A stretch of DNA of 64,000 bases from Tridacna crocea (lineage: Eukaryota > Mollusca > Bivalvia > Cardiida > Cardiidae). The notes under the pieces are model-generated. The model was not told the DNA's origin. It saw only the letters and a program-made list of their open reading frames with translations, and did no database searches. A program made the translations under genes and the position numbers. Within the stretch, counting starts at the first letter, position 1. Every line of letters starts with the position of its first letter. Shown here in pieces: positions 1 through 64,000 of this stretch. The stretch lies in assembly GCA_943736015.1 (NCBI GenBank), contig OX031063.1, positions 20,877,501 to 20,941,500 of the forward strand, given 5' to 3'.

Positions 1-73
1 TTGGGGACAAATTTCAAAGTGGTAGGGAAGTATACATGTGGCGGCGTATAATATAACTGTTTAACAACCTATA

Positions 74-136
74 TTGGGACCCCTCGCTTACAGGGCGAAT
101 GCTCTACCGACCCAGCTACCTGGACCGCCTGTAGAC
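74..136 (-). repeat. Degenerate tRNA-like (SINE head) fragment
   Basis: Read on the minus strand, this stretch has a box-A-like TAGCTGGGTCGGTAGAGC and an anticodon-arm-like TTCGCCCTGTAAGCGAG with TGT in the loop (Thr-like). The T arm is not well formed, so it is read as the head of an old tRNA-derived SINE rather than a working tRNA gene. Its body would run off the left edge. Confidence 0.35.
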
Positions 137-174
137 ACAAGTTTACCATATGGGTTTTCAAACTGTTACATTAT

Positions 175-310
175 TTCACACACAGGATCATTAAATACAC
201 AAGCAACAGATAAATTTATAAATCCTAGTTTTGTACTCTATTTGCAAAATTATAAGTGTTGAAACATGTGCACAAAATCTGTGCTGACATTTCAACTGGT
301 TTTGTCTTGA
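175..310. repeat. Dispersed repeat, second copy near 13,955-14,085
   Basis: The stretch containing TCCTAGTTTTGTACTCTATTT and TGTGCACAAAATCTGT recurs near 13,990-14,050 in the same orientation with scattered substitutions and small gaps. No coding potential or terminal structure is visible, so it is an unclassified dispersed repeat fragment. Confidence 0.5.
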
Positions 311-490
311 TCGTCTCTGCACCCAAAGGCGACCAGTCAAAAACTAACACTAACATGGCTTTTGGGAACAATGGCAGTAGAGTTATCTTTAATATATAAC
401 TAAGGAATCTTAATCTAATTCAATATATACAAATGCACCTCTTACGTTCTTCAATACTGGACTATAACGTCATTTTTTTTTTTCAAATAG

Positions 491-684
491 TGGCGAAGGA
501 ACACTTGGGCGAAAAAGCATTCAGCATGCCAAAAATCAAGAGAGATTGGCCCCAACACAGCATTGTGCAGAGCAATTTGAGACCGAAGACTTATAATACT
601 ACTAATGTAAAAAAAAGAAATATTGAGGTATATGATTCTGCGCTTACCCTTCCAAAGTCACTTGCTCGTCATCACTCATTTTGA
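491..684 (+). CDS. Candidate last exon of an unidentified gene
   Basis: A long T tract ending in CAAATAG makes a good 3' splice site just before 491. From there one frame stays open to a TGA at 682-684, with the first two bases completing a split codon. The roughly 64-residue peptide is polar and basic, ends in LARHHSF, and contains KIKRDWPQHSIVQSNLRP, which looks more like protein than most chance frames here. AT-rich sequence follows (TATTAAAG at 700-707), but no clear AATAAA. I do not recognise the family. Upstream exons would lie left of the window. It may be a chance open frame. Confidence 0.35.
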
Positions 685-3600
685 CCTTTAAATTTTATAT
701 TAAAGTGAACAATCCTGTGTCTATGAAAATATATATTGTATGTCCATATTGCGCATGCGCTAGGATGAATACAAACTTCCGGACTCCCCCCCCCCCATTT
801 TTTTTCCATGACATGTTTATTCTGCGACATTAAAGGAAGTTTGCGACTGCCGGCTTATCCAAAGAGACTTCTTCTGTAGATTTTGTTGTTGTTGTTGTTG
901 TTGAACAGTAACAAAAATTAATGAGATAGGTCACCAGAAAATCAATTTTCTTTGCGAAATTATTCTAATATACAGTCTGTTTCGTCATAGTTTCCTAAAT
1001 AAACAGAAATAAAAAAAAAAAAGAAGACATAGGAAATGGACATGTTGTTTTTTAAGGATTTTAAAAAAGATTTGTTCCTTTGATTTGATTGCAAAAGTCC
1101 TCTTTCATAATTGTATTTTTTACTCAGCTGAATTATCTAAGAAAAAAAATAATTATTTCGTTTGGAAAAAAATTACACCGATGGAAAAGACTACTTTATT
1201 TGGAAACGCAGTTCTAAAGAGGCTCACGTGACTGCCATGCACTGCATGAGCGGTTTCTACATTCTGGGTTAACTGCATATTGAAATTCATTATTATTATT
1301 TATATTATTTGCTCTTGCCAAATGAACCCAAGGCAGTTGGCGAGAATTTAATGATTTCTTTTTTGGGGAATCATTTTTTGAAGTTATTAATGTAGCCTCC
1401 TGCATACAAAACTGGTTCTTTGAAATCCCCTTTAAGGTGACCCTTCAGATTTAGGAACGACCCCCCCCCCCCCCAAAAAAAAAAAAAAAATTTCCTTATA
1501 CTCTCAAAGCCTTTTAATTTCCATTCATAAATCCCAGTAATCGAAAGCCATACGACAACAAGAGAAATTAAAGATTTACTATGGCTAAGGTCGACACCGA
1601 TGGGAAACACCATCTATTTTTACATGAGCAACTCACTCATTAACATGCCTGAAATACACAGACAAAGCTTCAAACAGAGCGTCCGAAGAAGACATGATGG
1701 AAAATAATTACAATTTGTAATTTTGTTATGTTATGGAACTTAGGCATCATTAGTCACGTACCAGTCACTTGGCATTTCCACAATACTTTTTTTTTTTATA
1801 TCCAGCGCAAAATCTAAAAATACCTTGAGAGGCTACGTAGCCTTTTAAGGGAACAACACAAAAAAATGTAATTCTATGATTCTTAGTCACAAATGATTTT
1901 TTTTTTTTTTTTTTTTTTTTAATAAATTTCAGTGATGCATATATATATATTTTTTTTTTTTTAATTTGACGAGATGTGAAAAATCTTAATACGCATCTTT
2001 AATATACGACTTTTCTTTCTGTAGGCTACCGAAAGATTGATAATATGACATTGTTCTTTTTTTCGTGATTGTGGGATTGGGCATACAACCACCAGTACAG
2101 CTGCTTTCTTTTTTCTTATTTATCGCGTTTAGGATGAATAAGATTTTAAAAATATGTCCTTATAACTATTCAAGACTGGATTAGCTTGTTCAGTGCAGAA
2201 TATCCGCAAGGGAAGTAGCTCTTGGTGACGCGTCGGTATCGGTAACACTGGCAAATGGTCTACGATTTGCCAGTTACATTTGATATAAGTGATATTTCCA
2301 TTTTATCGTAAGCGACACACCGGAAGTATCAGTCACTTGGCACCGGACAAAAAAAGCATTATTTCAATGACAAATGCTGTATGTCCCGTTCGCAAATCCT
2401 TTTAATTTGGACAAATTCACAACTGAAAAAAGAATGACATAGCTATAAATCTACAGAAAATCAATTGTAACATAATTTAAACATATTTCACGTTATTGCT
2501 TTTGAAAAAATAAAAGAATGAACAGACAAAATATGCACTTTATGAGATGGTATTGAAATAAAGAGCATGCATATGACTACGAACGAACTTACTTTCTGTA
2601 TCCTGTGTAAAATTCATAATCCCGTCCATTAATGATCACCAGACGGGTAAATTTATATTAAACAAAAGATGTGACACGTGCGTCTTAATCTGTAAGAAGC
2701 AAGCACATTACACCTCTTTTAAAGGTCACCCACCCATCAGTGCGATACCGAGATCAAAGAAACGCCGAGTTAACCCATTACCAATTTTTCTTATTAAAAT
2801 TTCATTAGACACATATTCTGAAATACTCAAAATGAGGCTAGAATAAAGATTTTGTGATGAAGTTATGGAAGGTTTGAAATTTTATCTGAACCCACTTTTC
2901 TTTTGTTCTTGATCTATAACATGAAGTTATTCATAAATAGGAGCATGCCTGAAAGTGCAACAAAGAGTGCTGTAATATCAGTAAATGGACTGCTCTTGTC
3001 TCTTTGAAGACACTGACAGCTATCTAACATTTTACCAAAGTATTTCATGTTTTGGCGACCCGGAAAAAAAGGGGGCGGTTTAGACGTGCTGATTTGTCAC
3101 ATTTTCTGTTATTTGTCTCACTTCCTCAACCTTAAAACCCCTTCCAACAAGAGCCGTCAGAAATGGGTTATGTTCCCCGAACAAGTGCTTGTCATAAAAT
3201 GTATGAAATTGGAAAAAATAATGCAAAAGCAAATTTTAGGATGATAGTAATTGACGATATATCTACCAGGAGAAAAATGCGCTAACACAAACTGAAATAG
3301 GGCTCGACAAACGAATAGACAGACTGGCAGCAAAATTCTTTTGGGGAGAATAGCAACTGAATGTGAAATTTTGACGAGCAAAATAATGGAGAAAAACTAA
3401 CTCTAACTCTACCATGAAGTCCCCCTTTCCCCTAAAACGTCTTGAAACATGGAAAAATTAAAGTTTTCTGTCAATCAATAAGATTTATCTGTTTATGAAT
3501 TTTGACCTTACTAGCTGTAATACTTTTGGAATAATAGTCATCACAAACTTGTGGAGGGATATTAAGCCCCCTCTAAGCCCCCTTTTCCCTTAAGACAATA

Positions 3601-4933
3601 TTTCATAATTAGAATAAATACAAAGGGTATGTGGTTTGTGGCATTTTTTAATAATCATTATGATTATTAAAAAAAGCCACAAACCACACATTCATTATAA
3701 TAAATATTGCAACATTAAGTGTAAAGGTTTGGAATTGTTAAAATCTGTTGCAGTGAGTACGTCTGTTCTAATTACTTGCCCTAAAAGATGCATCTTTCTG
3801 CCCGAGCACTTTTTTTTTTAAATGCATCACAATGTTACCTGGTTTAACTGTCCCAGTTTAAACGTATATTTGCACTCATTTCTTTCGGGATGGGGGGGGG
3901 GGGGATTTTTAAGTTATCAAACCTTATCCAACTAAATGATTTAAACGACAAGTTTAAAGCCGATTGTAAAAACCCAAATGTTTCTTCAAAGGAATATCTC
4001 GAGGAAAAATACCTCCATATCGGACAGTGTAGATCTAGGATCTGACAGCACGTTCTTCGTATTCTGATCTTGATATATATTGTCGGTAGACAAAAGAATG
4101 CGCATTTGTGTTTTTATGAGTTTTAATAAATGTTTATATATTTATTTATTTATTTATTTTTTCAATCAATTATGTTATCCTTTATTTTCCCATTATCTTC
4201 TTTAGTTTAGAAGATCTACCCGACTACTCATTGGTAATACGATTACATTATATGGCCTGTGTGTACTTTGGTATACAATTTATCGAATTTCACTCTGAAA
4301 AATTTCTTGAAACAAATGGCAACTGCAAAGTTATTTTTTTTGCCGTGCTAATTCCCTTTTTATTAATCTTTGCTGTAACTTTTGTATTTGTACTTGCTCC
4401 CTTAAAAGTTGATTAAGGTAATGCACTTCCGGTCAAAATTCCAATTGGTTGATAAATAAGGTTAAATAAGGTTTATGCAGAAATAATATTTTTTGCACAA
4501 TTCTAACGGATCAGAAATTCCGTTTGTCTATCTTGAAATTATTTTTTTATACTTATGTTAGTTTTCTGAAAAGGGAGGTAATTATTATCTCTTTTTGAAT
4601 TGAGAATATAGTGGTTTTAGATTTATAAATGATAATTCAAGAAAGAAAAAATGGAAAAACTGAAAAGGTGAAAGTATCTCAATAATATCATTTTGAATTA
4701 TAGCTAATTTTGCAGGATGATATTTTTAGTGGAAATAGCTGTTTTCCATTACACAGGTCTTACCTTAATTGCAGAACTCTGCAGACCAACACAACAGAAA
4801 GTCGATAGATAGTGCTCTATCTTTGCTTTTGGAAAATTTAAGATGGACTTGAGGCGGTACGATGTGCAAAGAATGTCCAAATATGAAAAGATAAATCACC
4901 GTAGAGTCTCTTTATCGCGACTACTGGTAAATA
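685..4933. other. Intergenic AT-rich DNA with simple repeats
   Basis: No gene is supported. Low-complexity tracts are poly-C at 785-797, TTG repeats at 880-903, adjacent poly-C and poly-A at 1461-1491, poly-T at 1898-1920, poly-G at 3892-3904 and TTTA repeats at 4135-4160. A hairpin at 3630-3690 is listed separately. The stretch 3515-3660 is an inverted relative of 23,930-24,060. Confidence 0.6.
3630..3690. repeat. 30-bp-arm hairpin (fold-back)
   Basis: TGTGGTTTGTGGC followed by a T-rich run is mirrored by an A-rich run and GCCACAAACCACACA, giving two arms of about 30 bp with almost no loop (centre 3660/3661). One arm only recurs near 23,935-23,955, inside a larger element, so this is probably a rearranged transposon end. 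Confidence 0.7.
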
Positions 4934-5162
4934 TTAACTCTTTACCAAACAACAAAATTTTAGACTGGTCCAAATTGAAAGCTTTTGCAGACGACAAATT
5001 GATTGTGACTTCAATGATGAAATTTGTCCGTGACAGGGTAGAAAACATTGTTGGAAAAGGAGAAAATGCTGGTTACCAGCATTTTCTCCTTTTCCAACGA
5101 TGTTTTCAAAAGGCCTCTACTCCAGGGTCGTAAAAAGTCGGGATTGTGTGGGAAAGGGTTAA
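4934..5162 (+). mobile_element. TTAA fold-back MITE, intact
   Basis: TTAA lies at both ends, with CTCTTTACCAAAC on the left and GTGTGGGAAAGGG on the right. The central hairpin (about 5044-5104) has apex GGTTACC. Both arms carry the same variant, GTTGGAAAAGG opposite CCTTTTCCAAC, where most copies have GTGGGAAAAGG opposite CCTTTTCCCAC. Confidence 0.88.
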
Positions 5163-6714
5163 ACAACATCGAGACGACCATGATGATAGTGTCCTTATTC
5201 CGTTTCCGGATTTTGCGATACTTACACCTACCCGGAAGTGAGTTTGTTTACCATTCCCTATGTCTATGTCTTCGCTTCAGAAAGAGTATGAACGACATTT
5301 TACATCCCTTCTTAGAACATTGTGCATTTTGAAATGATTACAGCCACATTCAGGTATATTTCCTGTGCTCCCTAGTTAAGACATCAACTGATTTATCTTC
5401 AGTCTGAAGGTGTCTGCTCCGATGCTATTTTTGTTACTGTTCTTCGCATACACCTTCAGACCAACCTTCATTTAGCGATAACACCGATATCGGGTTTTTC
5501 CAGTTTACCTTCTGACTTGCATGTATTTTGGTACAATTTCACTTACTCACAAAATCATCAATTTTAAACATTTTGGCCGAGAAACAGTCTTAGCACACAG
5601 AAAAAGTATATCGATATCGATATATGAAGAAAAAAAAATAGTATCGATTGGATTTTATTGATTTTTTTCCGTTTCGAAATGGCTCCTATCATCGTAGTGG
5701 GGAAATAGAAAATTCTATTTTTAGAACATGACATCCGGGGTCGCTATCGAAATCTCGTTATTTCTCAATGGCAGTATGGCTTTGTGGGTAAAATGACGTA
5801 CCAAATTGAAGGTCATTCCCCAAGGAAGACGTAGATACCAAACAAACGCGGGTTTTTTCAAAATTAAGACAATTTAAACAATTTACAAGTTTTTGAGAGC
5901 GAAGGATCATGAGGTTATTGTCCTCCGAAAGGATCCGAAAGGCATCTTGCTATTTTATGGAGTCTCTTCTTGCAGAAAACAGCGGTTTTGTCCCAAAATA
6001 TGATAGCGCATCTTAGCGCAAAGCCAAAAAAGCACCCTACCATTTACCGCTGCATGAACCGGAAGTTCCCCGTTGCTGTAATTTCGATCGTTACTAAAAA
6101 CCGGATAGATCGCAGTATCAAATACATTTTTAAATTGCATGACGTAAACTCGCATTGGCCACTTTGAAATAGAATTTTGGACAATGTTTAGACCCATCAC
6201 CAAGAATGTCGAGCGTTTTGTACATCGAGAAAGATTGTAGCAACATTAAAAAAAATAGAGGGTATTGTGCAATAGCCAATACTCACGTATCGCCAATACT
6301 TTGTATAGGCACTTGCATCAGTATTGTACCAAGTCATCAAAATGTTGAATATTAATATTTTTTTTTATTTTTCCACTAGATCTTATATTTTTTTGTCCAT
6401 TCTGGCTTAGATATAATTTTTTTAGCTTTAATATCTCATTTTTTCCCTGCAACATTGATTGAAAAGTAGAACTTAAGAAAATTGATTTTTTTTTGCCATG
6501 AATGATTGTTTAGACTTGAGTCTTTAACTGTTATACATGTAGGTAGTATGCAGTTTTTCTGAAAAGTTCTCAATAATCCATATTGCTTTCTCTAATTTTC
6601 CTTCTCCCATTTTATTTCCTGTCCTCATGTTTTGGCTCATTTCATTGTCTGCCACAACTTTCAAAACTCAGTCAGTCAAAAATTGTGTTGATGTCAACTG
6701 TTAAAGTAGAGTAC
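5163..6714. other. Intergenic DNA without a recognised gene
   Basis: No supported coding exon. Positions 5396-5475 hold one arm (CTTCAGTCTGAAGGT, then GCTCCGATGC) of the fold-back repeat seen complete at 13,370-13,498. A short ATCGATATCGATAT run lies near 5610. Confidence 0.5.
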
Positions 6715-6945
6715 TTAAACCCATTACCACACAATCAAAATTTTTAACATCCATGTGAAAAATAGCTTTAGAAAACATTACAGGAAAAGAAGAAAATGCC
6801 GATAACCAGCATTTTTTCCTTTTCCCCACAGTGTTCTCTTTCCATTTTGATTCAGATTCCATGGTTTAAGTGAAATCTAATTTGTCATCCACAACAGCTT
6901 TCCATTTGAAACAGTATACAATTTTGTCATCTGGTAAAGGGTTAA
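6715..6945 (-). mobile_element. TTAA fold-back MITE, diverged
   Basis: Left end TTAAACCCATTACCACAC and right end GGTAAAGGGTTAA frame a hairpin whose left arm has drifted (GGAAAAGAAG and GCCGATAACC). The two TTAA sites are still present. Confidence 0.8.
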
Positions 6946-7099
6946 TACAATCTGATTTTTTTTTCAGTGTTTCTCTTTTTTCTTATGATGAGACCCAATC
7001 CCCAGCACAACCTATTTTAGACTGAACCTGGAAACTGTCACTATCAGGAGATCATTTCTCTCAGACTCAGTCACAACCTCCCTCCTACTCAGCTAGAGG

Positions 7100-7291
7100 T
7101 ACTGAAGTAGAAGCCTTGGGAAAACATCGTGGAAAAAAGAAAATGCTGGTAACCAGCATTTTCTCCTTTTCCCACCATGTTTTCTACCCTTTCATAGACT
7201 GAAATCATCTTTTCAGCAAAAGTTGAATTGTTGTCTGCAAATGCTTTCAATTTAGTCAATTCCAAAAGTTAGTCATTTGGGAAAGGGTTAA
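7100..7291 (-). mobile_element. TTAA fold-back MITE, left end lost
   Basis: The hairpin around 7120-7186 (apex GGTAACC) and the L flank (TTGTCTGCAAATGCTTTC) are clear. The right end is GGGAAAGGGTTAA. The left R-flank terminus is not recognisable. Confidence 0.7.
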
Positions 7292-7487
7292 AGTAAACAA
7301 ACGTGTAAACTTTAAAGAATCCCCGCAAATTCCAAACTTAAAAGCTGATTTGACAGAAGCTGTAACCCTATAAAAAAAAAATAGCAATTGATCTTGCAAC
7401 TGAGCTGCATACATCATATCTTCATCTTCAAAAAGTGCAAGAAAAGTTTAATTTAATGAAAGGCTTACAGATATTATTTGAGTACCA

Positions 7488-7680
7488 CACCCCTTGAAAA
7501 CATTGTTGGAATAGAATAAAGTACTGGTATCCAGCATTTTTTTCTTTTCCCACAATGTTTTATATTTTTTCTGAATCATATGTCTTTGTTTGAGCCATAT
7601 CCAATTTGTTATCTGCAACAGCCCTGAATTTGGACCTGTCTAAAAATCAGTCTAAAATATTGTTGTCTAGTAAAACGAAG
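7488..7680 (-). mobile_element. TTAA fold-back MITE, decayed
   Basis: A broken hairpin (GGTATCC apex near 7531) and the L-flank words TATCTGCAACAGCC and TTTGGACCTGTCTAAAA are visible. The right terminus is reduced to TTGTCTAGTAAAAC, and its last part belongs to the tandem duplication at 7591-7952. Confidence 0.55.
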
Positions 7681-7952
7681 TGTCCGACAAATATGGTGAA
7701 TTCATAGTTTCAGCACTCTTTTGCATAGATCTTTTTTGTATTAAGATATCAATATCATTTTATTACAAATTTGAGCCATATCCAATTTGTTATCTGCAAC
7801 AGCCCTGAATTTGGACCTGTCTAAAAATCAGTCTAAAATATTGTTGTCTAGTAAAACGAAGTGTCCGACAAATATGGTGAATTCATAGTTTCAGCACTCT
7901 TTTGCATAGATCTTTTTTGTATTAAGATATCAATATCATTTTATTACAAATT
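7591..7952 (+). repeat. Perfect 181-bp tandem duplication
   Basis: The segment starting TGAGCCATATCCAATTTG at 7591 starts again at 7772. I see no difference between the copies over 181 bp. It includes the L-flank half of a decayed fold-back MITE. Identity implies a very recent event, an allelic difference or an assembly error. Confidence 0.85.
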
Positions 7953-8313
7953 AAAAGGCAAAATGATGTATAACACTTCATAATACTTGAGTCTTGATCT
8001 GTTTTTACATGTAAAAAGACACTCATGTCGCAAATTAAATCAAATAAAAGATGTCAAATTAATTGTCAGACAGATTTATGACGGTATCCTCACATTTTTG
8101 GTGATAACTTTTTTATTTTAAGTGATAAAAGCTTGATTTTTGCACCATTCTTTAGCAAATTGAAAGACCTTTACAGTGATATATAACACTTTAGGATTTG
8201 TTGAAAATGTAAAAATAGGATGTTACTGCTACTTCATTTAAAGTATCTGGAAAAAATACGATTTTACCCGCATCTGTTTTCAACAGCTCTCCAGTATGCG
8301 ACAAAATTTCCAA
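7953..8313. other. Intergenic stretch, nothing recognised
   Basis: AT-rich sequence between the 181-bp tandem duplication and the left inverted repeat of the 4.7-kb element. No coding or repeat structure was recognised. Confidence 0.5.
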
Positions 8314-10384
8314 TGACAGCTAATAAAATGGGCATGGATCATTAGATAAATGATTAATCTTTACAAAAAAACTGGTGTTAGTTAAAATCCAACTCTTACC
8401 TTTGTGCAAATCTGTATCCTCCAAGTCTGCTTTTTCACGCTACACAATAATCACGCACTGTTGATTGCTGACCGAATACCTCATCTTCACAAGTACCCAT
8501 GATGTCATACGATAATTTTAGCGTCTCCATCCAATGATCTTTCGCTACATGTCATTATGTGGAAAGCAAGGAATCTTCCAGTAAGTTCTTGATCAAATTG
8601 TATCCTCGAGTGCCCAAACTGTGCTACTCTAAGATTTATCTTGGAACAAAAATATCAATAGAAAATATACGAAAAGAAAAATAAATGCAATAGTCAAATG
8701 TGTTCTTTTTCCATCAATCTCCATCAAAATTCATGTGTACAATAATTTTAAACTTACAAAACTTGATCAAACTTTACTGTATGTCAAACAAACAACCACC
8801 ATTTTTGTGTGCCTAACTCTGCCACCTGGCATAACATGACAAATTCTCACAAGTCTCGGAAAAATTAGGCCAAATTATTAATGTTATAATTTTTTTTTAA
8901 CAAATGTAACTTCAACATGAGTTGTTTTAAAATAACTTCAGGGGTTTGTCATTGCTTTCATGTGTTCCACTAGTTCTAGTAGCGTCAATGAAGGTGATTT
9001 ACCAGTGGTTATTGTTTGAGGATGCACTTTTCTTGGTAACCTGTACCTGAGAGTGGCGCAAGGTACATTAAATATATAGTGGCCTTATTAATTGTCATGT
9101 TCTTCTCTAAAATTTCTTGTTAAGCTTTCTTTGGTGCAACATGAGAATATTGTTTATTTGTTCATCTGATGGTTCATGAGTTGGGCTTTAATTAAAATGG
9201 AGGAAGCAAATATCAGTTAAGGACCGTGGAACCAAAACTTATCTATAAAGATTTGCTTGGCCTTAGCGAAATTCGTTTTGTCACATGATTTTCATTCATA
9301 AAATGTAAACATTTGCAGATGAAATGTCTCAGACATGTTTACAGTTGTATTTCGTGATTTTTGATGAAAAAAAATTGCATTACGAAAATACATAGGGAAA
9401 CAGTGAGAGGACATAAAAATCAAAATAAATATCAGCTTACATCTCAATTTGGGGTGAAAACCATTGAAATGTATTTACTATGATGTAGTAAAAACTTTTC
9501 GCACTGTCAGTCTCGCACACTCTGAAACATCGCGAGATTTTGATGAAAAAAAGAAAGGTGGCTGAGTTAGGGCAGTGGCGCAGTTAGGGCACTCGACGAT
9601 ATAATCAGTGTCATTTTGATACATATTTCTTAACCCCAAAAATATGAAGGTGAAAGTGACATATTTTTTTTGTTTCAGTCTGACATCCAACTCGACTGAG
9701 AGTTTTCATGTGTTTTTGTTTACATCTGGGCTACAAGGTCACTTGACTATCACATGATTATGAATAAATTATCTAAGAAGTATGGAGGTCCAAACAGACC
9801 ATACTTGTTATATAAACAGAAAAAGTGAGAACTACATGTACTGGACACATTTAAAATTTTGTTGCAGCATCTAGCGATTTAGAGCAAAAGATCTTTTTTA
9901 TTGCCCTTGCCATGGTGTTCCATGTGCATTATGTTGAAGAGTAAACTCTTTACAGTATTTGAAAAACCAAATTTGTGAATATTTTCATTTCTTTGGCTCA
10001 AAAATTGTTAGCTATTTGGAGATATCTTTTTGTTCAATTTTTCAACAGTTTCCAGGGTTTTCCCTGGCGCACAAATTTGTGCGTTTTGACGGATATTTTA
10101 CCTAAATGACCCGTTAAAATTTTCCGAGTGTGGGCATGGGACGCAGTTCAAGTGGGGAATCGAGAACCGTCGTAAATTTGACGAATAATGTGGGGGGCGA
10201 ATTAATTACAGACTGCGTCTATACACTTTCAATCGATTCAAAATTATACCTACTATCGTATGATACTATTCAGTTGTAAGCCAATCTCGATAATTTGTAG
10301 ACTGTGCGTACGTTTTTCGCTGTGTTTAAACGCTTTACACATGCGATAGAATGCAAAAACCAGTCGTTACCAGGCAACTGCATC

Positions 10385-12183
10385 ATGTCGCAGTCTAAGT
10401 TGACAAACTTTTTCCAGCGAAGCGAGGCTGCAAGTGTCAGTGAAAACCAATCAGATCCCGAAAATGATAGTCTTGTACCCGGACCAAGCTCTCCGAAGAA
10501 GGCTTTTGCGATAAATGGTTATCTAATTACGACTGGTTGTATTTAGACGATGATGGTAATGGCCGTGTCACACAGCCGTTGACGTATAAATTTCGCACGA
10601 TTTACGCATAAAAATTGAAATATCTGGATTTATACGCGGCGATAATAGAAAACTTAGTGGTTATACGTGAAATTTTGACAGATGAATTACGCAAGAACGA
10701 CGCAGAAACTATGTGTAACTTACGCATGAAACACGAATAAACCGCGCAAAGAACACGCATATCAACGGAAAAGCCAATTTTCTAGATAATGAAACACGCA
10801 TAAACACGAAAGAAATTCGTATGATTTACGCATGCTCCGCCTACAGATCGCGTATGTTTTACGCATGAATCGCGCATGTTCCGCGCATGCTCCGCGTCTG
10901 CAACTTTTATATAAATTTGCCACCTCCGCTGCATTTCTTCACAAACCACTGATCGCCATTTCTCATCTCCACTATCAATCTGTCCTAGATCCAAAGTTGG
11001 AATCTTCTCCCACGCCTTCTTCTCCTCCTGTGGTTCGGAATCTGCTGGAGCTGGACCAGTTGGTTGTTATGCTGCTAAAGGAGGAAGGCAAGAACTTCTC
11101 TGCGTTGGAGATTCATGGTCTTCTCTCTTGGATGGCATACGACAGAGATGTGAACTCATGGACGGCATGATGGAGACTGAGGCAGCGGTCCGAGATCGAC
11201 CGGTTTATATACCCTGTCCCCATACGCGTTTCTTGCGTGAAGCATGCATGATTCCAGCGTAAATCTAGCGTATTTCATTCGTTTTTATCAGTGATCCATG
11301 CGTAATGTGTGTAGTGTCTTAGCGGTATACGCGAAATATAAGTGATACATCTGCGATACATGAGTGTTATATCCGTGAAAGGTTCGTTAAACATACGCGG
11401 ACATACGTGGAATGGTCGTGAAAATTGCCAACTTTGCGTATGTATCGCGCACATGCGCCTATGAATTACGCACGAATTACGTAAGAACTACGTAAAAGCT
11501 ACGTAAATTACGCATAGATCGCGTAAATCCAAACAGTCGAAAAATTTTGTGCAGCTCAAAACCGTTTTCGCGTATGTCCACGTATGCTCACCCTGGACTC
11601 CACTCCCTGCGCACAGAGACGAATGAAATGCGCATAAAAAACGTATGAATTACGTATATCGCGCATGTATTGCGTATCTCCGCGTATGCCTCAAATTTTA
11701 TACGTAGTTTATGCGTAATTTATGCGTAATTGCTGTGTGACACGGCCTTAAAATGAAGTGTAGTCCATGCGTCAAGACTCAGCAAGACAACCCCTTTGTA
11801 ACTGGCTGTGAAAACTATCGAAGTTCAACATTAGTCAGACACCAAAAAACTGCCAGTCATATCACGGCCCTCAAAACGTTGAAGTTGAGTAGCAACATGA
11901 CCAAAAGTATGAAAATTGCCAAGAGGGAGCATGAGAAACTTCAGACCAGTGGTTTAAATGTTCAGCGTCATGTTGTACAATTATGGACTGTCTATTGGTA
12001 TGGCCAAAAACGGAATTTCAGCCCGAAATTTTCCAGCCCTGATGAAACTTCAACAAGAAAATGGCTGTAGTTTAGCAGACAAATATTATATTAAGCCAGA
12101 AATTGTTTCAGAGATGAAGTCTGTGCTTGCTAATCAGGTTGAATAGTCACTATTGAATGATATTTTGGACAGCAGATTTTTTG
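10385..12183 (+). pseudogene. TTF-type zinc-finger hAT-transposase/ZNF862-like remnant
   Basis: Translation from the ATG at 10,385 begins MSQSKLTNFFQRSE, a common start of ZNF862-like and hAT-derived proteins. After a frameshift near 10,505 the next frame gives KWLSNYDWLYLDDDGN. A 1.2-kb element then splits the gene. Coding resumes at 11,753 with MKCSPC and PFVTGCENYRSSTLVRHQ, a TTF-type zinc-finger signature. A one-base insertion near 12,000 shifts the frame before MAKNGISARNFPALMKLQ, then DIVSEM-type sequence runs to an in-frame TAG near 12,144, after which SLLNDILDSRFFG is still readable. The catalytic core is absent. Two frameshifts, a stop and an insertion make it a dead gene. Confidence 0.65.
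10561..11747. mobile_element. Inverted-repeat element dense in ATGCGTAA/TTACGCAT words
   Basis: The ends are GGCCGTGTCACACAGC and GCTGTGTGACACGGCC, a perfect 16-bp inverted repeat, inserted into the zinc-finger remnant next to TAA on both sides (GGTAAT before, TTAAAATG after). A 3-bp TAA-like target would suit a PIF/Harbinger-type MITE, but this is inference. Both outer thirds are packed with TTACGCAT, ATGCGTAA and GCGCATG words, and the core (10,920-11,170) is less repetitive. No transposase is readable. Confidence 0.65.
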
Positions 12184-13369
12184 GTCTTATGTTATTGGAC
12201 CGTATTTTACTTCTCAAAATGTGACCCCTTTCTGAGACAAATGACCCCCAAATATCAGGATTAGGGGGACACAATGACCCCCTTAAGAAAATGTCTAGGG
12301 AAAACCCTGAGTTTCAAACTTAAAACTTATAGATTTCACCACTTATAAACTCTGCTTCAAATTGATAAGTAAGTTAGAATTACGACCTGCTTGGTCCTCG
12401 ATACAGAACTCAATTTTGAAAGTGTGTGACTATTGATGACGTAGAGGGCAAACCACCATATTTGTATTGGACTTTCGGATTGACAACTACAGTGAATGAC
12501 AAACGACTTCTTAAATTCTCATTGGTAAAAAAGAATGGATTAAAGTAAATGAAGATAAGAATATGAATTTTTTTTTGTTCGACCTTCTTGCTTTTTAAAA
12601 ATAAGCCGCGAAATGTTAGGTGCGTGATTATTGCTTACACTGGGATACTTTTCAAATTCAAATAACCGTTGACCTACTTCACCAGAAATCAAAACTTGGC
12701 GATCTTATCATTGTGCGTGTCTTAGCCAAAATCGCAGTATCTCTGACACGCTACAGGACGGTTTAGTTGCTAATTTTGCTGTAAACAAATGCACCTTGAT
12801 CGAACTTGGCTGTTTAGGGTTAAGGAACCAGACTGTACAAAATTCAAATTCCGTTGAGTGCACATGCCTTTATAACAGAAGTCGCCGTGTTAGTTGTTTA
12901 GGAATTACACTGGATCTATTTACGTTGGGGAAAAAAGGTAAATTCCCATTGATTTAATCAGTATTTTGAAGCACATTTTGTGTGCTGTTAAAGATTAATC
13001 ATTTATCTAACAATCCATGCCCATTTTATTAGCTGTCAACTAGAGCCGTTGGAAAAGATGTGGTTAAAATCATATTAACAGGGTTGCATCCAGGCCGTGC
13101 GATTGCGGGATTCACGCTTTATTTTTTGCTGACACGCAATTCTGTGAATGTGATGGGGGAGCGATTGCGCAATATCGGTGTAACTCCCGCAAAAAGAAGA
13201 CACAGCTGCGTGCATAAAAGAGAAATTAAAAAAGTCGGGTCTGGTTTCACATCATTTCATTGAAATAATTGGGAGTCCGACAATGCTTCCTTACAATGTA
13301 GACTGCTCCAGGTGTTTAAAGAGGGCTGGGTGTTTAAAGAGGGCTGATATGAAGGCCTGCGAAGACCAG

Positions 13370-13498
13370 AAACAAAAACAGCATCGGAGCAGACCTTCAG
13401 ATTGAAGGTACAACTGATGATATCCTAGCGTAACTCACTTTTCTTACCCTCGTTCACCTTCAGTCTGAAGGTCTGTTCCGATGCAATTTTTGTTACTG
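13370..13498. repeat. Fold-back repeat with CCTTCAGxxTGAAGG inner palindromes
   Basis: The left arm runs AACAAAAACAGCATCGGAGC to CCTTCAGATTGAAGG. The right arm runs CCTTCAGTCTGAAGG to GATGCAATTTTTGTT in inverse order, with a loop of about 45 bp. Each arm tip is itself a small palindrome. A single arm recurs at 5396-5475. Immediately upstream GTGTTTAAAGAGGGCTG occurs twice in tandem. Confidence 0.7.
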
Positions 13499-13499
13499 T

Positions 13500-14214
13500 G
13501 CCAGGAGAAACTACTAAATACTCAAACTAGCACTACTTTCTCTTTCCATTATCATTTCTTTCCATAATGTTTTAATCCTAAAGGTACATGTACATGAATT
13601 TATAAAGGCAAACTTTGAATAAATATGTTTTGAGTAGTTTCCAAAAGTAATAGGTATACTGATCATTATTCCATTTAGATTCACATGATTTTCAATTTTA
13701 TTAATTTGTTAAATTGTTAAGGTGTTGTGAATTTCCTCTATATTTTGGCCCACATCTATTTTTTGATGTCCATCCGAACTTCTCCCCAAAGTCTGACCAC
13801 TTCTCCCCATTTTGAAAAACTTCTCGGAAAAGCCATTGACGGAATTTTGTATGTTTTGGGGAACGTAAACAACTCAAGTAACTGATCAAATGCAGGTTTT
13901 TTTTCTCACGATCAGCGTTTGAATTGAAAATATTTGTATTTGAAACAAAGCAATATTGAATACGCAAGCCACAGATATGTTTAAATCCTAGTTTTGTGCT
14001 CTATTTGGGAAATTATGAGAGTTCAAACTTGTGCACAAAATCTGTACGGAGCTTTCAACTCCTCCTCAATGTCTTTATAAGTCGAGATAAGTGTGGTAAA
14101 AGGTTAATTCATTAAATCAAACCTTGATAACTGACAGACACTTGTCAGAGGTCACTCCGGTCATACATGATTATCTTTACCAATTATGGATGTTGTTGTA
14201 TCAGATCTTGAGCC
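13500..14214. other. Intergenic DNA
   Basis: No gene is seen. 13,955-14,085 is the second copy of the dispersed repeat at 175-310. Confidence 0.5.
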
Positions 14215-14420
14215 TTAACCCTTTACCACACAACCCCAAGGTTTTATAACCCATATAAAGAGAGTTTTTAAAAACATTGTAGGAAAAGGAGAAAATGCTG
14301 GTAACCAGCATTTTCTCCTTTTCCAACAAAGTTTTCTACCCTTTTACACACACCCAAAAATAGTATAATGCCATCCACATTGAAATTGTCGTCTGTAAAT
14401 AAAGCTTACATTAGTTTTTA
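14215..14420 (-). mobile_element. TTAA fold-back MITE, right end eroded
   Basis: TTAACCCTTTACCACACAAC opens the element and the hairpin lies at about 14,270-14,335 with apex GGTAACC. The outer arm bases do not match (TTGTAGG opposite CCAACAA). The L flank fades after GTCGTCTGTAAATAAAGC and the closing TTAA is lost. Confidence 0.75.
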
Positions 14421-14458
14421 ATGGTTGTTCAAGCCTGTACCATTCCAAATTAAGAATG

Positions 14459-14549
14459 ATTGGTTACCAGCATTTTCTCATTTTCCCACAATATTTTAAA
14501 AAGGTTTCTTTTTCAGGGTTGTTGAAGCTTGTGATTGTGTGGTAATGGA
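14459..14549 (+). mobile_element. TTAA fold-back MITE, right half only
   Basis: Begins inside the hairpin at GGTTACCAGCATTTTCTC and continues through the R flank (TTTCAGGGTTGTTGAAG) to GATTGTGTGGTAATGG. The left half and both TTAA sites are missing. Confidence 0.65.
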
Positions 14550-14970
14550 TCAAAAGTATGAAAGGAAAATGTTTTTCTGCCCTTACAGGTTTTTATCTCC
14601 ACTGGCCAAAGGCCAGGGGGCTTATGTCATGGCCCAGTGTCAGTCATGCGTTCGCCCATCCGTCTTTGTGTTAACTTTGATTTCAAACATCTTCTCTGAA
14701 ACTACCCATCCCAATTGGATGAAAATTCACAGAAATGATCCTGCCATGGTCCTCTTCAGAATTTTATGAAAAAAATTGGATTCCTTCAAAAACTCTGCTT
14801 GCCACAGCAACAAAACTAAAAAAAAAACATTTTCAAAAATCTTCTTCTCTGAAACCACAAGGCCCAGAGCTACTGAATTTGGCATGTAGCTTTATCTAAT
14901 AGATCTTTAACAAGTTTCCTCATATTATAGGCCTCTGGGATCAAAATTAGCTCCATTCCTGGGATCACAA

Positions 14971-16607
14971 TAGAGCTGGGTATCGCCAAGAAAAATGTAT
15001 CACGATACTATCACGATATCAGGCAGGCGATACCATATGATATCACGATACTTAATTGATCCAGATATACTTAATGACAGCCTATTAAAAGAGAGACTAT
15101 TTTCATGCCATATGCACAAACAAGATTTTATAGATAGATCTACATGTTCACACTTACATGAATATTAAGCTCTTCAAAAACTTTAGGAACCTTTCCTTAA
15201 ACTGTGCAAACATTTTTGGCAAAATCAATCCAAATGTTTGCTAAAACAAGCAGGTAAGACAATTTGTCTACATGATATTAAGTTTATGAGGATGTTGTGT
15301 TTTGTACTTCAAAAATCAACGGCAATGCAATACCATTTAGAGTTTTTGCTTTATTTAATATCATTCATTTTGGTCCTTTAATTTTAATTTCCAAGCCAGT
15401 TTTAATAAAAAATAGACCTATTTCAAGCATTCGCCGACCATCCCCCCCCCCCCGGTAGATTTATATTTTCATTTCCTAAAACAACAATTTTTTTCACTCA
15501 TGAACAGAATTTTAGCCCCCAACTTATTGTTTTATTCGTAGTTTTTTGTAAATTCACTGTTTAACTTCATTATTAAAAATGTGAAGATAGTTTGAAGTCC
15601 CTCTGATCGGCCGATGCCACGCTGATCATTGTAGTGTCATGGGTTTTCACGGCTTTTTGGGGATCTATTTTTTCGTGACAATTAATCTTTGGAGAAGTAT
15701 TACTACATTATTTAACATCAGTTTGCCATTTTGAATAGCAGGTAACTTTAAAATCTGTCACTTTACACTAGATAAGAGTATTGACACCTATATTACGATC
15801 TAATAAATGACTCGCCAGCTTCCTGATCATGCGCGTGCCCATTGCATTTTATACTGATCGTGTTTAGCCCATATTTCTGCTGGATGCATGAAAGCTAGGT
15901 TATATGAAGCTCTAGATCATAACTTAATGCGTCAGATTGACAATTAGGCAGATACTCTCAGCGTCAAAGACGTCATTTCAAATTTCTCAGCGTCAAAACT
16001 CGCACTATTGTCAACTTCGGAAGACGGTTGCCGATCCGCAGCTCATTCATTTGTTACTTAGAAAGAACAAAAACATTTCAAACTGAGCTATCTTTCGCTA
16101 GCAAATAATCAAATTGCAGCTTATATTCGTCCGGTAAATCAAATGACCTTGTCAGTGAATGCTTTATTTTATCTTACAGTCCTTGTGACAAAAATGTTAA
16201 GGAGGCAAACCGATCTAAACAGCCGCAACTTTTTGGGCACGAACAAAATATGATAACCTTAAAGTATTCCGAATTAGCATCTATATTTAAAACCGGGAAA
16301 ACCCTAGGCAAGAGCGAGTGACTAAACATTTCGCTGCAAATTATTCCCCGAATTGCAAAGTTTTATGAATTTCATTGTTTCTAGGGCGAGTTGTTTGTAT
16401 GTTCTTGTACGTATAGCAGAGACAAATTGTGCGTATTTTTTTCTATTTCATACACGAATCATGTACACTTAAACATGATCACGCACACTGTGCACACGAC
16501 GTAAATGTATCGCCAAGTATCGATACAATGAGTAAGTATCGCGATATACTATCGCCAGCAAAAATATCACGATGCACCGATGCATCGATGATATCGCCCC
16601 AGCTCTA
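14971..16607. mobile_element. hAT-type non-autonomous element with 8-bp target duplication
   Basis: GATCACAA flanks it on both sides (14,963-14,970 and 16,608-16,615), an exact 8-bp duplication as expected for hAT. The termini are TAGAGCTGGG and CCCAGCTCTA. Subterminal regions are rich in TATCGCC, TATCACGATA and ATCGATGCATCG words on both ends. No long open frame exists in 1637 bp, so it is non-autonomous or decayed. Confidence 0.85.
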
Positions 16608-16954
16608 GATCACAAGTTAAACATGGGCTTCTATATATAGTCACTTCAATTTAACATTGATCAGGGGAAATAACTCTTTTTTTTTTTTCAACATTGATCA
16701 AGGGAAATAACTCTTTTATAAAGGATGAAGTTTGTTACTATTTACCTCCCTTGATTATCAAACTGCGGTGATACATGATTGGTACTAGATATTAAGTTTT
16801 TTAATAGAAAATATTCTGTTTTCAAGGAATGTGATTCATTTTGATGCTAATAGTTATGAGCACATGAGTGGGATAATAAATTCATAGTAAGGTTTCTATC
16901 ATTCTGTTTTTTTTTTCCCAGAACTTTACCTTTCATGCCAATGAATTAACCTTG

Positions 16955-17056
16955 GCCCCTATTCACCAACCGTTCCTGGGAATATTCTTAGTCTTATTCT
17001 CCAAGATTTTCTACATTTGTAAGTAACACAACTCGAATGGTTGGTGAACACGGGCC
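16955..17056. mobile_element. Small fold-back MITE (GGCCC...TTCACCAACC)
   Basis: GGCCCCTATTCACCAACCGTTC at the left is mirrored by GAATGGTTGGTGAACACGGGCC at the right. The interior is about 55 bp. The style resembles the longer element at 60,991-61,181 but the sequence differs. Confidence 0.6.
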
Positions 17057-17439
17057 CTGCTTGTATTGCCTGACAGTGTTCATTGTTATCGAAGGCCCCC
17101 TTTTTCAGGGTCATGAACTCTTCAATTTGTTAAAAAGCCTGTGGAGCGATACAGGGCCATCATGGCCCTCTTGTTTGATCGAGTCGAAAACTGGTCATTT
17201 CAGAGAAGATTGATTAAATGTACCAATAACTGTTTATGACAGAGATAGAATGGCTGTACCAGTGTTACACATGTATTTGAATGATATACCGAGTTGCATC
17301 TCAACATGAAAATGTCAGCAAAGTATGTTTGAAACAGACTGCATAGAGAGTCATGGCAACAAAGCAAATATTTTCAGTTGAAAAAAAAATAGATTTAATT
17401 CTACTTCAAGCATATTCTTTACATAGAATTTGATTTTGA

Positions 17440-17540
17440 AAGAGTAAAAAGCATTGTGGAAAAAGGAGAAAATGTCACCAATTTCTCATTTTTCTCGAAA
17501 TGTTTTCAAAAGCCTTTTATTCAGAATCATTAAGTTCAAC
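17440..17540 (+). mobile_element. TTAA fold-back MITE, badly decayed
   Basis: GCATTGTGGAAAAAGGAGAAAATG and a weak partner CATTTTTCTCGAAATGTTTTC mark an old hairpin, followed by R-flank traces. The ends are not definable. Confidence 0.45.
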
Positions 17541-17768
17541 TAATTCCCACAGAATCCCGACTTTTAACAACCCTGATAAGGAAGCCTTCTGAAAACAATG
17601 TGGGAAAAGGAGAAAATGCTGGTAACCAGCATTTTCTCCTTTTCCCACAATGTTTTCTTCCCATCCCAAAAGAAATTTCAAATTTCCAGTCACTTTAATT
17701 TGTTGTCTTCATATGTTTTCAATTTGGACCAGTCTAAAATTTTGTCATTTGGTAAAGTTAGGAGTTAA
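17541..17768 (-). mobile_element. TTAA fold-back MITE, near-intact
   Basis: The left end is altered to TAATTCCCACAGAATCCC. The hairpin at about 17,598-17,654 has perfect inner arms and apex GGTAACC. The L flank ends TTGGTAAAGTTAGGAGTTAA. Confidence 0.8.
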
Positions 17769-17879
17769 ACAACAGAGTGTTCTGTAAAAGGTTAAATGTT
17801 TGCTTATGAGGAGTGGATATCCATATTATATGTGACCTCATTTGAAGACTAACCTTTTTATCATGTCATTTTGAACTTT

Positions 17880-18095
17880 TTAACTCTTTACCAAATGACA
17901 AAATTTTAAACAGGTCCAAATTGAAAGCACTTGCAGACAACAACATAAACGAAACTCAAAAGTTGAAATTAGTTTCCATCAGGGCAGAAAACATTGTGGG
18001 AATAAGAGAAAATGCTGGTTACCAGCATTTTCTCTTATTCCCACAATGTTTTCAAAAGGCTTCTATCTCGTGGGATTTCTTTGGTAAAGGGTTAA
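17880..18095 (+). mobile_element. TTAA fold-back MITE with matched arm changes
   Basis: TTAACTCTTTACCAAATGAC to GGTAAAGGGTTAA. The hairpin (17,987-18,053) is perfect although both arms differ from most copies: GGGAATAAGAG on the left is answered by CTCTTATTCCC on the right. The R flank is shortened. Confidence 0.88.
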
Positions 18096-18179
18096 TCTAT
18101 TTTTTAGGCTTTATCAGGTGCAAAAATTTCAAGCGTATCCTACTTCAAAGCATTTCTAATCTGTAAATTTTTACCAAAT

Positions 18180-18545
18180 ATTTCAACTAATAATGACCCA
18201 GAGAAAGAAAGAGAGATTTTGAAAACATTGTGTGAGAAGTGCTTGTAACAACCATGAATAAAGAGGATGAAATAACAGGAAATTCCAAACCGTTAAAAAT
18301 AGTTCTAAACAAATGGCAGCGAGCCATGGAATTTTTTTTTTTACTTTTGTTATCTGACAAACACCAAACAATTTCTGACATAACATTTCATTCCGTGTGA
18401 TTTTCTGCTTTATTTTTTTCTCCAAATCTCATAATTCACCACATTGTTGAACAAATGATGGGTGATTCAATTTGAGCAATATTTCCATGTTCCACACTTT
18501 CTCGATAGAGTCTTTTTATACTTAGTCGGGCTTACCAGACAACAA
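18180..18545. other. Intergenic DNA with no recognised feature
   Basis: AT-rich sequence between two fold-back MITEs. No exon, RNA gene or repeat structure is supported. Confidence 0.45.
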
Positions 18546-18547
18546 GT

Positions 18548-18775
18548 TTAACCCATTACCACACAGTCCTTACTTTTGACGCCCCTTAGAAAGAAGCCCT
18601 TAGAAAACACTGTGGGAAAAGGAAAAAATGCTGGTAACCAGCATTTTCTCCTTTTCCCACAATATTTTCTACCCTTCACAAAACCATTTTAAATTTTCAG
18701 TCACTTTTATTTTGTCGTCTGCAAATGCTTTCAATTTGCACAAGTCTAAAATCTTGTTGTCTGGTAATGAGTTAA
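18548..18775 (-). mobile_element. TTAA fold-back MITE, CCCATTACC subtype
   Basis: TTAACCCATTACCACACAG at the left is matched by GGTAATGAGTTAA at the right, a subtype in which both termini have ATTACC instead of TTTACC. The hairpin lies at about 18,603-18,668, apex GGTAACC. Confidence 0.87.
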
Positions 18776-18813
18776 GACTTGTCCAAATTCATTTAGCATT
18801 TGCAGAAACAAAT

Positions 18814-18940
18814 TAATCCTATACCAAACGGAAAAATTTTAGACTGGTCCAAATTGAAAGCACTTGCAGATGACAAATACACATATCTCAAAAACTGAGA
18901 TTTGTGTCAAGCAGGGTTGGAAACATTTTGGGAAAATAAT
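18814..18940 (+). mobile_element. TTAA fold-back MITE, left half only
   Basis: The L terminus TTAATCCTATACCAAACGG and L flank (AAAGCACTTGCAGATGAC) are clear. Similarity stops at the start of the hairpin (CATTTTGGGAAAA). Confidence 0.65.
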
Positions 18941-19194
18941 TATGATAGTTAATAAGTTTTCATGTATCTGGCGGCAGATCAATGCCACTATAGTGACTAC
19001 TGCACTTATTAAGACTTACTCAAATTTTGGTTGTAAGCACCTTTGTAAAATGGGCCATGTACATCTATACATGTGCTCCAAGAGTGTCTTTATCTGTTCT
19101 ATAAACCACACTGCGACAAAAATCAGAATCTTTAAACCACATTGTGACAAAAATCTGACAAAAAGCACATGTATTCACCTCTAGATAGAGCATC

Positions 19195-19395
19195 TTGACT
19201 AAGATACTTGACCAACTTTTTACCTAGTTTAAAAATTTATTTCACTCCCAGCAACTCGGGCGTGGACCTACCATACAAAGATTTGAATGCATTTTAACAC
19301 CTGCCTTGTTTATCATTGGCCTCTACTTGGCCTTTAGGTTCTTGCTTAGCCCTATTCTACACAATCCTAAGTTTGAGAGACCTTGACTGAGAGGA
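19195..19395. other. Intergenic DNA
   Basis: No exon or repeat boundary could be supported here. Confidence 0.4.
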
Positions 19396-19399
19396 CATT

Positions 19400-19460
19400 T
19401 TGTTGGATAAACAGCATTTTCTCCTCTTTCTACCATGTAATCTATCCTTTTCAAAAATAA
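19400..19460. mobile_element. Fold-back MITE fragment
   Basis: CAGCATTTTCTCCTCTTTCTACCATG is one hairpin arm, followed by TATCCTTTTCAAAA. The rest is lost. Confidence 0.4.
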
Positions 19461-19497
19461 GAGTCAACATTTGGATCACAGTCTTGTGCCAAACAGT

Positions 19498-19652
19498 CCC
19501 TGGTCTTTAAGACCCATAGATAGAAGCCTTTAAATTTGACAACAATGTGGTAAAAAGAGAAAATGCTGATTACTAGTGTTTTCTCCTTTTCCTACATCGT
19601 TTTCAAACAGCTTCTTATGTTTAGTCTTTGAAACTCTGAAGAGTGTGGTTAA
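19498..19652. mobile_element. Fold-back MITE hybrid with R flank on both sides
   Basis: The left side reads as a reversed R flank (CCTGGTCTTTAAGACCC and AGAAGCCTTT). The right side after the hairpin also reads as R flank (CAGCTTCTTATG and GAAGAGTGTGGTTAA). An R-R hybrid is not expected from the parent L-R structure and suggests exchange through the central palindrome. Confidence 0.5.
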
Positions 19653-19655
19653 GAG

Positions 19656-19869
19656 TTAACTCTTTACCAAACAACGAAATTTTGAAAGCATTTTGCAGAC
19701 GACAAAATAAATGTGATCAAAACTTGAAATTTTATTTGGAAAGTGTAAAAACTACTCTGGGAAAAGGAGAAAATGCTGGTTACCAGCATTTTCTCCTTTT
19801 CCCACGATGTTTCCAAAGGCTTTCTTTTTCAGCGTCGTTAAAAGATGGCACAGTGTGGTAAAGAGTTAA
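19656..19869 (+). mobile_element. TTAA fold-back MITE, intact
   Basis: TTAACTCTTTACCAAACAAC to GTGTGGTAAAGAGTTAA. The hairpin lies at about 19,755-19,807 with apex GGTTACC. It starts 3 bp after the end of the hybrid copy at 19,498-19,652. Confidence 0.87.
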
Positions 19870-19950
19870 GGGACAAAGAAGGATTTTGTTGTCTACAAAT
19901 GCGTTCAATTTGGTCGAATCTACAATTTTATTATTTGGTAACAGGCTAAA
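19870..19950 (-). mobile_element. Fold-back MITE fragment (L flank)
   Basis: TTGTTGTCTACAAATGCGTTCAATTTGG and ATTATTTGGTAACAGG are the reversed L flank and terminus of a further copy directly next to the element at 19,656-19,869. Confidence 0.5.
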
Positions 19951-20164
19951 AACCAAAACAACAGTGTTTTCTGTCAATTTTGTGGGAGTCTAAAGGTTTT
20001 GTAGTGTACATTTGTTTTTATGTTCAAGGGTCAAGTTATAGGCCATTACACACTTTTTCTCTCCCTTTTGAGTGGTCCCTTAATGCATTATCATGAAAAA
20101 AAAAAGGTTTGCTTGTATTGTGCAAACTGGCAGATGAGGAATTAAATATGGCTTTAGTTATGGG

Positions 20165-20290
20165 ATTTGAGTCTGCAAGGGAAAAGGAGAAAGTGCTAAT
20201 AACCAACATTTTCTCCTATTCTTACAATGGTTTCTAGTGTTCTCAGTAAGGGTCATTAAAAGTGAGATTGTGTGGTAGAGGGTTTTACCA
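20165..20290 (+). mobile_element. TTAA fold-back MITE, decayed
   Basis: GGGAAAAGGAGAAAGTGC, a damaged apex (TAATAACC) and AACATTTTCTCC form a weak hairpin. R flank and GATTGTGTGGTAGAGGG follow. The left flank is missing. Confidence 0.5.
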
Positions 20291-20343
20291 GACAACCACA
20301 ACCGAACATTTGCAGTGGACCCATTTTTTATGCCCCAAGTGTG

Positions 20344-20572
20344 TTAACCCTTTACTCCATAGATACTCATTTCTACGCATTGCTTGTAGGAGCCTTTGGA
20401 AAACATTGTGGCAAAAGGTGAAATTGCTCGTGACGAGCAATTTCACCTTTTGCCACAATGTTTTCTACACCATCAAAAGGCGTCATATACACATAAGAAA
20501 TGGTTTCATCCTTGCTGTTATTTAGGGTCAATTAGAGATACCATAGAAATACCCTATGGGGTAAAGGGTTAA
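20344..20572 (-). mobile_element. TTAA fold-back MITE, distinct subfamily
   Basis: Same plan (TTAA ends, 229 bp) but different sequence. The termini are TTAACCCTTTACTCCATAG and CTATGGGGTAAAGGGTTAA. The central hairpin (about 20,395-20,468) is perfect with arms containing TGGCAAAAGGTGAAATTGC opposite GCAATTTCACCTTTTGCCA and apex CTCGTGACGAG. The outer arm AACATTGTGG is shared with the main family. Confidence 0.85.
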
Positions 20573-20581
20573 TCTTGTGTA

Positions 20582-20818
20582 TTAACCCATTACCACACAA
20601 TACCTACTGTTGCGATCCAGAGAAAGAGTTTTTGAAAATACTGTAGGAAAAGGAGAAAATGCTGATAACAAGCATTAATTTTTCTCCTTTTCCCACAATG
20701 TTTTCTGTCCTTCACAAAACACATTTCAAATTTTCAGTCACTTTTATTTTGTCGTCTGCAAATGCTTCCGATTTGGACAATCCTTAAACACATGTATTGT
20801 TGTTTGGTAATGAGTCAA
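20582..20818 (-). mobile_element. TTAA fold-back MITE, CCCATTACC subtype
   Basis: TTAACCCATTACCACACAAT at the left, with GGTAATGAGTCAA at the right (the TTAA mutated to TCAA). The hairpin has an AAGCATTAATTTTTC insertion near the apex. Confidence 0.8.
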
Positions 20819-20873
20819 AGGATAGAAAACTTTTTGTGTGAAATTACCATTACAGTATTGGAGTTTTTTCTTT

Positions 20874-23800
20874 TTATGCTCCCCGAAGGGCGAGCATATA
20901 GTCGCCGCTTCATCTGTCCGTCCGTCCTTCCTTCCGTCCGTCCGTCCGTCCGAAGCGATTTCTCCACAACCCTTGGACCAAATTGGATGAAACTTCATAT
21001 ATGAACTCCTTTGGGTAATGCGCCGATATATATTCCCGGATTTTCAATTTGACCCCATGTCATGGAAAAAAGGGGCTTAATGCAAAATTGCAATTTTTAC
21101 CAATATCTCATTCACTTTTTGTCAGAATATCATGAAACTTCATGGTTATATTGTTTATGGAAAGTTTTAGCATGTGCCCTTGCTATTTTTAGGCCAGGGA
21201 ATCCCTCTCAAGGGATTCCCTTGCCTATAGGGATCGTAAGCTGCCTATTCAGACAAAAATGTTGGACGGTGTGTCCACTCTATATCGATGAGTCTGCCAA
21301 AACAACTAGTTTCCCAAATAAATACAGAGATTGCTTATCACACGGTGTAAATGCTTTCCTATCCTCAAAGCTTTCATCTGCAAAATGCCATGGAATTGCA
21401 AGGGTATTACGACCCTTTAATAACTGACGAGTATGTGTCTTTTATCCCGTTTTTGTCATTAACACTGACCTAATAAAGGCGTAACCTGATAAACTTAGCT
21501 TTAATCCGACAGTTGTGTATTCCTACGCGCTATATACGGTTAATAGAATATTGGCCCGTGTTATGTTTATCACTTTTTCTTATGTATATCGACTAAATCT
21601 AGGGTACTTCAGCGGAATGCTGGAGAAATCGGCCCCTGGAGAAATCGTCCCAAAACTGCTTGGCCCGTGTTATGTTTATCACTCCGGAGAAATCGTCCCC
21701 TGGAAACGATTTCTTTGGTGAAATCGTCCCCAAATAAGATTTTAGAAAAATCGACCCCAACATCAAATTTCATCCATATCGTTAATCAAGTTGTCTATAA
21801 GAATATTTTTGAAAGTTCGTTGTCTTTAGTATGTACATTATGTGTATTAGTTACCTTTATCCAAGAGTTATTTGGTAGTTTTGTCATTGTTTATACTGCC
21901 TATTTCACATTGATAGGATGTATTTCACACATTTTACACCTGTCACAAATAGATTACACCTGTGTGATTCTAAAAAAATGTCTTTGATTGACTTTGATTT
22001 GAAACCAAATAAATGCTTATAATTTTTTTCTGTAGTCGTTTGCTTGTCATTTAATGTATTTTTTTTTATCTCTCTCTCTCTACAAGTGTCATATGACATA
22101 CCTGTGACCAATACCATTTAGCAGGGGCATAAGTGTCTCTGACACACATATTTCTAGTGTTCACTAGGGCTTGTGTGCATCCGAATATTTCCGGTCCATA
22201 ACTTCTACAATTGTGGATGGATTTCAAAATAATTTGGCACAATTGACCTCCATCACGAATAAATGTGCCATTTGAAATATCTGTTGAAGTAGGTTGAAGA
22301 TCAAGGCCACATTGAAGACCAATGTTTCGTCTGAACCATAACTCCTACATTTTTGGATAGATTCCATTATAAATTAGCATAATGCATTGTTCTCCATCAT
22401 GAGTAGAAGTTCCCTTTGAAACATTTATTCAGGTCCAGGGTCTAGGTCAAGCTTGAGAGTCAAGTGTTCGCGGGCTTGACACAAGTTGTCCTTGGACAAC
22501 GATTATGAATTAGGATTAACGTCTTTTTATATTATGTAGATATAAGTATTGAAGCTCAAGTCACCGTGACTTGTCCGTAAAATAGGCAAGTAAAATAGGT
22601 AAACCGAGCCTAATCGTTTTCCCAAAACAATCCAACCTTTTCACAGTATTTTATTGAGAAAATATTCTGGCTAAAAGAGAATTTGCTTGTAACAAGCAAT
22701 TCCTCCCAATTTCCCCAAAATCTTACTTTTCAATATACACGAAGAACTACTTTGGATTTTCATCTACAACTTCCTTCAAATATGACCAGTTCGAAATTTC
22801 GTCGACTTGTGGAAGGTAGAGACAACATGACCAACTGCCATATCACTCCAATCTTTATTATTCATTACATTTTACATTGATATCTATCTTACATGTATTT
22901 TCATTGAAATCAATAAAAATAAATATGTTCTTGCGTCATAAATGTAAAAAGTAACGTCATTCAGGACTACAAGACATCACCTGTCTCAGAAAATTTAGAT
23001 AATCAAAGTTGGTATTGCACCGATTAAATAGTTCAATTTTGACTTGGGATTGTTTACAAGCACGACAAATTACTAAGTATTCTAAGCCATTATCAAGCAC
23101 CCCATAACTGTGAGCACATGCTTAGCTCTGGCTTAATTAGTTTCTGGCTGGTGCTTTCTAGTATCCGTTCAAAATTTCCTGTTAAAACCAAGAATTCCAG
23201 GGGCTTAGTGGAATCCGCTTGTATCCCTGTCCGTCTACCTGTTTGTATTAATTAAAATTGACCTCTTGTATTGTTTTGTATCCTCAATTTCCTGGCTTTC
23301 AGTACTATCAGTACTTTGATTAATCTGGGTATTTAATAAGTTGACGTTCTGTCATGGAAAAAGGGGGCTTCTTGCAAAATTCCAATTTTTACAAATATTT
23401 CATTCAGTTTGGGTCAAAATTTCATTAAACTTCCTGGTTATATTGTTTTTGTAAAGTTTCTTTATCTATGTGTTTTTCAATTTGACCCTCTGTCGTGGAA
23501 AAAGGGGATTTCTTGTAAAATGAAAAAGGGGCCCTAATGCAAAATTGCAATTTTTACTAATATCTTGTTCAGTTTTTGTCAACATGTCATGGTTATAAAA
23601 AAAAATGTGCGTTTTGTTTTTGCAATCTATGAATTATTAATGCGCAAATATGTCTTTCCTGGTTTCTCAAATTAAGGCTGCATCATGGAAAAAGGGGACT
23701 TCATGGAAAAAATTGTTTTTCACTAGGTTCTCCTCTATCAGTGTTCAAAACTTTGTGAAATTTCAAATCTGAACTTGTTGGAACGTTGCCCAGGTACCTC

Positions 23801-24190
23801 TCTTTCTTTTTCTCAATTTCAGGCTGCGTCTCGGAAAAAGGGGGCTTCATGTAAAAAATTGTTTTATGTAATATTTAATACATGACTGCTCAAAATTTTA
23901 TGAAATTTCCAATTTTGAATTATTATTAAAAAATGCCACAAACCACACACCCGTTGTATTTATTGCAATGACCCAATATTGTCTTATGGGAAAAAAGGGC
24001 TTATTGGGCTTATTGTCCTCTACAAGTTTGTGTTTGCTATCTCTAAGATAGTAATTGCCTTTTCACTTCAAATTTTGGGGGGCATGAACAGGTTCTTCTA
24101 GGATAAAAGAAGTGAATTTATATCAATTTCTTATATTTTATGACAAGCACTTGTTCGGGGAGCATAACCCGTCTCTGACGGCTCTTGTTT
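20874..24190 (+). mobile_element. Helentron-like element with nested 2.1-kb repeat
   Basis: Opens with TTATGCTCCCCGAAGGGCGAG and a TCCG run (20,915-20,950). Near the end TTCGGGGAGCATAA (24,153-24,167) mirrors the start, followed by CCGTCTCTGACGG, a stem-loop, and CTCTTGTTTTT. Several degenerate repeats of a CATGGAAAAAGGGGGCTT-type phrase occur in the right part (23,353, 23,504, 23,684, 23,834). The 2.1-kb repeat 21,184-23,321 is inserted inside. No coding capacity. Confidence 0.6.
21184..23321 (+). mobile_element. 2.1-kb repeat, copy 1
   Basis: Starts TATTTTTAGGCCAGGGAATC, whose AGGGAATCCC is answered by GGGATTCCCT after a short loop, and ends CAGTACTATCAGTACTTTGATT. Copy 2 lies at 25,180-27,470 in the same orientation with a few percent divergence. 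A cluster of GAGAAATCGTCCCC words and their inverse occurs at 21,612-21,770. Open frames shared by the copies differ mainly by amino-acid-changing substitutions, so it does not look protein-coding. The superfamily is not recognised. Confidence 0.75.
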
Positions 24191-24199
24191 TTTTCATAG

Positions 24200-24655
24200 G
24201 ACTTTCAGAAGTTCTTTCTGTTCAGGTTTTTGTAATATGGACTGTCTGGAAGGCTAAAGAAATGAGCATAGATTTAGTTGCATTTTCACACCACATCAGC
24301 TTGCATGAAATATGCACATTCTTAGTCTTATTGACAAGAATTTTTTGGAAAAGAAGACAACAACTGGTGACTTAGCCAAATGAGCAAAAGTTTAGTTACT
24401 TTCTGAATTTAGAATTCTGCTTGAAATGAAGTGCAGAATAAAATGGTCCAGACCAGATTTTGATCTATGCTGACTTCTGTTTCTATCTTTTAAGAAACAT
24501 GCCAACCAAAACATGCTTTATCTGAATATTTTTTATCAGACTTCCCAAAGTTGACTCATGTTATGGATCAAAGCTCAGAGAGTATTATGTTTTGTCTGTT
24601 TTGGTTTTAAACTATGGTACATTAGATGCAAAGTTATCTTTAGTTTTAGGGCACT
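24200..24655. other. Intergenic DNA with no recognised feature
   Basis: AT-rich unique-looking sequence between the Helentron-like element and a fold-back MITE. No exon is supported. Confidence 0.4.
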
Positions 24656-24886
24656 TTAACTCTTTACTATATAGTCTTGACTTTTAACAACCCTGAGAAA
24701 GAAAGCCTCTGAAAACATTGTGGGAAAAGGAGAAAATGCTGGTAACCAGCATTTTCTCCTTTTCCCACAATGTTTTATACCCTTTCCAAATCGAATTTCA
24801 AATTTTGATTCACATTTATTGTGACATCTGCAATTGCCTTAAATTTGGACCAGTCTAAAATTTTGTTGTTTGGTAAAGAGTTTTAA
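24656..24886 (-). mobile_element. TTAA fold-back MITE, intact
   Basis: TTAACTCTTTACTATATAG to GGTAAAGAGTTTTAA. The hairpin at about 24,713-24,774 is perfect with apex GGTAACC. Confidence 0.87.
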
Positions 24887-24902
24887 CTTAACACATTATC
24901 AT

Positions 24903-25084
24903 TTTTACCCTTTACCACACAATCCCTAGTTTTTACGATCCTGAAAACCAGCATTTTCTCCTTTTCTCACAATGTTTTCGACTCTCCCAAAGTCAAGTTT
25001 TACTTGTTATGTCATGTCTTTTGTCGTCTGCAAATGCTTTCAATTTGGACTAGTCTAAGAATTTGTCATGTGGTAAAGTGTTGA
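24903..25084 (-). mobile_element. TTAA fold-back MITE lacking one hairpin arm
   Basis: The R terminus (CCCTTTACCACACAATCCC) runs into GATCCTGAAAACCAGCATTTTC. The left arm has been deleted and only the right arm and L flank remain, ending GTGGTAAAGTGTTGAG. Loss of exactly one arm is typical of hairpin-mediated deletion. Confidence 0.75.
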
Positions 25085-25179
25085 GACATGTAATTGAGAG
25101 ATATTATGGTAAAGGGGGGTTTAGTACATCTTAATAAATTAATGCATTATACAAATTAAGTCTTTGCATAATTTGAATG

Positions 25180-27470
25180 TATTTTTAGGCCAGGGAATCC
25201 CTCTCAAGGGATTCCCTTGCCTATAGGGATCGTAAGCTGTCTATTCAGACAAAAATGTTGGTTGGTGTGTCCACTCTATATCGCTGAGTCTGCCAAAACA
25301 ACTAGTATCCCAAGTATATACAGAGATTGCTTATCACACGGTGTGAATGCTTTCCTTTCCTCAAAGCTTTCATCTGCAAAACGCCATGGAATTGCAAGGG
25401 TATTACAATCCTTTAATAACTGACGAGTGTGTGTTTTTTATCCGGTTTTTGTCATTAACACTGACCTAATAAAGGCGTAACCTAATGAACTTAGTTTATC
25501 CGGCAGTTGTGTATTCCTACACGTTATATACGGTTAATATCTATAACGCTCTCTCTTGCACTCCGGATCATTCATATTCAGGTATGGTGAGATTAACGAA
25601 CGACGACTCTGCTCGGAGTTTGTCTATATAACGTTGTGTTGACATTTGAACATGTGTGTCACAAAACGCGTCTCCACTAAAATGTGATTGTAAATAAAGC
25701 AAACTACGAATAGAATATTGGCCCGTGTTATGTTTATCACTTTTTCTTATGTATATAGACTAAATAGGGTACTTCAGCAGAATGCTGGAGAAATCGGTCC
25801 CTGGAGAAATCGTCCCCAAACTGGTTGGCCCGTGTTATGTTTATCACTCCGGACAAATTGTCCCTTGGAGACGATTTCTTTGGTGAAATCGTCCCCAAAT
25901 AAAATTTTAGAAAAATTGACCCCAACATCAAATTTCATCCATATCGTTAATCAAGTTGTCTATAACAATATTTTTGAAATTTCCTTGTCTTTAGTATGTA
26001 CATTATATGTATTAGATACCTTTATCCAAGAGTTATTTGGTAGTTTTGTCATTGTTTATACTGCCTATTTCACACTGATAGGATGTATTTCACACCTTTT
26101 ACACCTGTCACAAAAAGATTACACCTGTGTGATTCTTAAAAATGTCTTTGATTTGAAACCAAATAAATGCTTATAATTTTTTTCTGTAGTCGTTCGCTTG
26201 TCATTTAATGTATATTTTTTTTTTCTCTCTCTCTCTACTAGTGTCATATGACATACCTGTGACCAATACCATTTAGCAGGGGCATCTGTGTCTCTGACAC
26301 ACATATTTCTAGTGTGCACTAGGGCTTGTGTGCATCCGAATATTTCGGGTCCATAACTTCTACAATTGTGGATGGATTTCAAAATAATTTGGCACAATTG
26401 ACCTCCATCACGGTTAGATGTGCCATTTGAAACATCTGTTCAAGTAGGTTCAAGATCAAGGCCCCATTGAAGGCCAATTTTTCGTCCAAACCATAACTCC
26501 TACATTTTTGGATAGATTCCGATATAAATTAGCATAATGCATTGTTCTCCATCATGAGTAGAAGTTCCCTTTGAAACATTTATTCAGGTCCAGGGTCTAG
26601 GTCAAGGTTGAGAGTCAAGTGTTTGCGGGCTTGACACAAGTTGTCCATGGACAACGATTATGAATTAGGATTAACAACTTTTTATATTATGTAGATATAA
26701 GTATCGAAGCTCAAGTCACTGTGACTTGTCCGTAAAATAGGCAAGTAAAATAGGAAAACCGAGCCTAATCGTTTTCCCAAAACAATCCAACCTTTTCACA
26801 GTATTTTATTGAGAAAATATTTTGGCTAAAAGAGAATTCGCTTGTAACAAGCAATTTCTCCCAATTTCCCCAAAATTTTACTTTTCAATATACACGAAGA
26901 ACTACTTTGGATTTTTATCTACAACTTCCTTCAAATATGACCAGTTCAAAATTTCGTCGACTTGTGGAAGGTAGAGACAACATGACATATCACTCCAATC
27001 TTTATTGTTCGTTACATTTTACCTTGATATCTATCTTACATGTATTTTCATTGAAATCAATAAAAATAAATATGTTCTTGCGTCATAAATGTAAAAAATA
27101 ACATCATTCAGGACTACAAGACATCACATGTCTCAGAAAATTTAGATAATCAAAGTTGGTATTGCACCGATTGAATACGGTTCAATTTTGACTTGGGATT
27201 GTTTACAAGCACGACAAATTACTAAGTATTCTAAGCCATTATCAAGCACCCTATAACTGTGAGCACATGCCTAGCTCTGGCTTAATTAGTTTCTGGCTGG
27301 TGCTTTCTAGTATCAGTTCAAAATTTCATGATAAAACCAAGAATTCCAGGGGCTTAGTGGAATCCGCTTGTATCCCTGTCCGTCTACCTGTTTGTATTAA
27401 TTAAAATTGACCTCATGTGTTGTTTCGTATCCTCAATTTCCTGGCTTTCAGTACTATCAGTACTTTGATT
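25180..27470 (+). mobile_element. 2.3-kb repeat, copy 2
   Basis: Direct-orientation partner of 21,184-23,321, with the same boundaries (TATTTTTAGGCCAGGG to CAGTACTTTGATT). It differs mainly by an extra segment of about 170 bp at 25,539-25,712 that copy 1 lacks. The left flank (TTTGAATG) and right flank (TTTAAATATGG) are unrelated to those of copy 1, so the ends are true element ends. Confidence 0.75.
25539..25712 (+). mobile_element. LTR-like insertion present only in copy 2
   Basis: Copy 1 reads GGTTAATAGAATATTGG straight through. Copy 2 has about 170 bp between GGTTAAT and AGAATATTGG. The insert contains TATATAA (near 25,627) and AAATAAAG (near 25,692), like promoter and polyadenylation signals of a short solo LTR. 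Part of it (GATTAACGAACGACGACTCTG) resembles 51,090-51,111. The target duplication is unclear. Confidence 0.45.
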
Positions 27471-27592
27471 TTTAAATATGGTCTAAATCATTAGTTAGAA
27501 TCATGGTCTTCTGACATCAAGAAAATTTACCTCAAGCAAAACGTTTTTACCTAGGTCAGCCTATGTGAACTGCAACACTTTTTTTAGATGCA

Positions 27593-27822
27593 TTAACCCA
27601 TTACCACACAACCCCTACTTTTGACGACCCTGAGAAAGAGGCCTTTGGAAAAACGTAGTTGGAAAATAAGAAAATGCTGGTAACCAGCATTTTCTCCTTT
27701 TCCTACAATGTTTTCTACCCTTCACAACACAAATTTCAAATTTTCAGTCACTTTTATTTTGTCATCTGCAAATGCTTTTGATTTGGAAAAACCTAAATTC
27801 TTTTTGTGTGGTAATGAGTTAA
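27593..27822 (-). mobile_element. TTAA fold-back MITE, CCCATTACC subtype, paired
   Basis: TTAACCCATTACCACACAAC to GTGTGGTAATGAGTTAA. The hairpin has a diverged left arm (AACGTAGTTGGAAAATAAG). Its final TTAA (27,819-27,822) is also the first TTAA of the next copy, which points the other way. Confidence 0.83.
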
Positions 27823-28038
27823 CTCTACGACATGGCAAGACTGGTCCAAATTAAAAAAATTTGCAGATAACAAATTAAATGTTGCTTAAATGATGAGATT
27901 TGTTTCTAAAAGGTTAGAAAACACTGTGGGAAGAGGAGAAAATGCTGGTTACCAGCATTTTCTCGTTTTTCCACAATGTATTCAAAAGACTCCTTTCTCA
28001 GGGTCGTAAAAAGTTGGGATTGTGTTGTAAAGGCTTAA
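27819..28038 (+). mobile_element. TTAA fold-back MITE sharing a TTAA with its neighbour
   Basis: Shares 27,819-27,822 with the preceding copy. The L terminus is eroded (CTCTACGACATGGC). The hairpin lies at about 27,916-27,980 with apex GGTTACC. The right end is GTGTTGTAAAGGCTTAA. Confidence 0.8.
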
Positions 28039-28319
28039 ACTACCTTTTCACACAGCGTGTATTATAGTTACATTTGTTATGTGGTGGACTTCCTCATAGA
28101 CATGTGTCTAAAAGACAGAGGCACTTGCTAAAAAATTGGACGTGTAGGTCCAGCATTAAAGATCAGATAGCATGTTTGTTGCAGTCTGATCATAATTTGC
28201 ACTGTCTGCTGAAGAATTTGTACATAAAGTCCAAAAGGCTAATGAAGCCCATTCATGCTGAGGGTTTGTCCTGCGTCACAATCTCCCATTCCATTTGTGA
28301 GTGTGAATAATTTGAAAAA

Positions 28320-29008
28320 TAATGACCTTTTATTTACTTGGATAGATAGATCACTTAGAGGTGAGGATGTTTTTTTTTTCTGGCTTCTGGGTGATTTAGT
28401 TTGTGAAGAAAGGAAAATTCTTTGATTTAATGTACTGCAGAAAATTATTTACCACATTTACATCGTACGAAAGATACTAAATGCATTTATCTAATGGTAT
28501 CGAAATTCAGTATTTTCTCTGGTTGCCTTCACACTCAGGAAAATACTTACCATGAGTAATAAGTTTGTATTCAGTAATAATTATAATGATATTGCTTGCA
28601 TTGAAACAGAAAAGAGTAACATTTGATGTTATTCTTGATAACATCTTTCACTACAGTAACTGTAGTCGGCTTTGTTTTTGCCAATGTAGATTAAGATCAG
28701 ACTGCACAAAGTGTATAGTCTAATCTGTTATCTATACTGTCAGCTTTGTTTGGACCCAGGAATTTGACATTCTATAATGATAAAAATTGATAAAATATGA
28801 AAAAATACCCCCATAATATAAAGAAATACTTTCTATATACAGGGGAGTATTTTTTTTTACATAATTATTCTATCATATCTTTATTACAGAATGTCAAATT
28901 CCTGTGGTTTGGACATCCTGGACATTGTTGGCTTTGCTGAGACATTCTGCGCATAAATCCTTGTGTAGCCTTAAATGCTACTTATGAGGCATCTGCAGGC
29001 ATTGTAGA
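28320..29008. other. Intergenic DNA
   Basis: No exon is supported. 28,690-28,740 contains AGATCAGACTGCACAAAG and AGTCTAATCTG, a member of a dispersed GATCAGACTGCACA fold-back family also seen near 29,236, 31,880, 41,570, 52,803, 61,505 and 63,948. ACAGGAATTTGACATTCT-type sequence (28,757 and, inverted, 28,890) forms an imperfect inverted pair. Confidence 0.45.
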
Positions 29009-29237
29009 TGAACTCTTTCCCAAATGACAAAACTTGAGACTGGCCCAAATTAAAAGCACTTGCAGACAACAAAATAAATGTAGCTCGAAAGTTGAAATTT
29101 GTTTCAAGTAGGATGGAAGACATTGTGGGAAAAAGAGAAAATGCTGATTACCAGCATTTTCTCCTTTTCCCACAATGTTTTCAAAAGGCTTCCATCTCAG
29201 GGTCCTAAAAACCAGAGATTGAATGGTAAATGGTTAA
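29009..29237 (+). mobile_element. TTAA fold-back MITE
   Basis: The left site is mutated to TGAA, the right is TTAA after GAATGGTAAATGG. The hairpin lies at about 29,119-29,180, apex GATTACC, with a single arm mismatch. Confidence 0.83.
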
Positions 29238-29355
29238 GATCAGACTGCAAAACATGACTGTAGTTAGACTTTTAACTATACTGTCAGCTTAGTGGAGAGA
29301 TTCTGGATTCAGCACATAAAGGGTTTACGAAAGATATTTTGTTCTTTATTTTTAG

Positions 29356-29484
29356 ACAAACAATGATGTTGGGAGGATATTTTACAGTGTACAAGGAGAT
29401 GTGAATCTACTGTGAAATGTTAGCCAGCAGTTATTTGTATAAGGAAGCAGATTGCTTTGTGATATAAACTATACTATCTAAACG
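29356..29484 (+). other. Candidate non-coding 5' exon of the Kidins220-like gene
   Basis: A good acceptor (TTCTTTATTTTTAG) at 29,355 and a good donor (AAACG followed by GTAGGTAC) at 29,485 bracket 129 nt with no long open frame, 1.25 kb upstream of the coding start. This is inference from splice signals only. No promoter is visible. Confidence 0.2.
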
Positions 29485-29609
29485 GTAGGTACATACACGT
29501 GCTTTTATTTTCACTATTACTACAAATTACTACAAATTATCTCAATAACTACAATAATGATATATGTCCAAAGGCTGTCGACTACAGAAGCATAGACATT
29601 CTATTTTGT

Positions 29610-29850
29610 TTTGATCCTTTAGCAAACCACAAAATTTGATACTTTTGAATATTCAAATTATTTGCAGATGATCAATTAAATGTTGCTTAAATAATGGAAA
29701 TTGTCTCCGAAAGATTAAATAAAAAACATGGAAAAGGAGAAAATGCTGGTTCTACCCAATCAGAGACAGAAAACATCACTTGAACTACTTTGATTTAGTT
29801 GTCAGCAAATATTTTGAATTTTGTAGAAATTTGCTAATGGTAAAGAGTAA
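29610..29850. mobile_element. Fold-back MITE hybrid with L flank on both sides
   Basis: The left half reads as L flank (TTTAGCAAACCACAAAAT and ATTTGCAGATGATC). The right half after a partial hairpin also reads as reversed L flank (TTGTCAGCAAATATTTTG and AATGGTAAAGAGTAA). It is the mirror type of the R-R hybrid at 19,498-19,652. Confidence 0.5.
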
Positions 29851-30110
29851 AGCTTTGGTTGATCAAAGTTTCAGTCATTTGCAGAAAAATAAATTTTAAA
29901 ACTAGAATGAAAGGCCCAGTAGAGGTCAAAATATCAAAGCAGGTGTCATCATACAATTAAATTTAAATCAGACCAGTTAAAGATATGGAAAATATTGTGA
30001 AGGTGACAGTCTGTTATTCTGAGGTTGTGCCATTTGTTTGAGGCTGGCAGAAAACTAGAATTTTAAAATCAGACAAAAAGTAAACAAAAGACACTGCTAC
30101 CTGGCAGGTC

Positions 30111-30235
30111 TTAATTCTTTACCAAACAACATAATTTAGACTTGTCCAAATTCGAAGCATTTTCAGATGACAAAGTTAATGTGTGTTTTCTATAGGCTTC
30201 TTTCTCAGGGTCGTGATTGTTTAGGAAAGGGTTAA
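30111..30235 (+). mobile_element. TTAA fold-back MITE without hairpin
   Basis: TTAATTCTTTACCAAACAAC to TTAGGAAAGGGTTAA. L flank joins R flank at TGTGTGTTTTCTATAGGCTTC, with the whole hairpin removed. A 125-bp deletion derivative. Confidence 0.78.
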
Positions 30236-30735
30236 CATAGTTTGGAAAATGATTTCTCTGAAGCAAATAACACTTGGACCAACCATAACAGGACATAATT
30301 ATTTTCATCTTTTAAATGGTATGATATAAAATTAAATGCATTTAAAATGATGCTTTGTTTACATTTGGCCTTTACTGTTACTTTAAGATGACAACAGTTA
30401 CTGTATTTCAATATTTACAGTTCATTTTTTTCTGTCAGAAACTGGAAGTTTGGCAGACTATAGTATACTGCGATATATTTTCAGACTCATTAAATCTGTA
30501 CTTTTAAAAGGTACCGTATGTGTTAAATTTTCTGACATTTTTATTGTTTACTTTTGACATAACAAAAGCTAGAAGTTTTGGCAGTTGTCACCCTGCATGG
30601 GTGGAGCAGGCTGACCCGAGTCTATACTTTTTGCAGATGAATTACCGTAAGTCATCTCTTCACTGAGGAGTAATAAAAGAGTAAAGTGTAAAAGAATAAC
30701 TAATTGATTAGAGACTTTTTTTTCATTTTATAAAG

Positions 30736-30883
30736 GTGCAACAGACAATAAGGGACCAAGATGGCAGCTATGCTGGGTACCTACAGGACCCAGATGCTCT
30801 GGGATGCCATCACCAAAGGAGATCTGACGGCCGTCATCAATCTGTTGGAGAACAAAAGTATAAACCTGGAGGAAAGAGATGAG
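30736..30883 (+). CDS. Kidins220: Kidins220 exon 1 (start codon, ankyrin repeat 1)
   Basis: A T-rich tract ending TATAAAG suggests an acceptor at 30,735, so the exon probably has 25 nt of 5' UTR. The ATG at 30,761 has AAG before it and G after it, a good animal start context. It opens [16 protein letters not shown] and codes 41 residues ending LEERDE, aligning with the first repeat of vertebrate KIDINS220. The donor GTAATT is at 30,884 and a fold-back MITE starts 16 bp further on. Coding part: 30,761-30,883. Confidence 0.88.
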
Positions 30884-33800
30884 GTAATTTTATCCATGCT
30901 TAACTCTATATTACTTGACAAAAATCTGTACTTGTCTAAATTGAAACAGACAACAAGTTACATGTTGTAAAACTAGTTATTTCTGTATTTGATATGGTAG
31001 AAAAGATTGTAGCATTGTTGCAGTATTTTTTCCTTTTGACTCAATGTTTTCAAAAGGCTTCTTTCTCAAGGTTGTTATAAGTCAGGATTGTGTGATAAAG
31101 AGTGAATAATTTACCAAATAATCCTGAATTTTTCATCAGTTCAGAAGATACAAATATTGCAGTTTTGAAGTGTTTTTGTCGAAATATATAACAAGAATTC
31201 AGAATTGCCTTTCTTCTAAAAAATTGGTGAGTTCTGAATGGCTAAGAAGAAAAAAATCCATAAGTCATACATTGCTAGAACCACTCTTGATGTGATACTA
31301 TTGTGCACAAACATGTATACAAGATCTTATGATGTTTTTCTGTCTGATTTTATACAGAGTCCAAGATCATATGCTAGCTAAATTTATTTTCTCTAAATAT
31401 TGTAAATTGAAAAGGAAAAAATTCAACAAATTTATTTTTTCTGAAAATCATGAATTTAAAAAAAACCCAACAAACTCGTAAGGTTTATGAGAAAACTTAG
31501 GTATAAATTATCCAGTGTACAACTTACTTCCAGTATATGAAACTTCTAACAATGCAATGTTCAATACTACAATGACATCGTGTATTACACATTTTACGTC
31601 ATGCATGAGGCGTTGCCCTATGCTTTGAATATTTTTATCGATGAAATGGTCTTTAGAAAGTATAGACTGCAATATCGGATTTACACATAACAAAAGTGTA
31701 GTTAGTTACGTTATTATTTATGAGGATGTTTGTTGTATGTAATAATAGATTTTAGAAGTAGAGAATTTTCTTGTTTTCATGGAGGTAAGGGAAAGAAAAT
31801 CTAATCGCACAGTGTGATCAGGATTTTTATTTTATACCTCTTATGAAACAAAAAACTTCTCTTCATTCTTTAAAACAATCAGACTGTACACTAAAGATCA
31901 GACTGTATCTTTTGTGGAGTATGGTCTTGATCTAATGTCTCTTAAAAAGCTATTGAATCTGTCTTCAGTGCTACAGCTATTAAACATAGAATTTAGAAAC
32001 AGAATTTTATTAAGGCACTGCTTTCAATTTTACTGATGATACATGCATGTGTTAGATTTTTTTTAATCTTTATTGAAAGTTTATCTATTACTCTAGGCAA
32101 CTTCAATGGAGTGTTGGGATCCACATTCGGTGCTCATGTTTCTTTATAGGTTCACAGAGATTGTGATTCTAAGATGTTATATATTACAGAATGGTCAGAC
32201 TTTCCTGATGTTAGCCTGCCAGCATGGTGAGATCAGTATGGTACGGGAACTTCTTGAGGCAGGAATTGACCCTAACGCAGTTGACAATGTAAGTTTTGCT
32301 TTCCAATTGAATTACATGTGACATACAGGATATGCTTTCCCCCAGCATTTTAGATTCTGTCTCTAAATCTCAAAATTAGCCATCTGATTGGCTGCACACA
32401 TGGGTAGTTTTAGGATTTAGAATTAGATCAGTATTTTGAATTGTTCATGGTTAAATGGCCCACCTCGATGGACTAAAAGATACTTCACTTTACCAGTCCA
32501 TTTTGATATCAATGAAAAGACTATCAGAACTGGTGCTTCATCGTTTTCTAATGGCAGGTCTATTTCGGCTACAACTAGATCAAGAATTTACATTTATGCA
32601 GTATAACTTTTTTGTGGTGATATTTTCTTACTATATTTGCAATAAGATTGCAGTACCATGGGATTAATCAATAACAACAACAACAACAACAAAAATATGT
32701 GTGTTTGAGCCTTGCATTAAAGGACGATACTAAGGTTTTTGTTCAAAATGTAAATGTCCTACTGTTTTATGTTTTCTGTTGTATGATAGGTTGATCTGTG
32801 TTTGCTCTGTTGGTTACTTTAAATGACTTGGATTGGAGCTCTATGTATCTATTCTAATACAGCTAAGCCCCAGTAGCTCATTCGCTAGTGAACAGAACTT
32901 GAGAATAGGGGTTTGATGGTTCAACTCATGACTCAGCCATTTTTTTGCAGAGGATAAGATGATAATCATTGCAAGACGATTCATTTCTCTCTCATTCCTA
33001 ATCATTGTTTTGACAATGGTTATGTAGGAAAGCAGGAAGTGGCTTTGAAAGAATATTGTGAGTCATACTAGTAAAAGCAATTCATCAAAAACAAGTCATC
33101 ACATAACCATAAACTGGTCCTTTGACATGCAGTTTGGTATAACTTAAATAATGTTGAAAATGGTGTTAAACACTGTTCATTCTATTCAATTCTATCCCAA
33201 TGCTGGTTAGGCTTGGGAAATCATACTTTGGAAGTCGCAGACAGACAGATAGACAGAGACAGATATGACTGAAATTCTGTTGTAAATGGTGTAAAACACA
33301 ATTCAACTCATTCAATATGCATGATAGTGCTGATTTTGTTGCAGGACAACTGGAGTGCACTACTGTACGCAGCTAAAGATGGTCATTTAGAAATTACTAT
33401 AGAGCTGTTAGAGAGACATGCTGAATTAGAACATAGGGATATGGTTTGTATTAACCCCAATACCATTCAATCCCTACTTTTGACGACCCTGAGAAAGAAA
33501 CCTTTAAAAAGCACTGTGGGAGAAGGAGAAAACGCTGGTAACAAGCATTTTTTTCCTTTTCCCACAACGTTTTCTACTTTTCACAGAACAAATTTCAAAT
33601 TTTTAGTCACTTTTCTTCTGTCGTCTGCAAATGCCTTCAATTTGGATAGGTCTAAAATTTTCTTTTTTTTTTGGTAATAAATTATTTCTAGGCCTTGAAA
33701 ATCATCAATTTTCTGTTATTGTAGACTTCTTGCTATATCTTAACCCTTTACCACACAATCCTAGGTTTAAATGGCATTAATTAAGAAAGCTTCTGAAAAC

Positions 33801-36800
33801 TTTATTGGAAAAGGAGAAAATACTGATAATCAGCATTCTTCTTTTCCCTCAATGTTTTATGGCCTTCCATAGATTTCTATCATATGGGCCAAAATTATTT
33901 TGTCTCCTGCAGATGCTTTCTTTTTGGTGAGGTTCAAAATTTTGTTGTGAGGTACAGGGATAACTAAGATCAGTTGGTTAAATTTTTTTTTCTCCAGTTT
34001 ATTTCTGTTTTGGCTAGTTCTAGATTTTTGCCAAACTGGTGGTTTAACTAAGCCAAGCTTAATAGCTCTATTGGTATTCCACAGGGGTTAAAAGGTTTAA
34101 CTCTTTACCACACAATCCCAACCTTTGACGACCCTGAGAAAGAAGCCTTGTGAAAACACAATGGGAAAAGGAGAAAATGCTGGTAGACAGCATTTCGTCC
34201 TTTTCCTATGGTGTTTTTTGACCTTTCATATACAGTCAAACCCCAGAATCTTCAAACACTACCGAAAATTCGAACAAGAATGTCGGTACCGACAAAAAAT
34301 GCTCTTAATTCAACGAGTTCGAGCTCGGAAAACTCGCACACCGTGAAACTCGAACTCTCGAACACATTTCATGGTCCCAAACGTAAAATCACTATACCTT
34401 TTACCTGGGAAAGGTCGAACAAAAGGTTGGCCGATAAATTAGTTGACAATTGTTGGTGAATTTCACACATGTAGATTGTTTATCTGTTTATGACACCTTA
34501 CTGGCCACTAAATGAAACGGTGCGTAATATTAACGCGTTCCATGAATAATAAGTACCTTTCATTAATTAATGCTGATAAATAATGATTGTAATTTTTTTT
34601 CTTGATTGGATGTTTGCTCTGCCTTTAATCATTTTTTCACGCCTTTTGCATGAAACTGTGGTGTTTGACGGTATTTTTGTCTTTGCAAACTGAAGACGTA
34701 TATTAAACTTGTGTTCTATAAATAGAATAAATGTACATGTAAATATAAACAAAGAGGAGGTTTCAATCAGATGATATTTAGATGCTAGGTTAAGTAAATA
34801 AAAAGTTATTTTCCTGAACAACTGTTTTGTTTGTAAATGGTAAAAATGTCAAAATTTTCCGTGCGATCATTTAAAATGCTATTGGGCGTTGGTTATGTCG
34901 GCCATAACCTACTGCGGACATAATAATTTCTTAATCGAATCCGGCGATCTGTAAATGATCTTCGGCTCGGTCGAACTTCCGATAACTCGAACAAATCGGC
35001 TGGTCCGCTGGGTGTTCGAGCTACCGAGATTTGACTGTATGTGCTTCAATTTTTGATTAACATTTATTTTATTGTTTGTAAATGCCTTCCAATTTGGACT
35101 AGTCAAAAATTTTGTCGTGTGGTAAAGGGTTAAGATGCTAGTTTGATACCTAACTTAGCCATCTTTTTTCTAAGGATCAATGATAGGCATTGCGTCAGTA
35201 TTAATTCTTTCTTTCCACTGACCATTTTTATAATGATAGCTGTTACGGAAAGCAGCTGGTGGATTGGTGAACATTGTTTTAGTGAAGCCGATTAGAGAAA
35301 GCAGCTGGTGACTTGGATAGATTTTCATGTAAAGTACTGGTGAAAGAATTTCAGGACAGCATGAGTAGGTGTACTAGCCACCATGATATAACCTAAATAA
35401 TGTCAAAAAGTGGCAAAAAATCTAAGGAGACAAATCAATTGAACTAGTACCATTGACATAAAGAAAAATGTATAACCCTAAACAAAACATACAATTACAG
35501 ACTTGTCAAAAGTGACAGGAGCTGCACAGGTCAAATACCTGTAAGATGTGGGTTTAAAGATAGGATTTGTTCTTCAAGGGATAGATGAATGCTAAAAGAT
35601 GACATGCAAATTGAGTTGTATGATTTACTAGATTCTTGTATTTCAATATTTTTCTTTTTTTCAGTGCAATTGGTCAGCATTGATGTGGGCAGCATATAAT
35701 GGTCAAGAGAATGTGGTCAAGGAGCTTTTGGAGAGAGGGGCCGATCCAAATATTAAAGCTGAGGTAGGAAGGGGATAGTGTGAACTCTCTACCAAAGGAT
35801 AAAATTTTAGACTTGTTCAAATTGAAAGCATTTGCAGAAGACAAAATAAATATCATTAAAAAAAATTATACTTTGTTGAGAGAATGATTGAAAACATTGT
35901 GGAAAAGAGGAAAATGCTTTTTTTCAGCATTTTCTTCTTTTTCCAGAATGTAGTAAAAAGCTGTCATTCGTAAGGTCAATAAAAGTCATAATTGTGTTGT
36001 TACGGGTTAAATAACATTTTGATGTTGTTGCAGTTTACCTCTTCCAGTTTGTTTGCAAACCACTCATGAAAACATGGCAAAAGTAGAAATTGCTCATTAC
36101 TTGCATTATTGCTTATTCATGGAAAAAATTATTCTCATTATACAATAGTTTGATAGATGAGAAACTAGATATATTGGTAATACGGTGCAGAGGCCAAGTC
36201 AATGATGGTGGTCTTTAGCCCTTTCTTAACAAATAGATTTTTCGAAAGTGTTTGCAGGCCACAAAATAAGTAAGCCCAAATGACGATATTTGTCTTTGAT
36301 ACACTACGAAACAAATGGAAAATTATGGATTCCTCTAATGCTTTTTCAGGGTCGTTAGATAGTCAGGTTTGCTGCTATGGGCAGCATGTGTCATTTGATA
36401 TGCATTGTTTTTGTCCTGTAAATGTAATAAACTGTTTTTAAATTCATGATTACCAGTAATAGCATTTTACATTATACTTTTAATAAGATTAGAATAGTCA
36501 TGTTTACTTGGATTTATTTCATCTGTTTAGCACAACATGTCCTGCCTTTGTTGGGCAGCTGGCAGAGGTCATACAGGAGTTGTTGAAGCTTTACTGGAAA
36601 ATCAAGCAAAGGTTAACAGTACAGACAGGGTGAGTCAGTAGGCTGAAAATCAGCTTTTTTCACCCCTTAGGCTTTTAAAGGCAACACAATGCATTTTTAC
36701 TGACAGCATGAATTAAGATATAACTAGCAAATCGGCTCTTAGATATGATCAGATTTTTCTCCTGAAATGAACCTCCAAATTATAACAGGTTTTTGCAATA

Positions 36801-39800
36801 TGTTGAAAATTTTACATAATTTATGTAGTTGGTTGAATTTGTGAATGCCAGCCCTATAAACCTATTACCAGAGTATGAGTATTGTCCAGAGTGAAGCATT
36901 TGGAGATGTCAACTATAATGATAGGTGTCCCTCTTTAACTCTTCACCAAATGACAATTTTAGACTGATCCAATTTGAAAGCATTTACAGGCGGCAAAATT
37001 AATGTAGCTCAAAAATTGAAATATGTTTTGTGAAGGGTGGAAAACAATGTTGCAAAAGGATAAAATGCTGGTTACCAGCATTTTCTCTTGGTCCAACAAT
37101 GTTTTCAAAAGGCTTCTTTCTGTGAAAACCCAGGATTGTTTGGTACAGAGTTAATACTTTACCAAACAATCCCTGGTTTTTACGACCCTCCGATAGAAGC
37201 CTTTTGAAAACATTGTTGGAAAAGGAGAAAATGCTGGTAACAAGCATTTTCTCCTTTTCCAACAAAGTTTTCTATCCGGCTGGAAACAAATTTCTATTTT
37301 TGAGTTACGTTTATTTTGTCGTCTGCAAGAGCTTTCAATTTTTAGACTAGTCTAAAATTTTGTCGTTTGGTAAAGGGTTAACCCAAAACAGTTTCAACAG
37401 AAGGCTTTGTGTACATCAAAAACCAAGACTGTTATGTAAATGGTCAATTCATCATCATGCTGATGTGAATGATAAGGTTGTATGGGAAGGAGCAACTGCT
37501 TCCTGTATTCACAGTGTGTTTTAAACAGTGCAGAAAAGTGTTTTTCTTTCAATGATTTCTGTCTCGTAACACTTTAACATAGTGTTATGTTCGTAAAAAT
37601 GTCAACCAAATCATTCAGTTTTGTTGAGTTATAAGAAAAGCATATTTTGCTACTAGCCACAGACTTTTATCTTTCATTGCAGTTTGGTACAACGCCTCTT
37701 ATTTGGGCCTGTCGGAAAGGTCACCTGGAAATTGTACAGGAACTGTTAGAGAATGGGGCTTATGTTGATAACACTGGGATGGTAAGTTGAACAGAATCAT
37801 TCATGAAATTTATTTCATCTCTATAGTTAAGAGTTTTGTATTTTATATCACTTTCTGGACTTTTTACAATCGTGAATGCACTATAATAGCTTCAACTCTT
37901 TACCACACAATAACGATGTTTGATGACCCTGTGATAGAAGCCTTTAAAAAACATTGTGGGAAAAGGAGAGTAAATAGGCCTCACATAAAATACCGCAGGT
38001 GCATTTATGAATGTTTTTTGCATCATCTGATCTATATTCAGTTGTGAAATATTGTTATGTGATAAAAAGAATCTGACATTTGTAGGCTTTTGAGATAAAA
38101 TTTTATTAAACTTGTCAAGGAAAATGTTATTAAGCTTGCCAAAGGCTCACTTAATAACATTTCCCTAGACTTGTTTAAAAAAATCTTATCTCAATAGCCA
38201 ACTCATGTCAGATCCTATATATCTCAATAGCCAACTCATGTCAGATCCTATATATCTCTTTACTTAACAATCCTGAGTTTTAACTACCCTGCTTAAGGAA
38301 TTATATAGAAAACATCGAAAATGGAGAAGAAAGTGCTGGTAGGCAGTGTTTTCGTCTTAATCACAGAAGTGCAGTGCACAAGAACCATAACTCTTCAATG
38401 CATAATTTAAGAGTTACTGCCTCTTCTTATTCACAAAGTCTTCTCTCTTTGTAGACACATCTAAGCTTTTGATGCACATGTAGTATTTTGTGTGCAAATG
38501 CTATCAGTTTGGACAAGTCTTAAAGTGTTGTCTGCAAATACCATCAATTTTAACGTTTTTATGCATCCCTTTTCACTGATACGTTGAATGTATTTCAAGG
38601 TCCTGATCACATACAGATCATGAAGATTGTACAGTAAAAATTTTCCTTTTCAGGACTCACTAACTGCTCTGCTAGTTGCTACCAAAGGAGGATATACAGA
38701 GGTGGTACAAGCTTTACTGGAACATGACCCAAATGTAAATGCTGTAGATAAGGTAAGTTCTCATTTTAACCCTTTACTGTTGGATCCTGACTTTCATGAA
38801 CCCTGACTTTTAAGAACCCCAAAAAAGAAAGCATTTGAAAGTATTGTGGGAAAAGGAGAAAATGCTGGTAAATCTAGTTGGTAATCCCGGGTCTCAGGTT
38901 GTGACGTCCAACTGTAAAACGTGGAGTATCACTGGTCCAAGATGACTGAGTAAAAAGTTGGGCGCGAAATGTAACAGGTGGTGAAAAATATATTGCGGCT
39001 TGACCGGGACACGAACCCAGGGCCTCAGGAATACCGTGCCTGCACTCTAACCAACTGAGCTACCAAATCACGTGTCGATATGGCCGCACGATATATCACC
39101 AAATACCTGTACCCAACTACATTATACCTTAACATCTATCTGTGGAATAGACCAATATACTAATAACAGCATTTTCTCCTATTCCTAAAATGTTTTCTAC
39201 CCTTCCAAAAACAAATGCTTCATGCATTTTTTTTGTCAACAATTGTGCTTATATTTTCTTCTTTGTCATATTTCAGGATGGTTTCACAGGCTTAACGATA
39301 GCTGCTAAAGAAGGTTACGAGGACATAGTGCAGGATTTACTGGCAAAAGATGCCTATGTGAACATTGCAGACAGGGTAACTTCTTGTTTTCTTTTTTTTT
39401 TTTTTTTTTTAAGCCATTACCACACAATCCCTACTTTTGATGCCCCGGAGAAAGAAGCCGTTTAGAAAACATTGTGGAAAAAGAAGAAAATGCTGGTAAG
39501 TAGCATTTTCTCCTTTTCCCACAATGTTCTTTACCCTGCACATAACAAATTTCAAATTTTCAGTCACTTTTATTCTGTTGTCTGCAAATGCTTTCGATTT
39601 GGACAAGCCTAAAATACTGTTATTTGGTAATGAGTTAAACATTATTTTTTATATAACTATTTGCCTACATTACAGACATGTTTGTATTTTTCTTACTTAA
39701 ATTTTGTCTCAAGCATAACTTGAAAAGTACATGAGATATAAACATGAAACTTCAAAGGTGGATAAATCTCATCAAGGAGAAGTGCAGTGCACCAAAATCA

Positions 39801-42800
39801 CAACTCTTGATTGCATAATTTAGGATTTATTGCCCTTTGTTGTTTTTCATACTTAAATTTTGTCAAGAGCATAACTTTGAAATACACAAGATATAAACTT
39901 GAAACCTCACAGGTTGATAGATGATATAACTGCAATGTACAAGAATCATAACTTTCAGTACCATAATTTAGGAGTTATTGGTCTTTCCTATTTTTTATGC
40001 TGCAATTTTGTCCAGAACATTATATATTAAAAAAAGAATATAAAAAGTATCATAGCCTTTAGAGGTAGGCAGATTTTATTGAGAAGTGCAACACCATGAT
40101 TTAGGAGTTATGACCCTTTGATAATTTTGAGTCCCAAGGTTTCTTTGGAGTATAACTCTATTAAAACCCATTACCACACAATCCCTACTTTTGACGCCCC
40201 TGAGAAAGAAGCCTTTTGAAAACACTGTGGGAAAAGGAGAAAATGGTGGTAACCAGCATTTTCTCCTTTTCCCACAGTGTTTTCTACCCCTCCCAGAACA
40301 AATTTCAATTTTTCAGTCACCTTCATTTTGTCATCTGCAAATGCTTTGAATTTGGACCAGTCTTAAATTTTCTTGTGTGGTAAAGAGTTAACTTCAAAGC
40401 TGGATATACCGTAACTATGTCTCTGAGGAGGACTGCAGTACGCAAGAATGATAACTCTTATATCCATATTTTTTTTTTATTTATTGCTTTGTTGTTTTTC
40501 AGGTATTTTTTCTGTCTGATTTCGTATGTTTTACTTCAACAGCTTTATAAGAAAAGTGAACCTTTTTGAAATATTTTATTTTACTTTGTATTCAGCATTG
40601 CCAGAAACTATTTCTTAAATCTAGCTATTAAACTTTTAAAGCAACCTACAAGAAGACACATATTTTCCTTTGAGTAAGCATATGGTGGGAGAATGGCCAT
40701 GTCAGCATGGCTGTCAGTCTTCTTAGAGTCATTGAAACACATGATTGTTGAGTATAAACAAATATTATTTAAAATTATGTTACTTTTATAGGCAGGTGAT
40801 ACAATTCTTATCCATGCTGTGAAAGGAGGTTACACCAACATCGTAAGAGCACTTCTAAATAGATATGCTGATGTGGATGTGGAAGGTTCTGTAAGTATAT
40901 TTGTATGCTAGACTTTCCCTGAAACAACATACAATCCCTGTAGTGGTATTGGCAAAGATAGAGACATATGTATATAAATAGGAAATAACCAGACCAAATG
41001 TATTTTTGTTCACTATAAAATAAATGATAATTCGATTATTTTCAAACTCAGTCTACATAATGACTCTGACAGTGCTGACTTCAAAACCTGTTAAATTCTT
41101 TACTAAAAGACAAAAAAACTAGACTTGTCCAAATTGAAAGTAGTTGTAGTAGACGTTTTAAGAGTGGCTCTACGGATGGAGCTTGTCTTTAATGGGGTAG
41201 AAAACATTTTAGGAAAGGGAGAAAATGCTGTTACCAGCATTTTCTCCTTTTTTCAAAATGGTTTCAAATCATGACTCTCTCCTCAGTATTGTTAAATCTT
41301 GGGATAGTGTGGTAAAGGGTTAAAGGATATTTGCTGCAAAAAATCTGACCTGCTTCAGGGAAGTAACACACTTTAATGATTGTCCTATCTGTGTATCTAT
41401 CAGATGGGTTTTTTTGAGTCGTTAATTAGGTTTTTGAGGATATGAGACACTTTAGTATTAAAAAAAAAAATTGGATTTGTATGGATTATATAATGTCCAT
41501 TTGTGAACACTCTATCAGTGCTTATCACAACTATTTTTGTTTTTTCAGAAAATGTACATCAAGATCAGACTGCACACAATGTGCAATCTGATCTAGATCT
41601 TCACTGTCTGCTTCTTTGCATCTTACGCTTGCCACATTGTCTCAGATTTTTATGCCTCCAGTGAAATGCTTTGAAAGCATTGTTTTTGCTAAAACTCATT
41701 TCACACAATATTTTTCATATCTTTGAAAAAGAGTGAAACTTTTTTTGGCACATTTCGTATCTTTAAAAAGGAAACTCTTTTGTAGACTTACATATCTATT
41801 GTATTACTTGAATTATTTACTAGTTAGTCCAAACATACAGATTTTATGGCAAAAGGTCAAATATTGAGCTGAAAAAAATTTATTGGATAATAATCTTTTG
41901 TAAACTTTTCAGGTAAAGGTATATGTTTTATTCATATCCCTAACTATCTACCCAACAATCTGGCTTGTATCCCTTTTCTAATCTCTTTACCGAAAGACAG
42001 CATTTGAGACTTACCCAAATTGAAAGCACTTGCAGACGACAAAATAAACATAACAAAAAAAATTGAAATTTGTTTCTGGTAGGGTAGAATACATAATTGG
42101 AAAAAGAGAAAATTCTGGTTACCAGCATTTTCGCTTCTTCCCACCATGTTTTCAAAAGGCTTCTATATCAAGGTTGTAAGAACCAGGGATTGTTTGGTAA
42201 AGGGTTAATGGCAGAGTGTGTTTCTGACATGAAAAAACTGTCATCACAAAACACTAACAGAACAAGAACACTGTTTTTTCCCATACAGAGTAGAGATTGA
42301 AAAAAGGAAAGGGCTACAAGCTGTTTGGTACTGAAGATTGGCTAGAGTGGAATAAGCTAACAAAGTAAAACCTGAATTATTGAAAAGTGCAACAGTATTA
42401 ACCTGTGTAGTGCTAAATGAATTTAATGTACAGTCAGTTCTCTGTCAGTTCTCTATCAGTTTTTAGCTCCTAGGGTGCCAAAAAAACCAACAAGAGTATC
42501 CTTTTTTTTTTCTAGAACATGATCCAAATAATCACATGAAAGCACAATGTATTTTTTATCTGCATGCATCTTTAATGTAAGAACCTAAAATTTATTTTCT
42601 GGTAAAGTCTTAGGAATAGTAAAAATGAGAAATAAGAGAAATTAACAAATTATTAAAGGGGTTGTTTTGGAAAGCACCTAATGCTGACCCGCCAAAGGTA
42701 AGGTTTTGATGTCCTTTTTGTGCACAAGTGTATAGATTGATAAATAGATATTTGTAGTGCATTTTTAACAATCTTTAGGGATGACGGAGGAAGCCAGATA

Positions 42801-45800
42801 TTAGAAATCTTTCTTTAAATTGTGGTAAAGCTCATATTGTCATGTCAACTCTAATTCAATATTTTATCCAGAGGCCTTTTTCAAGAAAAAAAAAACACCA
42901 AACTTTCACTGCTGCTACATTTTAACAGTCCACCATGACAGTTTGTTTACTCTCAGAGAGTAAACAAACTATCATGGTGGACTGTTAAAAAGTAGCGGCA
43001 GTGAAAGTTTAATGTTTTTTTCTTGAAAAAGGCTTCTGGCTGAAATATTGAATTAGAGTTGACATGACAATATGTAATTTATTCTCTATGGAATTACAGT
43101 GAGTGCAGTAGGGCATTTTCACCTTTTTGAAATAGAAAACAGCGGCCTTTAATTAACGTAAAATAGCTTGTAGACTTTGCTTTCATAATACTTAAATGTA
43201 GCTGCAGTCATGCTTCTGTTTTACAAGCTGAATTTTAAACTCTAATTTCTGCTGTCTAAAACGAAAAGCTCTTTATTGGCTATTTCAGAAGAAATTTGAT
43301 ATTTAGTAATTCAGTATCATTAGAACGTGACTGGTCGTTCCTAGACTTGCAAATACTGAAACATGGTACATATTAACATTACATGTGAATTCTGCTCTAT
43401 AAACACAGTGCAATGAAAGCATGGTAAAAATCTACATTCTAACATGACATGTGAATTTGACTCTGTAAACACAGTGCAAGGAAAGCGTAATAAAATCTGC
43501 GACAATCCATATAGAGTGATGTCATTCTGTATCGAGTGACATCATTCAATGAGTGAGTTATTCAATGGAACATAATCTTCATCCGCATTTTTACTCCAAG
43601 TAAACTTGAACTTGCTGTTTAATGAAATTGTCCAGATTTTTTCTATTGAAAGCATGAATTTGTCGATGACAAATTGCAAGTGACTCTGGTTAATGAAATT
43701 TTCTGTAAAATTAACTGAAAGACTGGAGAAACAGCATTTTTATTTCCTTCCCACAGTATTTTTCAAAATGCTTCCCCTTAAGTTGTGAAAAACACAGGAT
43801 TGTAAGAGTTAGCTCCTCTGCAAACTGAACCCTCTCATATTTTCATGGAATGTGTTTATCATGTGGTGTGACTTGTCATGCAATGTATTTGGAAGATGTA
43901 TGCTGTTAACTCTTTACCACATGATAAAATTTTAAACCTGTCCAAATTGAAAGCATTTGCAGACAACCAATGAGATGACCTCTGGAATTTTGCTCACAAA
44001 GGTTAGAAAACATTGTGGGAAAGGGAAAAAAATGCTGATTACCAGCATCTTCCCATATTCTCACTGTTTTGAAAAGCCCCTTTACTCAGAGTTGTGAAAA
44101 CATGAGACTGTTTTGTGATGGGTGAAACAGAAGGAATATTTTTGGTTTGAAAAGATTCCAGTATTTTACCTTTTTAGTAAACAATCCCATATTTCACCAT
44201 TTACCAAATAAAAAAAATTAAGACTTATCCAAATTGGAAGTATTTGCAGAAGGCAAATAAAATGTAAAAATGATACAATTTTTCATCGATATGGTAGGAA
44301 ACATTGTGGGATAAAGAGAAAAAGCTGGTTATTATAACCAGCACTTTCCTCCTTTCCCACAATGTTTTTAACAGGCCTCTTCACCGGGTCATTATAAGTT
44401 GGGTTTGTGTGGTAAAATGTTAAGTGGCCTGGAGGAAAAAAGGCTTATGAAATTATTTTGTTGCTTTTTCCTATAGTGTATTCTACCTCTTCTAAGACAG
44501 GTCTTATCATTTTAGCCACATTTCATTTTGTGTTTTGTAAATCCCTTATTTTGAAGAAGTCTGAAGTTTTGTCACCTAAGCAGGTGTGGCCAAATTGTCT
44601 GGCATTGCAGTCTTATCTTAGTCTACACTACTAAAAGTAATGGGAATGCATTTGGCGCCTTAAGCATGAAAAGTTTTCTTGTTATACCGCCCACAACGTA
44701 GTGGAGGGGGGTATACTGGAATCACAATGGCTGGCTGTTTGTCTGTCTGTCTGTCCATAGACAGAAATTTGTCCTCACCAATTTTCCTACATTTTTTCAC
44801 CTTCTGAACTCAAATTTATACACAGGGTTTCTATAGACATGAAGTTGTGCTTGTACAATTTTCATGACGCTGGTGCGATTTGTCATAGAATTATCTCCCC
44901 TGGAACTTTTTTCAACTCTTACTTTTGTACTAAACCATTCTGCATTCTGTAACAAAGACCTGTTTTTGTGACAAGGAGCTGGTGGGGGGTATAATCACAT
45001 TTAGTGATAGTTCTAGTTCGTGACTGACTTGCAATTAACTGACATTTGTGAGCATGATACAAATGGAGTAATTAAGCTGTTAAATTTTTTACCAAACACT
45101 CCAGCGCTTTAACAACTAGGAGGAAAAGTTCTGTGAAAATATTATGGGGAAAGGAGAAATTACTGGTTTCCAGTGAATTTTCATAAAATGATTTCTTAAT
45201 AGGGACATGTGTTTGTATTCCTCTTATTATGTATACCTGACTCTTCTCTATGAAGTTAAGGGGAGAAATGTTTTAGAAAGAGATTGTCAGCATTTTCTCC
45301 TTTTCCCACAGTGTTTTGAAAAGGACTTTTCTTCTAGGTTGTTAAAACTCAGGATTGTGTGGTAAGGTGATGAAATAGTTGTTTTATGTTTGTCAGTGTT
45401 TCCATTTTGAAACAAGTGATATAAAGAATGCATAATTGTGTAGAAATTGTTTATGATATTTAATTATAGTTTGTTTTTATCGCACAGCTTTGGCAACATG
45501 ATAATTACTAGAAAAAAATAACTTTTTCTGCACAATCATGGGTAAATGCTTTGAAGCTTATTATCCCGGAGAAGGGATATAGTTTTAGCACTGTCCATCT
45601 GTCCATCCATGTGTCCGTCCCACTGAATATCTCCAATATCATTGGATGGAATTTCATGTGTACAATAACCCATTCTGCCAAGAAACTGTTTTTGTTTTTT
45701 TATTCGATACAAAATGGCCGGCTGGGAGCAATTTTAAGTTACACATATTACCTTTAAGTACACTTTTGATGTTCGAGTCTTGTCTTCAAAACTATACAAA

Positions 45801-48800
45801 AGTTGATGAAACTTCATGCATGTCTTCCATTGGATAGTCTGTTGATACATTTTTTTCCATATATACATGTAATGGGAAAAAGGGGGTTTTATGTATATTT
45901 CCTGTATTTGTTTTCATTCCATGAAATGCCAAGTTCTGCAAAAGGGTACTCAATCTATAATCCTATTATGGACCTCTCACAATTTTTTTGTAATGAAATG
46001 ATTTGTCATGGAACAAGGGAGCTTAATGTATAATTTCATCATGGACCAATAACAAAAAGGCCACATGTACATGCAAAACACAATACCTCTAATATGTTTG
46101 TATCAAGGTATTTTCTGGTGGGGAATATCATTTCAACAAAATTGCTTGTTTATTCTTTCTGCTTATATGCAGCAGTGGAAACAGTATTTACACAATTTCT
46201 AAACCCTGTGCCTGATGACAAAATCCAGGTTGAAAGCATTTGCAAATGACAGTTAACCCTTTACCACATGACAACATTTTTGACTTTTCCAAATTGAAAG
46301 AATTTGCAGACAACAATTTCAATGTGGCTCAATAATAGGATTTTTGTTTGATAAGATACAACCATTTTCTCTTTTTCCCTCAATGTTTTCAAAAGGCTTT
46401 TTCTTCAGGGTCACTGAAAGTCGGCATTTTGTTGTAAAAGATTAAATGTGGATCAAATTATTGGATCTGTGTTGGAAAGAAGGAAAATATTGTATCAACA
46501 GGAGTAAATTACCAACATTTTCTGGTATCATTACAACATTTTCAAAAGTATTCTTCATAAGCATGAAAAAAGGATTGTATAATAAACAGTACATTAATAG
46601 TTTGCAAGTAAAAAATTTTCTTCTTTTTTTTTTGCATTTTTCACAATCAAGCAGACTTATTTAAAGGGATATTGAATTATTATTTATTTAATGTTTGATA
46701 TAATGTCAAAAAAAAAAACTTTGCAAAGTTTGTGAGGTTTCATTTCATGTTTGTCTTTATTGCCTGGTAGTTTGTAATTAAATTTGGCTTAAGTCTGGCT
46801 TTCTTTTATAGGGGACGTTATGCAAGCTTTGGAAATCTTTTGTCATGAATTAACTTTCAGTTTCAGAATTTATGAATGACATGCACACAATTAACGATCC
46901 TTCTTTAATATTCTTGACTTGGACAAAAATTATAACTGCTTTTGGCATAGGTAACTGTTTGTTTGGTCTCATGTATAATCTCATTTAGCTATTAGGCACT
47001 TCAGCACCATCATGCCCCTCTTTTTTCCCAAAATGATGCTTCAAATATTTTCTAATTTCTTAAGCCATTACCTTACAATCCCTGCTTATGATGCCCCTTA
47101 GAAAGAGGCCTTTAGAAAACATTGTTGGAAAAGGAGAAAATGCTGGTAAACATCATTTTCTTCCGTTTCCACAATGTTTTCTACTCTTCACATAACAAAT
47201 TTCAAATTTTTAGTCACTTTTGTTTTGTCGTCTGTGAATGCTTTCGATTTGGACAAGCCTAAAATAATGTCTTTGGTAATGAGTTAATACAATTGGAAAT
47301 TTTTGTTGTACAAAAGACAAATTGCAGACTTGTCCATATTGAAAGCTTCTGGAGACAACAAGTTATATCTGAATCAGACAGTGAGAGTCTGTTTTGAAAA
47401 GACAGAAAACATCATTGGATTAGATGAAAAAGCTATTGGCCAGCATTTTCATCTTTTCCAATGATTTTTTTAACTGTTTACCCCACACTCAAAAATTTTA
47501 ATAATCCCAGGGAAGAAGGCACATCTAAACCAGCATTTTATCCGTTCCCACAATGTTTGCGACCCTGATATTGACAGCAGTCACCTTTTGACCTACAATT
47601 GTTGTCATCTGCAAATGCTTTCAATTTGGTCTGGCTGGGTAACTTGGTTAGTGTATCTGATTTGGGACTTGGTGGTTGTGGGTTTGATACCAAGTTTAGG
47701 CAAACTTTTCCTGTGGCAATTTGTTTGCCGTTCACCTCCGATGTGTCATTATTGGTTCGGGAAAGCCAGGACACAATTGTGTAGATGCAACGACAACCTT
47801 GGTATGACCTAAGCTATTAAAATGGTGGTAAACTACCGTACTATACATACAAAGTGATTTGGTTAATTCCAAAATTTTGTCATTTAGTAAAATGTTGAGA
47901 GTGTTGTGTGTGGGGTTAAGAAAGAGGGATAATCAACATTAATTTTGGTAAGTACATCTACATGTACTTAGTCATTAAGTCAGTGAAATTTATGATATGA
48001 TGCTTTGTTATTGATTTTTATTACATGACCTCCATTGTTTTCACTGAAATATATCCACCATGAATTTTCTTATCGTGTAGACGTTTGATTTCACAATTGT
48101 GTGACATCATTTTTGACACCATTTTGTACATATTTCATAGAAGCCAATGCCATCTTATAGATAGTACTGCAGGTGCATCTATAGATGGTTGTGCATCTTT
48201 CGATATATAACCTGTGAAATACCTCTATGTGATAAAAAGAATCTGACATCGGTTAGCATTTGAAATAAATTTTATGAAACTGTGCAAGAAAAAAGATGTG
48301 TTTGATAAAAATTTAAACACTTATACACTTACTCATGTCAGATTCTGTATGGGTGTAGGACAGAAGCCCACTAGGACAAAAGCCCAATAGAATGAAAGCC
48401 CACTGGGACAAAAGCCCATAAGGACAAATGTCTACTTTTGGTTATACGGTAATCATTCTAATTGAAAGATTTTGTATATACACGTATAATGCAACTTGTC
48501 CCTAGAAGAGTAGAAAACATTATGTGAAAAGCTGAAAATGCTGGTAAGCAGCATTTTCTTCTTCTCTCAAAGTGATTTCAAAAGTCCAGTATTTTCTCCT
48601 TTTCTGACAGTTTTTTCACAAGTCTTCTTTCACATGGTTGTTATAAGTATGGGAAATGTTGCAGAGAAATAAACATTGAGAAGAAAGACAGGTAATTTGA
48701 TCATTCTGATCATTAAACCCCTAATGTGTTTTTCTTACAAACATGTTAAAAAATGATTTTCTAACACTTTTTTATAGGCTCTTGTCTCCCTGTCAAAATT

Positions 48801-51800
48801 AGCAGTGGGCTATTGTCCTACAGGCTTTTGTCCTAGTGGGCTTTTGTCCGTTCCCCATTCTATACATCTTTACTGCTTTATCATTACTGTCTGCTGCTGT
48901 TGTTTCTTTTTATGCCTGTGTCTTAATATCTCTTTAGTTTATCTCTCACCAAGAAACAGTTTTTTAATAGCAGGATTTTTTTTAACTCATAACCAAAAAT
49001 CTGTTGATTTCAGGATAGGAGAACAGCATTGTATTGGGCAGTTGAGAAGAATCATACAGAAATAGTAAAGCTCCTATTGGACAATGATGCAGATATGGAA
49101 ATATGCACCAAAGATGGTGACACTCCATTAATGCGCGCTGTCAGAAATAGACATGAAATGGTTGTTCGTATGTTATTGGACAAAGGGGCTCGTGTGTCTG
49201 TTTTTGATAAGGTAAAATGCCTGTTCTAATCATTTTATGTTGAAATACATTAGGTTTTGGATAGATTCTTGTAATTCCTTTACCAAACAATTCAGTGCTT
49301 TGAAGACCCTGCAAAAAAAGGCTTTCGAAATCATTATGGTACAAAAATGCTGGTTTTATTTTCCTACAAACCTTTCTTCCCTATCTAATGCAAACCCCAT
49401 CTTCTGAGATACATTTAATTTGTTATGTGCAAATGATTTCATGTTGGACTAGTCCACAGGTACTTGGTGTGTTGCTCTTACACCCCTGGGAACATGTATA
49501 AATCATCTTTACCCTGTTTCAGACTTTGATGAAATTTCATTTATTAAACCCCATTTCTTTGAAAAGTAATGTTTTAATTACAGAAAGGTGATACTGCACT
49601 GCACATTTCTCTGAGGGGACGAAGTAAAAGGATAACTGAGTTGCTATTGAGGAATCCTCGTAACAGTCGACTATTGTACCGACCAAACAAGGCTGGAGAA
49701 ACTCCATACAGTATAGATGCATACAATCAAAAAGGAATTTTAACACAAATACATGGGCATAGTATGTGAAAAAATTCATTTGTCTCTTGTACTTAAAAAA
49801 AAATGTCAAAACAAAATGTAATTTTAACTTTTATAAATTAGACCTAAACTCTTTACCATACAACAAAATCTTTGACTTGTCAAAATTAACCCTTTACCAA
49901 ACAATCCTTGGTTTTTACGACCCTGAAATGGAAGCCTTTTGAAAACATTCTGGGACAAGGAGAAAATGCTGGTAACTAGCATTTTCCCTTTTCCCACAAT
50001 ATTTTCTACCCTGATGGAAACAAATTTCAATTTTTGAGTTACGTTTATTTTGTCGTCTGTAAGTACTTCCAATATGGACTAGTCTAAAATTTTTGTCATT
50101 TGGTATAGAGTTAAACACATTTTCAGACGACAATTTGATTGTGGCTCAAAGGGTGGAATGTAGCTTTGATAGGGTAGAAAACATTTTTTTGAAAAGGAGA
50201 AAGTGGTGGTAACTAGCATTTTCTCATAGTTCTTTCAGAAGTTTCTCCCTCAGGATCGTTTAAACTCGGGATAATTTGGTAAAGAGTTAACCCTTTACCA
50301 CACAAGAAAATTTTAGACTGGTCCAAATTGAAAGCAATTGCAGACGACAAAATAAATGTGACTAAAAAATAGAAAGTTGTTCTGGGAAGGATAGAAAACA
50401 CTATGGGAAAAGGAGAAAATGCTGGTTACCAGCATTTTCTCATTTTCCCATAGTGTTTTCAAAAGGCTTTTTTCTCAGGGGTGTCAAAAGTAGGGATTGT
50501 GTGGTAAAGAGTTAAAAGGTTTTATGATATTACTATTTTGGATGCCAGCCAGTCTGTCCATCTGCCTAATGGGGATTTTTATATTGATCTATTTGCTCCT
50601 TAAGTTTTCTTGACCAGTCAAAAAGAAAGTATCTTTAACATGCGATATAAACTCCCTATCATTTCTTGAGACTTTAGGTATAAACAGACCACACAATATG
50701 ACCAGAACTCAAAATGGCAACACAAACACCGGTGAAAGAAAGACCAATATCGAATAAAACTTAAATGTCTTTTAAAGGACCATAACTTGTTTTTTAATCT
50801 TATAAACTAAGATCCATTTGTGTGTCAAAACTGTTGTCATCATTCATGGGTGCGGCTATTTTTGTTAAAATTGGCGTAAGATTCTGATCAGTAAAGAATC
50901 TCGAAAAAAATTGTTCCATTGTATACAGGTAAATTCATCACTTTAAATGCACCTATAATGTATCCAGAATCATATTTCCTTTGTCTACTTTATAATGTTA
51001 CACATGAAACAGTTAAACAGTAACAAAACATCTTTTCCTCGGTTTGACAAGATTCTTGTCATTTAGCCCATTGCAAGAGATGTATGATGAGAGTAACGAA
51101 TGACAACTCTGCTTGGAGATTGCTCTCATAATAGTACTTTTATTTGACTGTTTCAGGACAACTGAATGCCACAGATGGTGAGAACCTGTTGGGCTATGAG
51201 ATTTATAGTAGTTCTCTTGCTGATATTCTAAGTGAGCCGTCCCTTAACACCCCTATAACTGTAGGACTGTATGCAAAATGGGGAAGTGGAAAATCTTTCC
51301 TTCTTGGGAAATTGCAAAGTAAGTATTTTTTTCATTCTTTTATCTTTGTTTTTTCTCCATGGTCAACTCTTTACCACAGGACAAAATTGTAGACTTGTCC
51401 AAATTCAAAGCATATGCAGACGACAAATCAAGGTTGGCCTTTGTGTGGGAAAAGGAGAAAATGCTGGTTACTAGCCTTTTTATGTTGTCCCTCAATGTTT
51501 TCAAAAACATTTTCCTGAGGGTGGTTAAAACTTTAAAATTGTGTGGTAAATGCTCAAAACTAAATTAGTTATTACAACATCCTGATTCGATTTCTGTTTG
51601 TTGCCTTGCTCCTCAGGCTCTGCCCTTTATCAAGGCATTATAAGGGCATAACTTAGTCCTGTGGAACCTTGGAAAAACTGGCATAGATAAGCTGTTACAG
51701 TGATATGACAGATATACTATTGAAAGCATCGTAAATGTCCACTCAAATGAATATAGCCCATTTTTTCTATCATTTGTAAAGGATGCCTTTGCTTTCATTC

Positions 51801-54800
51801 TTTTTGGCAAACCCTAAAATTCACTGTACACTGTAGCTTATTATACCTCTGCAAAACAAATCAGCCTGTCTGTCAGTGGGTCCGTCCACGTGTCCGTCTG
51901 TGTGTCCATCTGTGTACAAAATACTGGTAATTACCTGTTTCTGTCAAAGCGCTGGTGGGGGTATTAAGTCTTATTCAGTGACAGGTTTAGTTTTGTAAAA
52001 AATCATCAACTTTTCCTGATAAGATATATTTAGATAAATGCTTGAGTTAATGTTTTTTAATCATGAAATTTAACCCTTTACAAAGCAATCCCTGGTTTTT
52101 ATGACCCTGAGATAGAAGCCTTTTGAAAACATTGTGGGAAAAGGAGAAAATGCTGGTAACCAGCATTTTCTCCTTTTCCCACAACATTTTCTACCCTGGT
52201 GGAAAAAAAAATCTTTTTTTTGAGTTACGTTTAATTTGCTGTCTGGAAGTGCTTTCAGTTTGGACCAGTCTAAAATATTTTTTGTTTTGTAAAGAGTTAA
52301 AGATTTCAATCTTATGACAAATGCTTATGGTCTCTTTGATAATTACACATATTTTTCACTACTAGTCAGATGAGCAATATAGGCCATCATTGCCTTCTAG
52401 TTTACTTAGCTGTAAACACTGATATTTTCTGTAACTATTCTATTGCAGATGAGATGAAAGCTTTCACAAAAGCCAATGAGGAGAATCAGTTTACTTTAAC
52501 ATGGAGTCTATTGATTATACTACTGATAGTGAACAGCATTGTTGGCTCTGTGTTGGCCATAGTGGTCAAATGGCAAGTGGGTATAGGTGTTGGTTTTGGG
52601 CTCTTTGCTGTGGAGTATGGCTTTTTTGGTGAGTAATGCTCATATAGAAACTACTATGAAACATGTAACAAATAAGTAAAAATTAACACACAGTTAGAGA
52701 TCTATAAAATCCATTTTATCTACCAAGAACCTTAATCCTGAGGCAGAATGGTCCTTTCATATACAGAAAATATATAACAACAGCAAAAATACTTTACCAC
52801 AGGTCAGTCTGAGCATATTGTGCAGGCTGACTTGGGGCAATAGCCTTTTGCAGATGCCTAATACCCCCTTTTTGTATAGCATGGTTTATTTTAACCCATT
52901 ACCACACAATCCCTACTTTTGACAACCCTGAGAAAGAAGTCTTTAGAAAACAACCAGCATTTTCGTAAGTAGCATTTTCTCCTTTTTCACCACAATGTTT
53001 TCTACTCTTCACAAAACAATTTTCAAATTTTCAGTCCCTTTTATATTGTTGTCTGCAAATGCTTTACATTTGGACAAGCCTAAAATATTGTCGTTTGGTG
53101 ATGAATTAAGTTATTTTTACTGGATCTGGAAGTATTCTGAAATGGGTTCAGATGGTAGAATGGAATAGAGGGTAAGAAATATGTACTCACTTGGTATGAG
53201 TTGATTTTTTATACCCCCGCGAAACGAATGTTTTCGGGGGTATACTGGAATTATCCTGTCTGTCTCTGTGTTACTCCATCCGTGTGTCCGTCTGTGTACA
53301 AAATACTTGTAATTTTGTGTCGCAAACTTCTCCAACAGTTTTCCTTTGATTGTATGGAAACTTTGCACATTATATTGATCATATATTGAAGATTTGCAAG
53401 ATGCAATTTTCAAGTGTCAACTCTTCCTGGTTGAGGAATTATCTCCTCTTGAACTTGACACTTTTTTCTGTCAAAGCACTAGTAGGCGTATTAATTCAAT
53501 GTTCAGTGACGGCTCTGGTTTTTACTGAATCTGGAAATACTCTGAAATGGGTTCAGATGGTAGAATGGAATAGAGGTTAAGAAATATGTACTCACTTGGT
53601 ATGAGTTGAATTTCTTTTTTCCAGGGATTGTATGGGTGTGTAGTGTGAAGTAGAATGTAAGATTTGCCTGAGGCGTCAGCAGTGCCATAGCTAAACACAT
53701 AATTTGAATTTCTGATTCCAGGGATGATATGGGAACTGTGAAGTAGAATATAAAATTTGCTCGAGGCATCAATCGTGCCATAGCCAAATACATTATTTGA
53801 ATTTCTGCTTCCAGGGATGATATGGGTGTGCACTGTGAAATATAATATAAAATTTGCTCGAGGCATCAGTCACGCTATAGCCAAACGTCTACAGAAAGTG
53901 TCTCTACTCCTACAAGTTTTATTTTGTAACCCTGTAAGAAGATCAAATTCCTCAACAGATGTTCCTTTAGTCAAGTAAGTTAACTAGATATTCTACCACC
54001 GGTGAGCAAGTCTGTGGCAGATTTGCTGTTTCTTTTTCAATCCTTCATCAAACAATCTTGACTTTTAACAATCCTTGAAAAAATGCATTATGAAAACATT
54101 ACGGGAAAAGGAGAAAATGCTGGTAACCAGCATTTTCTCCTTTTCCCATAATGTTTTCTTCCCTGTCACCGTTAAGTTGAGCCACATTTTATATCCTGCC
54201 TGCAAATGTTTGTAAATTGAACAACTTAGATTTTCTCTCCGTGCAAGTTTAAAATTTCTGACAATTTTTTCACAGATTGAGCAAACGAAGAATAAATTTT
54301 GTGTGTGCTGTGACCCAAATCTTTTACTCAGTTAAAAATCTGGCCAAAAACAGCCTCAAAATTGCCATTGTTGAGCTTTCTGTACAAACTTGAAATATCC
54401 AATTCATCAATTAAATGGTTAAAGCTAGGAATTTCCCTCATTATAGGTTATCATTTCTATCTAAAGTATCTTAAGTAGTCACTCTTCATTTGACATTATG
54501 TTCGAATGATTTTAAAAGAGGAGAAGAAAAACACAAGTTTATATCCATTCCTTACATGACACACTAACTGTTTTTGGCATGTAATTTTATTGTATGTATT
54601 TGTTAACATGTCTTAAAAGTAGCAATATCAAGTTTTGGATATTTTTGTCTGGGCAGACTTCTTGTAATGTTCAGATGGGGCATCATGGATTATTTTCAAA
54701 TTTACACCTCTGATGACTATAGAATCATGATGTTGTTGCCGAGTTATTGTTAAGAAAAGCAAAAATCAAGAAATTTTGCTGTTCATTTTTATTTATTTGG

Positions 54801-57800
54801 TTTGAGTATTCCATCAGTTTATGTGTTGCAATCTCATTTTGCAGGTTCCTTTTCTCTGAGAGTACCAAGCTAACCAGTGTGGGTGGGGAAAAAGCTCTTG
54901 CAGCTATTGTGGCTGGTCTCAGTGAGTCTGTGGAAAAAGAGTTTGGATTCTTTTCAGCACGATTGTTTGGTGTTTTTAAACATTCATCTGATAGTAAGTT
55001 AGTTTTGATTCCAAGACAAAGAGTGTTGTATTATCGTCTACAGAATTAACCCTTTACCAAATGCCAAGATTTTAGACTCGTCCAAATTGAAAGCACTTGC
55101 AGACGACAAGGTAAACCTAACTCAAAAATTGAAATTCGTTTACAGCAGGGTAGAAAACATTGTGGGAAAAGGAGGAAATGCTGGTTACCAGCATTTCTCC
55201 TTTTCCCACAATGTTTTCAAAAGGCTTTTTTCTCAGGGTCGTCAAAAGTCATCATGGTTCAATTGTTTATTGATAGTGTAGAAAACATTGAGGGAAAAAG
55301 GAGAAAATGCTGGTTACCAGCATTTTCTCCTTTTCCCACAATGTTTTCAAAAAGCTTCTATGTCAGGGTCATCAAAAGTCGTCATTGTGTGGTAAAGGGT
55401 TAAACATAGATAAATCACCAATATATCTGATGTCAGAGATAGAAATACACAAGAGATTTATCCTCATTTAACACTAGAAACAACAATAGTGAGTGCTTTA
55501 AGTCTTTACCAAAAGACAAGATTTTAGACTAGTCCAAGTTGAAAGCATTTGCAGACGCCAAAATAAAAGTGACTGAAAATTTAAAATTTGTTTTTGGAAG
55601 GGAAGAAAACATTGTGGGAAAAGGAGAAAATGCTGGTTACCAGCATTTTCTCCTTTTCCCATTATGTTTTCATTCAGAAGGCTTCTTTCTCAGGGTCGTT
55701 AAAAATCAGGATTGTTTGGTAAAGAGTTCAAGGCTTCCAATACATAAATTGCATTTTCTCACAATCTGTGCAATCTTGTAGCTATCATGGGTAACTTTTG
55801 GCATGAAGATATATGGATAATTATACATATAGCTTAGTAAAATGAGGATAAAATGGTTTATCCCATTACCACACGATCCCTACTTTTGACGACCCTGAAA
55901 AAGAAGCCTTTTAGAAAACATTGTGGGAAAAGGAGAAAATGCTGATAACGAGCATTTTCTCCTTTTCCCACAATATTTTGTACCCTTCACAAAACAAATT
56001 TCAAATTTTCATTCACTTTTATTTTGTCGTCTGCAAATGCTTTTAATTTGGACCAGTCTCAAACCTTGTCGTTTGGTAAACAGGTAATTTGGACTTATCA
56101 AAATTTAATGTTATCTAGTAAAGGGTTAAAAACTGGCTGAAAACCTCCAGAAAACAAGAAGGGGTGTCTCTTTAAAATTTATCAAGAGTATATCCTTCAA
56201 TAAGTATATTTAGTGGACAGTGTGGGCCTCTGTCTATAGGTAGTCGTAACTCTGGATTGTTGATTAACCCATTACCACACAATCCTTACTTTTGACGCCC
56301 GTGAGAAAGAAACTTTTAGAAAACATTGTGGGAAAAGGAGAAAATGCTGGTAACCAGCATTTTCTCCTTTTCCTACAATTTTTTCTACCCTTCAGGAAAC
56401 ATTTTTCAAATTTTCAGTCACTTTTATTTTGTCATCTGCAAATGCTTCATTGGTAAAGAGTTAATTTGGACTTGCCAAAATTTTGTTATCTGGTAAAGGG
56501 TTAAAAACTGGCTGAAAACTTCCAGAAAACAAGGGATGTATCTTTAGAATTTATCAGAGTATATCCTTCAATAAGTATATTTAGTGGACAGCGTGGGCCT
56601 CTGTCTATAGGTAGTCATAACTCTGGACTGTTTATTAACTCTTTACCAAACAATCCCTGGTTTTTACGACCTTGAGACTGAAGCCTTTTGAAAACATTGT
56701 GCAAAAAGGAGAAAATGCTGGTAGCCAGCATTTTCTCCTTTTCCCGCAATGTTTTCTACCCTGCTGAAAACAAATTAAATTTTTTGAGTTTTGTTTATTT
56801 TGTCGTCTGCAAGTGCTTTCAATTTGGACCAGTCTAAAATTTTGTCATTTGGTAAAGAGTTAAGGTAATCTATGTTTCTTTGAAGGTAGATAGTGCTATA
56901 GCCCTGGTTTTCACAACCCTAGAAAGGTAAGCTTTTGGAATCCTTGGGGGGAAAAGGAGAGATTGATGGTAACCAGAATTTTCTCCTTTTCAAACAATGT
57001 TTTCTACCCTTTCAAAATCATATTTCACAAATCAAGACACTTTTAATTTGTCATCTGCAAATACTTTCCATATGGACCAGTCAAACATTTTGTCATTTGG
57101 TAAAGAGATAACTGTATTTGTTTATCTTTCTACATTCCAGAGCCACATATTGGAAGATTCAAGACAATTTGCTGTATACCTGTGTTTATGATAGTTGTGT
57201 TTATTCTTGTCTGTTTTATCACTGGAATTGCCTTATTAGTCACATTCAAGATCTCAAATAATCAAATAGTGGATGGTTTCATGGCAAGTTTTGCTGGTAT
57301 TGTAGGACTCTCTATTTTATTTAATATTCCCACATTTTGGCGGGCTGTGATAGCCATGTGTGTTTCCCAGAAACAACGTGTTATGAGAGCTGCGGACAAC
57401 ATTCACCGTTTGAAATTGGAAGGTTTTATGCAATTATTAAAGCACGAAGTAACGATGATGAATGTTTTTGTCACTTCAATGGACAAATTTACAAGGAATA
57501 CAACGAGACTTGTGGTAGTAGTGGATGGTTTAGATAGCTGTGAACAAGAAAAAGTACTGCAAGTACTGGATATTATTCATGCTTTATTTAATGATGACAA
57601 TTCTCCATTTGTTGTCATCCTTGCTGTTGATCCACAAATTATCATTAAGGGTAAGTACTCTGAATTCCTACTCTATTGGCATGTCATTCATAAATACCAG
57701 TTTACTTCCTAAAAGCAAAGCTAAGTGGCTCAGTCGGTTAACTCTTTACCAAACGACAAAGTTTTAGACTTGTCCAAATTGAAAGCATTTGCATACGACA

Positions 57801-60360: not shown

Positions 60361-60462
60361 GTAAGCTATTGAAAAATTATGTTGTTTGTCGAATTACTTT
60401 CTGATATGACAAAAAAAGTTCTTCAATTATGAGCCATCCTCTGTGGGCCATGCTTTGTGGAT

Positions 60463-60691
60463 TTAACCTTTTACCACACAATCCCAACTTTTAAAACCCT
60501 GGTGTAAGTAGCCTTTTGAAAACATTGTGGGAAAAGGAGAAAATGCTGGTAACCAGCATTTTCTCCTTTTCCCACAATGTTTTCTTCCCTTCCTAAAACA
60601 AATTTCAGTTCACTAGTCACATTTTTTTAGTCATCTGCAAATGCTTTCAATTTGAACCAGTCTAAAATTTTGTCGTTTGGTAAAGAGTTAA
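60463..60691 (-). mobile_element. TTAA fold-back MITE, intact, intron 17
   Basis: TTAACCTTTTACCACACAAT to TTTGGTAAAGAGTTAA. Perfect hairpin at about 60,521-60,583, apex GGTAACC. Confidence 0.9.
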
Positions 60692-60990
60692 TGCATCTAC
60701 AAAAGCTATCGACCTATGTCAGCCTCCACAATCAGGGCAGCCTGACATAAGCTAAAACTTTTGGCTTATCATAAATTTACTGCATATCCGTGGACTTTTC
60801 TACCACATGATTTGGGTGGTTCTTAGATAAAATAGATGTCAGGGGTCTATGATAATGTGATTCCTTGCTTGGTATCTTGCCTTACGAAGATGCATTAAAG
60901 CCCCCTTTTGTCATAGCATGGCTCATGTGAAGTGAGTCTAAGGTCATCAACCCTTGATAAAATTTTGGAAATGGCTATAGCAGCATAGCT

Positions 60991-61181
60991 GGGCCATTTC
61001 ACCAAGGTATTTACAAACAAAATGTTTTCGGAAGTTTTACATAGCTATAGTATAGTCATAGTGACATTAATCTGCTACAAGACACATTAAAATTATCTAG
61101 ATAGTTTTCATGTATCTCGTTTGTTGCATAAAAAGTTACTAAAAAAATTTTGTTCGTAACTACCTTGGTGAAATGGGGCCC
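60991..61181. mobile_element. Fold-back MITE (GGGCC.TTTCACCAAGGTA ends), intron 17
   Basis: GGGCCATTTCACCAAGGTAT and ACAAACAAAATGTTTTCGG at the left are answered by AAAAAATTTTGTTCGTAAC and TACCTTGGTGAAATGGGGCC at the right. About 190 bp, no coding. Confidence 0.7.
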
Positions 61182-61559
61182 TGTTCTTTTGTTTACAATC
61201 TCTGTTTGTTTTTGAACTTAACTTGTAGCCTTAGATAAAGATTGATTACTGCTTTCTCTGGTAACCCTACTGTAGCCATGCTGAAGAGCTAACAATGCAG
61301 ATGGATATAAAAAACCAGAAATTTTAAGGATTTGCATATTTGTCACAAGAAAATTATGAAATGAAAATTAAAAACACATCAAAAGAAAATGAAATGTTAG
61401 TTGTACTAAGCTTTATTCTAGCAAAATGGGGTTTATCTACTTAGCTTTATTCTAGCAAAATGGGGTTTAACTCATTAACAAAAGCAAAAAATAGTTTTGA
61501 AAAGATCAGCCTGCGCAAACTGGACAAGCTGACCTGGGTTGATACTCTTTGCAGTTGCC

Positions 61560-61782
61560 TTAACTCATTACCAAAAGACAATAATTTAGGCTTAATCGAA
61601 AGCATTTGCAGATGACAAAATAAAAGTGACTGAAAATTTGAAATTTGTTTTGTGAAGGGTAGAGAACATTGTGGGAAAAGGAGAAAATGCTGGTTATCAG
61701 CATTTTCTCCTTTTCCCACAATGTTTTGTATAGGCTTCTTTCTCAGAGTCATCAAAAGTAGGGAATGTGTGGTAATGGGTAA
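61560..61782 (+). mobile_element. TTAA fold-back MITE, CTCATTACC subtype, intron 17
   Basis: TTAACTCATTACCAAAAGAC to GTGTGGTAATGGGTAA. Hairpin perfect except the apex GGTTATC. Confidence 0.86.
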
Positions 61783-61829
61783 AACCCTTTTTTTACTGAA
61801 CATAACTCATTTGTAATGATGTTTACTTC

Positions 61830-62058
61830 TTATCCCTTTACCAAACAACAAAAATTTTGAACAAACTAAATTGAAAACACTTGCAATCAATAATTTTGGC
61901 GGTAGCTCTAATGATCATTTGTGTCTTTGATAGGGTAGAAAACATTGTGGAAAAAGGGGAAAATTCTGGTTATCAGCATTTTCTCCTTTTACCACCATGT
62001 TTTCAAAGCCTTCCTTCCCTTGGTTGTGAAAACCTGGTATTGTTTGGTAAAAGATTAA
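61830..62058 (+). mobile_element. TTAA fold-back MITE, intron 17
   Basis: TTATCCCTTTACCAAACAAC to TTTGGTAAAAGATTAA. Apex GGTTATC; arms have several mismatches (GGGGAAAATTC). Confidence 0.8.
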
Positions 62059-62257
62059 CATGCTAGAGTGCTTGCTGGAAGTCTGAAAGTCTAAATACTG
62101 ACTTGATGCATAGGTCTGCACTTACAATTGCACAGAGCTTATGAATAATGTAAACTGGTTATGAAAGTTCAGTGGCCATTTGTAGTACTTAGTTTTGCTT
62201 AGCATGACATGTAATGATGCAAGAAATCTAAAGCCAAGCTTGTTTATGACCTTTATA

Positions 62258-62440
62258 AAAAGCTCCCTGAAAAAAAGAATTGGGAAAGGAGAAAATGCTG
62301 GAAACAAGTATTTTCTCCTGGTCATAGTGTTTTCTTGCCTATGAAAGAAATTCCATTATTTCTGCCTCATTTAAAGTTGCCTTGTGCAAATGCTTTCAAG
62401 TTGAACAACTCTGAAATCTTGCTTCTGGGTAACAAGTCAA
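62258..62440 (-). mobile_element. TTAA fold-back MITE, decayed, intron 17
   Basis: AGAATTGGGAAAGGAGAAAATGC, apex GGAAAC, AGTATTTTCTCC, then the L-flank word GTGCAAATGCTTTCAAG and TTCTGGGTAACAAGTCAA. The left terminus is missing. Confidence 0.6.
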
Positions 62441-62565
62441 ATTTGTTTTCATAGATAATGAGCTAATGCAGAAGTTCTTTACTTATAAAATAATTTAGTT
62501 TGTCTAGATTTTAATTTTCTATTTTATAATTTTCTATTTTATGTATGTTTTTGTTTTATTTACAG

Positions 62566-62577
62566 CCAGCATTCCAT
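62566..62577 (+). CDS. Kidins220: Candidate 12-nt microexon (PAFH) of Kidins220
   Basis: A strong acceptor (TTTTGTTTTATTTACAG) ends at 62,565. Twelve bases later CAT|GTAAGG forms a good donor. The phase is 0, as required by exon 17, and adds Pro-Ala-Phe-His without a stop. Vertebrate KIDINS220 is alternatively spliced just after this region. It could instead be a chance pair of sites. Confidence 0.3.
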
Positions 62578-62643
62578 GTAAGGAGCAGGGTTTTTCAGTT
62601 TTCTCTGTCATTTCTCTCTAACTATGTGGTAGCCATTCCTCTC

Positions 62644-62871
62644 TTAACTCATTACCAAACGACAAAATTTTAAGTTTGCCCAATCGAAAGCATTTGCAGA
62701 TCACAAAATAAAAGTGACTGAAAATTCGAAATTTGATTTGTGAAGGGTAGAAAACATTGTGGGAAAAGGAGAAAATACTGGTTACCAGCATTTTCTCCTT
62801 TTCCCACAATGTTTTCAGAAGGCTTCTCTCTCAGGGTCATTAAAAGTTGGGATTGCGTGGTAAAGAATTAA
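62644..62871 (+). mobile_element. TTAA fold-back MITE, intact, intron 17
   Basis: TTAACTCATTACCAAACGAC to GCGTGGTAAAGAATTAA. Hairpin at about 62,752-62,815, apex GGTTACC. It starts 66 bp after the candidate microexon donor. Confidence 0.88.
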
Positions 62872-62893
62872 GCCTACTGAATTTTATTTATTT

Positions 62894-63117
62894 TTAACTC
62901 TTTACCACATATTGCTGAGCTTTAACAACTCTTGAATAAGCCTTTTGAAAACATTATACAAAAAGGAAAAATGCTGGTAACCAGTTTTTTCTCCTTTTCT
63001 CATTATGGTTTCTACCCTTCCCCAAACAAATTTCAATTTTTCAGTCACAATTACTTTGTCATCTGCAAGTACTTTTAGTTTGGACTAGTTCAGAATTTTG
63101 TTGTTTGGAAGAGTTAA
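62894..63117 (-). mobile_element. TTAA fold-back MITE, diverged, intron 17
   Basis: TTAACTCTTTACCACATATT to GTTGTTTGGAAGAGTTAA. Hairpin apex GGTAACC with several arm mismatches. Confidence 0.8.
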
Positions 63118-63371
63118 AGGGTTTTAAAGAAGTAATGACAACTTCATAAACTTCTTGAAAATATTAACACCATTATTATATCAGGCATTATCTCTGAACT
63201 GAACAGTCCACAATTTCTCCCTTTCTACTGTATTTTCCACCTTATCAAAGAAAATTTTAGCCATAATTGACATGTGTTCTGGGGTTGACTTTACTAGAAA
63301 AATTCACTTCTGTTCATGTCTTTAATTTGGAAAATTGGATGGTATACTTTTAACTGAAGCAAATGGTTAAC

Positions 63372-63569
63372 ACATAGGCTTCCTGACATCTATAATAGAA
63401 GACAGTAAAGATACGATAAAAATTGGATGATTTGTCTTTTAAAACATAAAAAGCATTAAGGGAAAAAAAGAAAATAATGTTAACCAACATTTTCTTACAT
63501 TCCTACATTGTTTTCAAAAGCTTTCCATCTCCAGGGTTGATACATGGTATCGTTTTGTAAAGGGATTAA
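63372..63569 (+). mobile_element. TTAA fold-back MITE, decayed, intron 17
   Basis: TTAACACATAGG, weak L flank, a long loose hairpin (GAAAATAATGTTAACCAACATTTTC) and R flank ending TTTTGTAAAGGGATTAA. Confidence 0.6.
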
Positions 63570-63624
63570 GAATTTCTGTCTACTGTAGGGAAACTGTAAA
63601 TTATTTTAGTTTTCTAGGTGCACA

Positions 63625-63841
63625 TTAGATCTTTACCAAACAACAAAAATCTTAGCGTGTCCAACTTGTTAGGATTTGCAGACATCAAATTGAAGATTGC
63701 TCATATGATAGAATTTGTCTTTGATGTCATAGAAAACATTGTGGGAAAAGGAGAAAATTCTGGTTATCAGCATTTTCTCCTTTTCCAACAATGTTTTCAA
63801 AAGTTTTTTTTTTTACTCAGGATTGTATGGTAAAAAGATAA
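63625..63841 (+). mobile_element. TTAA fold-back MITE, intron 17
   Basis: TTAGATCTTTACCAAACAAC to TGTATGGTAAAAAGATAA. Hairpin at about 63,730-63,793 with apex GGTTATC; the arms differ only at GTGGG opposite CCAAC and one inner base. Confidence 0.8.
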
Positions 63842-64000
63842 TGGTTAATGGTTTGGTGAACCCATAGGCTGCAGCTGTTGAATCAATGCATGTTTGCAGA
63901 CATTGTAAACCAAGACCAGCTTGCCTGTTCTCAGAAAGTGTAGATTAAGATCAGGCTGCACAGATTTGTTTTCTGATATTTGATAACCGCTGTCTGCTAT
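63842..64000. other. Intron 17, right edge
   Basis: 63,945-63,965 holds AGATTAAGATCAGGCTGCACAG of the dispersed GATCAGACTGCACA family. The Kidins220 gene continues beyond the window. Confidence 0.5.

Follow-up and report, generated by a model that had tools for sequence, protein, structure and literature searches.

Paired arm changes in the palindromic core of an abundant Tridacna crocea MITE appear largely inherited, with possible arm switching in single copies

A large part of the differences that occur in step on the two arms of an abundant palindromic repeat in the giant clam Tridacna crocea is inheritance of parental pairs, and arm changes in single copies are for the most part one-sided. 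At a probability of roughly 55%, we propose that selection on source elements followed by descent accounts for most in-step differences, with arm switching as a second layer in single copies. The starting point was a 64,000-nucleotide stretch of contig C8 (C8:20,877,501-20,941,500, here called the window), in which hairpin arms had been described as often differing identically on both sides, either through copying of one arm from the other or through selection on the structure during mobility. That interpretation, the original prediction, is partly supported by the analysis below.

RESULTS

An abundant TTAA-flanked element with a 67-bp palindromic core

On sequence features, the hairpins belong to a very abundant MITE of ~229 bp, TTAA-flanked and piggyBac-like, whose core they form. 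The element model has 227 positions (~229 bp from TTAA to TTAA), and model positions 55-121 form the core, a 67-bp odd-centred palindrome of 33 + 1 + 33 bases. A 31-bp piece of core, searched for with ≤3 mismatches, matched 32 times in the window versus 0 times in 100 shuffles, which places the palindrome far beyond chance. Both ends carry TTAA in 107 of 151 full-length copies, against a TTAA background of 0.0079 per position, and these 107 copies thus show the target-site duplication expected of a piggyBac-like MITE. Terminal inverted repeats, a second property of such elements, are also present: the 10-bp ends covary between subfamilies, with CCCATTACCA/TGGTAATGAG and CCCTTTCCCA/TGGGAAAGGG as the paired terminal variants. 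The ends CCCTTTACCA and CCCTTTCCCA fit the CC[C/T]T terminal motif known from coral elements (PMC2872659); CCCATTACCA is the left end seen most often, and there are also copies with CTCTTTACCA.

Identity to the consensus was 0.91 in the core, 0.83-0.84 in the terminal repeats, and 0.80 in the other flank, so that across families the interior is conserved relative to the terminal repeats (0.91 versus 0.83-0.84), as in the coral elements called CMITEs. Family B has different flanks and ends of its own, and its core is common with that of family A except for four pairs that are changed on both arms, a difference seen in nine of the nine copies first aligned. The core of family C differs from that of A at three pairs.

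In the window, 86 non-overlapping element matches occupy 15,179 bp, and 69 of them span the core; over 18 spread 10-kb regions, element coverage was 12.1%. One exact 35-bp core was found at 166,719 places in the 1.05-Gb genome (31 contigs), as an exact pattern count in which counts of repeats may be lower bounds. For the comparison of arms, 394 non-overlapping matches were reduced to 250 with sufficient core and flank and to 240 after removal of 10 tandem-array duplicates. A set of 193 copies, drawn from 317 matches, is a smaller sample with array duplicates included, and the test of the centre base used a stricter collapse that left 202 class A copies. Classes were assigned by rule, and of the 19 copies placed in class B, L008 6862 does not belong to family B and was dropped from the family B numbers, leaving 18.

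The window also contains a 156-bp tandem array (58602-60019, 9.1 copies) that adjoins a GGCG run and is flanked by fragments of the element, a left-arm fragment at 60139-60073 (also with a AATAAGAG variant) and another at 58516-58379. A unit related to this array lies at 39685-40020.

Matched changes exceed independent mutation

All six copies quoted in the original prediction were recovered exactly, in place and in both arms. These copies, together with a family B element and a reference copy, are listed below, with changed pairs given by model position.

17881..18094, minus strand: family A copy with the hairpin quoted first (nhmmer to the element model, score 190.7); matched 71T and 73A, 0 other changed pairs
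17987..18053, no strand assigned: 67-bp palindrome core of the 17881..18094 copy; 33/33 pairs; its 39-bp core variant has two exact occurrences in the genome
50288..50514, minus strand: family A copy, palindrome 50394-50460; matched 62C and 64A, one other changed pair
40165..40390, plus strand: family A copy, palindrome 40218-40284; matched 62C (an inherited variant), one other changed pair
4935..5161, minus strand: family A copy, palindrome 5041-5107; matched 66T, one other changed pair
37153..37380, plus strand: family A copy, palindrome 37206-37272; matched 66T, two other changed pairs
47311..47476, minus strand: family A copy, old and diverged; of its changed pairs, five are matched and eight are not
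20344..20572, plus strand: family B element, palindrome 20399-20465, ends approximate (from the family B consensus length); four family-fixed matched pairs
60464..60690, plus strand: family A copy with perfect consensus palindrome 60518-60584, matched to the element model and taken as reference

The double-matched core at 17,987 has its second exact place on contig C5, and 11 further places differ from it by one mismatch. Coincidental copies of this kind are expected at ~0.3-0.4 (an estimate that uses 579 copies and an A-to-T rate of 2.4%); the variant is unusual, yet not wildly so for a family of such size. As for arrangement, the 37153-37380 copy lies head to head with a copy at 36936-37153, both carrying matched 66T, and in another head-to-head pair of elements (L026 6186-6633) both copies have a T centre.

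The description of arms as "often" changing identically calls for a denominator. Of 50 window copies that were scored, 19 have at least one matched pair, and the changed pairs number 213 one-sided, 30 matched, and 18 unmatched double. That matched changes outnumber those expected from independent mutation was confirmed. Among 193 copies, there were 157 matched doubles versus 38 expected from column products, and 60 unmatched doubles versus 42. In register, the ratio of observed to expected double changes was 2.71; with the partner shifted by 1-4 bases, it was 0.98-1.49. Pure chance is ruled out by this shifted-register control together with the 157 matched doubles versus 38.

Differences fixed between families are paired and inherited

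Clustering by flank produced seven subfamilies of at least four copies, which together hold 114 of the 240 copies. Six of the seven subfamily consensus cores pair at 33/33, and that of B pairs at 32 with one ambiguous pair. Differences from A that are fixed number four in B and three in C; all seven are matched, and fixed one-sided differences number 0. It is these fixed differences between families, in this sample, that are all matched. The copy at 20,399, with its four changes, was considered as a case of correction within a single insertion and rejected, because the four pairs are fixed in family B.

Inheritance is also visible within family A. Matched 62C, present in two of the six quoted copies, clusters by flank, with the same variant in 45 of 80 neighbour slots versus 5.9 expected. 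Overall, clustering by flank was found for 1 of 10 matched variants tested; carriers of matched 64A, 66T, 73A, and 74A had 0 or 1 same-variant neighbours, but with 0.3-2.6 expected by chance this comparison has limited power. One-sided class A variants clustered by flank (p < 0.01) in 2 of 85 cases tested, A61>C (5 carriers) and T115>A (13 carriers). Pair 67/109 segregates in family B, where nine of 18 copies have G-T, one has C-T, and eight have G-C, with some tendency of like to lie near like. Because one-sided variants (67/109, 61, and 115) are inherited, pairing in sources is not absolute. Unpaired states are likewise found in two small subfamilies, at 86/90 in 3 of 12 copies and at 60/116 in 2 of 5.

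Among the sampled family A subfamilies, sequence as well as pairing has been kept. In pairwise comparisons, five A subfamilies show 0/67 differences in the core and are 4-23% different in the flanks, a contrast with p values of 1.5e-3 to 6e-6 for the three subfamily pairs tested (for example, 0/67 versus 25/114, p 6e-6). Core divergence is 0.47-0.74 of flank divergence already within subfamilies, and given this ratio, composition or alignment may contribute part of the contrast. Copying between arms preserves pairing, not sequence, so the identity of A subfamily cores points to selection on source elements. Between the two causes that had been offered for the in-step changes, selection, placed in the sources, is thus the better fit to the main signal, since the core is conserved in sequence beyond pairing alone, and arm-to-arm copying becomes a weaker addition. 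The constraint could act on sequence rather than on pairing, and whole-core exchange between families would be another way to conserve the core.

Single copies change mostly one arm at a time

When each of 240 copies was compared to the local consensus of its flank relatives, 922 one-sided, 57 unmatched double, and 77 matched changes were counted, or ~12 one-sided changes to each matched one (922 versus 77). The apparent excess over this local consensus (77 versus 20.3) was rejected as a count of single-insertion events by a burden-matched null of ~46 and by the inherited 62C. In family B, with pair 67/109 left aside, the 18 copies (3-11% flank divergence) carry 22 one-sided changes, one matched, and one unmatched.

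Duplicates of the same insertion were recognised by their outer flanks. Five comparisons of such duplicates (L009 array versus L011 array; the L023 pair; L015 3132 versus L029 4322; w26777 versus w22622; and L026 1618 versus L015 1399) gave 28 one-sided changes, one unmatched, and 0 matched, where in some comparisons the outer flanks may be part of a larger repeat. The L007 pair shows no change and does not alter this tally. The tally also omits two partial rows with L029 4100, which have 3 and 4 one-sided changes, 3 unmatched in either row, and 0 matched. For example, the window copies at 26777-26971 and 22622-22816 belong to a duplicated segment whose outer flanks are 96% and 91% identical, and represent the same insertion; their cores have four one-sided differences and 0 matched. 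L009 and L011 are tandem arrays with units of ~1.64 and 1.85 kb; all their units include the same element copy, which is old and T-centred.

A burden-matched permutation of class A copies, excluding pair 62, yielded 65 matched changes versus 39.7 (sd 5.2) and 54 unmatched versus 48.4, and shifted registers under the same permutation showed no excess. For copies with a relative within 0.2, the corresponding null gave 22 matched versus 10.5 and 15 unmatched versus 9.4. This matched excess depends on how often-varying sites are handled. Excluding eight often-varying pairs (62, 64, 66, 68, 74, 75, 80, and 85) left no private matched excess (26 versus 21.8 over four bins), and matched types found in a single copy numbered 17 versus 11.7 (sd 3). 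By these two results, it is a few fast sites that carry the within-insertion layer.

The original prediction had named the outcome that would tell against it, namely, pairs shared by descent with no excess within single insertions. Descent was found for 62C and for the B and C pairs, and 0 of 29 changed pairs were matched in same-insertion duplicates, but some excess is left, as are scattered changes at the centre base.

Genome-wide counts at pair 73/103

The copy at 17,987 is changed at two pairs, and one of them, 73/103, was counted across the genome, giving 166,719 perfect places, 6,514 changed on the left only, 5,542 on the right only, and 1,065 on both sides. Independence predicts 217 doubles rather than 1,065, which indicates that the burden of change varies among copies. 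The doubles include 579 matched A/T places and 125 with left A and an unmatched right base. Given left A, the ratio of matched to unmatched is therefore 4.6, compared to ~1.4 to 2.3 predicted from right-arm spectra in the sample (young copies, taken over all C sites, have 60 T and 42 others, giving 1.4; site 103 has 14 and 6, giving 2.3). Expressed as copies, the excess is estimated at 223-250, or ~3% of one-arm changes, and at ~290-400, or ~4-5%, with the 125 unmatched places as baseline. Small-lineage descent could also produce this excess.

The centre base changes preferentially to its complement

Inversion of a perfect palindrome in place alters a single base, the centre. In 202 class A copies, this base is A in 170, T in 22, G in 7, and C in 3. 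Change from A to T at the centre (10.9%, 22/202) exceeds that at other A sites (2.4%, 97/4,027; p 2e-8), and neither A>G (3.5 versus 2.6%) nor A>C (1.5 versus 1.3%) is clearly raised in class A. T-centre copies showed no clustering by flank (13 of 110 neighbour slots versus 11.3 expected, p 0.35), and 15 of the 22 have no T in their three nearest flank relatives. Counted as private changes, the centre (15) stands little above the next sites, 62 (14) and 113 (11). In family B the centre is G in 14 copies and C in 4, and the nearest flank relative of every C copy has G. The other G/C arm letters of family B show one complement change in 432, a rate at which the probability of at least four in 18 is 9e-8 (5e-5 with a broader background). 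A matched pair is present in 11/22 T-centre copies versus 40/178 others (p 0.009; stratified, 0.02), with p 0.11 when matched changes are set against other changes alone.

Across the genome, one exact right half of the core occurs with centre A at 41,219 places, T at 14,385, and G at 1,025. Among the places listed, the first 3.74 Mb of contig C1 holds 100 right halves with A, 11 with T, and 5 with G, and the first 34.6 Mb holds 100 with T and 36 with G. Most T-centre right halves must be concentrated outside that part of C1, and their sparseness on it suggests that a single clustered lineage may account for some of the T signal. Inversion of the loop, here the centre, is a mark of template switching at quasipalindromes, and the changes seen in A and B are complement-specific and scattered, within a loop of one base only. 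In any one copy, a point change at the centre is indistinguishable from an inversion.

DISCUSSION

Inheritance from core-keeping sources as the main cause, with arm switching as a weaker addition, is the likeliest explanation of these data. A well-kept core would allow better amplification, possibly via a transposase, a host factor, or a mobility hairpin that uses the core. Source elements would keep their cores, fixed changes would be paired and passed to daughters, and resident copies would then decay one arm at a time. In the second layer, the palindrome may switch arms during DNA synthesis in single copies, by template switching or inversion, and such events would turn the centre base into its complement and occasionally copy a change from arm to arm, with an excess of ~3-5% of one-arm changes. 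A more specific form of this explanation, in which the core is under selection and resident copies switch arms in place at about the point-mutation rate per site or several times that rate, is tentative, and we rate it at somewhat less than an even chance. Under it, the footprints would be the centre flips of family B, seen in 4 of its 18 copies (3-11% flank divergence), and the matched excess of ~3-5% of one-arm changes.

Template switching at each resident copy could instead be the main cause, with one arm repeatedly corrected from the other and selection unneeded. Complement changes at the centre in two families are what this would produce, as are the richer matched pairs of T-centre copies (11/22 versus 40/178; p 0.11 for matched versus other changes), the excess of matched over unmatched changes at 73/103, and the lack of clustering among matched carriers at 64, 66, 73, and 74. 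Such correction would not conserve sequence, however, yet A subfamily cores are identical while their flanks diverge. Nor does it agree with the ~12-to-1 predominance of one-sided over matched changes (922 versus 77), with the same-insertion duplicates, whose 29 changed pairs include 0 matched, or with family B, which has 1 matched versus 22 one-sided changes and in which an unpaired 67/109 persists in half of the copies. We regard it as an unlikely main cause. A further alternative is descent only: every matched pair would have been inherited from small subfamilies outside the sample, under selection or not, with nothing happening in single copies. In its favour, the 62C, B, and C variants are inherited, as are some one-sided ones, the 17,987 variant has a second exact place on another chromosome and 11 one-mismatch places, duplicates of the same insertion are without matched change, and no excess appears outside fast sites. 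Matched carriers at 64, 66, 73, and 74 that do not cluster by flank (a comparison of limited power) and centre changes that are complement-specific and scattered argue against descent as the entire account, and we judge this to be rather improbable.

Interlocus gene conversion, in which copies in either orientation swap segments of core, spread paired variants, and flip the centre, would account for cores common to families with different flanks, for the scatter of some matched variants, and for the centre changes. It supplies no origin for the first matched pair, however, and by itself leaves the all-matched fixed differences between families unexplained, which makes it a very remote candidate beside the combination of source selection, descent, and a weaker layer of arm switching.

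Compensatory change is usually taken to prove selection on structure, and template switching is a mutational cause that has been put forward for it. With more than 166,000 exact 35-bp cores, most of them presumably neutral once inserted, changes fixed in sources and changes in single copies become measurable apart, and the centre base serves as a built-in marker of inversion in such a measurement. If arm switching in place is true, a family of 10^5 copies would be a natural counter of template switching in the germ line.

Palindromes of comparable size, likewise odd-centred and near-perfect, are present in at least four other interspersed families of the genome, which a search found at 48, 7, 14, and 6 loci (in L003, L004, L006, L008, L012, L014, L017, L021, L024, L027, and others). 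The arms in some of them seem to vary in matched ways, as an uncounted impression, and one of these palindromes is reminiscent of sequences often seen in bivalve transcripts. These observations raise the question of why near-perfect odd-centred palindromes should be present in more than one repeat family of the same genome.

Relation to known elements and hairpins

In literature on mollusc or bivalve MITEs, piggyBac MITEs, hairpin template switching, loop inversion, and compensatory change in MITEs, the element was not found among the matches listed. The closest parallel is with the CMITEs of Acropora corals, which are described as short, with ends of the CCCTTT type, TTAA duplications, and a link to piggyBac-like transposons (PMC2872659). 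They are ~100 bp long with a 75-base internal region, their interior is more conserved between families than their terminal repeats, and they form tandem arrays (PMC2872659). TTAA, the conserved interior, and tandem arrays are common to both, and some of the clam element's ends are of the coral type (PMC2872659). The likeness is one of description, and the portions of that account available to us make no mention of a palindrome, hairpin, or secondary structure in CMITEs, in contrast to the 67-bp palindrome with paired between-family changes found here (PMC2872659).

Bacterial REPINs offer a parallel in structure. They are abundant and non-autonomous, consist of inverted halves with predicted hairpins, and are more conserved as doublets than as singlets (PMC3116915). 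The clam element shares with them its abundance, its inverted halves, and its predicted hairpins, but REPINs are tied to REP-associated tyrosine transposases, and TTAA ends are absent from the part of their description at hand (PMC3116915).

For the mutational process, the relevant comparison is with hairpins maintained by template switching in rRNA and microRNA genes, where the reported footprints are multiple compensatory changes and loop inversion (PMC8794818). The co-occurrence of compensatory change with loop inversion is given there, in the portion consulted, as the strongest support for template switching (PMC8794818). The centre flips and matched pairs of the clam element are footprints of the same type; the difference is that here they occur across ~10^5 copies of a mobile element, in which much of the pairing is inherited and the putative switching layer is weak (PMC8794818).
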